In this document: in pieces, positions 1 to 41,509 of the stretch | Layout of the letters: each line of letters starts with the position of its first letter | Position numbering within the stretch: the stretch's first letter is position 1 | NCBI GenBank assembly: GCA_016933475.1 | Contig: JAFGAW010000266.1 | Location: 1-41,509, forward strand | Length of the DNA stretch: 41,509 bases | DNA from: Thermoleophilia bacterium | GTDB taxonomy: Bacteria > Actinomycetota > Thermoleophilia > UBA2241 | Direction of reading: 5' to 3' | Position numbers and translations under genes: made by a program | The notes under the pieces: generated by a model | What the model was told of the DNA's origin: nothing | Database searches by the model: none | Seen by the model: only the letters and a program-made list of their open reading frames with translations

Positions 1-24
1 ACCGGCGTGGGCGCTGCCGCCGGT
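1..24. terminator. Possible hairpin terminator at window edge
   Basis: Positions 1-7 (ACCGGCG) pair perfectly with 18-24 (CGCCGGT) around a 10-nt loop. The hairpin lies just beyond the stop of the leftward ABC permease gene, so it could end that operon. There is no T-tract, and sequence left of position 1 is unknown. Confidence 0.3.
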
Positions 25-49
25 CAGGGGCGCTCTGGCGGCCGAGCGA

Positions 50-811
50 TCACGTCGACCGCGTCGCCCTGCGTGCCTCCCAGAGCGCGAGGGCGCCGGT
101 CGCCGTGGCGAAGGCGAGCGTCACCGCGAGGCCGATCAGCAGCGGGCGTGCACTCCAGCCCTCATTGAGCAGGGCGCGCATGGCATCGAACACGTAGGTC
201 GTCGGATTGACGGTGGCCGCAGCGCGCAGCCAGCCGGCCTCGATGTACTCGAGCGGCACGAAGGTCGCGCTGAGGAAGATGAGCGGGAAGAAGGCGAACG
301 TCGCGGCTTGGGTAGCGGCCGAATTCTTGGTGCGCAAGGCCATGAAGGCGGCGTAGCCGGCGAACGCCATGCCCCAGAGGAAGGCGTAGCCGACGACGGC
401 GAGCATACCCAGCCATCCGGTGGCCGGGTCGAGACCGAGCAGCAGGCCCAGGAGCAGGATGGCGAGCACCTGGGCCACGAGCAGGACAGCGCTGGCCACC
501 ATGGGGCCCCACACGATGGCGAGCCGCGAGGCGGGCGTCAGCAGGACCTTGGTGAAGTAGCCCGCCTCGATGTCGCGGATCAGCGCCTGCCCGGCGATGC
601 CGGCGCCACTGACCGCCGCCGAGACGATCGACACCGGCAGGATGAAGCCGAGGTACGAGCCCTGGAAGCCCGGGAGTTCGGCGACCGACGAGAGCCCGCT
701 GTTGTAGACGAACAGGAAGAAGACGCTGATCGCGATGCTCGGGATGATCGCAGCCGGGACGCGCAGCGTGCCGGTGAGCGAGCGCCGGACCAGCAAGAAG
801 ACGTCGGTCAC
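50..811 (-). CDS. ABC-2 type transporter permease (DrrB-like)
   Basis: Membrane subunit of a two-gene ABC exporter. The 253-residue product has about six hydrophobic segments (near residues 22-38, 55-75, 105-130, 135-155, 170-190 and 225-245) and the layout of ABC-2/DrrB permeases, including the conserved region around 'AGYFTKVLLTPASR' where the ATPase is expected to dock. It starts with GTG at 811, in a 4-nt GTGA overlap with the stop of the ATPase gene, so the two are translationally coupled. Homologues export drugs, lipids or polysaccharides. The substrate cannot be read from this sequence. Confidence 0.85.
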   Translation of the reverse strand: MTDVFLLVRRSLTGTLRVPAAIIPSIAISVFFLFVYNSGLSSVAELPGFQGSYLGFILPVSIVSAAVSGAGIAGQALIRDIEAGYFTKVLLTPASRLAIVWGPMVASAVLLVAQVLAILLLGLLLGLDPATGWLGMLAVVGYAFLWGMAFAGYAAFMALRTKNSAATQAATFAFFPLIFLSATFVPLEYIEAGWLRAAATVNPTTYVFDAMRALLNEGWSARPLLIGLAVTLAFATATGALALWEARRATRST

Positions 812-1881
812 GGCCGCACCCCCCCGTCGGTGCGGGCAGAGTCCGCCTCGATGCCGTCGTCTTCGCCGTCGGTGCGGGCGGGGTCGACCTCGATGCTGTC
901 CCCGTCCCCGCCGTCGCCGCCGGTCTCGGCATGCCGGCCGGTGAGGCGCAGGAAGACGTCGTCGAGGGTCGGCTGGACGACGTTGAGGCCGCGGAGGGCG
1001 AGACCCGCATCGTCGATGCGGCGGACGAGCGCCGGGACGAGCTCGGCCGCGACCGCGGCGTAGACGCGTACCTCGTCGCCGGAGACCTGGCGCTGTGGAG
1101 CCAGATCGGCGAGCAGCCCGGCGGCCCGCTCCGCTCCGCTCGCGTCGCCGAATTGCAGCTCGACGACCTCGTCGCCGACCTGGCGTTTCAGCTCGCGCGG
1201 CGTCCCCTCGGCGACGATCCTGCCGCGGTCGATGATCGCGATGCGGTCGGCGAGACGGTCGGCCTCCTCGAGGTACTGCGTGGTGAGGAAGACCGTGATG
1301 TCACGCTCGCGGTTGAGCCGCCGGACCTCCTCCCAGATGGCTGATCTGCTCACCGGGTCCAGGCCGGTGGTGGGCTCGTCGAGGAAGAGGACGAGGGGGT
1401 CGTGCACCAGCGCCAGAGCGAGGTCGAGCCGGCGCTTCATGCCGCCGGAGTACTCGCCTACGCGCTTCTTCGCCTCGACGTCGGCCAGGTCCACGGTCAC
1501 GAGGAGGCGCTCGGCGATGCGGTGCGCCTCGGCCCCCGAGGCTCCGAAGAGGCGCGCCTGCAGCACGAGCAGCTCGCGCGCCGTCATGAGCGTGTCGAGG
1601 CCGACCTCCTGCAGCGCGACGCCGATCGCCGAGCGGACCTCGTGACCCTGGTGCCGGACGTCGTAGCCGGCGACCAGCGCCTGCCCTGCCGTCGGCTGAA
1701 GTATGGTCGTCAGCATCTTGACGACGGTGGACTTGCCGGCGCCGTTGGGCCCGAGGAACCCGAACACCGCGCCGCCCTCGACGCGAAGGTCGACGTCGTC
1801 GACGGCGCGCAGGCTGCCGAAGTCCCGGCGCAGCGCGGTCGCGGTGATGCCGCGATCGATCTTACTGTCGTGTAGCGTCAC
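808..1881 (-). CDS. ABC transporter ATP-binding protein (DrrA-like)
   Basis: Cytoplasmic ATPase partner of the downstream permease. Walker A is GPNGAGKS at residues 44-51, the signature is YSGGMKRRLDLAL, and Walker B is LVLFLDEPTTGLDP. A DrrA-type C-terminal domain follows to about residue 310. The 357-residue product then carries an acidic tail of about 40 residues encoded by two 42-bp repeat units. The start is GTG at 1881. No Shine-Dalgarno sits close to it; an AAGGAG lies about 25 nt upstream, so the exact start is uncertain. Likely export of a hydrophobic compound, substrate unknown. Confidence 0.87.
   Translation of the reverse strand: MTLHDSKIDRGITATALRRDFGSLRAVDDVDLRVEGGAVFGFLGPNGAGKSTVVKMLTTILQPTAGQALVAGYDVRHQGHEVRSAIGVALQEVGLDTLMTARELLVLQARLFGASGAEAHRIAERLLVTVDLADVEAKKRVGEYSGGMKRRLDLALALVHDPLVLFLDEPTTGLDPVSRSAIWEEVRRLNRERDITVFLTTQYLEEADRLADRIAIIDRGRIVAEGTPRELKRQVGDEVVELQFGDASGAERAAGLLADLAPQRQVSGDEVRVYAAVAAELVPALVRRIDDAGLALRGLNVVQPTLDDVFLRLTGRHAETGGDGGDGDSIEVDPARTDGEDDGIEADSARTDGGVRP
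826..909. repeat. Two 42-bp tandem units in the ABC ATPase C-terminus
   Basis: GTCGGTGCGGGC recurs at 826 and 868. The two 42-bp units are imperfect and encode related acidic 14-residue segments containing 'ARTDGEDDGIEA'-like sequence. They lie beyond the conserved domains in the tail of the ATPase. Confidence 0.65.
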
Positions 1882-2010
1882 CTGGTCGTCACCGTTCGCC
1901 GCGCGGTCTCCTTCGACCTTAGTTCAGCGGGATTGCCGGAGCGTTCCCCGGTGGTCGTGGGGCCGAAACGGACGCGGCGGTCACCTGTCGCTGAGGCGTT
2001 CTCGCAGGTA

Positions 2011-2016
2011 TACGCT
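2011..2016 (+). promoter_or_regulatory. Possible -10 box of the small interrupted membrane ORF
   Basis: TACGCT fits TANNNT and lies about 38 nt before the GTG start of the interrupted small ORF. No convincing -35 is visible. Confidence 0.3.
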
Positions 2017-2053
2017 CGCCGGCGAAGCGTGTGGGGCAGCAAAGGAGGGTGGC

Positions 2054-2254
2054 GTGAAGACCTGGATCGGGCGGGTCGTCGGCGTGGTCGTCTGAATCGT
2101 CCTCGTGGTCGCCGTGTGCGACTGGCTGTTCGACTGGCCACACTGGCTGGTCTGGTATGCCGTCCCCGGGGCCATCGCGGCCATCAGCGTGATCTCGTGG
2201 GTGATCGAGGACGCGAAGAAGGCACGCCGCCGGCGCGAGGCGACGGCGGCCTGA
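2054..2254 (+). pseudogene. Small membrane protein ORF interrupted by in-frame TGA
   Basis: An excellent Shine-Dalgarno (AAAGGAGG) precedes GTG at 2054. The frame reads 13 codons, meets TGA at 2093-2095, then stays open for 52 more codons to TGA at 2252-2254. Both halves have coding-like G/C-rich third positions and together make a credible membrane protein: a hydrophobic segment spanning the stop (VVGVVV-stop-IVLVVAV), an aromatic loop (DWLFDWPHWLVWY), a second hydrophobic segment, and a basic tail. A strong hairpin follows 14 nt after the last stop. A TGG-to-TGA change is the simplest explanation. Restart at GTG 2105 or 2114, or UGA recoding, are alternatives. I do not recognise the family. 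Confidence 0.55.
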
Positions 2255-2268
2255 ATCTCGGGTGAGGA

Positions 2269-2306
2269 GGAGGCGCGCGGCGCGGTGAACCGCGCCGCGC
2301 GCCTCC
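2269..2306. terminator. Perfect 17-bp hairpin between convergent genes
   Basis: Positions 2269-2285 and 2290-2306 are exact inverted repeats of 17 bp around the loop TGAA. The hairpin lies between the small rightward ORF (ends 2254) and the leftward M20 gene (ends 2327), so it can stop transcription from both sides. There is no long T-tract, as is usual in high-GC genomes. Confidence 0.85.
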
Positions 2307-2326
2307 CGGCTACCCTTGGGTCTCCG

Positions 2327-3730
2327 TCACCCGGCGACGCCGCACCAGCGCATGGTGAGGAGTGCCGTCGCGGCGGCGAAGTCGACGAGGTCGTCGATGC
2401 CCGCCCACTCGTCGATGGTGTGCAGCGTGTCGGCGGGGCCGGGGCCGAAGCAGACGCTCGGCGTGCCGCCGAAGTTGGTGAAGGTCGCGCCGTCGTGCCA
2501 GCTGTCGAAGCCGGTGATGCTGCCGGCGCGGCCGACAGCTGCGCCGGCAGCCAGCGCCGTCGCCACGACGGGGTGCCCGGGATCGACCTCGGCCGGCACG
2601 ACATCGCAGTCCCAGAACCAGCGAAGCGGGTGCTCGCGCAGCCAGGGGTCGACGCGGACGGCGTTCTCGAGCGTCTCTGTGATCTCACGCTCGAGGCCGC
2701 GCGCCGTGCCGTCCTCGTCGACCTGACCCGGCGGGTAGATGACCTCGCACACAAGGCGGCAGCTCGCCGGGTAGGTGACCTCCCACTCGCCGCCGGCGAT
2801 CACCGTCGGCACGATGTCGCCGGCGCTGACGAACGAGTGCTGCATGTCGGGGCGGCCGCGCCACTCCTCGCGCAGCCGCTCGATCGCGTCGAGCACGAGC
2901 TTCATCTTCTCGATCGCGTTCACGGCCCCGCCTGCCCGCCAGTGCGCCTGGCGCATCTCGGCGTGGCCGGGGCGGCCCTCGACGGTGATCGTCGGCGTCA
3001 GCGATCCGCGGCAGGCGACCCAGACGTCGAAGTCGGTCGGCTCAGCGACCACTCCTGCGTCGGCCTTGACGCCGCGGCGCACGGCCGCCCAGCCGCCGGC
3101 TCCCGAGGACTCCTCGTCGGTGACGGTGCAGTAGACGACGTCGCCGGCGAGACGCACGTCGAGCCGGCGCAGTGTCTCGAGCGCGAAGAGCATGCCGGCG
3201 AGCCCGCCCTTCATGTCGGCGGCGCCGCGCCCGTAGATACGTCCGTTGCGGACCTCGGCGGCGAACGGGTCGCTCGACCACAGCTCCTTCGGCTCGGCTG
3301 AGACCGCATCGATGTGCCCGTTGAGGAGGAGACTGCGGCCGCTACCCCGGCCCGCGAGGCGGGCCGCCAGCTGCGGCCGGCCCTCGAAGGTCAGCCCATC
3401 CGGCACGTGCCGGTTGCCGCTCCCGGTGCTCTCCGGCTCCCACAGGTCGGTCTCCGCACCGATCGACCGCAGGCGCGCTTCGAGCAAGCGCTGCAGGCGG
3501 TCCTCGTCGCGCGGCGGGTCACCGGTCTCGCGGGCCGTGGTGTCGAGCCCGACGAGCTCGCGCGCCAGCGCGACCAGCTCGTCGCGCCCCTCGGCCACGG
3601 CCGCGACGACGCGCTCTTCGAGGGCGTTCATCGCCACCGCCGGCGTGCCGTCGGTGCGGGGCGGATGCACGTCGGTGCCGCGCCCCCCGGGGACACCCTT
3701 CGCCGCACGATCGACCTCGTTCCCCGCCAT
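2327..3730 (-). CDS. M20 family metallo-deacylase (ArgE/DapE-like)
   Basis: Zinc-dependent amidohydrolase of the ArgE/DapE/ACY1 group, acting on an N-acyl amino acid or small peptide in the cytoplasm. All family metal and catalytic signatures are present in order: GHIDAV (His139), GRGAADMKGG (Asp172), VTDEESSG (Glu206/207), VVAEPTD (Glu230) and TLHTIDE near the C-terminus. The start is taken as ATG 3730 because it overlaps the stop of the upstream M24 gene as TGATG. ATG 3631 is an alternative that removes 33 non-conserved residues. It is the last gene of the PAS-M24-M20 operon, so it probably processes what the M24 enzyme releases. The substrate is not determinable. Confidence 0.85.
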   Translation of the reverse strand: MAGNEVDRAAKGVPGGRGTDVHPPRTDGTPAVAMNALEERVVAAVAEGRDELVALARELVGLDTTARETGDPPRDEDRLQRLLEARLRSIGAETDLWEPESTGSGNRHVPDGLTFEGRPQLAARLAGRGSGRSLLLNGHIDAVSAEPKELWSSDPFAAEVRNGRIYGRGAADMKGGLAGMLFALETLRRLDVRLAGDVVYCTVTDEESSGAGGWAAVRRGVKADAGVVAEPTDFDVWVACRGSLTPTITVEGRPGHAEMRQAHWRAGGAVNAIEKMKLVLDAIERLREEWRGRPDMQHSFVSAGDIVPTVIAGGEWEVTYPASCRLVCEVIYPPGQVDEDGTARGLEREITETLENAVRVDPWLREHPLRWFWDCDVVPAEVDPGHPVVATALAAGAAVGRAGSITGFDSWHDGATFTNFGGTPSVCFGPGPADTLHTIDEWAGIDDLVDFAAATALLTMRWCGVAG

Positions 3731-4929
3731 CAGACGACCGTCAGCGTCGCCGGGAACCGGGCGGGGATCTCGACCCCCGTCTCCGTCGCGATCATCGTGT
3801 CGATGACGCCGACGCCCTCCTTGCGCGGGATGTCCCAGATCTGGACCTCCCAGTTGGCGACGAAGCCGGGGTCGAAGACGCCCTTCTCGAAGCCCTCCTC
3901 GTCGTTGAGGTAGACGTGGCCGACCCAGTCGGGCGGCATCGTCGCGCCGAGGACATAGCCGCCGACCCACCACACGTACTCGCGCAGGCCTCCGGCGGCG
4001 TCGACCGCTTCGTCCATCAGCTGCTGGAGCTTCTGCGTCGGGTCGCCGGGACGGAGCTGCGCGACCGTCTCGTCGCGCACGGCGGCGAGCTTCTCGAGCT
4101 TCTCCGCCCAGAACGGGTCCTCGCCCAGCGAGAGGGCCCGCGCCGTGTTGCCGTGGTAGTGGTGGTAGGCCGCCGACATGTCGATCATCAGCAACTCGCC
4201 CTGCTCGATGCGCCGCTCGGTCGCGGGATGGTGGAAGTTGAAGGTGTTGGGCCCGGTGCGCACCATCATGCGGATGCCCGGCTCGTCTCCCCCGCGCTTG
4301 GCGCACTCGTAGTAGAGGAGACCCATGATCTCCTTCTCGGTCATGCCCGGGGCGAGGGTCGCGGCGAGGACCTCGTAGGCGGCGTCGGCGATCTCCAGCG
4401 CCTTGCGCGTGTACTCGATCTCCTTCGGTGACTTGACGAGGCGCGCGTGGTCGACGATCCACGAGCCGTCGACGACCTCGGCGGCGCCGGCGCCAGCCAG
4501 CCGGCCGGCCAACTCCTGCAGAGCCGGCCCGCCCGGCGCCCAGCTCCAGTACTCGAGCCCGACACGCCCCTTGAGCAGGCCCCGGTCGCGCAGCGTCGCC
4601 GCCACGACCTGGGGGCCCTCCGGGTAGTAGAAGCCCTCCTCGCCGTACGTGACGCCGTCCTCGACGACCGGCGACCACCCGGGAGCATGGTCCCAGGTGT
4701 CGAACATGACCGGCTTGACGGCGGCGTCGAGCGGGACGGCCAGGCCGGTGACGTTACGGCCGTCCCACCAGACCGACTGGTGCCCGAGCAGGTAGTAGAG
4801 GTTGGGCGGCGAGGTCACGTAGAGCAGCTCGACGCCCCTACGCGCCATCTCTTCACGCGTGCGCTCGAGGCGCTCCGCGTACTCCTGCCTGGCGAACGGC
4901 ATCCCCCAGCCCGCAGCGTCGTCAGTCAT
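3730..4929 (-). CDS. M24 family creatinase/ectoine-hydrolase-like enzyme
   Basis: Pita-bread-fold hydrolase, 399 residues: an N-terminal creatinase-type domain (to about 160) and a C-terminal M24 domain. In metal-dependent M24 peptidases two Asp ligands lie 11 residues apart. Here the first is kept (Asp250 in MIDMSAAY) but the second is Asn261 (HGNTARAL). The C-terminal Glu pair also looks altered (NWEVQI, GVIDTMI). The His of 'FHHPATERRIEQG' matches the catalytic His of creatinase. This favours a metal-independent C-N hydrolase such as creatinase or ectoine hydrolase over a true Xaa-Pro aminopeptidase. Shine-Dalgarno GAGGAGGGG precedes ATG 4929. The M20 deacylase gene overlaps its stop. Confidence 0.75.
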   Translation of the reverse strand: MTDDAAGWGMPFARQEYAERLERTREEMARRGVELLYVTSPPNLYYLLGHQSVWWDGRNVTGLAVPLDAAVKPVMFDTWDHAPGWSPVVEDGVTYGEEGFYYPEGPQVVAATLRDRGLLKGRVGLEYWSWAPGGPALQELAGRLAGAGAAEVVDGSWIVDHARLVKSPKEIEYTRKALEIADAAYEVLAATLAPGMTEKEIMGLLYYECAKRGGDEPGIRMMVRTGPNTFNFHHPATERRIEQGELLMIDMSAAYHHYHGNTARALSLGEDPFWAEKLEKLAAVRDETVAQLRPGDPTQKLQQLMDEAVDAAGGLREYVWWVGGYVLGATMPPDWVGHVYLNDEEGFEKGVFDPGFVANWEVQIWDIPRKEGVGVIDTMIATETGVEIPARFPATLTVV

Positions 4930-4941
4930 CTTGTCCCCTCC

Positions 4942-5355
4942 TCACCAGTCGAGTTCGAGTCGCTCGCCCTCGAGGCCGACGATGTCGGTGATGTCCTGCA
5001 CCGTCTCGAGGAGGCCGCGATAAGCGCCGTTCGCATCCCTGACCGCCGAGTAGCGGTACAGGTAGAGCCGGCCGTCGTCTTCGGGGTGCCAGAAGACGGC
5101 CTCGTCGCGACTGCCGTCGCGGAAGGCCGCCTCCATTCGGTCGATCGTGACGCGCGACTTCGGCGCGTGGCAGTCGTTCATGTGCCGGCCTATGAACGCC
5201 GCGTCGCAGTCGGCGAAGATGCCGCCGTGCCAGTAGAGCAGGGTGCCGTGCTCGTCGGCGAAGGAGACGTCGACCGGCAGGTGGCGCAGCACGAGATCGA
5301 GTTGCTCGGGGGTGAGGGTGCCGGCTTGGGGCTTGGCAGACGCTGGAGCGCTCAT
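4942..5355 (-). CDS. Stand-alone PAS-domain protein (DUF438 C-terminal type)
   Basis: A 137-residue protein that is essentially one PAS domain. It resembles the C-terminal PAS of DUF438 proteins: start 'LTPEQLDLVLRHLPVDVSF', the central 'GRHMNDCHAPKS' segment, and the end 'GLLETVQDITDIVGLEGE'. It has no output domain and no transmembrane segment, so it may bind a small ligand or cofactor and act through a partner. It leads the operon, 12 bp before the M24 gene, with a good Shine-Dalgarno (GGGAGG) before ATG 5355. A sensor or accessory role for the two hydrolases is inferred from position only. Confidence 0.75.
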   Translation of the reverse strand: MSAPASAKPQAGTLTPEQLDLVLRHLPVDVSFADEHGTLLYWHGGIFADCDAAFIGRHMNDCHAPKSRVTIDRMEAAFRDGSRDEAVFWHPEDDGRLYLYRYSAVRDANGAYRGLLETVQDITDIVGLEGERLELDW

Positions 5356-5630
5356 GTGACCTCCCGGGGCGATATCGCGGTGCGCCTCGCGGCCGCGGCC
5401 GCGGCGTAGTCGGATTATGTCACGCGGTCCTCCATCGGCGGGCTCTCCGCGGTCCTCCGCCCGCGGGTGCCGGCGTCATGCCGCCGGCAGGCCGTGCGCG
5501 GTCCTGCGCCGGTCGGCCTGATGCGGTTCCGCGCCCGCGCGCCCCGGGTAGAAGGCAGCCGTCCGATGCCGCGAGCTCCCGCCCGGTCGCGTGGAGCGAC
5601 CCGGCGGTCCGTCGCAAGGGGGTGGCCGAG

Positions 5631-6998
5631 ATGCGCGTCTATGAGCGTCGCAGCGCGATGCCGGTATCGGCCGACGACTTGTATGCGTGGCACGCGCGGC
5701 CAGGCGCCTTCGAGCGCCTCGCACCCCCCTGGCAACGCCTGCGCGTGGTCGAGCGCAGCGGGACGATCGAGGATGGCGACCGGCTGGTGATGGATGCCCC
5801 CGTCGGGCCGGCGCACGTGCGCTGGGTCGCCGTGCACCGCGAGCACGTCCGCGGACGCCAGTTCGTGGACGTGCAGGAGAAGGGACCCTTCGCCCTTTGG
5901 CGTCACCGGCACACTTTCGAGCCGGACGGTGAGCGGCAGAGCACGCTTCACGACACGGTCGAGTACGAGCTCCCGGGTCCGCCGGCGGTGACGCGGGCGG
6001 GGGAGGGCGCCGCGCAGCGGCGGCTCGCGCGGCTGTTCGCGTTCCGGCACGATAGGACGCGGGACGACCTCGAGCGCCACCTCGCCTTCGCTGACCGGCC
6101 GCGTTTCCGGGTCGCGATCGCCGGGGCGAGCGGCTTCGTCGGGTCGCACCTCGCCGCCTTCCTCACCACCGGCGGTCACGAAGTCGTGCGACTGACGCGG
6201 CGGCGGGATCCGGGGCCGGGATGGGTGCACTGGGACCCGGCGACCGGGGTGGTCGACCAAGCCGCGCTCGAGGGTGTGGACGCTCTCGTGAACCTGGCCG
6301 GCACGTCGCTCGCGGCGTTGTGGACGCCGGGGCGCCGCCGGGACATCCTCGACAGCCGCCGCCAGACTACGGCTCTCGTCGCTGCCGCGGCGGCCGCGCT
6401 GCCGCGGCGGCCGCGCGTCGTCATCTCGGCCTCAGCCGTGGGGTTCTACGGCAGTCGCGGCGCCGAGGAGCTGACCGAGGAGAGCGCCGCCGGCCAAGGG
6501 TTCCTCCCCGAGGTCTGCAAGGTCTGGGAGGACGCTCTCGAGCCGGCGCGCACGGCGGGCATCCGGGCGGTCTCGCTGCGTTTCGGCCTCGTCTGGGGCG
6601 GCGCCGGCGGGATGCTGCCGCTGATGGCGATGCCCTTCAAGGCGGCGCTGGGTACGCGCCTCGGCGACGGCGAGCAGTGGATGAGCTGGATCGCCATCGA
6701 CGACCTCCTCGGCGCGGCGCTGCTGGCGCTCCACGACGATGGGCTCTCGGGGCCCGTGAACGTGACCGCACCCGAGCCGGTCACCAACCGCGACTTCACG
6801 CGCACCCTGGCCAGGGTGGTGCGGCGGCCGGCGCCGTTCGCGGCGCCGCCGGGGCTGCTCGAGCGCGGTCTCGGCGACATGGGTCGCGAGCTGCTGCTCA
6901 CCAGCCAGCGCGTCAGGCCGGCCCGCCTCACGGAGGCCGGCTTCCACTGGCTCTTCCCCGACCTCGAGGCGGCCCTGCGCTTCGAGCTTGGCCGGTGA
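5631..6998 (+). CDS. SRPBCC domain fused to TIGR01777-family NAD-dependent epimerase
   Basis: A 455-residue two-domain protein. Residues 1 to about 150 look like an SRPBCC ligand-binding domain (MRVYERRSAMPVSADDLYAW...). From about 160 there is an extended SDR epimerase of the TIGR01777/YfcH family, with the Rossmann motif 'VAIAGASGFVGSHL', 'VVISASAVGFYGSRG' and a C-terminus ending 'FHWLFPDLEAALRFEL'. ATG 5631 was chosen for the purine-rich AAGGGGGTGG upstream and because conserved sequence begins there; the frame is open farther upstream. The fusion is known in actinobacteria and cyanobacteria. Its substrate is unknown. The SDR gene downstream may be co-transcribed. Confidence 0.85.
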   Translation: MRVYERRSAMPVSADDLYAWHARPGAFERLAPPWQRLRVVERSGTIEDGDRLVMDAPVGPAHVRWVAVHREHVRGRQFVDVQEKGPFALWRHRHTFEPDGERQSTLHDTVEYELPGPPAVTRAGEGAAQRRLARLFAFRHDRTRDDLERHLAFADRPRFRVAIAGASGFVGSHLAAFLTTGGHEVVRLTRRRDPGPGWVHWDPATGVVDQAALEGVDALVNLAGTSLAALWTPGRRRDILDSRRQTTALVAAAAAALPRRPRVVISASAVGFYGSRGAEELTEESAAGQGFLPEVCKVWEDALEPARTAGIRAVSLRFGLVWGGAGGMLPLMAMPFKAALGTRLGDGEQWMSWIAIDDLLGAALLALHDDGLSGPVNVTAPEPVTNRDFTRTLARVVRRPAPFAAPPGLLERGLGDMGRELLLTSQRVRPARLTEAGFHWLFPDLEAALRFELGR

Positions 6999-7118
6999 TG
7001 GTCATTCTCCCTTTGGCGACGAGGGGAGGCGTCGGCCGGGTCGAGCCGCCCGGGCGGGCGCGGCCGGCCGGCCGTACGCCGGTGGCCGCACGAGGGTGAC
7101 TCGAGGGAGGGGATCCTT

Positions 7119-7799
7119 GTGACCGTCGATCTGCGGGGCAAGGTGGTGGTCGTCACCGGGGCGAGCCTCGGCATCGGCCGCGCGACCGCCTTCGGCTTCG
7201 CGGCCGAGGGCGCCCGCCTCGTGCTCTCCTACCACGAGCACGAAGGGGAGGCCCGTGCGGTGGCCGAGCACTGCGGCGAGCTCGGCGCGCCGGAGGTCGT
7301 GACTGCGCCGCTCGACCTGGGTGACGAGGGCAGCGTCCGTGCCTTCGCGGCCACCGTTCTCGAGCGCTTCGAAGGGATCGACATACTCGTGAACAACGCC
7401 GGCATCGTCGTCTGGCGCCGCTTCGTCGAGCAGGAGCTCGACGAGATCGAGACCCAGGTACGGGTCAACCTGCTCGGCACGCTGATGCTCACCCGGCTTC
7501 TCCTACCGGGCGTGCGCGACGCCGTGATCGACATCGCCAGCACGGCGTCGCTGCACGGGTCGGCGACCCTGGCCCCGTACGGCGCCAGCAAGTGGGGGCT
7601 TCGCGGCTTCACCAAGGCGCTGGCCAAAGAGCATCCCGAGTTACGCCTGTACAATGTGCACCCGGCCGTGACGGCGACGCGCATGAACGACTTCAAAGGC
7701 ATGGATCCCGCCCGCGTCGCCGAGGTCATCGTCCGAGTGGCGCGCGGCGGGATCGCGCTGGAGCCCGGCGCCGACGTCGACCTGCGCGACTTCGCGTAA
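7119..7799 (+). CDS. SDR family oxidoreductase
   Basis: Short-chain dehydrogenase/reductase of 226 residues, somewhat short for the family. The cofactor motif TGASLGIG is near the N-terminus, NNAG follows at mid-domain, and the catalytic triad is Ser (STASLHG) with YGASK supplying Tyr and Lys. The substrate-binding C-terminus is abbreviated ('GGIALEPGADVDLRDFA'). It starts with GTG 7119 behind GGGAGGGG. Probably an NAD(P)-dependent alcohol or ketone oxidoreductase, substrate unknown. It lies 120 bp after the epimerase fusion on the same strand. Confidence 0.85.
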   Translation: MTVDLRGKVVVVTGASLGIGRATAFGFAAEGARLVLSYHEHEGEARAVAEHCGELGAPEVVTAPLDLGDEGSVRAFAATVLERFEGIDILVNNAGIVVWRRFVEQELDEIETQVRVNLLGTLMLTRLLLPGVRDAVIDIASTASLHGSATLAPYGASKWGLRGFTKALAKEHPELRLYNVHPAVTATRMNDFKGMDPARVAEVIVRVARGGIALEPGADVDLRDFA

Positions 7800-7905
7800 C
7801 GCCTGCGCGGTCCCGTCTCGATGACGTCGCGATGCGCGAGTGCACGAACGTGGCGCCCGTGACCCGAACGGGGTCCGCGGGTGAGGGACGTCCGGGGGAG
7901 GGTCC

Positions 7906-8598
7906 ATGAACGAGGTGCGTGAGGCGGAGAGGAGTCTCGGCCGGCTGCTCGTGCTGGCGTCCGTCGCCTTCCTCGTCGTGCTCGTGCTGATGACGGTGCT
8001 GAGTGCGCTGGGCGCGCCCGAGGGCGATACGGTCGCGGCGCGCCTCGCCGCTCTCGCTCGCGAGGACACCGCGTACCGGCTGGGCTTCTTCTTCGCCTCG
8101 CTGGTCCCCGCCACGATGGTGCCGCTCATGGCGTTGATCGCCGTGGCCGCCGACCGCGGCGGCCCTGCGGCGCGGCCGTACGCCGTGACGGGCGCTCTGC
8201 TCGTCGCCGCCTACGCGCCGCTTTCGGCCGCCGCCTACGCGTCCCAGTACACCGTGTTCACCTGGCTGCTCGCACGCGACCTGCCCGCGGCGGCGCCGTG
8301 GTACTTCGGCAACGACCACGGCGCGGTGATCACCTTCGACCTGCTGGCCTACGCGATCTGGGGAACAGGCGCGATCCTGCTCGCCTGGCCACTGCTCGCG
8401 CAGGGCGGTGCCCGGAGGCTGCTCGCCTGGGCTTTGCTGGCCAGCGGCGCGACATCGATCGTCGCCTTCGGCTTCCACGCGCTCGAGGTCTCGGCGGCGG
8501 GGCCGCTCTCCGTGGCGAGCGGCGCGCTCACAGTCCCGGTCGGGGTGCTCGCCCTGCTCGTCGGCCGGGCGCTGGCGCGGGCGGGCGCGGGTCGCTGA
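7906..8598 (+). CDS. Polytopic membrane protein, DUF4386-like
   Basis: A 230-residue hydrophobic protein with about six transmembrane segments (first near residues 15-38). It has a short charged N-terminus and an Arg-rich cytoplasmic end (GRALARAGAGR). The arrangement, including 'YFGNDHGAVITFDLLAYAIWG', recalls uncharacterised DUF4386-type proteins, but I cannot assign the family firmly. ATG 7906 follows GGGGGAGGG. No catalytic motif is evident. Confidence 0.7.
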   Translation: MNEVREAERSLGRLLVLASVAFLVVLVLMTVLSALGAPEGDTVAARLAALAREDTAYRLGFFFASLVPATMVPLMALIAVAADRGGPAARPYAVTGALLVAAYAPLSAAAYASQYTVFTWLLARDLPAAAPWYFGNDHGAVITFDLLAYAIWGTGAILLAWPLLAQGGARRLLAWALLASGATSIVAFGFHALEVSAAGPLSVASGALTVPVGVLALLVGRALARAGAGR

Positions 8599-8698
8599 GC
8601 CCCCTGTCCGCCGCGCCCGGACCCTCCCACGGGCGCCGAGGGTCGCCGGGTCGAGCCGGATCATCGCAGTGAGGACGGCGGCCGCCGTGCGCGGCGGC

Positions 8699-9127
8699 TC
8701 ACGTGGCTGCACCTCCGTCTTCCCGGCCGATGGCGGCGGCGAGGGCCTCGGCGACCACTACGGCTCCGGCCTCGTTGAGGTGCACGCCGTCGATGGTGAA
8801 GGGCCCGCCGTCGGCGGCGAAGGCCGGGCGCAAATCGACGAAGCGAGCCTGCGGCCGGCTCCCCGCCGCCCTCTCTACGATCTGCGCAAGTTCGGCGAGT
8901 CGCGTCGCGAACGGCTCGCCGAGGTCGCCATCCGGGGCCACCGGGGGCAGGAGTATCAGCCGCGGGGCACTGCGGCCAAGAAGATCGATCAGGAGGTCGA
9001 CCGTCGTGTCACCCGCCCTGCCGCGGTTGAGCAAGCTGTGTCGCGGCAGGTCCCGCTCCAGCAGGGGCATGAAGCCGGCTCCGGGCCAGCCCTCGGTCAG
9101 GCTGTCGCCGTAGACGGCGATCTTCAC
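8699..9127 (-). CDS. SGNH/GDSL hydrolase-like protein lacking block III
   Basis: Block I is intact (VYGDSLTEGWPG, with the nucleophilic Ser) and so is block V (TIDGVHLNEAG, with Asp and His). A block-II-like NRGRAGDTT is present. SGNH enzymes normally carry block III (GxND) between the helix after block II and the 'ILLPPVAP' strand. Here 'DLLIDLLGR' runs straight into 'SAPRLILLPPV' around residues 50-53 (about 8970-8980). The protein is only 142 residues, against roughly 190-210 usual. An in-frame deletion of about 50 codons is the likely cause, leaving an enzyme without the oxyanion-hole Asn. GTG 9127 has no clear Shine-Dalgarno. Confidence 0.65.
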   Translation of the reverse strand: MKIAVYGDSLTEGWPGAGFMPLLERDLPRHSLLNRGRAGDTTVDLLIDLLGRSAPRLILLPPVAPDGDLGEPFATRLAELAQIVERAAGSRPQARFVDLRPAFAADGGPFTIDGVHLNEAGAVVVAEALAAAIGREDGGAAT

Positions 9128-9220
9128 GGCGACACCGAGGGCATGGTGGCGACGTCGCGGTTCGCGAGCCCGGTCGGCGACCGATGCGGAGTCGCGCGAG
9201 CGGACCCCACGCCGTCCTCT

Positions 9221-10030
9221 TCAGACGGTCTCGATGCTCAGCATGCCGAGAGCTGTCGTGACATCGATCTCGAGGCTGGGGCGGGCACCTGCCTCGTACT
9301 CGGGCGTCGCGTACTCGCCGCCCCAGAAGGTCGCCCCGGTGTCCTTGCGCACGAAGCCCGGCCCTATCGTCATCTGCGCGATGGCGCCGCTCACCTTGAC
9401 CCGCGCCGGCACGCCCGAGCTGATGAGGATCGCGCACGAACCGAGCGCCGCCGTGACCTCTGCCTTGGCATCGCGATTGAGCGTGTCGCCGGTGAAGTGC
9501 AGACGGGCGCTGCCGGCGGCGCCCTTGATCTCGAAGCGCTCGGCGCTGGCGTTGAGGAGTCCCTCGAGGCGCAGCGAGCCGGCCCCGGTCAGCACGCGCA
9601 GGGTCGACATCGGTGTCAGGACCGGCCGCGCGAAGCCGATCGTGGACTCAGCTGCCCCGGCCTGCACGAGCAGTTCGGTGATGGGCAGGCCGCCGAACTC
9701 GTACGAGGCGTGGCCGATGCCGCCCTTGACGTGGAGAGCGTACGGCTTCGTCGTGCCGAGCTCAAGGTTGAGCCGGTTCACTCGGTCGCGGCCCAGAAGG
9801 CTGTCGATGCGCCAGCCCTCCGGGTGCGTGAAGCGGACCTCCCCGCCGTGCAGCTCAACGGCGGGCGCGCACTCAGGCGCGTCGCACTCAAGGGTGCCGG
9901 CGAGGAGCTGCTCTCCCGTGCCCGGTTGTGCGGTGACGTCCCCGGGCGCCTTCAGCGTGAGGACCAGAGTGACGGGATCGACGTCGGGGTAGGCGACATC
10001 GATCGCTTGCGTGCGGAGTTCGTGCGCCAC
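9221..10030 (-). CDS. Toast-rack/LiaF-like protein (DUF2154-type)
   Basis: A 269-residue beta-rich protein without transmembrane segments. The central part ('GGIGHASYEFGGLPITELLVQAGAAESTI' region) looks like the toast_rack/DUF2154 repeat fold. The C-terminus ('WGGEYATPEYEAGARPSLEIDVTTALGMLSIE') matches the end of LiaF/YvqF-type cell-wall stress proteins. GTG 10030 is chosen because GGGAGGGAG precedes it at good spacing and the residues upstream in frame look non-coding. Related proteins usually have an N-terminal membrane region; it is absent here, so this may be a soluble form. Function unknown. Confidence 0.65.
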   Translation of the reverse strand: MAHELRTQAIDVAYPDVDPVTLVLTLKAPGDVTAQPGTGEQLLAGTLECDAPECAPAVELHGGEVRFTHPEGWRIDSLLGRDRVNRLNLELGTTKPYALHVKGGIGHASYEFGGLPITELLVQAGAAESTIGFARPVLTPMSTLRVLTGAGSLRLEGLLNASAERFEIKGAAGSARLHFTGDTLNRDAKAEVTAALGSCAILISSGVPARVKVSGAIAQMTIGPGFVRKDTGATFWGGEYATPEYEAGARPSLEIDVTTALGMLSIETV

Positions 10031-10155
10031 GGTCTCCCTCCCAGGACGTGGCCGACCGCGAACGCGGTCGGGACCGGCTGACCTCTCGCCCGGGTCATAC
10101 CCGTTCAGTGCGGCGAAGGCGACCCGGACGTTCTCGGGCCGGCACGACGGCCGAT

Positions 10156-11223
10156 TCAGCCGGGCGTGGCGTCCCTGGGGCCGGGCGACCGTGCGATCGG
10201 CTGCTGCTGCGTGATGCAGTGGACGCCACCGTCGGCGCGGGCGAGGGTCCACGCGGGGACGCCGACGACCGCGCGGCCCGGGAAGGCGCGAGCCAGGATG
10301 TCCCGCGCCGTCGCGTCCTCGAGGTCGTCGAAAAGCGGCACGACGATCGCGCCGGTCGCGACGTAGAAGTTCAAATACGAGGGTGAGTAGAGGACGTCGT
10401 CTCGCATGCGGACCCGGGGCTGAGGCAGCTCGATCACCTTCAGACGTCGGCCCCTTGCGTCGCGCGCCGCGCGCAGCCGGGCGAGGTTCTCGTGCAGCGC
10501 GGCATACTGGGAGTCCGACGGGTCATCCTCGCTGAGGGCGAGGACGACTCCCGGCGCCGCGAAGCACGCCAGGTTGTCGACGTGTCCGTTGGTGTTGTCG
10601 TGGTCGAGCGCGCCGGTCAGCCAGATGACGCGCTCGGCGCCGAGATGTTCGCCGAGGATGCGCTCGGCTTCGGCGCGCGTCATGCCCGGGTTGCGGCACG
10701 GGTCGAGGACGACCTCTGTCGTGGCCAGCAGTGTGCCCTCGCCGTCGGTGTGAACGGCGCCGCCCTCGAGGACGATGGGCGCCTCGACAGCACGGACGCC
10801 GAGCAGCGCACACACCCGGCGCGCCATGGCGGCGGTGTCTTCGTAGTGCGTGTAGATGCCGCCGTAGGCGTTGAAGCGCCAGCAGATGCCGGCGAGAGCG
10901 CCTTCGTCATCGATGACGAAGGTCGGGGCCGTGTCGCGCGTCCAACTGTCGTCGGTCGGCAGCGGCACGATCTCGACGCCCGGTCCGAGGGCGCGGCCTG
11001 CGTCCTCGGCGTGTTCGGGGTGGGCGATCATCCGCACCGGTTCGAACTCGGCGATGCGGCGCGCGACGGCGACGTAGGTCGCGCGCGCCGCCTCCATGTC
11101 CTGCCAGTTCTCGGGGCGACAAGGCCATGCCATCCAGCAGGCCGAATGGGGCGCCCACTCGGGCGGCATGCTGAAGCGGCACGAGGCGGGTGAGGACGCG
11201 CGCGGGGCGTTCAGAAGGGTCAT
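10156..11223 (-). CDS. aguA: Agmatine deiminase (peptidyl-arginine deiminase superfamily)
   Basis: Converts agmatine to N-carbamoylputrescine and ammonia in the agmatine route to putrescine. The 355-residue protein has the family landmarks: 'PPEWAPHSACWMAWP' at the N-terminus, 'TDDSWTRDTAPTFV' near residue 91, 'LDHDNTNGHVDNLACF' with His214 and Asp216, and the C-terminal nucleophile Cys336 in 'GGVHCITQQQP'. The start at 11223 is supported by a TAAGCT box six nt upstream, the leaderless spacing seen elsewhere in this window. Met19 is a less likely alternative. No N-carbamoylputrescine amidase gene is adjacent. Confidence 0.88.
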   Translation of the reverse strand: MTLLNAPRASSPASCRFSMPPEWAPHSACWMAWPCRPENWQDMEAARATYVAVARRIAEFEPVRMIAHPEHAEDAGRALGPGVEIVPLPTDDSWTRDTAPTFVIDDEGALAGICWRFNAYGGIYTHYEDTAAMARRVCALLGVRAVEAPIVLEGGAVHTDGEGTLLATTEVVLDPCRNPGMTRAEAERILGEHLGAERVIWLTGALDHDNTNGHVDNLACFAAPGVVLALSEDDPSDSQYAALHENLARLRAARDARGRRLKVIELPQPRVRMRDDVLYSPSYLNFYVATGAIVVPLFDDLEDATARDILARAFPGRAVVGVPAWTLARADGGVHCITQQQPIARSPGPRDATPG

Positions 11224-11229
11224 GCCGAG

Positions 11230-11235
11230 AGCTTA
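11230..11235 (-). promoter_or_regulatory. -10 box of leaderless agmatine deiminase gene
   Basis: TAAGCT (TANNNT) lies on the minus strand 6 nt before the ATG at 11223, with no Shine-Dalgarno in between. This fits transcription starting at or very near the start codon. Confidence 0.5.
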
Positions 11236-11334
11236 CGCGAAGCCGGTGCGGCTTGCTGCTAGAGTACCCGGAGGCAGGCCGCCGAGGGCTCTGCGGCGCG
11301 GCGTCGCCGGAGGCGCCGAGACCCGGGAGGAGCG

Positions 11335-11982
11335 ATGGGCCGCATGGGGTGGCAGTTCCCGAGCGCGCGCGCGGTGCGCGTCCTCGACATCGTCATCGTC
11401 GTCTATGTCATCGTCTGGGCGGCGCTGGGAATCGCGATCGGTCGCGATATCGCCCAGCAGGTCGACCTGGCCGACCAGGTGGCGCGCGTGGGGGCGACGC
11501 TGCGCGCCACCGGCGAGGGCTTCGAGGCCCTGTCGGCGATCCCGTTCGTCGGAGACGACATCGGCACCGTCGCAGAGCGCGTCGTCACCGCCGGCACCGA
11601 GGTCGAGGCGAGCGGCCGGGCGAGCGCCGACGCGATCCGTGAGATGAGCGTGCTGGTCGCGGTCGCCGTCGGCGTGCTCCCACTCCTGGTCCTCGTCCCG
11701 CTGTACCTGCCGATGCGCCTCGCGTGGCGCCGCGACGTCGCGGCAGTGCGCGAGGCGCTGCGGCGCGACGGGCCGACGCCCGCCCTGCAGCGCGTGCTCG
11801 CCCTGCGGGCGGTCGGCTCGCTGCCGTACGACCGGCTCCGTGCCGTCGAGCCCGACCCCTGGGCTGCGCTGCTGGCCGGCGACGACGGCGGGCTGGCCAC
11901 GGCCGAGCTCGCGCGCCTCGGGCTCGTCACGGGCGCTCAGACGCCAGGCGGCGCGAACGGCCCTGGCGAGAGGGAGTCCTGA
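11335..11982 (+). CDS. Membrane protein with two transmembrane segments
   Basis: A 215-residue protein with one transmembrane segment near residues 17-36 and a second near 102-125. The Ala/Glu-rich region between them ('GRASADAIREM') probably faces outside. A cytoplasmic C-terminal helical region of about 85 residues follows. ATG 11335 is preceded by GGGAGGAGCG. The DUF2207 gene begins within its stop (TGATG), so the two are probably co-translated and may act together. I do not recognise a characterised family. Confidence 0.75.
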   Translation: MGRMGWQFPSARAVRVLDIVIVVYVIVWAALGIAIGRDIAQQVDLADQVARVGATLRATGEGFEALSAIPFVGDDIGTVAERVVTAGTEVEASGRASADAIREMSVLVAVAVGVLPLLVLVPLYLPMRLAWRRDVAAVREALRRDGPTPALQRVLALRAVGSLPYDRLRAVEPDPWAALLAGDDGGLATAELARLGLVTGAQTPGGANGPGERES

Positions 11983-13901
11983 TGTCGGCGAGGCCGGCCG
12001 GGCCCGCAGCCGTTAGACTCGACCGGATGGCCCGGCTTCCATTGACCGCGCGCCGGCCGCTCGGTCACGGCCTGCGCATCCGCCCGCAGATCGTCTTCAC
12101 GGCGCTCGTTGCCGCCGCAGCCGCTCTGATCTCGTTCGGGCTGCCCGCGACGGTCCTCGCCAAGTCGTACACCATGCCGGAGGTCACCATCGAGGCGACG
12201 GTGCGCCCCAGCGGCGACATGGTCGTACGCGAGACCCGCGTCTTCGACTTCGACGGTGACTTCAGCTTCGTCTACTGGGACCTCGAGGGGGCCGGGTCGT
12301 CGGGCATCGAGGTGCGCCGCGTGAGCGGCCCCGAGGGCGAGTACATACGCACCGACGACCCGGGGAGCCGCCCGCCGCGGACGTGGTGGGCGGCCGGCGA
12401 GGGCGGCGGCGACGTGCGCCTCGAGGTCTACTTCCGGCAGGCCGACGCGCTCGTCCCGGTCACGATCGAGTACGTCGTTCGCGACGCCGCGACCAAGTGG
12501 GACGACACCGCCGAGCTGTATTGGAAGTTCATCGGCGAAGAGTGGGACCACGGCGTCGGCCAGGCAGACATCCGTATCGCACTGCCTTCCGGTGTCGAGC
12601 AGGACGAGGTCCGCGCCTGGGGCCACGGTCCGCTGAACGGCGTGGTCACTCGAGAGCCCGATGGGTCGGTCAGCCTGACGGTCGAAGACCTGCCGCCGTA
12701 CCGCTTCGTCGAGGCCCGCATCCTCTTCCCGCGGGAGGCGCTGACCGGCGCGCCGGCCACCGCGGGGGCTCGGGTGGATGAGGTGCTCGCCGAGGAGCAG
12801 CGGTGGGCCGACGAGGCCAACGCCGAGCGGCGTATGGCCTCGCTGCGCCGGGCGGCAGGCCTCGTGATCGGCATCGGCGTGCCGCTTGCCGCGCTCGTCG
12901 TCTTCATCTGGACGTACCGCAGGTACGGGCGCGAGCACCGGCCGAGCTTCGCCGGCGAGTATTACCGCGACCTCCCCGAGCCGGCCCTGCCGCCGGCCCT
13001 CGTCGGCTCTCTTTGGCGTATGGGCGCGGTGAAGGACGAAGATGCGGTCGCGACCCTGATGGACCTGATCGATCGCGGCGTCGTCGAGCTCGAGCGGACG
13101 GCTGAGGAGAAGCGCGGCCTGTTCGGCACGCGTCAGGAGACGGGCTATCGGCTGCACTTGCGCGCCGAGCGCCGGGCCGAGGCGTCCCGATTCGAAGCCA
13201 AGCTGCTCAAGGTGCTGTTCGACGTGCTGGCGGAGGGCGACACGCTGGACGTCGACGAGATGAAAGACCTCGCCAAGAAGCATCGCAGCACGTTCGCCAC
13301 GGCGTGGGCCGCGTGGCGCGCCGCGGTAACGAGAGAGGCCAATGCCCGTGGACTCCTCGAGAAGAGCAGTACCACGGCCCACGGCTGGACCCTGGCGCTC
13401 GGCGGCGTGGCCATCGCGGGCTCGGCCGGTGCAGTCTTCGTCTCGGAGCAACTCCGGTACGCCGTCGGTGCCGTCGTCGGCGTGGGGATCCTGGTCGGTG
13501 CCCGCGCGATCAAGCGGCGCTCGCCCGAAGCGGCTGAGCTGTACGCCAAGTACCGCGGCATCCGCAACTACATGAAGGACTTCGGTCGCATGGGCGAGAA
13601 GCCGCCGGACTCCGTCGTGCTCTGGCGGTACTACCTGGTGCTGGCCGTGGTGTTCGGTATAGCCGACCAGGTCGTCGACGACCTCGAGCTGGTCGCCCCC
13701 GAGGTGCTGCGGGACGACCGTCTCGGCTCCACCGCCTTCCTCGTGACGGCGACTCACGGCAGCTCACCGCTGTCGTCGCTGAGCTCGGGTCTTTCGGGGG
13801 CCGTCGCTGCCGGGACCGCCTCGAGCGGCAGCGGCGGCGGCGGCGGGTTCTCCGGCGGCGGGGGCGGCGGAGGCGGCGGAGGGGGCGGCGGGGCGGGCTG
13901 A
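11982..13901 (+). CDS. DUF2207 membrane protein with glycine-rich C-terminus
   Basis: A 639-residue membrane protein. It has an N-terminal signal or anchor (VFTALVAAAAALISFGLPA), an extracytoplasmic DUF2207 beta domain (about 60-280, beginning 'MPEVTIEATVRPSGDMVV'), a transmembrane segment (VIGIGVPLAALVVFIW), a cytoplasmic winged-helix-like region ('GSLWRMGAVKDEDAVATLMDLIDRG' region), further hydrophobic segments, and a tail of almost pure glycine typical of the family. The function of DUF2207 is unknown. Two starts are plausible: ATG 11982, coupled to the previous gene with GAGAGGGAG upstream, or ATG 12027, which sits 7 nt after a TAGACT box and would be leaderless. Confidence 0.85.
   Translation: MSARPAGPAAVRLDRMARLPLTARRPLGHGLRIRPQIVFTALVAAAAALISFGLPATVLAKSYTMPEVTIEATVRPSGDMVVRETRVFDFDGDFSFVYWDLEGAGSSGIEVRRVSGPEGEYIRTDDPGSRPPRTWWAAGEGGGDVRLEVYFRQADALVPVTIEYVVRDAATKWDDTAELYWKFIGEEWDHGVGQADIRIALPSGVEQDEVRAWGHGPLNGVVTREPDGSVSLTVEDLPPYRFVEARILFPREALTGAPATAGARVDEVLAEEQRWADEANAERRMASLRRAAGLVIGIGVPLAALVVFIWTYRRYGREHRPSFAGEYYRDLPEPALPPALVGSLWRMGAVKDEDAVATLMDLIDRGVVELERTAEEKRGLFGTRQETGYRLHLRAERRAEASRFEAKLLKVLFDVLAEGDTLDVDEMKDLAKKHRSTFATAWAAWRAAVTREANARGLLEKSSTTAHGWTLALGGVAIAGSAGAVFVSEQLRYAVGAVVGVGILVGARAIKRRSPEAAELYAKYRGIRNYMKDFGRMGEKPPDSVVLWRYYLVLAVVFGIADQVVDDLELVAPEVLRDDRLGSTAFLVTATHGSSPLSSLSSGLSGAVAAGTASSGSGGGGGFSGGGGGGGGGGGGGAG
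12014..12019 (+). promoter_or_regulatory. -10 box for possible leaderless internal start of DUF2207 gene
   Basis: TAGACT is followed by seven nt (CGACCGG) and then the in-frame ATG at 12027. This is the spacing seen at the larA-like and rarA starts. It could give a second, leaderless start independent of the upstream gene. Confidence 0.4.
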
Positions 13902-13912
13902 GCGCCGCCCCC
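13881..13912. terminator. Hairpin overlapping end of DUF2207 gene
   Basis: Positions 13881-13890 (GGGGGCGGCG) pair perfectly with 13903-13912 (CGCCGCCCCC) around a 12-nt loop containing the stop codon. Termination is plausible, but the left arm is also forced by glycine codons. Confidence 0.4.
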
Positions 13913-14023
13913 AGTCTCCTCTCCGCGGCCCCAGCGCCCGCCCGGCGCAGCCATCGGCCCCCCAGTCGGCCGCTCAGCCGCCCGGCGGTTGAGAATCCGG
14001 AGTGCAAGCCATACTCAGGGCTG

Positions 14024-15577
14024 ATGGACGAGATCCCGCTTTTGGTGCCGCTCGACTATCCGGCGTTGCGGGGTGTCGAGACGCTGGCCGTGGGCAGCGC
14101 GAAGGTGCCGCGCCTGCCCTGTCTGCGGGAGCTTGTCGAGGCGCCCGACGTCGAGAGCGTCGCCGCTGTCCTCGCCGCGAACGGCGCCACGCTCGACGGC
14201 TATGCCGCCGCTCTTGCGGCCGACGGGCTCGGCGACATGGCCGCGACGCTGCGCAGGGTCGTCGAGCGCGCCGCCCGACTCAAGCGCATGAACGCCGACC
14301 TCGCCGCGGTGCTCACCTGGCTGCTGAACGCCCAGCACAAGACGGCGGGACGGGCCACCATGACCTTCGCGCCTTGGGCGGCGACCAGGGACGTCCAAGG
14401 ACCGGCCTGCGTGGACACGGGGGATCCAGGGTCGCCGCGTGTCGTCCTCTCGGAGCCCGCCGCGGCCGCGGCTGCCGTCGCCAATGCGTGGGTGTACGAG
14501 CGCCTCATCGGGCGCCTGAACGCATCCGCGTGTGGACGTCCCGGGGGAGCGGTCGCCGACGTCGCGGCGCGGATGGGGAGCGAGGGCGCGCTGCAGCCTC
14601 GCTTCGCGCGCCCGCACGAAGTCAAGTCGCTCCTCAAGATCGACTACAAACTCGACCGCCGAGGCGACCTCGTCATCGTCGATGTGAACGCCGGTCTCGT
14701 CGGAGCCTGGTTCGACGACCTGCTGCTCGACCGGTCCCCGGAGTTCGCGGTCACCCAGGAGCGCATCACGCCGAGGCTTGTCGCGGCCGTGCTCGGGCGC
14801 TACCACATTCAGCGTGGACGCCTGCCGCGGCGTGTCGCGCTCTGCGTGCTCGATGAGGAGATGTTCCGGCAGTGGGAGACGGCCGACATCGCTGGACTCA
14901 CGGCCGAGTTGAGGCGACAGCTCGGGGATGCGTGTGCCCCCGTCGCCGACATCGCCGTCATCGACGCGGCCGGCCTTGTGACGATCGCTCGCAGGCAAGG
15001 CGCTCCCGCGCTCTTCGCGGGCGCCTGGGAAGGGACACCCGATCTGGTCGTCTTCTACTCCTGCCGCATCGCTCCCGAGGCCGACCCCGCTGTGCTCGCG
15101 GCCCTCGATGAGGCCGGCGTGACGCTCGTCGACAGTGCCGTCCATGGAGTCGCCGCGAGCAAGGAGCTCACCACGCCGGACGCCCTCGGCTCGGGTCTGC
15201 CCAGAGGGGTGCGCCTGCCGGAGACGTTCATCCTGGGGGCGGCCGAGGACGGCACAGGAGCGGTCGCCGCCGTGGAGCAGGCTTGGGCGGCGGCCGGCAG
15301 ACGTGGCTGGGGCCTCCTCGCTGTCAAGATCGACAAGCAACGCCGGGAGGGGGCCACGGGCGACTTCCCGACAGCGTTTCTCTACCCGGTGACGCCCTTG
15401 GGGCGGGAACTGGCGCAACGACAGATCGAGCGCACGTTCGACGGCGTGACCGCGACCTCCGGGCGGCCTGTCCGCCTCGTGGTCACCCACGTTGACCATC
15501 TCGGCGGGTGCGACGGACCGCTCGGGCGCCGCGACATCGAGATCCGCACGTACGCGTTCCCCGTGCTGCCGACCTGA
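14024..15577 (+). CDS. Unrecognised protein, ATP-grasp-like features
   Basis: A 517-residue soluble protein of unknown family. Several segments recall circularly permuted ATP-grasp enzymes of the glutathionylspermidine-synthase type: 'IDYKLDRRGDLVIVDVNAG' (a substrate or Mg-site-like D...D..VN motif), 'TPDLVVFYSCRI', 'GVTLVDSAVHGVAASKELT' (like the strand and Lys that bind ATP), and 'WGLLAVKIDKQRREGATGDF' (a second nucleotide-site-like Lys). This is an inference from motif style only. ATG 14024 has only a weak CAGGG and a CATACT eight nt upstream. The unknown gene at 15751 follows after 173 bp on the same strand and may belong with it. Confidence 0.6.
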   Translation: MDEIPLLVPLDYPALRGVETLAVGSAKVPRLPCLRELVEAPDVESVAAVLAANGATLDGYAAALAADGLGDMAATLRRVVERAARLKRMNADLAAVLTWLLNAQHKTAGRATMTFAPWAATRDVQGPACVDTGDPGSPRVVLSEPAAAAAAVANAWVYERLIGRLNASACGRPGGAVADVAARMGSEGALQPRFARPHEVKSLLKIDYKLDRRGDLVIVDVNAGLVGAWFDDLLLDRSPEFAVTQERITPRLVAAVLGRYHIQRGRLPRRVALCVLDEEMFRQWETADIAGLTAELRRQLGDACAPVADIAVIDAAGLVTIARRQGAPALFAGAWEGTPDLVVFYSCRIAPEADPAVLAALDEAGVTLVDSAVHGVAASKELTTPDALGSGLPRGVRLPETFILGAAEDGTGAVAAVEQAWAAAGRRGWGLLAVKIDKQRREGATGDFPTAFLYPVTPLGRELAQRQIERTFDGVTATSGRPVRLVVTHVDHLGGCDGPLGRRDIEIRTYAFPVLPT

Positions 15578-15750
15578 GGGTCGTAGCTGTTCGGGGCCCT
15601 CGCCATGGGGCGATGGCCGGGTCGACAGACGGTCCGCCTGCTCTTGCCCGCGCCGTTTGCCCGCCCCTCGGGGCGGGAAGGTTGCGGCCGCAGGCGAAAC
15701 GCGAGTCCCCTCGAGCTCCGCACGGCGGCGGTGAGGGCGAGGAGGCATCG

Positions 15751-16179
15751 ATGGCACGTCACGTCCCCGTCAAGTTCCAGGACAAGCTGCGTCTCGTGCA
15801 GCGCGCTGTCGACGTGGCTCGCGGGCAGGAGCGCCGGCACTTTGACTTCAGCGACGAGGTCGCTCCAGGTGTGAGACTCGTGCTCAGCGAGGCCGGCGGC
15901 GTGCCGATCGCTCTCTCCCTCTGGAGTTCCGCCACGGACATCGCCGAGCTTTGCGGCGACGCCGCCTACCCGGCGACCTCTGCCCTGCTCGCCATCGACC
16001 GGGAGCAGGCTCACGAGCTGGCCGACGCCGGGGTGCTCGTGGATCTCGCGCAGCTGACGCGTAGCGAGTCGACGCCGGGGCTCTACTACGCGCTGTTCGA
16101 CCACGCGAGCCCGCGCCGGCTCCACGAGGTCCTTCACCGCCTTATCCCTGCGCTGCCGTCGCACGGCCGTGCCGCCTGA
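15751..16179 (+). CDS. Hypothetical protein, 142 aa
   Basis: A soluble protein that I do not recognise, behind a strong Shine-Dalgarno (GAGGAGG) at ATG 15751. The N-terminus is basic and helical ('KFQDKLRLVQRAVDVARGQERR'-like). The middle is beta-rich ('GVRLVLSEAGGVPIALSLW') and the end is helical. It has a single Cys in 'ELCGDAAYP' and no clear catalytic motif. It follows the unrecognised 517-residue gene on the same strand. Confidence 0.65.
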   Translation: MARHVPVKFQDKLRLVQRAVDVARGQERRHFDFSDEVAPGVRLVLSEAGGVPIALSLWSSATDIAELCGDAAYPATSALLAIDREQAHELADAGVLVDLAQLTRSESTPGLYYALFDHASPRRLHEVLHRLIPALPSHGRAA

Positions 16180-16208
16180 GGCCGTCGCCCGAACGACCGT
16201 ATGACCGC

Positions 16209-16217
16209 TGCTACGAT
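16209..16217 (+). promoter_or_regulatory. Extended -10 promoter of rubrerythrin operon
   Basis: TGCTACGAT combines the extended TGn element with TACGAT (TANNNT). It lies about 90 nt before the rubrerythrin start, leaving an untranslated leader of roughly 85 nt. No convincing -35 is visible. Confidence 0.4.
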
Positions 16218-16307
16218 GGGTGCCCGCACCTGCGTGCACGACGACGGCGGGGCCGGGTCCGTCGCGCGCTGACGGCCGTGCCCCCTCGAAAGGAGGAGCA
16301 CAGCACG

Positions 16308-16853
16308 ATGGAAGCCCCCTACCTCAACACCCCCCCGCCGCCCGAGGAGCTCGGCGCGATGACGCGGGCCAATATCGAGGCGGCGCTCGCCGGCGAGAGT
16401 CAGGCGTCGCAGAAGTACCTCGCCTTTGCCGCCGTCGCCCGCGAAGAGGGCTACCCGAACGTGGCCCGGCTCTTCGAGGCGGTGGCCTACGCCGAGAGCA
16501 CGCACGCCCGCAACCACCTCAGCGTGCTCGGCCAGATCGGCACGACGGCGCAGAACCTGAAGGCCGCCTGGGGCGGGGAGACCTTCGAGATCGACGAGAT
16601 GTACCCGGCCTACGCCGCCGTCGCCAAGCTGCAGGGCAACGAGTCGGCGCAGCTGACCATCCGCTTCGCCCTCAAGGCGGAGATGGATCACCAGGAGATC
16701 TACGACAGCACGCTGAAGGGCGTCGAGGGCAAGAAGGACTTCGACGAGAGCGTCGTCTACGTGTGCCCCGTCTGCGGGCACACGGTGATCGGCAAGCGCC
16801 CCGGGTACTGCTCGCAGTGCTACACCGACGGCTCCTACTTCCGGGAGTTCTGA
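16308..16853 (+). CDS. Rubrerythrin (first of tandem pair)
   Basis: A 181-residue diiron peroxidase-type protein that probably reduces hydrogen peroxide in the cytoplasm. The ferritin-like four-helix domain supplies the metal ligands in 'ALAGESQASQKY', 'AVAYAESTHARNH' and 'ALKAEMDHQEIY'. The C-terminal rubredoxin-like domain has two CxxC pairs (CPVCGHTVIG and CSQC). ATG 16308 was chosen because a very strong AAAGGAGGAG lies just upstream. Its stop overlaps the start of the next rubrerythrin, so the two are coupled. The order is ferritin-like domain then rubredoxin domain, as in classical rubrerythrins. Confidence 0.92.
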   Translation: MEAPYLNTPPPPEELGAMTRANIEAALAGESQASQKYLAFAAVAREEGYPNVARLFEAVAYAESTHARNHLSVLGQIGTTAQNLKAAWGGETFEIDEMYPAYAAVAKLQGNESAQLTIRFALKAEMDHQEIYDSTLKGVEGKKDFDESVVYVCPVCGHTVIGKRPGYCSQCYTDGSYFREF

Positions 16854-17398
16854 TGGACGCCGAGACCGAGAAGCGCCTCCCCAAGCCGGAGGACCTCAAG
16901 GAGATGACTCGCCAGAGCCTGGCGGCGGCGTTCGCCGGCGAGAGCCAGGCGGCGGAGAAGTACCTGGTGTTCGCCGAGCAGGCCGAGGACGAGGGCCTGC
17001 CGCAGATCGCGAAGCTGTTCCGCGCCATCTCGTTCGCCGAGACGCGGCACGCCCGCAATCACCTGCGTGTGATGGGCGGCATCGCGAGCACCGCCGACAA
17101 CCTGAAGACCGCGTTCGACGGGGAGTCGTTCGAGGTCGACGAGATGTACCCGGCGTACCGGGAGATCGCGGTCACGCAGGAGAACGCCCAAGCGAAACGG
17201 AGCATCAGGTTCGCGCTCAAGGCCGAGGTCGACCACAGGCGCATGTACAGCGAGGCGCGCGAGCAGGCGCTCAAGGGCGAGGACATCCCCGACGAGCCAG
17301 TGAGCGTCTGCCTCATCTGCGGCCACACGGTGATCGGGGAACTGCCTGACAAGTGCCCGGTGTGTGCGGCGGCCAAGGAGTACTACAGGACGTTCTGA
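16853..17398 (+). CDS. Rubrerythrin (second of tandem pair)
   Basis: A second 181-residue rubrerythrin, identical in length to its neighbour and clearly paralogous, but diverged in sequence. Diiron ligands lie in 'AFAGESQAAEKY', 'AISFAETRHARNH' and 'ALKAEVDHRRMY'; rubredoxin cysteines are in CLICGHTVIG and CPVC. It starts within the TGATG overlap with gene one, so it is made from the same message. Tandem duplication followed by divergence is the simplest origin. The two proteins could form hetero-oligomers. Confidence 0.92.
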   Translation: MDAETEKRLPKPEDLKEMTRQSLAAAFAGESQAAEKYLVFAEQAEDEGLPQIAKLFRAISFAETRHARNHLRVMGGIASTADNLKTAFDGESFEVDEMYPAYREIAVTQENAQAKRSIRFALKAEVDHRRMYSEAREQALKGEDIPDEPVSVCLICGHTVIGELPDKCPVCAAAKEYYRTF

Positions 17399-17506
17399 GG
17401 CAGTTCGCACAGAAGGCGAGGGTGGGACGACCGTCGTGTAGAAGAACGACGGCGGCGCTCCGCACGCGGCGACCTCGACCGAGGGGTCAGGCACGTCCTC
17501 CGCGCG

Positions 17507-17647
17507 ACGACCTCCACCATCGGCAGTGGCTCCCCGCAGAAGGGCGAGTCCTTCAGCGACACGTTCGAGAAACCCGGTGCGTGGTATCGCGCGGGCCGGC
17601 TCCATCCGGAGCAGGAGTCGATGCACGCCGAGGCGATCGTCCGCTGA
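17507..17647 (+). pseudogene. Decayed C-terminal fragment of a cupredoxin
   Basis: From the rubrerythrin stop at 17398 the same frame stays open to TGA at 17645-17647 without any usable start codon. Its last part reads like the end of a plastocyanin-type domain: 'GSPQKGESFSDTFEKPG' followed by 'LHPEQESMHAEAIVR', compared with the usual 'G..F.tF..PGtY.YhC..Hp.M.g.i.V'. The His and Met positions can be matched, but the copper-ligand Cys is absent (YRAGRLHP). This looks like a 5'-truncated, degraded copper-protein gene, not a live one. A chance similarity is possible over so short a stretch. Confidence 0.45.
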
Positions 17648-17664
17648 TGGGCGACGGCCTTTGA

Positions 17665-17670
17665 TAGACT
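17665..17670 (+). promoter_or_regulatory. Possible -10 box of peroxiredoxin-like gene
   Basis: TAGACT (TANNNT) lies 46 nt before the GTG at 17717. This would leave a leader of about 40 nt containing the CAGGAGG ribosome-binding site. Confidence 0.35.
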
Positions 17671-17716
17671 CAACGGCGCAATCCGGAGGCCGGCCGCGCG
17701 CCGGCAGGAGGTCCTC

Positions 17717-18172
17717 GTGGGCTACGACTTCGGCGTCGGCCGTCAAGCGCCGACCCTCGCGCTCGCCGCGCTCGACGGCACCGTCATCGACCTGCACGAG
17801 TACCGGGGCGACTGGTTCCCGGTGCTGGTCTTCTTCTCCGCCGACTCAGCCGCGGCGCCGGCGCAGCTCAAGGCGCTGGCCGGACGGGCGTCCGCCTTCT
17901 GGGGCCTGCGCGGCCAGCTCATCGGGGTCACGGGCGGCGACTCCGGCGACCCGGAGGCGTTCGCGGCAGCGGTCGGGGGTCTGCCGTTCCCCATCGTCCG
18001 CGACGACGGCTCGACCGCGGCCGGCTACGGGGCCGCTCGCGCCGTCGTCGGCGAGGCCCCGCCGCTCGCCGTCATCGTCGACCGCGCCGGCAAGGTCGTC
18101 TGGATGGGCGAGGGCGACGAGGACCTCAAACCGGCGGCGTTGCTCGGTGCTTTGCGCGCGACCGCGCGCTGA
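17717..18172 (+). CDS. Peroxiredoxin/thioredoxin-fold protein without cysteines
   Basis: A 151-residue protein with AhpC/TSA-like layout: 'GRQAPTLALAALDGTVIDLHEYRGD' at the N-terminus, the strand 'VLVFFSADSAAAPAQ' where active peroxiredoxins have PxxxT/SxxC, 'PFPIVRDDGSTAAGYGA', and 'PLAVIVDRAGKVVWMGEG' at the end. The peroxidatic cysteine is missing and the whole protein contains no Cys, so it cannot act as a thiol peroxidase. It may be a chaperone, a binding protein or a remnant under selection. GTG 17717 is preceded by CAGGAGG. It sits downstream of the rubrerythrins, in an oxidative-stress-like neighbourhood. Confidence 0.75.
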   Translation: MGYDFGVGRQAPTLALAALDGTVIDLHEYRGDWFPVLVFFSADSAAAPAQLKALAGRASAFWGLRGQLIGVTGGDSGDPEAFAAAVGGLPFPIVRDDGSTAAGYGAARAVVGEAPPLAVIVDRAGKVVWMGEGDEDLKPAALLGALRATAR

Positions 18173-18331
18173 GCGCGGCCGGCGCGCTCGGCAGGTCTTC
18201 CGAGGCCCGACTCCGGCCGGCGACCGCGCCGCCGCTGTCAGCTCTGAGGACGCCTGCTTTCGTTCCTCCCGTGTCATTCCGCGCCGTCGCGGGAAAACGC
18301 TAGACACGATGCCATCGAAGGAGCGGGCGAG

Positions 18332-18697
18332 ATGATCATCGGGCAGACCATGTTCAGCGTGCGCAAGGGTACGGAGCACCGCAGCGACCGGGTCCTTCAC
18401 GAGCTCTCGAGTCTTCAGCGCCAGGCGCCGGGCCACCTCGGTCACCGCATCCTGCGTTCGTTCGGTATGTCGCCGCTGGCCAGCGCTCTGTGTGACGAGG
18501 GGCGTGAGGCGGCGCTCGGCGACGTGCACTTCGTCTTCGAGAGCGAGTGGGAGTCGCTCGAGGCGCACGATGCCTTCTTCAGCAGCGACGGCGTGCAACG
18601 CTGCTACGAGACCTTGCAGTCGATCCTCACGAGTGGGCCGTTCGAGGTCCTGTACGAGGCCGTCGCGACGTCCGAGGCGAGTGAGGTCGCGTACTGA
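18332..18697 (+). CDS. Small ABM-like (dimeric alpha-beta barrel) protein
   Basis: A 121-residue protein whose pattern suggests an antibiotic-biosynthesis-monooxygenase-like ferredoxin fold: an N-terminal strand (IIGQTMFSVRKG), a helix (SDRVLHELSSLQRQAPG), a strand region, 'GDVHFVFESEWESLEAHDAFFSSDGVQ' with the W-x-S-x-E-A-H-x-x-F-like signature, and a final strand (FEVLYEAVA). ATG 18332 follows GAAGGAG. Proteins of this type include monooxygenases and haem-degrading enzymes, but many are uncharacterised. Its gene converges on the kinase gene with only 18 bp between them. Confidence 0.6.
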   Translation: MIIGQTMFSVRKGTEHRSDRVLHELSSLQRQAPGHLGHRILRSFGMSPLASALCDEGREAALGDVHFVFESEWESLEAHDAFFSSDGVQRCYETLQSILTSGPFEVLYEAVATSEASEVAY

Positions 18698-18715
18698 TGC
18701 GGGCCCGTCTCGCCG

Positions 18716-20098
18716 TCAGTGCCTGGCGGTGAGGCCGATCCTGAGGTCGTTGACGTTGGTCCCGGTCGAGCCCGTGACGACGAGGTCGCCGAGTGCTGAC
18801 AGGGCAGGGCCGGTGTGGTGGGCGGCGAGGGCGGCGGGCAGGTCACTGCCCGCCGCCCTCGCCGCCTTCGCCGTCAGGTCGTCCACCAATCCACCGGCGG
18901 CCTCGGTCGGCCCGTCGCTGCCGTCCGAGTCGAGGCAGAGCAGACAGGCGGGCGGGCCGCCCTCGAGCGCCAGCGCGCCGGCCAGGGCCGCCTCCTGGCT
19001 CGGGCCGCCCAAGGCGGTCTCCCGGCCCGGGCCGAACGTCGCGGCCTCCTCCGCCCACCCTGCCCACGGGCCGGTCTCATCATCGATGGTCACCGTCGTC
19101 TCGCCGCCGGCGATGAGGGCGGCGCTCGCGTCCGCCACGCGGAGGCGATCGGCCATCCAGCGGCCAGCCGCGGCGCTCTCGCCCTCGAGCTCGAGCGTGA
19201 GCACCTCGGCGCGGTAGCCGAGGGCGCATGCGGCCGTCGCGGCCGCCTTGCACATGATCGCAGAGGTGGCGACGATGTGGTCGTGGACGCGGCGCAGGTC
19301 CTTGACGGTCTCGGCCGCAGGTTCGGCGCGGCGCAGGTGCGCCGCGACGGCCGCCGGCAGTCGCTCCCAAAGTCCGGCGGCGTCGCACGCGGCGGCCGCG
19401 TCGGCGAACGTCGAGCGGTCGGCGGCCGTCAGGTCGGTGAAGTAGTCGGGCGGGTCGCCGACGACGTCCGACACGGTGAGGTTCACGATCTCGCAGCCGC
19501 AGGCGGCCGCGAGGCGTCCCCCTTTCAGGCGCGAGATGTGCTTGCGCACGTCGTTCATGCGCACGATGTCGAGTCCGGACGCGAGCAGGAGGCGGTTCGT
19601 CGCCACCTTGTCCTCCAGGGTGATGCCCTCGGCCGGGACGACGGCGAGCGCCGAGCTGCCGCCGGTGACGACGGCGATCACCAGGTCCTCGGGTCGAGCC
19701 TGCCCGGCGAGCTCGAGCAGGCGCTCGCCGGCACGCAGGCTGTCCTCGTCTGGCACCGGGTGCGAGGCTTCCATCACCTCGATGTGACGGAGCGGGCGCC
19801 CCTGGCCGCGCTTGACGACGACGGCGCCGGCGCGTAGGCGCGCAGCGAGGAGCTCGTCGAGCAGCGCGGCGAGCCCGATCGTCGCCTTACCCGCGCCGAG
19901 CACGTAGACATTGCGGCCGGCGAGCTCGTAGGCGTCGTCGCCGATGTACAGCACATCGTCCTCGAGGCGCAGCAGGCGCCGCGCCGCCGCCACCGGGTCC
20001 ACCGCGGCGAGGGCCTGCGCCGCGATGGCCAGCGCGTCGCGGCGCAGGCCCTCGCGGCCGTGCCCGGTCAACCCGGCAGCGTCCTCGAAGCGCACCAC
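18716..20098 (-). CDS. MOFRL/DUF4147 family kinase (glycerate 2-kinase type)
   Basis: A 460-residue homologue of GckA/MOFRL glycerate kinases, which phosphorylate glycerate at C2 with ATP. Visible landmarks are 'YVLGAGKATIGLA' near 65-77, 'EASHPVPDEDSLRAGE' near 110-125, 'VTGGSSAL' near 144-151, 'NDVRKHISRLKGGRLA' near 182-197, 'TVSDVVGDP' near 208-216, and the C-terminal MOFRL part 'LCLDSDGSDGPTEAAGG'. The usual IASGPT motif is replaced by 'DYFTDLT', a subfamily difference near the active site. GTG 20098 (or 20095) lies within a few nt of the enolase stop, so translation is coupled. It is the third gene of the LarA-enolase-kinase module. Confidence 0.85.
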   Translation of the reverse strand: MVRFEDAAGLTGHGREGLRRDALAIAAQALAAVDPVAAARRLLRLEDDVLYIGDDAYELAGRNVYVLGAGKATIGLAALLDELLAARLRAGAVVVKRGQGRPLRHIEVMEASHPVPDEDSLRAGERLLELAGQARPEDLVIAVVTGGSSALAVVPAEGITLEDKVATNRLLLASGLDIVRMNDVRKHISRLKGGRLAAACGCEIVNLTVSDVVGDPPDYFTDLTAADRSTFADAAAACDAAGLWERLPAAVAAHLRRAEPAAETVKDLRRVHDHIVATSAIMCKAAATAACALGYRAEVLTLELEGESAAAGRWMADRLRVADASAALIAGGETTVTIDDETGPWAGWAEEAATFGPGRETALGGPSQEAALAGALALEGGPPACLLCLDSDGSDGPTEAAGGLVDDLTAKAARAAGSDLPAALAAHHTGPALSALGDLVVTGSTGTNVNDLRIGLTARH

Positions 20099-20099
20099 A

Positions 20100-21410
20100 T
20101 CAGCCGCCGGCCGCCGCGATCGGGGCGTGACGGAACTCGCGTCCTGCGTAGACCGCGTCGGCCCCCAGCCACTCTTCGATCTCGAGCAGGCGGTTGTACT
20201 TGGCCGTGCGCTCGCCGCGCACCGGCGAGCCGGTCTTGATCTGCCCGGCGTCGAGGGCCACGACGAGGTCGGCGATGCTCGCGTCCTCGGTCTCGCCCGA
20301 GCGCTCGCTGACACACACGCCCCATCCGGCTCCCACGGCGATACGCGCCGCCTCGAAGGCCTCGGTCAGGGTGCCGATCTGGTTGAACTTCCAGAGTAGC
20401 GCGTTGCCGGCGCCCGCCTCCACGCCGCGGCGCACGCGCGCCGGGTCGGTGACGAGAAGGTCGTCGCCGACGAACTGGGTGTCGGGCAGCGCTGCGGTGA
20501 GCTCCGCCCAACCCTCCCAGTCCTCCTCGTGCAGCGGGTCCTCGATGCTGGCGATGCCGAAGTCGCGCACGAGCTCGCGGTAGAGGTCGATCATCGCCGC
20601 TGTCGACAGTTGCTCGCCGCCGACGGCGTACGTCTTTGTCGCCGGGTCCCAGAGGTGGGTCGCGGCGGAGTCGGTCGCGTAGACGGCGTCCTCGGCGTAG
20701 CCCGCGGCCGCGACGCCCTCGTGGACCACGGCGAACGCCTCGCGCACGTCGACGATGGGCGTCGCGAAGTCGCCTTCGTCCCCGGTGTTGGCGGAGAGCT
20801 TGCCGTAGCGTGAGACGACGATCTCCTCAAGCGCCATGTGGCACTCGCTGGCCATGCGGATGGCCTCGGCGAAGGAGCGTGCCCCGACCGGCATCATGAT
20901 GAACTCCTGGAAGGCGAGGTCGTTGGAGGTGAGACGGCCGCCGCCGACGAGGTTGATGAGGGGCACGGGGAGGACGCGCGAGCGCCCGTTCAGCGAGCGG
21001 TGCAGCGGCAGGCCGCGGACGGCCGCGGCGCAGTGCGCCGCGGCCAGCGACACGCCGGCGAGGGCATTGGCGCCGAGGCGGGCTTTGCGGGGCGTGCCGT
21101 CGAGGTCGCGGAGGAAGGCGTCGAGACCGGCCTGGTCCTGGACGTCGCGGCCGGCCACGGCCGGGCCGATGACCTCGTTCACATTGCCGGCGGCGCGGGT
21201 CACGCCGAAGCCCCGGTACTCGGCGCCGCCGTCGCGCAGCTCGACGGCCTCGGCGGCGCCGGTGGATCGGCCGGACGGCACCGCGGCGCGGCCGTGGAAG
21301 GCGCCGGGTTCGCCGGGCGCGGCGCCGGCCCAGACGTCGACCTGGACGGTCGGATAGCCGCGGCAGTCGAGGATCTGGCGGGCGTGGACGGCGGTGATCG
21401 CGGAGCTCAT
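20100..21410 (-). CDS. Divergent enolase-family protein
   Basis: Homologous to phosphopyruvate hydratase along its full 436 residues. Conserved: metal ligands Asp247, Glu290 (SIEDPLHEEDWEGW) and Asp316 (FVGDDL); catalytic Lys341 (LLWKFNQIGTLTE) and Lys392 (GQIKTGSP); and QEF at Glu169. Altered: the GEHADN loop with its active-site His is GGGRLTSND; SHRSGET has become SERSGET (Glu369); PSGAST is PSGRST; and GDEGGFAP is GDEGDFAT. These residues contact phosphate, carboxylate or the leaving group in enolase, so a changed substrate is likely. ATG 21410 is used because GGAGG lies six nt upstream and it overlaps the LarA stop as ATGA. A normal glycolytic enolase should exist elsewhere in the genome. 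Confidence 0.85.
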   Translation of the reverse strand: MSSAITAVHARQILDCRGYPTVQVDVWAGAAPGEPGAFHGRAAVPSGRSTGAAEAVELRDGGAEYRGFGVTRAAGNVNEVIGPAVAGRDVQDQAGLDAFLRDLDGTPRKARLGANALAGVSLAAAHCAAAVRGLPLHRSLNGRSRVLPVPLINLVGGGRLTSNDLAFQEFIMMPVGARSFAEAIRMASECHMALEEIVVSRYGKLSANTGDEGDFATPIVDVREAFAVVHEGVAAAGYAEDAVYATDSAATHLWDPATKTYAVGGEQLSTAAMIDLYRELVRDFGIASIEDPLHEEDWEGWAELTAALPDTQFVGDDLLVTDPARVRRGVEAGAGNALLWKFNQIGTLTEAFEAARIAVGAGWGVCVSERSGETEDASIADLVVALDAGQIKTGSPVRGERTAKYNRLLEIEEWLGADAVYAGREFRHAPIAAAGG

Positions 21411-22834
21411 GGGCATCCTCCGGGGGTGCGCGTGTCTGCGGGATCGCGTGTGGATGTCGGGCCGGGGCCGGTCGGGCCGGCGGATCCGTCGCCGGGTCCG
21501 GCGGCGACGGTCGGTGAGGACGGGACGACGGTGAACAGGGCGCGCTGGGGGCGCGGCAGGAGCAGGGCCGTGGGGCGGGCCCGGCGGCTGAGCCGCCGGG
21601 CCCGCCTCACGGCCTCCTCGACCGCCGCCTCGAGCGTGGCCGCAGGCGTGAACCAGAGCCGGCGCAAGTCGGCGTCGGCGACGCCGGGGCAGCAGGCGAC
21701 GACGTTGGGACAGCGGGCGAGGAAACGGGCCAGCAGACAGGAGTGGTCCTTCTCTATGGTGTAGGTGGCGACGGCGCGGGCGTGAGCGTCATCGGGCCCG
21801 GCCGCCCCGTCGAAGGGCTCGAGCATGTCGTCGCTGCCGAGGCCGTCGGCGCAGCCGGCGGCGAGCACGACGACGGTCTCCGGTCCGACGAGGGGCTGGA
21901 CGGCGATGAGCGCTTTGAGCGCCTGATAGAGATTGAGGTCGAGGGGCGCGCCCGGCCCGGTCACGATGAGATCGGGCGCGCCCGGGACCTCGACCGTCGC
22001 CGTGCGGCGCACGAAGGCGACGAGCTCATCGTGCGCCGCCTCCGGGTCGCCGGCCGCCACGGCCGTCGGTCGCAGCCGCCGGTCAAGCGTGGCGTTGACG
22101 ATGAAGTCGAGTCGAGCGACGCGCAGGGCCGCAATCATGTCCTCGTGGATGGGGTTGCCGCTGAGTCCCCCAGGGTGTGCGCGCTCGTGCGCGACGGCGT
22201 CGGGAGCGTGGTTGTGCACGATGGTCTCGTACGCGGCGACGCCCGGCAGCAGGGCCTTGCGCCCGCCGGTGAACCCCGCGAACTCGTGTGGCTCGACGAC
22301 ACCGAAGGCGATACGCAGGTCGGCCTCCGCCAGGATCTGATTGATGCGCACCGGCGTACCGGCCGGCGTCACCCCGACCTCGAGGCACGCGCTGCAGCGC
22401 GCGTCGTGGGTCACCACACGCACCCGGTGCAGTAGGTCCTCCCCGAATAGGCCACGCAGTTCCGCCACAGTGGCGGGCCGGTGGGCGCCACCGCCGACGA
22501 TCACCGTGACGGCGTCGGCGGCGATCCCTCCTGCGGCGAGCTCATCGAGCACGACGGGCAACAGCAGCCCGTTGGGCACGGCTCTGGTCGCGTCACTCGT
22601 GACGACGGCCGCCGAGGACTGCCCCGCGGCCAGGGCGCGTAACGGTGGCGTCCCTGTCGGCGCCTCCAGGGCCGCGCGCAGCGCGGCGGCGGCATCGACG
22701 GCCGGGGGATCACTGACGCACCGCAGCAGTGCGTCGGCGCCATGGAGGGGTCCGCCCTCGAGAGGTCCGCCCTCGAGGAGGCTCTGGAGTACGTCGTCGA
22801 TGTCGGCCAACCGGTTGAGGTCTTCGCGTCCCAC
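21407..22834 (-). CDS. LarA-family nickel-pincer racemase/epimerase
   Basis: Homologue of lactate racemase LarA, which inverts alpha-hydroxy acids using a nickel-pincer nucleotide. Key residues are present with LarA spacing: Arg84 (DATRAVP), His118 (GGAHRPAT), His183 and Lys193 (EPHEFAGFTGGRK, the Lys that would anchor the cofactor) and His209 (VHNH). The 475-residue product is longer than the usual 420-430, with extra N-terminal and Pro/Gly-rich C-terminal sequence. GTG 22834 is chosen because TAGACT ends exactly seven nt upstream, a leaderless geometry; there is no Shine-Dalgarno. It heads the module with the enolase and kinase. LarB, LarC and LarE cofactor genes are not in this window. Substrate unknown. 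Confidence 0.85.
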   Translation of the reverse strand: MGREDLNRLADIDDVLQSLLEGGPLEGGPLHGADALLRCVSDPPAVDAAAALRAALEAPTGTPPLRALAAGQSSAAVVTSDATRAVPNGLLLPVVLDELAAGGIAADAVTVIVGGGAHRPATVAELRGLFGEDLLHRVRVVTHDARCSACLEVGVTPAGTPVRINQILAEADLRIAFGVVEPHEFAGFTGGRKALLPGVAAYETIVHNHAPDAVAHERAHPGGLSGNPIHEDMIAALRVARLDFIVNATLDRRLRPTAVAAGDPEAAHDELVAFVRRTATVEVPGAPDLIVTGPGAPLDLNLYQALKALIAVQPLVGPETVVVLAAGCADGLGSDDMLEPFDGAAGPDDAHARAVATYTIEKDHSCLLARFLARCPNVVACCPGVADADLRRLWFTPAATLEAAVEEAVRRARRLSRRARPTALLLPRPQRALFTVVPSSPTVAAGPGDGSAGPTGPGPTSTRDPADTRTPGGCP

Positions 22835-22841
22835 GATCGGG

Positions 22842-22847
22842 AGTCTA
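22842..22847 (-). promoter_or_regulatory. -10 box of the leaderless LarA-enolase-kinase operon
   Basis: TAGACT on the minus strand is followed by CCCGATC and then the GTG at 22834. The 7-nt spacing and lack of a Shine-Dalgarno suggest a leaderless transcript. Confidence 0.5.
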
Positions 22848-23174
22848 CCGGAGCGCAACGCGGGGGCTGCAGTTCGCGTAGAACCTGCGCTCTGCTCCGG
22901 CAGGCCGCACCTCGGCTGCTTCCCCGTCGTTCTGTCGCCAATCTGCGTGGGAGAGTCGGCGCGCGCTGTCGTCCCGGTATCGTCGCGAGGGTCTGGTCCG
23001 ATTGGGCTGTGGCCCGGCCCGGCCTGGGTTGATCCGTGCACGGCGCGCCAGGGCGACGAGTTCAAGGAGGGTCGCGAGGCTGTAGCTTAGCGAGGCGATG
23101 TCGGCAGTCTGGCGGGCAGTGGCCACGACGTCTACACCGCCGTGACGGGTTGACGCTCGGCGACGGGGCGGCTC
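22848..23174. other. Divergent intergenic region, LarA operon / HAD gene
   Basis: About 330 bp between two divergent genes that both appear to be leaderless. I find no convincing gene, tRNA or long inverted repeat here. A leftward reading frame of about 90 codons ends close to the LarA start, but it has no recognised family. Operators for a regulator of the hydroxy-acid module could lie here; none is identifiable by eye. Confidence 0.4.
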
Positions 23175-23180
23175 TACTGT
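23175..23180 (+). promoter_or_regulatory. -10 box of leaderless HAD phosphatase gene
   Basis: TACTGT (TANNNT) is followed by eight nt (CTCAGCGC) and the ATG at 23189. No Shine-Dalgarno is present, consistent with leaderless initiation. Confidence 0.5.
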
Positions 23181-23188
23181 CTCAGCGC

Positions 23189-23875
23189 ATGGATCGTCTC
23201 GTCCTCTTCGATATCGACTGCACGCTGATCGACGCCCACGGCGCCGGCGGCCGCGCGATCTACGCGGCGCTGGAGCGCGTCTATGGGGTGAGCGGCGACC
23301 TTGACGGCTACACGTTCCACGGCCGCACGGACCCCGCCATCATCCGCGACCTGGCGACCCGCTGGGGCGCCGCGGCCGACGAGGTCGACGCCCGGCTCGA
23401 GGAGTGCCTCGAGGTGTACGTCGGGCTTCTCGCCGGCGAGGTCGGCGCGGGGCGGACCGACACGATGCCCGGCGTGGTCGAGCTGGTCGCCGTGCTGGCG
23501 GCCGAGCCCGGAGTCGTGCTCGGGCTGCTGACCGGCAACATCGCTGAAGGCGCGGCGATCAAGCTGGCGCCGACCGGGCTCGGCGAGCACTTCACGGTCG
23601 GCGCCTACGGGTCCGACTCGGGCCTGCGCCCGGAGTTGCCGGCGGTCGCCGTGCGGCGCGCCGAAGAGCTCACGGGGCGGCGCTTCGTGGGCAAGGAGAT
23701 CGTCGTCATCGGCGACACGCCGGCCGACGTCGAGTGCGGGGCCGCTCTTGGCGTCAAGGCCATCGCCGTCGCCACGGGGCGGCACTCGGTCGCGGAGCTC
23801 GCCGCTTACGGTCCCGACCACGTCTTCGAGGACTTCTCGAATTGGCGGCGCGCCCTGGTCGCGATCCTCGGGTGA
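23189..23875 (+). CDS. HAD superfamily hydrolase (phosphoglycolate-phosphatase-like)
   Basis: A 228-residue HAD phosphatase. Motif I is FDIDCTLID with Asp8 as nucleophile and Asp10 as acid/base. A helical cap follows (about 20-85), motif II is 'GLLTGN', and motif IV is 'IVVIGDTPADVECG', supplying the Mg-binding Asp. It most resembles the Gph-like subfamily that dephosphorylates small organic phosphates. It is transcribed divergently from the LarA-enolase-kinase genes, so a role in removing phosphate from a phosphorylated hydroxy acid is conceivable but unproven. Confidence 0.85.
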   Translation: MDRLVLFDIDCTLIDAHGAGGRAIYAALERVYGVSGDLDGYTFHGRTDPAIIRDLATRWGAAADEVDARLEECLEVYVGLLAGEVGAGRTDTMPGVVELVAVLAAEPGVVLGLLTGNIAEGAAIKLAPTGLGEHFTVGAYGSDSGLRPELPAVAVRRAEELTGRRFVGKEIVVIGDTPADVECGAALGVKAIAVATGRHSVAELAAYGPDHVFEDFSNWRRALVAILG

Positions 23876-23921
23876 GAGCTGCGGCGCCGGTCCGAGAGCG
23901 GGCTGAGCAACCATGACGGCT

Positions 23922-23957
23922 GCCGCCCCGGGTCGCCGGAGCGTGATCCGGGGCGGC
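23922..23957. terminator. Hairpin between convergent HAD and oxidoreductase genes
   Basis: GCCGCCCCGG at 23922-23931 pairs perfectly with CCGGGGCGGC at 23948-23957 around a 16-nt loop. Flanking GGCT and AGCC extend it past a one-base bulge. Its position between convergent genes (ending 23875 and 24047) fits a shared terminator. Confidence 0.6.
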
Positions 23958-24046
23958 CAGCCGCCGGCGTCGGACAGCGGTGGCGGGCTGTCGGCGCCGG
24001 ACCACAGCGGCGGGCCGCCGGGCCGGGCCACCGGCGCCTGGGTCGC

Positions 24047-25468
24047 CTAACGCCCGAACCGCGTCGGTGCGAGGGCGGCGATGTCGAGCGACGGCGCCTC
24101 GCCGGCGCACAGCTCGGCGACCAGCCGGCCGGTGACCGGCCCCAGCGACAGCCCCAGCATGCAGTGGCCCGTCGCGAGCACCACGTTCGGGTGGCGCGGG
24201 GTGCGTCCGATGACAGGCAGGCCGTCGGGTGTCAGCGGGCGCGGCCCGCGCCAGATCTGGCGTACGGGTCCGTCCTCGGGGAGGCCGACGATGCGTGCCG
24301 CCGCGCGGCGCAGAGCGGCCAGCCGCCTGGGGCGCAGGCGCAGGTCCCATCCGGCCAGCTCGAGTGTGCTGCCGAGGCGCAGCGCGTCACCGAGCGGAGT
24401 GAGGACCACATGTGCCTCGCCGGCACAGAGCGGCAACTCGGCGGTGCCCTCGGGCCGCGCCACGTCGATGCTGTAGCCCTTGGCGGGCTCGACCGGCAGG
24501 CGGAGACCGAGCTCGCGCAGCAGCAGCGGTGTCCAGGCTCCGGCGGCGAGCACGACCTCACCGGCGGCGAAGACGCCGCTCGTCGTACGCACGGCGCGGA
24601 CGTGCGTACCGCTCGCGCGTCCGCGGCGGGCTCCCGCCGTGCGGCCGCCGCCGGTCTCGAATCCGTAGACCTCGGCGCCGGTCACGACGGTGGCCCCGGC
24701 CCGCCGCGCCCGGGCGACCATCGCGCGCGTGAACGCGCCGGGGTCCATGTGGCCGTCGTCGGGTGTCAGCACCCCGCCCACCACGCTGCCGGGGCGCACC
24801 TGAGGCGCCCGCTCGCGCACCTCATCCGCCGCAAGGACCTCCACTGCTATCCCAAGGGCGCGGGTCTCGGCCGCTGCTGCCTCGGCGGCAGCCATCCCGG
24901 CGGCGGTCTCGTACACGAAGAGCCAGCCGTTTCGGTGGTAGTGCCAAGCCGCGCTGCCGGTCTCCGCACAACTGCCGGCGCCATCACGGCGGCCGTCGTC
25001 CGGGTCGCGACCCGCGCGGTCGGCGCTGTTGTCTTCGCGTCGATCGCCGCCGCCTCCCCCGCTCGCTGCCCCGCTACCTGCCGCGAGCTCGTCGTGCAGC
25101 GCGGCACTGATCTCGCTGAGCTCGTGGAGCAGCGGCGCGTGCCTGCGTGCCACCTCGGGTGCGCAGGCGCCGCGGAAGAGCCAGAGCCAGCGCACCAGCT
25201 CGAGGCTCGCCCGGGGCTTCACGTAGAAAGGGCTCGACCCGTCGAGCAGCCAGCGCAGCCCCTGCCCGAGGGCGCCCGGGTGAGCCAGGGGCTCGATCTC
25301 GCTGGGCACGAGCAGCCCACAGTTCGCGTACACGGCGCTGGCCGCGGGGCACACCTCGGACTCACGCTCGAGCAGCGTCACGGCGGCGCCCCTTGCCGCC
25401 AGCGCCTGCGCCACGCAGGCTCCGATCACGCCGCCGCCCACGACCACCACGTCGCTGCGCTCGCTCAT
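24047..25468 (-). CDS. FAD-dependent oxidoreductase (DadA / glycine-oxidase-like)
   Basis: DAO-family flavoenzyme of 473 residues, probably oxidising a D-amino acid or other amine. The FAD-binding motif 'VVVVGGGVIGACVA' is at residues 7-20. A substrate-domain segment, 'VVGGVLTPDDGHMDPGAF', precedes the C-terminal FAD motif 'GPRPLTPDGLPVIGRT' with 'GHCMLGLSLGPVTGRL'. Residues 131-174 are an unusual Gly/Asp/Arg-rich insertion absent from typical members. ATG 25468 is chosen for GGGAGAAGG just upstream and because the fold begins there. It is divergent from phoP; the 122-bp gap contains the PHO-box-like element. Confidence 0.82.
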   Translation of the reverse strand: MSERSDVVVVGGGVIGACVAQALAARGAAVTLLERESEVCPAASAVYANCGLLVPSEIEPLAHPGALGQGLRWLLDGSSPFYVKPRASLELVRWLWLFRGACAPEVARRHAPLLHELSEISAALHDELAAGSGAASGGGGGDRREDNSADRAGRDPDDGRRDGAGSCAETGSAAWHYHRNGWLFVYETAAGMAAAEAAAAETRALGIAVEVLAADEVRERAPQVRPGSVVGGVLTPDDGHMDPGAFTRAMVARARRAGATVVTGAEVYGFETGGGRTAGARRGRASGTHVRAVRTTSGVFAAGEVVLAAGAWTPLLLRELGLRLPVEPAKGYSIDVARPEGTAELPLCAGEAHVVLTPLGDALRLGSTLELAGWDLRLRPRRLAALRRAAARIVGLPEDGPVRQIWRGPRPLTPDGLPVIGRTPRHPNVVLATGHCMLGLSLGPVTGRLVAELCAGEAPSLDIAALAPTRFGR

Positions 25469-25522
25469 GCCTTCTCCCTGCTCGGCGCGGCCGCCGGCGA
25501 CCGGCTCGCTGTCGCCACGGGG

Positions 25523-25554
25523 CTCACGAAACGCTAACCTGTCGGGGATAGGCT
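25523..25554 (+). promoter_or_regulatory. PHO-box-like repeats and -10 upstream of phoP
   Basis: CTCACGA at 25523 and CTAACCT at 25534 form a direct repeat with 11-bp period. The -10 box TAGGCT is at 25549-25554, 8 nt after the second repeat. The same geometry precedes pstS, so the regulator probably controls its own operon. The element also lies between phoP and the divergent oxidoreductase gene. Confidence 0.6.
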
Positions 25555-25590
25555 CGCCCGGATCACTGCCGGGCGTCAAGGAGCTGAAGG

Positions 25591-26292
25591 ATGGCACGCG
25601 AGACCGTGCTCGTCGTCGACGACGAAGAGGACATCCTCGAGCTGGTCAAGTACAACCTCGCCAAGGAGGGCTACACGGTCGTGGCGGTCGCCTCCGGCGA
25701 GGACGCATTGGCCGCGTCACGCACCAAGCTGCCCGACGCCGTCGTCCTCGACCTCATGCTCCCCGGCCTCGACGGCCTCGAGGTGTGTCGGCGCATGAAG
25801 AGCGACCCGACGACACGCCACATCCCAATCGTCATGCTGACCGCCAAGGGCACGGAGGCCGACATCGTCACGGGGTTGGAGCTGGGCGCCTCCGACTACG
25901 TCACCAAGCCGTTCAGCCCGCGCGTGCTCACCGCCCGCGTCAAGGCAGTGCTGCGGCGAGACACCGAGTCGACCGATGAGGGCGGTGTGCTCCGCGTGCG
26001 GCAGCTGACCATCCACCCGGGCCGCCACGAGGTCCTCGCCGGCGACGTGCCCGTCAGTCTGACGGCCACCGAGTTCCGCATCCTCGTCTTTCTCTCTCGC
26101 CGGCCCGGATGGGTCTTCACGCGCCAGCAGATCGTCGACGCCGCCCAGGGGGACGATGTGTACGTGGCCGACCGCTTCGTCACCGACCGCTCGGTCGACG
26201 TCCACATCGTCTCTCTGCGGCGCAAGCTCGGCGCCTGCGGCGCCTATATCGAGACGGTGCGCGGCGTGGGGTACCGGCTGCGGGACGACTGA
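25591..26292 (+). CDS. phoP: OmpR/PhoB-type response regulator of the pst locus
   Basis: A 233-residue two-component regulator. The receiver domain (1 to about 118) has the acidic pair Asp10/Asp11, phosphoacceptor Asp54 (VVLDLMLPGLDG), Thr84 and Lys106 (TKPF). The C-terminal winged-helix DNA-binding domain (about 135-230) ends 'ETVRGVGYRLRDD'. AAGGAG sits seven nt before ATG 25591. The sensor kinase gene follows after two nt and the pst genes follow that. It is predicted to bind the 11-bp-period CTAACC repeats upstream of itself and of pstS when phosphate is low. The name phoP/phoB is assigned from context and domain type. Confidence 0.9.
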   Translation: MARETVLVVDDEEDILELVKYNLAKEGYTVVAVASGEDALAASRTKLPDAVVLDLMLPGLDGLEVCRRMKSDPTTRHIPIVMLTAKGTEADIVTGLELGASDYVTKPFSPRVLTARVKAVLRRDTESTDEGGVLRVRQLTIHPGRHEVLAGDVPVSLTATEFRILVFLSRRPGWVFTRQQIVDAAQGDDVYVADRFVTDRSVDVHIVSLRRKLGACGAYIETVRGVGYRLRDD

Positions 26293-26294
26293 CG

Positions 26295-28091
26295 ATGCGC
26301 CATCTTTTCTGGCGCATCTACCTGACCTACCTGATCATCGTCGTGCTGTGCACGGCGGGTGTCGGTTTCCTCGCCTTGCGAAGCTTCGGCGACTTCCATC
26401 GCGACCAGACGGCGCGCGAGCTCGAGGCGCGGGCCGCGCTGGTGCGCGACGAGGTCGGGCCGCTGCTCGAGGCAGGGGACCAGGCCACGGTGCAAGTGAC
26501 CGTGCGCCGGCTCGGCGAGGTCTCGGAGACACGGATCACGGTCATCTCGAACGGACTGCCCGGGGCCCCGGTCGGCGAGGTCGTCGCCGAGTCGCGGGCG
26601 GCTCCCGAGGAGCTCGAGCGCCACAGCGACCGCCCCGAGTTCAAGGCGGCCGTGAGCGGCAAGGTGGGGCGCGCGACGCGTGAGAGCGCCACCCTGGGCA
26701 CCGACATGATGTACGTGGCCGTGCCCGTGGAGGCCGCCGGCCGGGTGGTGGCCGTTGTGCGTACGGCGATGAGCCTGAGTCGCGTCGACGACGCCGTGAA
26801 AGGCCTCTCCCGCTCCATCCTGCTCACGGCCTTCCTCGTCGCCCTGGTCGCCGCCGTGATCGGCTGGTACGTCTCGCGGCGCATCGCGCGGCCGATGCGC
26901 GAGGTGCGCGAGGGCGCCGAGCGCTTCGCCGCCGGCGACTTCACGCGCAAGCTCGCGGTACCCGCGACCGAAGAGTTCGCCGGCGTGGCCGAGAGCCTCA
27001 ACCGGATGGCTGAGGAGCTCGACGAGAAGCTGGGCGCCATCACCCGTGAGCGCAACGAGCGCGAGGCGGTGCTCGAGAGCATGGTCGAGGGCGTGCTGGC
27101 GGTCGACCCCGATCTGCATATCCTCACGCTGAACACGGCGGCCGCCGAACTGCTCGGCGTCGACCCCGTCGAGGTGCAGGGAGCGGCTATCGAGGAGGCG
27201 GTACGCAACCCGGACCTGCAGCGCGTGGTCGGGGCCGCCGTCTCCGGCCAGGGTCCGGTCGAGGTGGACCTGACCGTGCACGTCGGCGGCGGCGATCAGT
27301 ACCTGCAGGCGAGCGGGGCGCTCCTGCACGCGCAGGGAGGCGAGGTCGTGGGCGCAGTCGTCGTGCTGAACGACGTGACCCGCCTGCGACGCCTCGAGGC
27401 CGTGCGCCGTGACTTCGTGGCCAACGTCTCGCATGAGCTGAAGACGCCGGTCACCTCGATCAAGGGGTTCGCCGAGACCCTGGTCGACGGCGCCATCGAC
27501 GACCCCGCCGCGGCGCGGCGCTTCCTCAAGATCATCGCCGGGCAGGCGGACCGCCTGAACTCGATCATCGAGGACCTCCTCGCCCTTTCGTCGCTCGAGG
27601 AGGGCAAGGGAGCGGGCATGGACCTTCAGGAGACACGGCTCGGCGACGTGCTCTCGGTCGCCGTCGACGTCTGCGCCCCCAAGGCGGAGGCGAAGGGCAT
27701 CACGTTGCTCGTCGACTGCCCCCGTGAGATGTACGTCGACGCCAACCCGCCGCTCCTCGAGCAGGCCGTGGTGAACCTGCTCGACAATGCCGTGAAATAC
27801 AGCCCCGACGGCACCACGGTGCACGTCACCGCGGTGCCCGACGGCGATGAGGTCGTGATCGCCGTCAGCGACGAGGGGCAGGGCGTGTCGCGCGAGCACC
27901 TGCCGCGCCTCTTCGAGCGCTTCTACCGGGTCGACAAGGCACGCAGCCGCGACCTGGGCGGCACCGGCCTCGGCCTCTCGATCGTCAAGCACGTCACGCA
28001 GGTCCACGGCGGCCGGGTCTCGGTCGACAGCATCGTCGGCCGCGGCAGCACCTTCAGGATCCACCTGCCGCGCCGTCACCCCGCCGCGTAG
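26295..28091 (+). CDS. phoR: Phosphate sensor histidine kinase (PhoR-like)
   Basis: A 598-residue membrane kinase. Transmembrane segments lie near residues 7-29 and 173-192, bracketing an extracytoplasmic domain of about 145 residues. HAMP (about 192-245), PAS (about 255-365), HisKA with phosphoacceptor His380 (NVSHELKTPVTS), and HATPase with the N box (VVNLLDNAVKYS), DEGQG and GGTGLGLSIVKH follow. This is the PhoR/PnpS architecture. ATG 26295 lies two nt after the regulator's stop. In well-studied systems PstSCAB and PhoU restrain this kinase when phosphate is abundant; the linked genes suggest the same here. Confidence 0.9.
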   Translation: MRHLFWRIYLTYLIIVVLCTAGVGFLALRSFGDFHRDQTARELEARAALVRDEVGPLLEAGDQATVQVTVRRLGEVSETRITVISNGLPGAPVGEVVAESRAAPEELERHSDRPEFKAAVSGKVGRATRESATLGTDMMYVAVPVEAAGRVVAVVRTAMSLSRVDDAVKGLSRSILLTAFLVALVAAVIGWYVSRRIARPMREVREGAERFAAGDFTRKLAVPATEEFAGVAESLNRMAEELDEKLGAITRERNEREAVLESMVEGVLAVDPDLHILTLNTAAAELLGVDPVEVQGAAIEEAVRNPDLQRVVGAAVSGQGPVEVDLTVHVGGGDQYLQASGALLHAQGGEVVGAVVVLNDVTRLRRLEAVRRDFVANVSHELKTPVTSIKGFAETLVDGAIDDPAAARRFLKIIAGQADRLNSIIEDLLALSSLEEGKGAGMDLQETRLGDVLSVAVDVCAPKAEAKGITLLVDCPREMYVDANPPLLEQAVVNLLDNAVKYSPDGTTVHVTAVPDGDEVVIAVSDEGQGVSREHLPRLFERFYRVDKARSRDLGGTGLGLSIVKHVTQVHGGRVSVDSIVGRGSTFRIHLPRRHPAA

Positions 28092-28130
28092 CCCCCTGCC
28101 TCACGGCGCCGCTCCACATCTCGCCCGCCA

Positions 28131-28173
28131 CTGACCGCGCGCTAACCGAACCCTAACCCGGCGCCGGTAGCGT
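28131..28173 (+). promoter_or_regulatory. Triple PHO-box-like repeat and -10 upstream of pstS
   Basis: CTGACCG at 28131, CTAACCG at 28142 and CTAACCC at 28153 are three direct repeats exactly 11 bp apart, the helical spacing of PHO boxes. TAGCGT at 28168-28173 is a TANNNT -10 box 8 nt after the last repeat, so the repeats cover the -35 region, as expected for PhoB-type activation. Confidence 0.7.
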
Positions 28174-28238
28174 TGCCCTCCGGAGTGCGGCGCCCGCCGT
28201 CACGCCGGGTCATGGAACGTGGAGAAAGGAAGGTCAGG

Positions 28239-29357
28239 ATGAGGAAGTCCAGTCGCCGGTGGCGCGCGATCGCGACCGCCGCCCTCGCAGTGCTCCTCGC
28301 GGTCTTTGCGCTGGCGCTCGTGGCGTGCGGCGACGACGCTGAAGGTGAGGGTAGCGAGGACAGCGGCGTTCCCGCCGCGGAGACGGCGAACACGATCGTC
28401 GGCGCCGGGGCGAGCTTCCCCTATCCGCTGTACTCGGCGTGGGGGAGTGAGTACAACGACCTCAACGGCGTGAAGCTGAACTACCAGTCGATCGGGTCGG
28501 GCGGCGGCATCTCGGCCATCTCGGCCAAGACCGTCGACTTCGGCGGCTCCGACGCGCCGCTCGAGCCGTCCGAGCTGCAGGCCGCCGGCCTCATGCAGTG
28601 GCCGCAGTGTGTGGGCGGCGTCGTCCTCGTGGTGAACCTCGACGGCGTCGAGAACAACCAGCTCAAGCTCACCGCGGAACTGGTCGCCAAGATCTACAAC
28701 GGCGACATCTCGAACTGGAACGACCCCGCGCTGGCTGCCGAGAACGACGGCGTCAAGCTCCCCGACACCAAGATCAACGTGGTGCACCGCTCGGACAGCT
28801 CGGGCACGACCTGGATCTTCACGAACTACCTCGCCGCCGCGGCCGGTGACGTCTGGACTCTGGGCGGCGACAAGGAGATCGCCTGGCCGACCGGCGTGGG
28901 CGGCAAGGGCAACGAGGGCGTGGCCGCGAGCGTACAGCAACTCAAGGGCTCGATCGGCTACGTCGAGTACGCCTACGCCAAGGAGACCGGGCTCGTCAGC
29001 ACGCAGCTCAAGAACGCCGACGGCGAGTGGGTCGAGCCGAGTCTTGAGACCTTCGGCCAGGCGGCCGCGCAGGCCGACTGGGCGGGCGCCGATGAGTTCT
29101 ACCTCGTGCTCGTCGATCAGCCCGGCCCGACCACATGGCCGATCACGGGCGCCTCGTTCATCATGGTCCAGAGGGAGCAGGCGGACGTCGGCCGCGCCCA
29201 GGCCATGCTCCAGTTCTTCGACTGGGCCTTCCGTGAGGGCGCCGGCACCGCCGAGGGTCTTGACTACGTGCCGATCCCCGCGAACGTCTACGAGCTGATC
29301 CAGAGCAAGTGGAGCGAGAACCTCATGTCCGGCGGCTCGCCGGTCTGGCCGCTCTGA
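28239..29357 (+). CDS. pstS: Phosphate ABC transporter substrate-binding lipoprotein
   Basis: High-affinity phosphate-binding protein of the PstSCAB importer. The 372-residue product begins with a basic stretch and hydrophobic signal ending in the lipobox LVAC, so it is a lipid-anchored extracytoplasmic protein. The mature part starts with an acidic linker, then 'IVGAGASFPYPLYSAWGSEY', 'SIGSGGGISAISAKTVDFGGSDAPL' in two adjacent pieces, and 'VVHRSDSSGTTWIFTNYL'. These carry the Ser/Thr, Arg and Asp residues known to bind phosphate. ATG 28239 is selected for GGAGAAAGGAAGG just upstream. Expression is probably driven by the PHO-box promoter at 28131-28173. Confidence 0.95.
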   Translation: MRKSSRRWRAIATAALAVLLAVFALALVACGDDAEGEGSEDSGVPAAETANTIVGAGASFPYPLYSAWGSEYNDLNGVKLNYQSIGSGGGISAISAKTVDFGGSDAPLEPSELQAAGLMQWPQCVGGVVLVVNLDGVENNQLKLTAELVAKIYNGDISNWNDPALAAENDGVKLPDTKINVVHRSDSSGTTWIFTNYLAAAAGDVWTLGGDKEIAWPTGVGGKGNEGVAASVQQLKGSIGYVEYAYAKETGLVSTQLKNADGEWVEPSLETFGQAAAQADWAGADEFYLVLVDQPGPTTWPITGASFIMVQREQADVGRAQAMLQFFDWAFREGAGTAEGLDYVPIPANVYELIQSKWSENLMSGGSPVWPL

Positions 29358-29398
29358 ACCCCATCGGGTAGGACCGAGACGCACATGGGGGCAGGAAC

Positions 29399-30409
29399 GT
29401 GAGCACACTCGATATCGACGTACGACCACAGGCAGGTCCACCGCGCGGCGCCGCCAAGGCGGCGCCGCGCGGTCACCGCCGCTTCGGCGACCCGGTCTTC
29501 CGCGTCGTCGCCCTCGTCTGCGGGTTGTCCGTGGCGATCGCCATGTTCACCCTGGCCGGGGTCCTCATCTACAACTCCTGGACGGCGATCAGCGAGCTGG
29601 GTCTCAGCTTCCTGACCACGGTCGCCTGGTCGCCGAACGGCGGCAGTTACGGCGCTCTCGCGGCGCTGGCCGGTACGGCGATGACGACCGTCGTCGCCAT
29701 GGTCATCGCCGTGCCGCTCGCCCTGGTGATCGCCCTGCTGCTGACCGAGCTCGTGCCGCCGCGTGTGGCGCGCGTCATCGGCACGGGCATCGAGATGCTG
29801 GCGGCGATCCCCAGCATCATCTTCGGCATGTGGGGCCTGTTCGTCCTCGTGCCCTTCATGCAGGAGCGCGTCGCGCCGCTCGTCATGGACAGCTGGCTGG
29901 GCGAGCTCCCCCTCTTGCGCCCCGGGCCTATGTTCCAGGGCGGCGGGTTCTCGATCCTCACCGCCGGGCTCGTCCTGGCGGTGATGGTGCTGCCGTTCAT
30001 CACCGCCTTCTCGCGCGACGTGCTGCTCATGGTGCCGCGCGTCACCAAGGAGGCGGGCTACGGCATGGGGTCGACCACCTGGGAGGTGCTCCACAAGATC
30101 AGCCTGCGCTACGCGCTGAGCGGCATCGTCGGGGCGACCTTCATCGGTCTCGGGCGGGCTCTCGGCGAGACCATGGCCGTGGCCTACCTCGTGGGCGGCT
30201 CCTTCCTCTCGGTGCCGCAGTCGCTCTTCGACCCCGGCACCACCATCGCGTCGCTCATCGCCCTCCAGTTCAACGAGGCCACGACGAAGCTCGACATCAG
30301 CGCCCTGATCTACATGGGGCTGATCCTGTTCGCCATCACGATGGTCTTCCAGGTGCTGGCGCAGATCTGGCTGCGCCGGGCGCGGCGCACCACGGGAGGC
30401 CGGGCATGA
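29399..30409 (+). CDS. pstC: Phosphate ABC transporter permease PstC
   Basis: A 336-residue inner-membrane permease with about six transmembrane helices (first near residues 38-58). It has the binding-protein-dependent transport loop 'EAGYGMGSTTWEVLHKISLRYALSGI' in two overlapping pieces and 'GRALGETMAVAYLVG', typical of PstC. It begins with GTG 29399, 41 bp after pstS, and its stop overlaps the pstA start as ATGA. It pairs with PstA to form the phosphate channel. Confidence 0.93.
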   Translation: MSTLDIDVRPQAGPPRGAAKAAPRGHRRFGDPVFRVVALVCGLSVAIAMFTLAGVLIYNSWTAISELGLSFLTTVAWSPNGGSYGALAALAGTAMTTVVAMVIAVPLALVIALLLTELVPPRVARVIGTGIEMLAAIPSIIFGMWGLFVLVPFMQERVAPLVMDSWLGELPLLRPGPMFQGGGFSILTAGLVLAVMVLPFITAFSRDVLLMVPRVTKEAGYGMGSTTWEVLHKISLRYALSGIVGATFIGLGRALGETMAVAYLVGGSFLSVPQSLFDPGTTIASLIALQFNEATTKLDISALIYMGLILFAITMVFQVLAQIWLRRARRTTGGRA

Positions 30410-31329
30410 GCGCGCCGGCGACGTCGCACAACGGCCCCGGCCCTGCCCCGCTCAAAGCGCTGCGTCCGCGCTCGCACGGTCGCCGCAAGGCCGTGGACGC
30501 GGCGATCCGGGTCTTCGCCTGGGTCGCGGCCACGGCCGGCATCGCCGTCATGTTCCTCATCGTCTGGGAGGTCATCCAGCGCGGCTTGAGCGCGATCGAC
30601 TGGGGCTTCTTCACGGAGTTGCCGCCGGTGGTCGGCGAGGACGGCGGCGGGCTCGGCAACGCGATCCTCGGCACGCTGGTCATCACCTTCGTGGCCGCGC
30701 TCATCGCCCTGCCGATGGGCTTCTTCGGCGGCATATGGCTGGCCGAGTTCGGGCGCAACGGCAAGATCGCCACCGGCGTGCGCATGGTCGCCAACGTGAA
30801 CATGGGGATCCCGTCGATCGTGGTCGGCGTGTTCATCTTCGCTGCTCTCGTGCGGCCTCTGCAGCACTATTCCGGTTTCGCCGGCTCGATCGCCCTGGCG
30901 TTCATCATGCTGCCGGTGATGGCGCGCACCACCGAGGACATCCTCAACCTCGTGCCCAACGAGCTTCGGGAGTCTGGTCTGGCCATGGGGGCGCCACGCT
31001 GGCGCGTCACCCTCGGTGTGGTCATCCGCGCAGCGCGCAGCGGCTTGATCACCGGCGCCGTGTTGGCCACGGTGCGGGTCGCCGGGGAGACGGCGCCGCT
31101 GCTCTTCACGGCACTGAGCAGCCCGTACTGGTTGCAGGGCCTTTTCGGCCCGGAGGGCTTCTTCGGCGGGCCTACGGCCAACCTGACCAAGACCGTGTAC
31201 GACTTCTCCGGCATGCCCTACGAGCGCATGCAGGAGCTGGCCTGGGGTGGCGCCCTCGTGATCATCGTCGCCGTCCTCGGGCTCAATGTCCTGATGCGGC
31301 TCATCTTCCAGCGAGGCAAGGAATGGTAG
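30406..31329 (+). CDS. pstA: Phosphate ABC transporter permease PstA
   Basis: Second permease subunit, 307 residues, with six predicted transmembrane helices. The PstA hallmarks 'NVNMGIPSIVVGVFIF', 'IMLPVMARTTEDILNLVP', 'ESGLAMGAPRWRVTLGVVI' and 'RVAGETAPLLFTAL' are present in order. ATG 30406 overlaps the pstC stop by four nt. The stop at 31329 overlaps the proposed pstB start by seven nt, so the four transport genes are translationally linked. Confidence 0.93.
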   Translation: MSAPATSHNGPGPAPLKALRPRSHGRRKAVDAAIRVFAWVAATAGIAVMFLIVWEVIQRGLSAIDWGFFTELPPVVGEDGGGLGNAILGTLVITFVAALIALPMGFFGGIWLAEFGRNGKIATGVRMVANVNMGIPSIVVGVFIFAALVRPLQHYSGFAGSIALAFIMLPVMARTTEDILNLVPNELRESGLAMGAPRWRVTLGVVIRAARSGLITGAVLATVRVAGETAPLLFTALSSPYWLQGLFGPEGFFGGPTANLTKTVYDFSGMPYERMQELAWGGALVIIVAVLGLNVLMRLIFQRGKEW

Positions 31330-32192
31330 GGACCACAGTGAGCGAGACCCTGGATCAAGGCGGGGAGATCCTCGTCGCCCCGCCGACCGAGGTCGCGGCC
31401 GGACGGTCCGCGGCCATGGACGAGGACTTCGACAAGCTCGAGAGCGTCATCTCGGTACGCGGCCTCGACTTCTTCTACGGCAAGGAGCAGGCGCTCTTCG
31501 GTAACCACCTGGAGATCAAGAAGAACCGGGTGACGGCCGTCATCGGCCCGTCGGGCTGCGGCAAGTCCACCCACATCCGCACCTACAACCGCATCTACGA
31601 GTTGTACCGCGACCACAAGGCGACCGGCGAGGTCATGTTCGGCGGCCGCAACGTCCTCAGCTCGGGGACGGACCTGCTCGACCTGCGACGGCGCATCGGG
31701 ATGATCTTCCAGAAGCCCAGCCCCTTCCCGATGACGGTGTTCGACAACGTCGCCTATGGGCTACGGCAGCACTACAAGATGAACAAGGCCGAGCTCGCCG
31801 ACCGGGTCGAGGACGCCCTGAAGCGCTCCGCCCTGTGGGAGGAGGTCAAGCACAAGCTCGGCGAGCCGGGCATCGCCCTCTCGGGCGGACAGCAGCAGCG
31901 GCTCTGCATCGCGCGCTGCATCGCCTCAGAGCCTGACGTGGTCCTTATGGACGAGCCCTGCTCGGCCATCGACCCGGTGGCGACGGCGAAGATCGAGGAG
32001 CTGATCAACGCCCTCAAGGCCAACTACACGATCGTCATCGTGACCCACAACATGCAGCAGGCGGCGCGGGTCAGCGACTACACCGCGTTCTTCTACGAGG
32101 GGTACATCGTCGAGGTCGGTCCGACGACGCAGATCTTCTCCAACCCGCAGCAGAAGCAGACCGAGGACTACATCACCGGCCGCTTCAGCTGA
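31323..32192 (+). CDS. pstB: Phosphate ABC transporter ATPase PstB
   Basis: Cytoplasmic ATPase of the phosphate importer, 289 residues. Walker A is GPSGCGKST at 75-83, the Q-loop 'MIFQKPSPFPMTVFDN' follows, the signature is LSGGQQQRLCIAR, Walker B is VVLMDEPCSAIDP, and the switch His lies in 'VTHNMQQAARVSD'. An N-terminal extension of about 40 residues precedes the ABC domain. ATG 31323 has GAGGCAAGGA upstream. GTG 31338 behind GGTAGGGA is an equally reasonable start that removes five residues. Confidence 0.94.
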   Translation: MVGTTVSETLDQGGEILVAPPTEVAAGRSAAMDEDFDKLESVISVRGLDFFYGKEQALFGNHLEIKKNRVTAVIGPSGCGKSTHIRTYNRIYELYRDHKATGEVMFGGRNVLSSGTDLLDLRRRIGMIFQKPSPFPMTVFDNVAYGLRQHYKMNKAELADRVEDALKRSALWEEVKHKLGEPGIALSGGQQQRLCIARCIASEPDVVLMDEPCSAIDPVATAKIEELINALKANYTIVIVTHNMQQAARVSDYTAFFYEGYIVEVGPTTQIFSNPQQKQTEDYITGRFS

Positions 32193-32208
32193 CGGCGGGA
32201 GGGGAGCG

Positions 32209-32910
32209 ATGATGACCACACACCTGCAGCGCGAGCTCGAGCGCCTGAAGCGCAAGATCCTTGCCCTCGGGGCGCTCGTCGAGGACAACCTGCGCCTCGC
32301 CTTCAACGCCATCGAGACGCGCAACGTCGACCAGGCCCAGCGCGTCATCACGACCGACCTGGTCATCGACCAGAACGAGGTCGACGTCGAGGAGGAGTGC
32401 CTCAAGCTCCTCGCCCTGTACCAGCCGGTGGCCCGCGACCTGCGCTTCATCGTCGCGGTCGTGAAGATCAACAGCGAGTTGGAGCGCATCGGAGACCTCG
32501 CGGCCAACATCGGTGAACGTGCGGTGCAGCTCTCGACCGAGTTCCCCGTGCCGGTGCCGCACACCATGGCGGTGCTGAGCGACCGGGTGCGCGCGATCAT
32601 GGAGAAGGCGCTCGACGCGCTCGTGCGCGAGGACGCCGTGCTCGCGCGCGTCGTGCTCGCCGCCGACGACGAGGTCGACGACCTGTACGAGCAGCTGCTC
32701 GGCGAGCTCAAGGAGCGGATCCGCGGCGATCTCGACCACCTCGACGCGGTGGTCCTGCTGTTCAGCGTCGCGCGGTACCTCGAGCGGCTCGCCGACCACG
32801 CCACCAACATCGCCGAAGACGTGCTCTACATGGTCGAAGGCGACATCCACCGGCACCAGTTCCCCGACACGCCCGCCGCCCTCTTCGGCGCCGAGGCGGA
32901 GCAGGAGTAG
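32209..32910 (+). CDS. phoU: Phosphate transport regulator PhoU
   Basis: A 233-residue all-helical protein made of two PhoU three-helix repeats. Each carries the metal-binding pattern: 'INSELERIGDLAANIGERA' near residue 87 and 'ARYLERLADHATNIAEDVLY' in two steps near 188. In known systems PhoU links PstB to the PhoR-type kinase and dampens phosphate uptake and signalling. It is the last gene of the pst operon; a perfect palindrome abuts its stop. GGGAGGGG precedes the paired ATG codons at 32209 and 32212. Confidence 0.94.
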   Translation: MMTTHLQRELERLKRKILALGALVEDNLRLAFNAIETRNVDQAQRVITTDLVIDQNEVDVEEECLKLLALYQPVARDLRFIVAVVKINSELERIGDLAANIGERAVQLSTEFPVPVPHTMAVLSDRVRAIMEKALDALVREDAVLARVVLAADDEVDDLYEQLLGELKERIRGDLDHLDAVVLLFSVARYLERLADHATNIAEDVLYMVEGDIHRHQFPDTPAALFGAEAEQE

Positions 32911-32930
32911 CGCGCGACCGCGGTCGCGCG
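32911..32930. repeat. Perfect 20-bp palindrome touching the phoU stop codon
   Basis: The 20 bases after the phoU TAG are perfectly self-complementary, centred on the CCGCGG at 32918-32923. It could form a stem with a tight loop or be a binding site for a dimeric protein. With the hairpin at 32970 it makes a double stop signal at the end of the pst operon. Confidence 0.6.
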
Positions 32931-32969
32931 CGCCGAGGACCTTCCGCCCCAAGCGGGAGGCCTGCCCCC

Positions 32970-33003
32970 GCGACCCGGGCCGTCCCTACCCGGCCCGGGT
33001 CGC
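32970..33003. terminator. Terminator-like hairpin after phoU
   Basis: GCGACCCGGGCC (32970-32981) and GGCCCGGGTCGC (32992-33003) are exact inverted repeats of 12 bp around a 10-nt loop. No T-tract follows. The rest of the 305-bp gap between phoU and the NlpC gene shows nothing else recognisable. Confidence 0.7.
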
Positions 33004-33215
33004 CCCCCGTTCAGCGCGTGTCGCGCCGGGGGGCGCCGGATCGTGCACGCGTCGGGCGCCTTCCGCGCAGGGCGCACACGTTGGCGTCGATGCCGCCGCG
33101 CAGGGCGTTCTCCCCCCTCCCGCCGGCCGCGCCTCTCCTCCTCCCCGGCCCGCTGCGATGGCGCCGGCGCGGCGGTCCTCAAGGTTCTGTTCGGGCGACC
33201 GATAGCCACAGCAGC

Positions 33216-34415
33216 ATGACGCGCCTGCGACACAGCCTCCGTCCTCTCCTCGCCATCGTTCTCGGCGTGGCGGTGCTCGTCCTCGGCTACGCGGCGCCCG
33301 CGAGCGCGCAGACGTACGACGACGTCCCTTCCGACCATTGGGCGCGCGCCGCCATCGACTGGGTGACCGACCAGGGGCCCGCCGACGATCGCGTGCTCGA
33401 CGACTACGACGTCCTCTTCAGACCCGGCCGCCTCATCACGCGCCGGCAGCTGGCGCGGGCCCTCGTCGTCGCCAGCGGCCACCAGGACGACGCGGTCACA
33501 GATCCGGTCTTCCTCGCCGACGTCGTGCCCGACCTCGACCCGTACTACCGGGACATCCAGATCGCCATCAAGCTCGGGGTGATGTCGCCGACGCTCGGCC
33601 TCTTCAACCCGCTCGGCACGGTGCCGGCGGCGAAGGCCGAGCGCACCGTGATCCGCACGCTGCAGGTGATGCACCCGGAGACGGACTGGACGCTGTTGAC
33701 CACGCTCCGGCCGTCGGTCTGGCGCCCGAACCCCGACTGGAACACGCGGGCGCCCGCGCTCCTGCCCTGGATCGTCGCCTCCCGGCACCTCCTGCTACGC
33801 TTCAACCACCCCTACCCCGACGGCGAGGCGCGCGAGCGCTCGCCGGGCGAGGCGGTCTCGCGCGCCGAGATCGCCTACATGCTGTGGAAGGCGCTGCCGG
33901 TGGCGAGTTGGCGTCTGGCCGGCCTCGAGGCCTACGAGGCGATCACCTTCCCCCTGCTGAGCTACCGCCAGCGGCAGGTCACCAAGTTCGCCCTCAAGTA
34001 CATCGGCTACCCCTACGTGTACGGGGGCGAGTGGCCGACGGCGGACTCGCCGTATGGCTACCAGGCCCGCGGTGGCTTCGACTGCTCGGGGTTCGTGTGG
34101 TGGGTGCTGAAGGTACGCTTCGGTTACCCGATCTACGAACGCACGGCCTCGGGCATGGCGCGCGCCGCCGCACCGCGCATCACGCGGACCGGCCTGAAAT
34201 GCGGGGACATCATGTTCTTCGGCTACGCCGGCACGGCCTCGACCGTCCCCCAGATCTACCACGCCGGGATCTACCTCGGCCGCGGCTGGTTCATCCACTC
34301 GACCGGCTCGTCGGCCGGCGTGATGCTCGCCTCGCTGAACACGTCGGCTTACTGGCGCGACCGCTTCGCCTGGGGCCGTCGGGTGCTCAAGCCGGCCGAG
34401 CTCGTCGTTCTCTGA
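33216..34415 (+). CDS. Secreted SLH-like / NlpC-P60 peptidoglycan hydrolase
   Basis: A 399-residue exported protein. The signal peptide (about 1-31) ends APASA before QTYDD. One to two SLH-like segments follow ('TYDDVPSDHWARAAIDWV' near 33, 'VSRAEIAYMLWKALPV' near 214), then a C-terminal NlpC/P60 domain with Cys290 (FDCSGFVWW), His349 (YHAGIYLGRG) and His361 (WFIHSTGS). Such enzymes cut peptide stems of peptidoglycan, and the SLH-like part could hold it at the wall. ATG 33216 starts the signal peptide, though no strong Shine-Dalgarno precedes it. Confidence 0.85.
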   Translation: MTRLRHSLRPLLAIVLGVAVLVLGYAAPASAQTYDDVPSDHWARAAIDWVTDQGPADDRVLDDYDVLFRPGRLITRRQLARALVVASGHQDDAVTDPVFLADVVPDLDPYYRDIQIAIKLGVMSPTLGLFNPLGTVPAAKAERTVIRTLQVMHPETDWTLLTTLRPSVWRPNPDWNTRAPALLPWIVASRHLLLRFNHPYPDGEARERSPGEAVSRAEIAYMLWKALPVASWRLAGLEAYEAITFPLLSYRQRQVTKFALKYIGYPYVYGGEWPTADSPYGYQARGGFDCSGFVWWVLKVRFGYPIYERTASGMARAAAPRITRTGLKCGDIMFFGYAGTASTVPQIYHAGIYLGRGWFIHSTGSSAGVMLASLNTSAYWRDRFAWGRRVLKPAELVVL

Positions 34416-34443
34416 GCGGGCGGGTCCGCCGCGCCTGTCGGCA

Positions 34444-34466
34444 CCGCGGAGTCACGCGCTCCGTGG
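34444..34466. terminator. Hairpin between convergent NlpC and rmlB genes
   Basis: CCGCGGAG at 34444-34451 pairs with CTCCGTGG at 34459-34466 (8 bp with one G-U pair) around a 7-nt loop. It lies between genes ending at 34415 (+) and 34537 (-). Confidence 0.45.
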
Positions 34467-34536
34467 CCCTGGGTCTTCTGGCGCGGCGCTCCGGGCTCCG
34501 CGACCCTCGGCGATCCGCAGCGGTGCCCGGCGGCCG

Positions 34537-35538
34537 TCAGCCCAGGCTGCCGTACTGGCGCCGGTAGTACTCGAGCCACTCCCCGGACTTGAGCCGGCGC
34601 CACCAGGCTTCGTGCTCCAGATACCAGGCGACGGTCCGCGCGAGGCCGTCGTCGAAGCTCGTGGCCGGGGCCCACCCGAGGGCGCGCAGCTTGGTGCAGT
34701 CGACCGAGTAGCGCCGGTCGTGCCCCGGGCGGTCGGCGACGAAGCGGATCAGCCCGGGATCGGCGCCGACCAGCTCGAGGATCCGCCGCGTGAGCGTGAG
34801 GTTGTCGATCTCGTGACCCCCGCCGATGTTGTAGACCTGGCCCGTCGCACCGGCGCGCAGCGCGAGGTCGACGGCGGCGCAATTGTCCTCGACGAAGAGC
34901 CAGTCTCGTACGTTGCGGCCATCGCCGTACACCGGCAGCGGCACCCCGTCGACGGCGTTGGTGATGAAGAGCGGGACGATCTTCTCGGGGTACTGGCTGG
35001 GGCCGTAGTTGTTCGAGCTGCGGGTGATCAGCGCCGGTGTGTCGTAGGTGGCGACGTAGGAGAGCACGAGGAGGTCGCCGGCCGCCTTGCTCGCCGAGTA
35101 CGGGCTCGACGGGCCGAGCGGGGACTCCTCGGTGAACGAACCCACGTCGATGGAGCCGTAGACCTCGTCGGTCGAGACCTGCAGGTAGCGAGCGATGCCG
35201 AGCGAGCGCACCGCCTCGAGCAGCGTGTGGGTGCCGAGCACGTCCGTGCGGATGAAGTCCTGCGGGCCGCTGATCGAGCGGTCGACGTGGGTCTCCGCGG
35301 CGAAGTTGACCACGGCACCGGCGCCGTCGAGCGTGGCGGCTACGACGTCCGGGTCGCAGATGTCACCCCTGACGAACGTGTAGCGGGGGTCGCCGGCGAC
35401 GTCCTCGAGATTCTCCAGGTTGCCGGCGTAGGTGAGCTTGTCGAGGACCACGACCTCGTCCTCGGAGTGCTCGCGCAGCACGAAGCGCACGAAGTTGGAG
35501 CCGATGAAGCCGGCGCCGCCGGTGACGACGATGCGCAC
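34537..35538 (-). CDS. rmlB: dTDP-glucose 4,6-dehydratase
   Basis: Converts dTDP-glucose to dTDP-4-keto-6-deoxyglucose, step two of dTDP-L-rhamnose synthesis. It has 333 residues, normal for the family, with the NAD motif 'TGGAGFIGSNFVRF' at the N-terminus, 'AAETHVDRSI' near 80, 'STDEVYGS' carrying the catalytic Thr-Asp-Glu, and 'YSASKAAGD' with Tyr and Lys. It starts with GTG 35538 behind an excellent AAGGAGGT. It is the last gene of the rml operon, 12 bp after rmlD. Confidence 0.95.
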   Translation of the reverse strand: MRIVVTGGAGFIGSNFVRFVLREHSEDEVVVLDKLTYAGNLENLEDVAGDPRYTFVRGDICDPDVVAATLDGAGAVVNFAAETHVDRSISGPQDFIRTDVLGTHTLLEAVRSLGIARYLQVSTDEVYGSIDVGSFTEESPLGPSSPYSASKAAGDLLVLSYVATYDTPALITRSSNNYGPSQYPEKIVPLFITNAVDGVPLPVYGDGRNVRDWLFVEDNCAAVDLALRAGATGQVYNIGGGHEIDNLTLTRRILELVGADPGLIRFVADRPGHDRRYSVDCTKLRALGWAPATSFDDGLARTVAWYLEHEAWWRRLKSGEWLEYYRRQYGSLG

Positions 35539-35550
35539 CGCGGGACCTCC

Positions 35551-36462
35551 TTACTCTTGGGGGGCGAGCTGCTCGAGTGCGGCGGCGAGCCCGTCGACCC
35601 AGTGCGGCAGGCGGGGGACAGGACGCTCGCTGGCGAGCGCCGAGAAGGCCGGCCGGGGGGCCGGCCGGCCCAGCTCAGCCGTCGTGATCGGCAGGACGTC
35701 GACGCCGAGGCCGGCCAAGGTGACGATCTCGCGGGCGAACTCGAGCCAGGAGCAGTAGCCGCTGCCCGCCATGTGGTAGATGCCGGGGCCGACACCAAGG
35801 CGCAGGGCCTCGTCGACCGCCGTCGCGAGGTGGCCGGCGAAGGTCGGCGAGCCGACCTGGTCGTCGACCACGCGCAGCGGCTCGCCGGCCCTCGTCGCGT
35901 CGCCGGCCCGCGCGCCTTCGCCGGGACGCTCGCCGGGAGCGCGGTCGTCGCCGGCCCGCTCCGTCGCGGCGGCGAGGATGCTCTTCACGAAGTTGCGGCC
36001 GGTGGCCGAGAAGAGCCAGCTCGTGCGGATCACGATGCCGTGCGGCCACTCGAGCGTGACGCGCTCGCCCTCGAGCTTGGTGCGCCCGTAGACGCCGAGA
36101 GGGCCGGGCGCGTCGCTCTCGAGGTACGGTGAGCGCTTCTCGCCGTCGAAGACGTAGTCGGTCGAGAAGTAGACCAGGGTGGTATGCGAGCCGCGCAGGG
36201 CGTCGACGACGTTACGCGTGCCGCCGACGTTGACCGACTCGGCGGCGGCCGGGTCGGCTTCGGCACCGTCGACGTCGGTGTACGCGGCCGTGTGCAGGAC
36301 GACGTCGGGCTCGAACCCGCGCACGGCCGCGCGCACGGCGTCGGCGTCGCGGATGTCGACGGCCTGCTCGCGTGACAGGAAGACCTCGCCCTCGAGGAGG
36401 CACGCGAACTCAGTCGCCAGCTGGCCGCCGGCGCCCGTGACGAACCAGCGCGGCCCGTTCAC
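35551..36462 (-). CDS. rmlD: dTDP-4-dehydrorhamnose reductase
   Basis: Final step of dTDP-L-rhamnose synthesis, NAD(P)H-dependent reduction at C4. The 303-residue protein has 'VTGAGGQLATEF' at the N-terminus, 'HTAAYTDVDGAEAD' near 57-70, 'YFSTDYVFDG' and 'YGRTKLEGE' with Tyr and Lys, and 'VVDDQVGSPTFAG' near 198-210. Residues about 169-194 are a Gly/Ala/Arg-rich insertion placed just before the conserved VDDQVGSPT segment, where relatives have a short linker. The start is GTG 36462, with only a weak upstream GGAG. Confidence 0.93.
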   Translation of the reverse strand: MNGPRWFVTGAGGQLATEFACLLEGEVFLSREQAVDIRDADAVRAAVRGFEPDVVLHTAAYTDVDGAEADPAAAESVNVGGTRNVVDALRGSHTTLVYFSTDYVFDGEKRSPYLESDAPGPLGVYGRTKLEGERVTLEWPHGIVIRTSWLFSATGRNFVKSILAAATERAGDDRAPGERPGEGARAGDATRAGEPLRVVDDQVGSPTFAGHLATAVDEALRLGVGPGIYHMAGSGYCSWLEFAREIVTLAGLGVDVLPITTAELGRPAPRPAFSALASERPVPRLPHWVDGLAAALEQLAPQE

Positions 36463-36540
36463 CGCGGCTTCACGCTCCGGCCGCCGGGGCGGCCGGCGGT
36501 CGCTGTGCCCCGGGGCTGCCGTCAGGCGAACGCCGGTCGC

Positions 36541-36996
36541 TCACCGCAGTTTCACGCCCCAGTCGTAGCCGATGACGGCGTCGTCGTGCGGGCGTTCCTC
36601 CTGGTCGGGCGCGTCGTACCGGTAGAGCTCCGTGGGCGCGTTGACGATGTACGCCTCCTCCGGGCTCACGCATTTCCAGCCGTGCCAAACGCCCGCCGGT
36701 ATCTTGACGAGCAGCGGGTTGTGCTCGCCCATGAAGAACTCGTCGGTCTGGCCCCTGGTCGGCGAGCCGTCTCGCCCGTCGTGCAGCACGAGCTTGACCA
36801 TGCCCTTCACGCAGACGACGTTGTCGGCCTGGCCGTGGTGGAGGTGCCAGCCCTTGACCACTCCCGGCAGGGTGGTCGTCATGTAGAGCTGGCCGAACTT
36901 CTCGAAGAGCTCGTCGTCGCAGCGCAGGCACTCCATGAGGCGGCCGCGCTCGTCGGGGATCACCTTGAGCCGCTTGGTCATGACGCCGTCGATCAC
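36541..36996 (-). CDS. RmlC-like cupin (sugar-nucleotide 3,5-epimerase type)
   Basis: A 151-residue cupin in the place of rmlC within the operon. It shows 'VKGWHLHHGQADNVVCVKG' in the jelly-roll core and 'PAGVWHGWKCVSPEEAYIVN', typical of RmlC-related proteins. It is shorter than classical RmlC (about 180-200), and the usual RG-x-H-Y/F-Q motif is KGWHLHH. It may be a compact 3,5-epimerase or a related isomerase; context favours dTDP-4-keto-6-deoxyglucose as substrate. GTG 36996 is chosen because GAAGGGCGG lies upstream. ATG 36981 is the alternative. Confidence 0.78.
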   Translation of the reverse strand: MIDGVMTKRLKVIPDERGRLMECLRCDDELFEKFGQLYMTTTLPGVVKGWHLHHGQADNVVCVKGMVKLVLHDGRDGSPTRGQTDEFFMGEHNPLLVKIPAGVWHGWKCVSPEEAYIVNAPTELYRYDAPDQEERPHDDAVIGYDWGVKLR

Positions 36997-37030
36997 TGTG
37001 TCCGCCCTTCGTCCATGCGGCCGCGGCCGC

Positions 37031-38095
37031 CTACAGGATGCCGATCTGGCTGGAGTCACCCACCATGAAGCGGTAGGCGACCGGCCGTCCGTCCGAGCGC
37101 GCTATCACGCAGTCGCGCCCGATGAGGCTGTCGGTCATACGCGCGCCCAGCCTGCTGATGCGGCTGTTCGCCAAGACGATCGAGTGCTCGATCTCGGCCT
37201 CCTCGATGGTCACCCCGTCGCTGATCGCCGTGTAGGGCCCGATGAACGTGTCGCGCAGCACGCAGCGCTCACCGATCACCGCCGGGCCGCGTACCGTGCA
37301 GCGCTCGAGCACCGAATCGGCACCGATGCTCACCGCCCCCTCGATCGTGGTCTGGTGCAGCTCGCCCCGCACGTCGGACTCGATGGTGCCGAGGATCAGG
37401 CGGTTGGCCTCGAGCATGTCTTCGAGCTTGCCGGTGTCCTTCCACCAGCCGGTGACGCGGTGCGACTCGACGCGCAGGCCGCGGTCGATCATGTGCTGGA
37501 TCGCGTCGGTGATCTCGAGCTCGTTGCGCGAGGAAGGCGAGATCGTCTTGACGCTCTCGAAGACGGCGGGGGTGAAGAGGTACACGCCGACGAGGGCGAG
37601 GTCGCTGCGCGGCTCCTTCGGCTTCTCGACGAGGCGCGCGACGCGGCCGTCGGGGTCGAGCTCGGCGATGCCGTACGAGGAGGGGTCGGTCACCTGCTGG
37701 AGGAGGATCAGGGCGTCGGGGCCGCTCTCGGCGAAGCGCTCGACGAAGCGCGTGACGCCCTCCTTGAGCAGATTGTCGCCGAGGTACATGACGAACGGGC
37801 TGTCGCCGAGGTAGGGCTCGCTGATCAGCACCGCGTGAGCGAGCCCGAGCGGCGCCTCCTGCGGGATGTAGGTGACCCGCAGGCCGAAGCGGGCGCCGTC
37901 GCCGACCGCGGCCTCGATCTCGGCGTGCGTCTCGCCGACCACGATGCCGACATCGACGATGCCGGCCGCGCGCAGCGCCTCGAGGCCGTAGAAGAGCACC
38001 GGCTTGTTGGCCACCGGCACGAGCTGCTTGGCCGAGGTGTGGGTGATGGGGCGAAGCCGGGTGCCGGCCCCCCCGCTCAAGATGAGTCCCTTCAC
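37031..38095 (-). CDS. rmlA: Glucose-1-phosphate thymidylyltransferase, long form
   Basis: Makes dTDP-glucose from dTTP and glucose-1-phosphate, the first step of dTDP-rhamnose synthesis. The nucleotidyltransferase domain begins 'GLILSGGAGTRLRPIT' and 'AKQLVPVANKPVLFY'. The C-terminal part ('IGADSVLERCTVRGPAVIG' onward) forms a left-handed beta-helix, giving 354 residues rather than the approximately 290 of classical RmlA. Long forms are common in archaea and actinobacteria. GTG 38095 follows GAGGGGCGGAG, 25 bp after the small upstream gene. Confidence 0.93.
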   Translation of the reverse strand: MKGLILSGGAGTRLRPITHTSAKQLVPVANKPVLFYGLEALRAAGIVDVGIVVGETHAEIEAAVGDGARFGLRVTYIPQEAPLGLAHAVLISEPYLGDSPFVMYLGDNLLKEGVTRFVERFAESGPDALILLQQVTDPSSYGIAELDPDGRVARLVEKPKEPRSDLALVGVYLFTPAVFESVKTISPSSRNELEITDAIQHMIDRGLRVESHRVTGWWKDTGKLEDMLEANRLILGTIESDVRGELHQTTIEGAVSIGADSVLERCTVRGPAVIGERCVLRDTFIGPYTAISDGVTIEEAEIEHSIVLANSRISRLGARMTDSLIGRDCVIARSDGRPVAYRFMVGDSSQIGIL

Positions 38096-38120
38096 GCTCC
38101 GCCCCTCAGAGCGCCCGAGG

Positions 38121-38396
38121 CTAGATGGTCTCGGTGCCGCTCAGTTCGTCGTCGCTCTCGGTCGAGAGCAGGTCGAGCACGCGGTCGGGAGCGACGGCTT
38201 TGCCGACGAACACGACGTTGGGCCCTGCCCACAGGGTGACGCGCGCGCCGGTCGGCAGGCTCACGGGGGCGCCGTCGCGGACGATGTGCGTCAGCGTCGA
38301 GTGCTCGACATCGCGCTCGACCTCGCAACGCTCGATGGCGAACGGCTCGCCGTCGTCGAGCTGCAGGCGCGGCTCTCTGCTCGCGTCGATGATCAC
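38121..38396 (-). CDS. Hypothetical 91-aa protein at head of rml genes
   Basis: A small, acidic, beta-rich protein without cysteine pairs, membrane segments or a recognised motif. The start is GTG 38396: a perfect TATACT box ends seven nt before it and no Shine-Dalgarno intervenes, so it is probably translated from a leaderless message. It lies 25 bp before rmlA on the same strand and may share that transcript. Function unknown. Coding-like base composition and the promoter make it likely to be real. Confidence 0.65.
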   Translation of the reverse strand: MIIDASREPRLQLDDGEPFAIERCEVERDVEHSTLTHIVRDGAPVSLPTGARVTLWAGPNVVFVGKAVAPDRVLDLLSTESDDELSGTETI

Positions 38397-38403
38397 GGGC
38401 GCG

Positions 38404-38409
38404 AGTATA
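38404..38409 (-). promoter_or_regulatory. -10 box (TATACT) of leaderless small gene / rml operon
   Basis: TATACT on the minus strand is followed by CGCGCCC and GTG 38396. This is the best -10 match in the window and probably drives the small gene and the rml genes behind it. Confidence 0.6.
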
Positions 38410-38437
38410 GCACTCGGTGGCCGCGCTCCGGCGGCGG

Positions 38438-38938
38438 CTACGAGGCGAAGCTCAGGTAGGGGAGCCAGGAGTCGTGGACGCGGTCCACGTGCAGGTAGAC
38501 GAAGGCCGCCGCCTCAGGCGGGCGCGGGGCACGCGGGAGGTGAAACCCGACGTGGTGCAGCAGGCGGTCGCCCTTCTTGCGGTTGCAGGCCGCGCAGGAG
38601 GTGACGACGTTGTCCCACGTGTCGCCGCCGCCCTTCGAGCGTGGCACGACGTGGTCGACGGTGAGGTGACGGTCGCTGCCGCAGTACTGGCAGCGGTGAC
38701 GGTCGCGGGCGAAGACGGCGCGGCGCGTCAGGCGGGCGCCGTTGCGGCGCGGCACGTACACGTAGGAGCGCAGGCGGATCACGTGGGGCAGGGCGAGGGC
38801 GGAGTGCTCGGAGTGGTAGACGGCCGCAGACGACTCGACCACTTCGGCCTTCTCCTTGAGGAGGAGCACGAGCGCGCGGCGCGCGGAACACACGTTGAGC
38901 GGCTCGTAGGTGCTGTTGAGCACGAGCACGGTGCGCAT
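38438..38938 (-). CDS. HNH endonuclease family protein
   Basis: A 166-residue protein with a C-terminal HNH module: CQYCGS (Cys83/86), 'LTVDHVVPRSKGG' (Asp95-His96), Asn110, and CAACN (Cys115/118) forming the structural zinc site. The N-terminal part ('VLVLNSTYEPLNVCSARRALVLL') is the conserved region of a widespread housekeeping-like HNH family whose role is unclear. It has no restriction-modification neighbours. ATG 38938 sits eight nt after a TACTAT box and may be leaderless. The gene is divergent from rarA with 51 bp between the starts. Confidence 0.88.
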   Translation of the reverse strand: MRTVLVLNSTYEPLNVCSARRALVLLLKEKAEVVESSAAVYHSEHSALALPHVIRLRSYVYVPRRNGARLTRRAVFARDRHRCQYCGSDRHLTVDHVVPRSKGGGDTWDNVVTSCAACNRKKGDRLLHHVGFHLPRAPRPPEAAAFVYLHVDRVHDSWLPYLSFAS

Positions 38939-38946
38939 CGCCGCCG

Positions 38947-38952
38947 ATAGTA
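38947..38952 (-). promoter_or_regulatory. -10 box of HNH gene in divergent promoter
   Basis: TACTAT on the minus strand precedes ATG 38938 by eight nt (CGGCGGCG). With the rarA -10 at 38977-38982 on the other strand, it makes a very compact back-to-back promoter. Confidence 0.5.
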
Positions 38953-38976
38953 GCAGATAGCACGTGAGCGAGCGGC

Positions 38977-38982
38977 TAAGAT
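38977..38982 (+). promoter_or_regulatory. -10 box of leaderless rarA
   Basis: TAAGAT is followed by GGCTCCC and ATG 38990. This decides the rarA start at MDLFS rather than the in-frame ATG 38981, which overlaps the -10 itself. Confidence 0.55.
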
Positions 38983-38989
38983 GGCTCCC

Positions 38990-40348
38990 ATGGACCTCTT
39001 CTCGCTGCCCGAGGACCGCCAGGCGGCCGAAGCGCCGCTGGCGGCGCGCATGCGGCCGCGGAGTCTGGCCGAGTTCGTCGGCCAGGAGCACATCGTCGGG
39101 CGGGGCAGCGTGTTGCGTGCCGCGATCGAGCGCGGCCAGCTCTTCTCGATGCTCTTCTTCGGGCCGCCAGGGAGCGGCAAGACCACGCTGGCTCGGGTCA
39201 TCGCCGCGGAGACGGACGCGCGCCTCGTGCAGCTGTCGGCGGTGAGCTCGGGCACGGCCGACGTGCGCGCCGCGATCCAGGGAGCGCGCGAGGCGCGCGG
39301 ACTCGGCGGTGCTCACACGGTCCTCTTCATCGACGAGATCCACCGCTTCAACAAGGCCCAGCAGGACGCGCTCCTGCCGGCCATCGAGGACGGCATCGTG
39401 ACGCTGATCGGCGCGACGACCGAGAACCCGTACTTCGAGGTCAACTCGGCACTCATCTCGCGCTGCCAGCTCTACCGCTTCGAGGCGCTCACCGCGGGGC
39501 AGGTCGAGGAGATCGTCGCGGCCGCGCTGGACGACGCCGAGCGCGGCCTCGGCGGCCACGCCGTCGGCCTCGGCGAGGGCGGCCTCGCCTTCCTCGCCGA
39601 GATCTCGCGCGGCGACGCCCGGGTCGCCCTCAACGCCCTGGAGACGGCGGCGCGCTCGCGCGCCGCCGTCGAGGGCGCGGGCGACGACGCAGGCGACGCT
39701 TCGGTGACGCTCACCGTCGACGACCTGCGCGACGCCTCGCAGAAGACGCCGGTGGCCTACGACCGCGACGACGCCCACTACGACACCATCTCGGCCTTCA
39801 TCAAGTCGATGCGCGGCAGCGACCCCGATGCGGCGCTCTACTACATGGCCTCAATGATCGCCGGCGGCGAGGACCCCAAGTTCATCGCTCGCCGCATGAT
39901 CGTCTTCGCCAGCGAGGACGTGGGCAACGCCGACCCGACGGCGCTCCTGATCGCCGTCGCGGCGTCGCGCGCGGTCGAGTTCGTCGGTCTGCCCGAATGC
40001 CGCATCAATCTCGCCCAGGCCGTCGCCTACCTCTCGCTGGCGCCCAAGAGCAACGCCTCGTACGAGGCGATCGACGCCGCCCTCGCCGACGTGCGCCGTG
40101 AGGGCAACGAGCCCCCGCCGCCACACCTGCGCGATGCGTCGTATCGGGGAGCGAAGGACCTCGGCCACGGCGAGGGCTACCGGTACCCGCACGCTTACGG
40201 TGGGTGGGTGGAACAGCAGTACCTTCCAGAGAAACTGGCCGGCCGTCGATACTACACACCGAAAGCCGGCGCCGAGCTCGACCTGGCGGCCGAGACCGAA
40301 CGCCGCCGCACGTCGCGGCGCGCACGGGAGGAGAAGAGGGAGACATGA
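38990..40348 (+). CDS. rarA: Replication-associated recombination protein A (RarA/MgsA)
   Basis: AAA+ ATPase related to clamp-loader subunits and eukaryotic WRNIP1, acting at stalled replication forks. The 452-residue product begins with the family-typical MDLFS, then '[22 protein letters not shown]', Walker A GPPGSGKT at 58-65, Walker B '[16 protein letters not shown]', sensor '[15 protein letters not shown]', and the C-terminal MgsA tetramerisation domain ('[22 protein letters not shown]' region, then '[17 protein letters not shown]'). Its stop overlaps the next gene as ATGA. Confidence 0.95.
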
Positions 40349-40737
40349 CGACGACCAACCTCGCGATCCTCGCCTTTCTCGGCGCGGCGCTCGTCGGGCT
40401 CGTCATCGCCTGGTACTGGGCCCGCACGCTCAAGGAGCGCTACGAGGCCGAGTCACGGGCGCACGGCGGCGCGGTCCGGATCGAGCTCTCGCCCGGGCGC
40501 GGGGCCAGCCTGCGCGGTCTGACGCCCGAGCCCATCCTGCTCAAACAGGCCGCCGACGGCGTGCGGGTGCAGATCGACGACCGCCCGATGCTGCCGCTCG
40601 CCGCGTTCCTCGCCGGCGATGCCTCCGCCGCCTTGCGCGAGGCCGCTGCCCACATCGCCCAGCACTTCGGTCAGAGCTGGACGGTCCTGCTCACCGTCCA
40701 CGCGGACGAGTCGGTCACCGTACAACGGCTGGCGTAG
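40345..40737 (+). CDS. Small single-pass membrane protein coupled to rarA
   Basis: A 130-residue protein with one N-terminal transmembrane helix (about residues 6-24, 'LAILAFLGAALVGLVIAWYW'-type). A cytoplasmic helical and beta region follows ('SPGRGASLRGLTPEPILLK', 'VRVQIDDRPMLPLAAFL', 'WTVLLTVHADESVTVQRLA'). It starts in a four-nt ATGA overlap with rarA and has a GAGAAGAGGGAG stretch upstream. I do not recognise the family. Coupling suggests a constant partnership or simply a shared message. Confidence 0.7.
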   Translation: MTTTNLAILAFLGAALVGLVIAWYWARTLKERYEAESRAHGGAVRIELSPGRGASLRGLTPEPILLKQAADGVRVQIDDRPMLPLAAFLAGDASAALREAAAHIAQHFGQSWTVLLTVHADESVTVQRLA

Positions 40738-40750
40738 CGCTGGAGCGCAG

Positions 40751-40766
40751 GAGAGCCTAAGCTCTC
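40751..40766. terminator. Small hairpin after rarA gene pair
   Basis: GAGAGC (40751-40756) and GCTCTC (40761-40766) pair around the loop CTAA, 14 bp after the stop at 40737. The stem is short and there is no T-tract, so termination is only possible. Confidence 0.35.
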
Positions 40767-40879
40767 AGCGTATACAGGACTGTAGACGGGTAAAGTCGGC
40801 GGTCGGTTCTACCGAAGAACACTTCGCCGGTCGTGCGCGCCCGCGCCGGCTCACGCCCTTAGCAGCCAAGGAGGCCACG

Positions 40880-41509
40880 ATGAAACGGCTGATCAAGTTC
40901 CTGCTCGGTCTCGCCGCTGGGGCGACGGTGGCCGCGCTGGTGACGCCCAAGTCGGGGAGGGAGATGCGCGAGCAGTTGCTCGCGGGCGTGTCGGGCCGTC
41001 TGTTGCCGCCGCCTCCCGAGCCTCAGACGCTGCTGGAGGAGCCCACGCACGCTGCCGCGCCGGTGGCGACCGCCGAGCCCGAGGCCGTCGAGCCGGGCCC
41101 GGAACTGGTGAGTGAGTCCACCGCCGAGCCTGCCCCGTGGCTCCGGCCCGCGCGGGAGCCCGCGGTCGAGGAGCCCGCGGTCGAGGAGCCCGCGGTCGAG
41201 GAGCCCGCGGTCGAGGAGTCCGCCGTGGAGGAGCTCGCGGTCGAGAAGCCCGCCGTCGAGGAGCCGTCGTCAGTCGTCTCCACCACCTACGTCGAGGAGC
41301 CCGCCGTCGATGACGCCGGCGTCGGCGTCTGGCCGGAGGAGCAGGAGACCGTCGCATCCGCGCCTGAGGAGCCGGCATGGAACGCGGGTGTGGCCGCGGC
41401 GGTCGAGACACCGCTGTACTCCGAGCCCGCCGCGGAAGAGGCGGTCGAGACACCGCTGTACTCCGAGCCCGCCGCAGAAGAGGCGGTCGAACCGATCGCG
41501 ACGGAAGTC
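40880..41509 (+). CDS. YtxH-like protein with Glu-Pro-Ala-Val repeats (partial, runs off window)
   Basis: The reading frame begins at ATG 40880 after AAGGAGG and is open to the window end (at least 210 codons). The N-terminus ('MKRLIKFLLGLAAGATVAAL' then VTPKSGREMREQLL) is the short hydrophobic helix and TPKSG signature of YtxH/gas-vesicle-like stress proteins. The rest is a low-complexity acidic tail: seven EPAVE-type units (41156-41260), then two exact or near-exact copies of a 14-residue unit starting AVETPLYSEP (41399-41482). It is probably membrane-anchored with an extended disordered tail. Its 3' end is outside this window. Confidence 0.75.
   Translation, partial: MKRLIKFLLGLAAGATVAALVTPKSGREMREQLLAGVSGRLLPPPPEPQTLLEEPTHAAAPVATAEPEAVEPGPELVSESTAEPAPWLRPAREPAVEEPAVEEPAVEEPAVEESAVEELAVEKPAVEEPSSVVSTTYVEEPAVDDAGVGVWPEEQETVASAPEEPAWNAGVAAAVETPLYSEPAAEEAVETPLYSEPAAEEAVEPIATEV
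41156..41260. repeat. 15-bp tandem repeats, seven units
   Basis: The unit GAGCCCGCGGTCGAG occurs four times without change (41156-41215) and then three times with substitutions. All units are in frame in the YtxH-like gene and encode EPAVE. Confidence 0.85.
41399..41482. repeat. 42-bp tandem duplication
   Basis: Positions 41399-41440 and 41441-41482 are almost identical (one visible difference, GCGGAAGAG versus GCAGAAGAG). A further copy seems to begin at 41483. The unit encodes 14 residues starting AVETPLYSEP, and the array may continue past the window. Confidence 0.85.

Follow-up and report, generated by a model that had tools for sequence, protein, structure and literature searches.

An accessory orphan gene in an actinobacterial genome may encode a divergent, permuted ATP-grasp ligase

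Two adjacent genes that belong to no recognised family raise the question of whether they work together and of what the larger one encodes. They lie in a stretch of 41,509 nucleotides (hereafter the window) from a Thermoleophilia genome that is incomplete (2.49 Mb in 295 contigs, about 80% complete). An earlier note, made from the letters alone, had described them as a two-gene unit, a candidate ligase reminiscent of permuted ATP-grasp enzymes together with a small partner. Both reading frames are present as claimed, each running from an ATG to a stop codon on the same strand:

14024 to 15577, + strand: 517-residue orphan protein, probable circularly permuted ATP-grasp enzyme (open reading frame, coding-like, no credible relative)
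15751 to 16179, + strand: 142-residue protein of an order-restricted family (open reading frame, relatives, alignment of ten members)

The segments that had prompted the ATP-grasp comparison are also in place in the 517-residue protein: DYK...GDLVIVDVNAG at residues 207-224, SKELT at 379-383 and VKIDKQ at 434-439. That its frame looks coding was indicated at two levels, codon-position GC content (.76,.53 and.86 at positions 1, 2 and 3) and a codon score trained on frequencies from the 15 Pfam-matched genes of the window. The GC filter is a loose one, since it passes some shadow frames (one of them opposite the 142-residue gene) and omits the 142-residue frame itself. By the codon score, the 517-residue frame is the best of the six both over the whole gene (0.35 versus 0.06 for the next) and in 6 of 6 sub-windows. 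The 142-residue frame likewise ranks first of six, and AGGAGG directly precedes its start codon. The high G+C content of this DNA yields long shadow frames, including one of 580 residues opposite the 517-residue gene. Among the 32 gene calls of the window, the 517-residue gene has the second least typical codon usage, which would fit a gene that was acquired or is weakly biased. Elsewhere in the window, an agmatine deiminase-like gene (PAD_porph) situated 2.8 kb upstream on the opposite strand was given no weight; a coding-like frame of 343 residues (9221 to 10252, - strand) overlaps its end, and Pfam gives nothing for it at E<=0.001.

The relationship between the two genes was approached through the gene order around them, which in the window is delimited by the following features:

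11979 to 13901, + strand: gene of a DUF2207 membrane protein, bounding the conserved block on the left (PF09972 1.3e-31, PF20990 4e-45)
16302 to 16853, + strand: rubrerythrin, bounding the conserved block on the right (PF02915 8.5e-23)
16853 to 17398, + strand: second rubrerythrin (PF02915 8.5e-24)

Downstream of the two rubrerythrins, Pfam identifies an AhpC/TSA-like protein and an antibiotic-biosynthesis-monooxygenase-like protein. The 142-residue gene is carried by 10 of the 15 genomes sampled from the order (all of one family, 74-97% complete) and by none of 45 others of the class, and a profile of the ten members finds a match in only 1 of 296 phylum genomes, the one from which the window comes. 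In all ten carriers a rubrerythrin gene lies immediately downstream. On the other side, DUF2207 is the next gene upstream in six of the nine relatives, with gaps of 119 bp (G010), 165 bp (G001 and G009), roughly 170 bp including a 12-base run of N (G002), 529 bp (G011) and 798 bp (G005); none of these gaps is long enough for the 517-residue gene. The remaining three relatives (G004, G006 and G008) have other genes upstream. Gene names in the relatives come from reading of their translations, Pfam having been run on the window copies. The 517-residue gene is thus an accessory gene, an extra one within a variable gap between DUF2207 and the block formed by the 142-residue and rubrerythrin genes. 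The gap of G005 holds a different open reading frame on the opposite strand (L012, 702-1501) with a weak likeness to DUF6069 (E 0.56), so that the interval may be one in which genes are gained. A repeat search over 13600-16320 revealed no mobile-element signature around the 517-residue gene, as the repeats found there are all short and none flanks it as a terminal pair.

This arrangement speaks directly to the proposal of a ligase with a dedicated partner, to which we now give next to no probability. In its favor, the genes are adjacent on the same strand with 173 bp between them. However, co-occurrence across the 14 other genomes of the order (74-97% complete) is against it, since the 142-residue gene is present in nine and a credible match to the 517-residue protein in none, and the companion of the small gene in every carrier, including 9 of 9 relatives, is rubrerythrin. 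The 517-residue gene is an extra one between genes that otherwise adjoin, the pair is not a unit, and the ligase-plus-partner model was rejected on the grounds of synteny and co-occurrence. The 142-residue gene is a conserved neighbor, not a partner.

The 142-residue protein was confirmed as unrecognised: its best Pfam match at E<=10 is sub-threshold (E 0.023), and NCBIfam, PADLOC and PHROGs returned nothing. Its ten members align with 33 invariant columns. Like the components of rubrerythrin/peroxiredoxin-like clusters it adjoins rubrerythrin in all its carriers, but it matches no known family above cut-off. A scan of genome contigs gave a single clean named relative, in palsa_645 (Actinomycetota), and since this is a palsa metagenome genome, the source habitat of the window is probably soil. 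Among the relatives, contig PKWQ01000107.1 (L042, labelled Acetobacteraceae), part of a reference genome, is probably chimeric: near position 5990, genes read as fmt, truA and def-like are joined to the rear of a 142-residue gene and a rubrerythrin gene, and the latter part closely resembles palsa_645.

The 517-residue protein, also described as unrecognised, proved even more isolated. No relatives were detected in Pfam (empty at E<=10), NCBIfam, PADLOC, PHROGs or the PDB sequences, nor on plasmids and phages (tblastn, E<=10). Searches of four overlapping samples of 99, 396, 15 and 399 genomes, with E limits of 0.001, 0.001, 1 and 0.01, respectively, gave 13 distinct non-self matches with E values from 3.9e-6 to 0.016 and at most 25.7 bits. 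The genes under six of the 13 were examined, and five are other proteins by reading (an RsmB-like methyltransferase, a sugar-binding protein, a corrinoid protein and two MurA), while the sixth (L002) sits in a short open reading frame. The other seven (L034-L040) have E values of at least 9.7e-4 and at most 18.4 bits. None of the 13 was counted as a relative. Within the rest of the order (14 genomes) no match was credible, with four at E 0.0075-0.016, of which the three inspected lie in other proteins. Two scans of genome contigs and three of viral contigs found no relatives either, the second genome scan matching relatives of the 142-residue protein alone. These scans use patterns of 7-8 residues, exact or lightly degenerate (six in the second genome scan, two of them on artificial junctions), and relatives of moderate identity could escape them. 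Because short near-exact matches are needed, "orphan" here means orphan at such sensitivity; at the sensitivity of the searches used, the gene is found only in its own genome.

Evidence on the nature of the protein comes from a short segment in its first half:

14639 to 14689, + strand: residues 206-222, IDYKLDRRGDLVIVDVN, ATP-grasp metal-binding strand pair (D207, D220, N222), from a biotin-carboxylase profile and a signature pattern

The likeness noticed earlier in DYK...GDLVIVDVNAG is upheld here, as the segment matches the metal-binding strand pair of ATP-grasp enzymes with its [DE]-x-N. A 17-column profile built from 28 biotin carboxylases alone aligns to it gap-free with 15.0 bits, a score reached by 3 of 20,000 shuffles, or by 4 of 20,000 when the composition of the protein itself is the background. 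Shuffling destroys local runs, a weakness for which a comparison of reading frames partly makes good: among the 383 six-frame open reading frames of the window this segment is the best, the next scoring 11.5 bits. A long pattern in which hyd-[DEQ]-[FY] is placed before the strand signature has 29 matches in 40 genomes and none in its backward control; besides the window, all 28 matches have PF02786 (CPSase_L_D2), and 27 also have Biotin_carb_C. Most of these represent one orthologous gene per genome and therefore do not amount to 28 independent families. Moreover, the pattern was devised once the window had been compared with the biotin carboxylase of its own genome (L047), which makes the profile from 28 biotin carboxylases the fairer test. 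The short pattern, G-x3-hyd-hyd-[DE]-hyd-N, has nine matches in the same genome (backward control 0), which include that biotin carboxylase (Pfam) and the large subunit of carbamoyl-phosphate synthase (L049, by reading). Three more are, by reading, an amino-acid permease, EF-G and a protein of beta-lactamase fold, and one falls outside a matching frame. Two neighboring genes of this genome on another contig, L045 and L046 on C28, are also among the nine and both carry the metal-strand peptide GRYCLMEVN; L045, the one of the pair that was scanned, weakly matches CPSase_L_D2 in Pfam (7.8e-07), and the two are perhaps a duplicated, little-known ATP-grasp gene. For the 517-residue protein, residues 206-222 provide the one solid support of an ATP-grasp assignment. 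The gap-free strand pair is shared with the CPSase_L_D2 domain of biotin carboxylase, which nevertheless differs in being unpermuted and in two other segments that are unmatched in the window protein: profiles of its lysine strand and EIQ strand find their best places elsewhere, at scores that 121 to 3933 of 5000 shuffles reach.

The position of the strand pair within the chain bears on the permutation. Eukaryotic glutathione synthetase is a well-described case of a circularly permuted ATP-grasp enzyme, and the remaining candidate elements were sought with a chain of four motif profiles taken from four eukaryotic glutathione synthetases of the PDB:

15149 to 15175, + strand: residues 376-384 around SKELT, with K380 as candidate first ATP lysine (motif chain, weak)
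15320 to 15364, + strand: residues 433-447, AVKIDKQRREGATGD, with K438 as candidate second lysine, E442 as candidate metal glutamate, and a glycine loop (motif chain, weak)

The chain picks D207, D220, K380 and K438 in order, under spacing limits that were set after the positions had been seen. Its score is reached by 48 of 2000 shuffles with the standard background and by 5 of 2000 with the protein's own composition. Against 19 other proteins of the window, the 517-residue protein comes out on top with the standard background, and a phosphate-binding protein at 28173 scores higher with own composition. With the standard background, the motifs of D207 and K438 lie at their own best place, and those of D220 and K380 score better elsewhere. 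K380 and K438 are separated by 58 residues, and K438 and E442 by 4. For glutathione synthetase, PMC2845819 gives the ATP lysines as K305/K364 in the human enzyme, K324/K382 in yeast and K363/K428 in T. brucei, and places D130, E146 and E386 of yeast at the metal site. The corresponding yeast spacings (K324-K382 and K382-E386) are therefore also 58 and 4, and the human ones 59 and 4. A metal strand early in the chain, mostly helix-like sequence before it, and strands with a Lys/Arg-Glu-Gly loop near the C terminus make a permuted domain the natural reading, and K380, K438, E442 and their spacing weakly suggest a permuted ATP-grasp domain in the order of eukaryotic glutathione synthetase.

Comparison at the level of whole families did not extend this likeness. 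No curated ATP-grasp family model matches the protein. A profile-profile alignment, one of the checks that the earlier note proposed, gave no support, with a 0.3% hhalign probability for CP_ATPgrasp_1. By HMM and pairwise scores, CP_ATPgrasp_1 (PF04174) and GSP_synth (PF03738) do no better than shuffles and give no sequence match; by reading, both share with the proposed architecture of the window protein the permuted halves, an early ExN/DxN strand and a late Lys-glycine loop. The eukaryotic glutathione synthetase family (PF03917) is not listed by Pfam for the protein and shows no sequence match with it, and an HMM of the four glutathione synthetase chains omits the protein while listing 232 control sequences. 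Pairwise comparisons with glutathione synthetases gave Z values of 0.4 to 2.2, and in the human alignment the motifs are out of register. When the halves were restored to unpermuted order, they had no match in Pfam or among PDB sequences. A PF03917 search that found 0 of 396 phylum genomes shows nothing, since it also found 0 of 14 controls.

Models of the structure are of low confidence. AlphaFold2 without relatives gave a pLDDT of 39 for the whole protein and of 44 for residues 262-517, from which two further features were read:

14825 to 15070, + strand: residues 268-349, alternating strand and helix, read as a putative pre-ATP-grasp Rossmann-like domain (low-confidence models)
15467 to 15559, + strand: residues 482-512, the final two strands, interpreted as the putative adenine strand and the beginning of the C-lobe sheet (low-confidence model)

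In the model of residues 262-517, the order after residue 400 is strand-helix-strand-strand-helix-strand-strand, a predicted topology that resembles an ATP-binding lobe at a confidence too low to rely on. Foldseek and VIA searches with this model found nothing at E<=0.001, with Z at most 3.6, and no ATP-grasp chain was among the best 50 matches of each, a result that is uninformative for a model of pLDDT 44. The description of the protein as ATP-grasp-like and permuted thus stands in part: one statistically sound motif and, weakly, the order and spacing of residues agree with it, and a family match, whole-length similarity and a confident fold were not obtained.

If the protein is a permuted ATP-grasp enzyme, its domains would be arranged as in glutathionylspermidine synthetase and the eukaryotic glutathione synthetase. 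First would come the C-lobe strands that bind metal (D207, D220-x-N222), next a Rossmann-like domain, and at the C terminus the ATP-binding lobe (K380, K438, E442 and the glycine loop). By analogy with such enzymes, further roles can be proposed. D207, D220, N222 and E442 would hold two magnesium ions, and K380 and K438 the phosphates of ATP. A carboxylate would then be activated by ATP as an acyl phosphate and attacked by an amine to give the joined product. Shared with eukaryotic glutathione synthetase (PF03917; 2hgs, 1m0t, 3kaj) would be, in this order, the D..[DE]xN element, the putative Rossmann domain, the candidate first lysine and the candidate K-x3-E glycine loop. The differences lie in D220-x-N222 of the window, where the human enzyme has E144-x-N146 (D replaces E), and in the glutathione site. 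Of S149, S151 and R267 (human numbering), reported in PMC2845819 to bind glutathione, none has a counterpart in a hand alignment, in which L225 and G227 occupy the places of the serines and R125 is K. In addition, the window protein ends 75 residues after E442 and the human one 106 after E368, and these approximately 30 fewer residues after the glycine loop would leave no room for the A-loop. With its glutathione-binding residues missing and its C-terminal end shorter, the protein is, in the respects tested, no glutathione synthetase.

An ATP-grasp assignment is more probable than not, and a divergent permuted ATP-grasp ligase is the reading of the 517-residue protein that we moderately favor from its sequence. 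Its main competitor, which we hold to be unlikely, yet worth serious attention, is that the protein is an orphan of some other fold and that its strand-turn-strand with D-x-N resembles ATP-grasp enzymes by chance or through convergence. Such a view would account for the absence of whole-domain similarity by every method used and for the occurrence of the shorter motif in three other proteins of this genome, by reading a permease, EF-G and one of beta-lactamase fold; the full 17-residue signature is nevertheless confined, among 40 genomes, to ATP-grasp genes and the window, and its profile score is seldom reached by shuffles (3 of 20,000).

Distinctly less probable is an ATP-grasp-like fold that serves a kinase or other phosphotransferase, or that belongs to an inactive relative, rather than to a carboxylate-amine ligase. 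ATP-grasp kinases with D-x-N exist, and the aspartate at D220-x-N222 in place of glutamate would suit them, as would the lack of counterparts, in the hand alignment, to the glutathione-binding S149, S151 and R267. The candidate lysines and E442 are, however, all present, which argues against a dead enzyme. The remaining explanation, a spurious frame or a chimeric contig, is very improbable. Long shadow frames such as the 580-residue one, the probable chimera among the relatives (L042) and the somewhat atypical codon usage could be cited for it. Against this, the frame is the best of six by codon score throughout its length, and each flank has its orthologous counterpart in a single continuous block of the relatives, so that a chimera would need two joins.

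Returning to the divergent permuted ATP-grasp ligase, its fuller version is a tentative one, which we consider possible without leaning toward it: the protein may represent an undescribed ligase family, missed by the profile libraries used, with glutathione-synthetase-like spacing but lacking the substrate loops of that enzyme, which would form an amide- or peptide-linked small molecule in one actinobacterial lineage. If true, it would add a new branch to the permuted ATP-grasp enzymes, and it would show that an enzyme can escape standard profile libraries while its catalytic frame remains readable. The analysis also keeps apart two genes that annotation might else have paired, and draws attention to a small family of rubrerythrin-linked proteins found in one order only.
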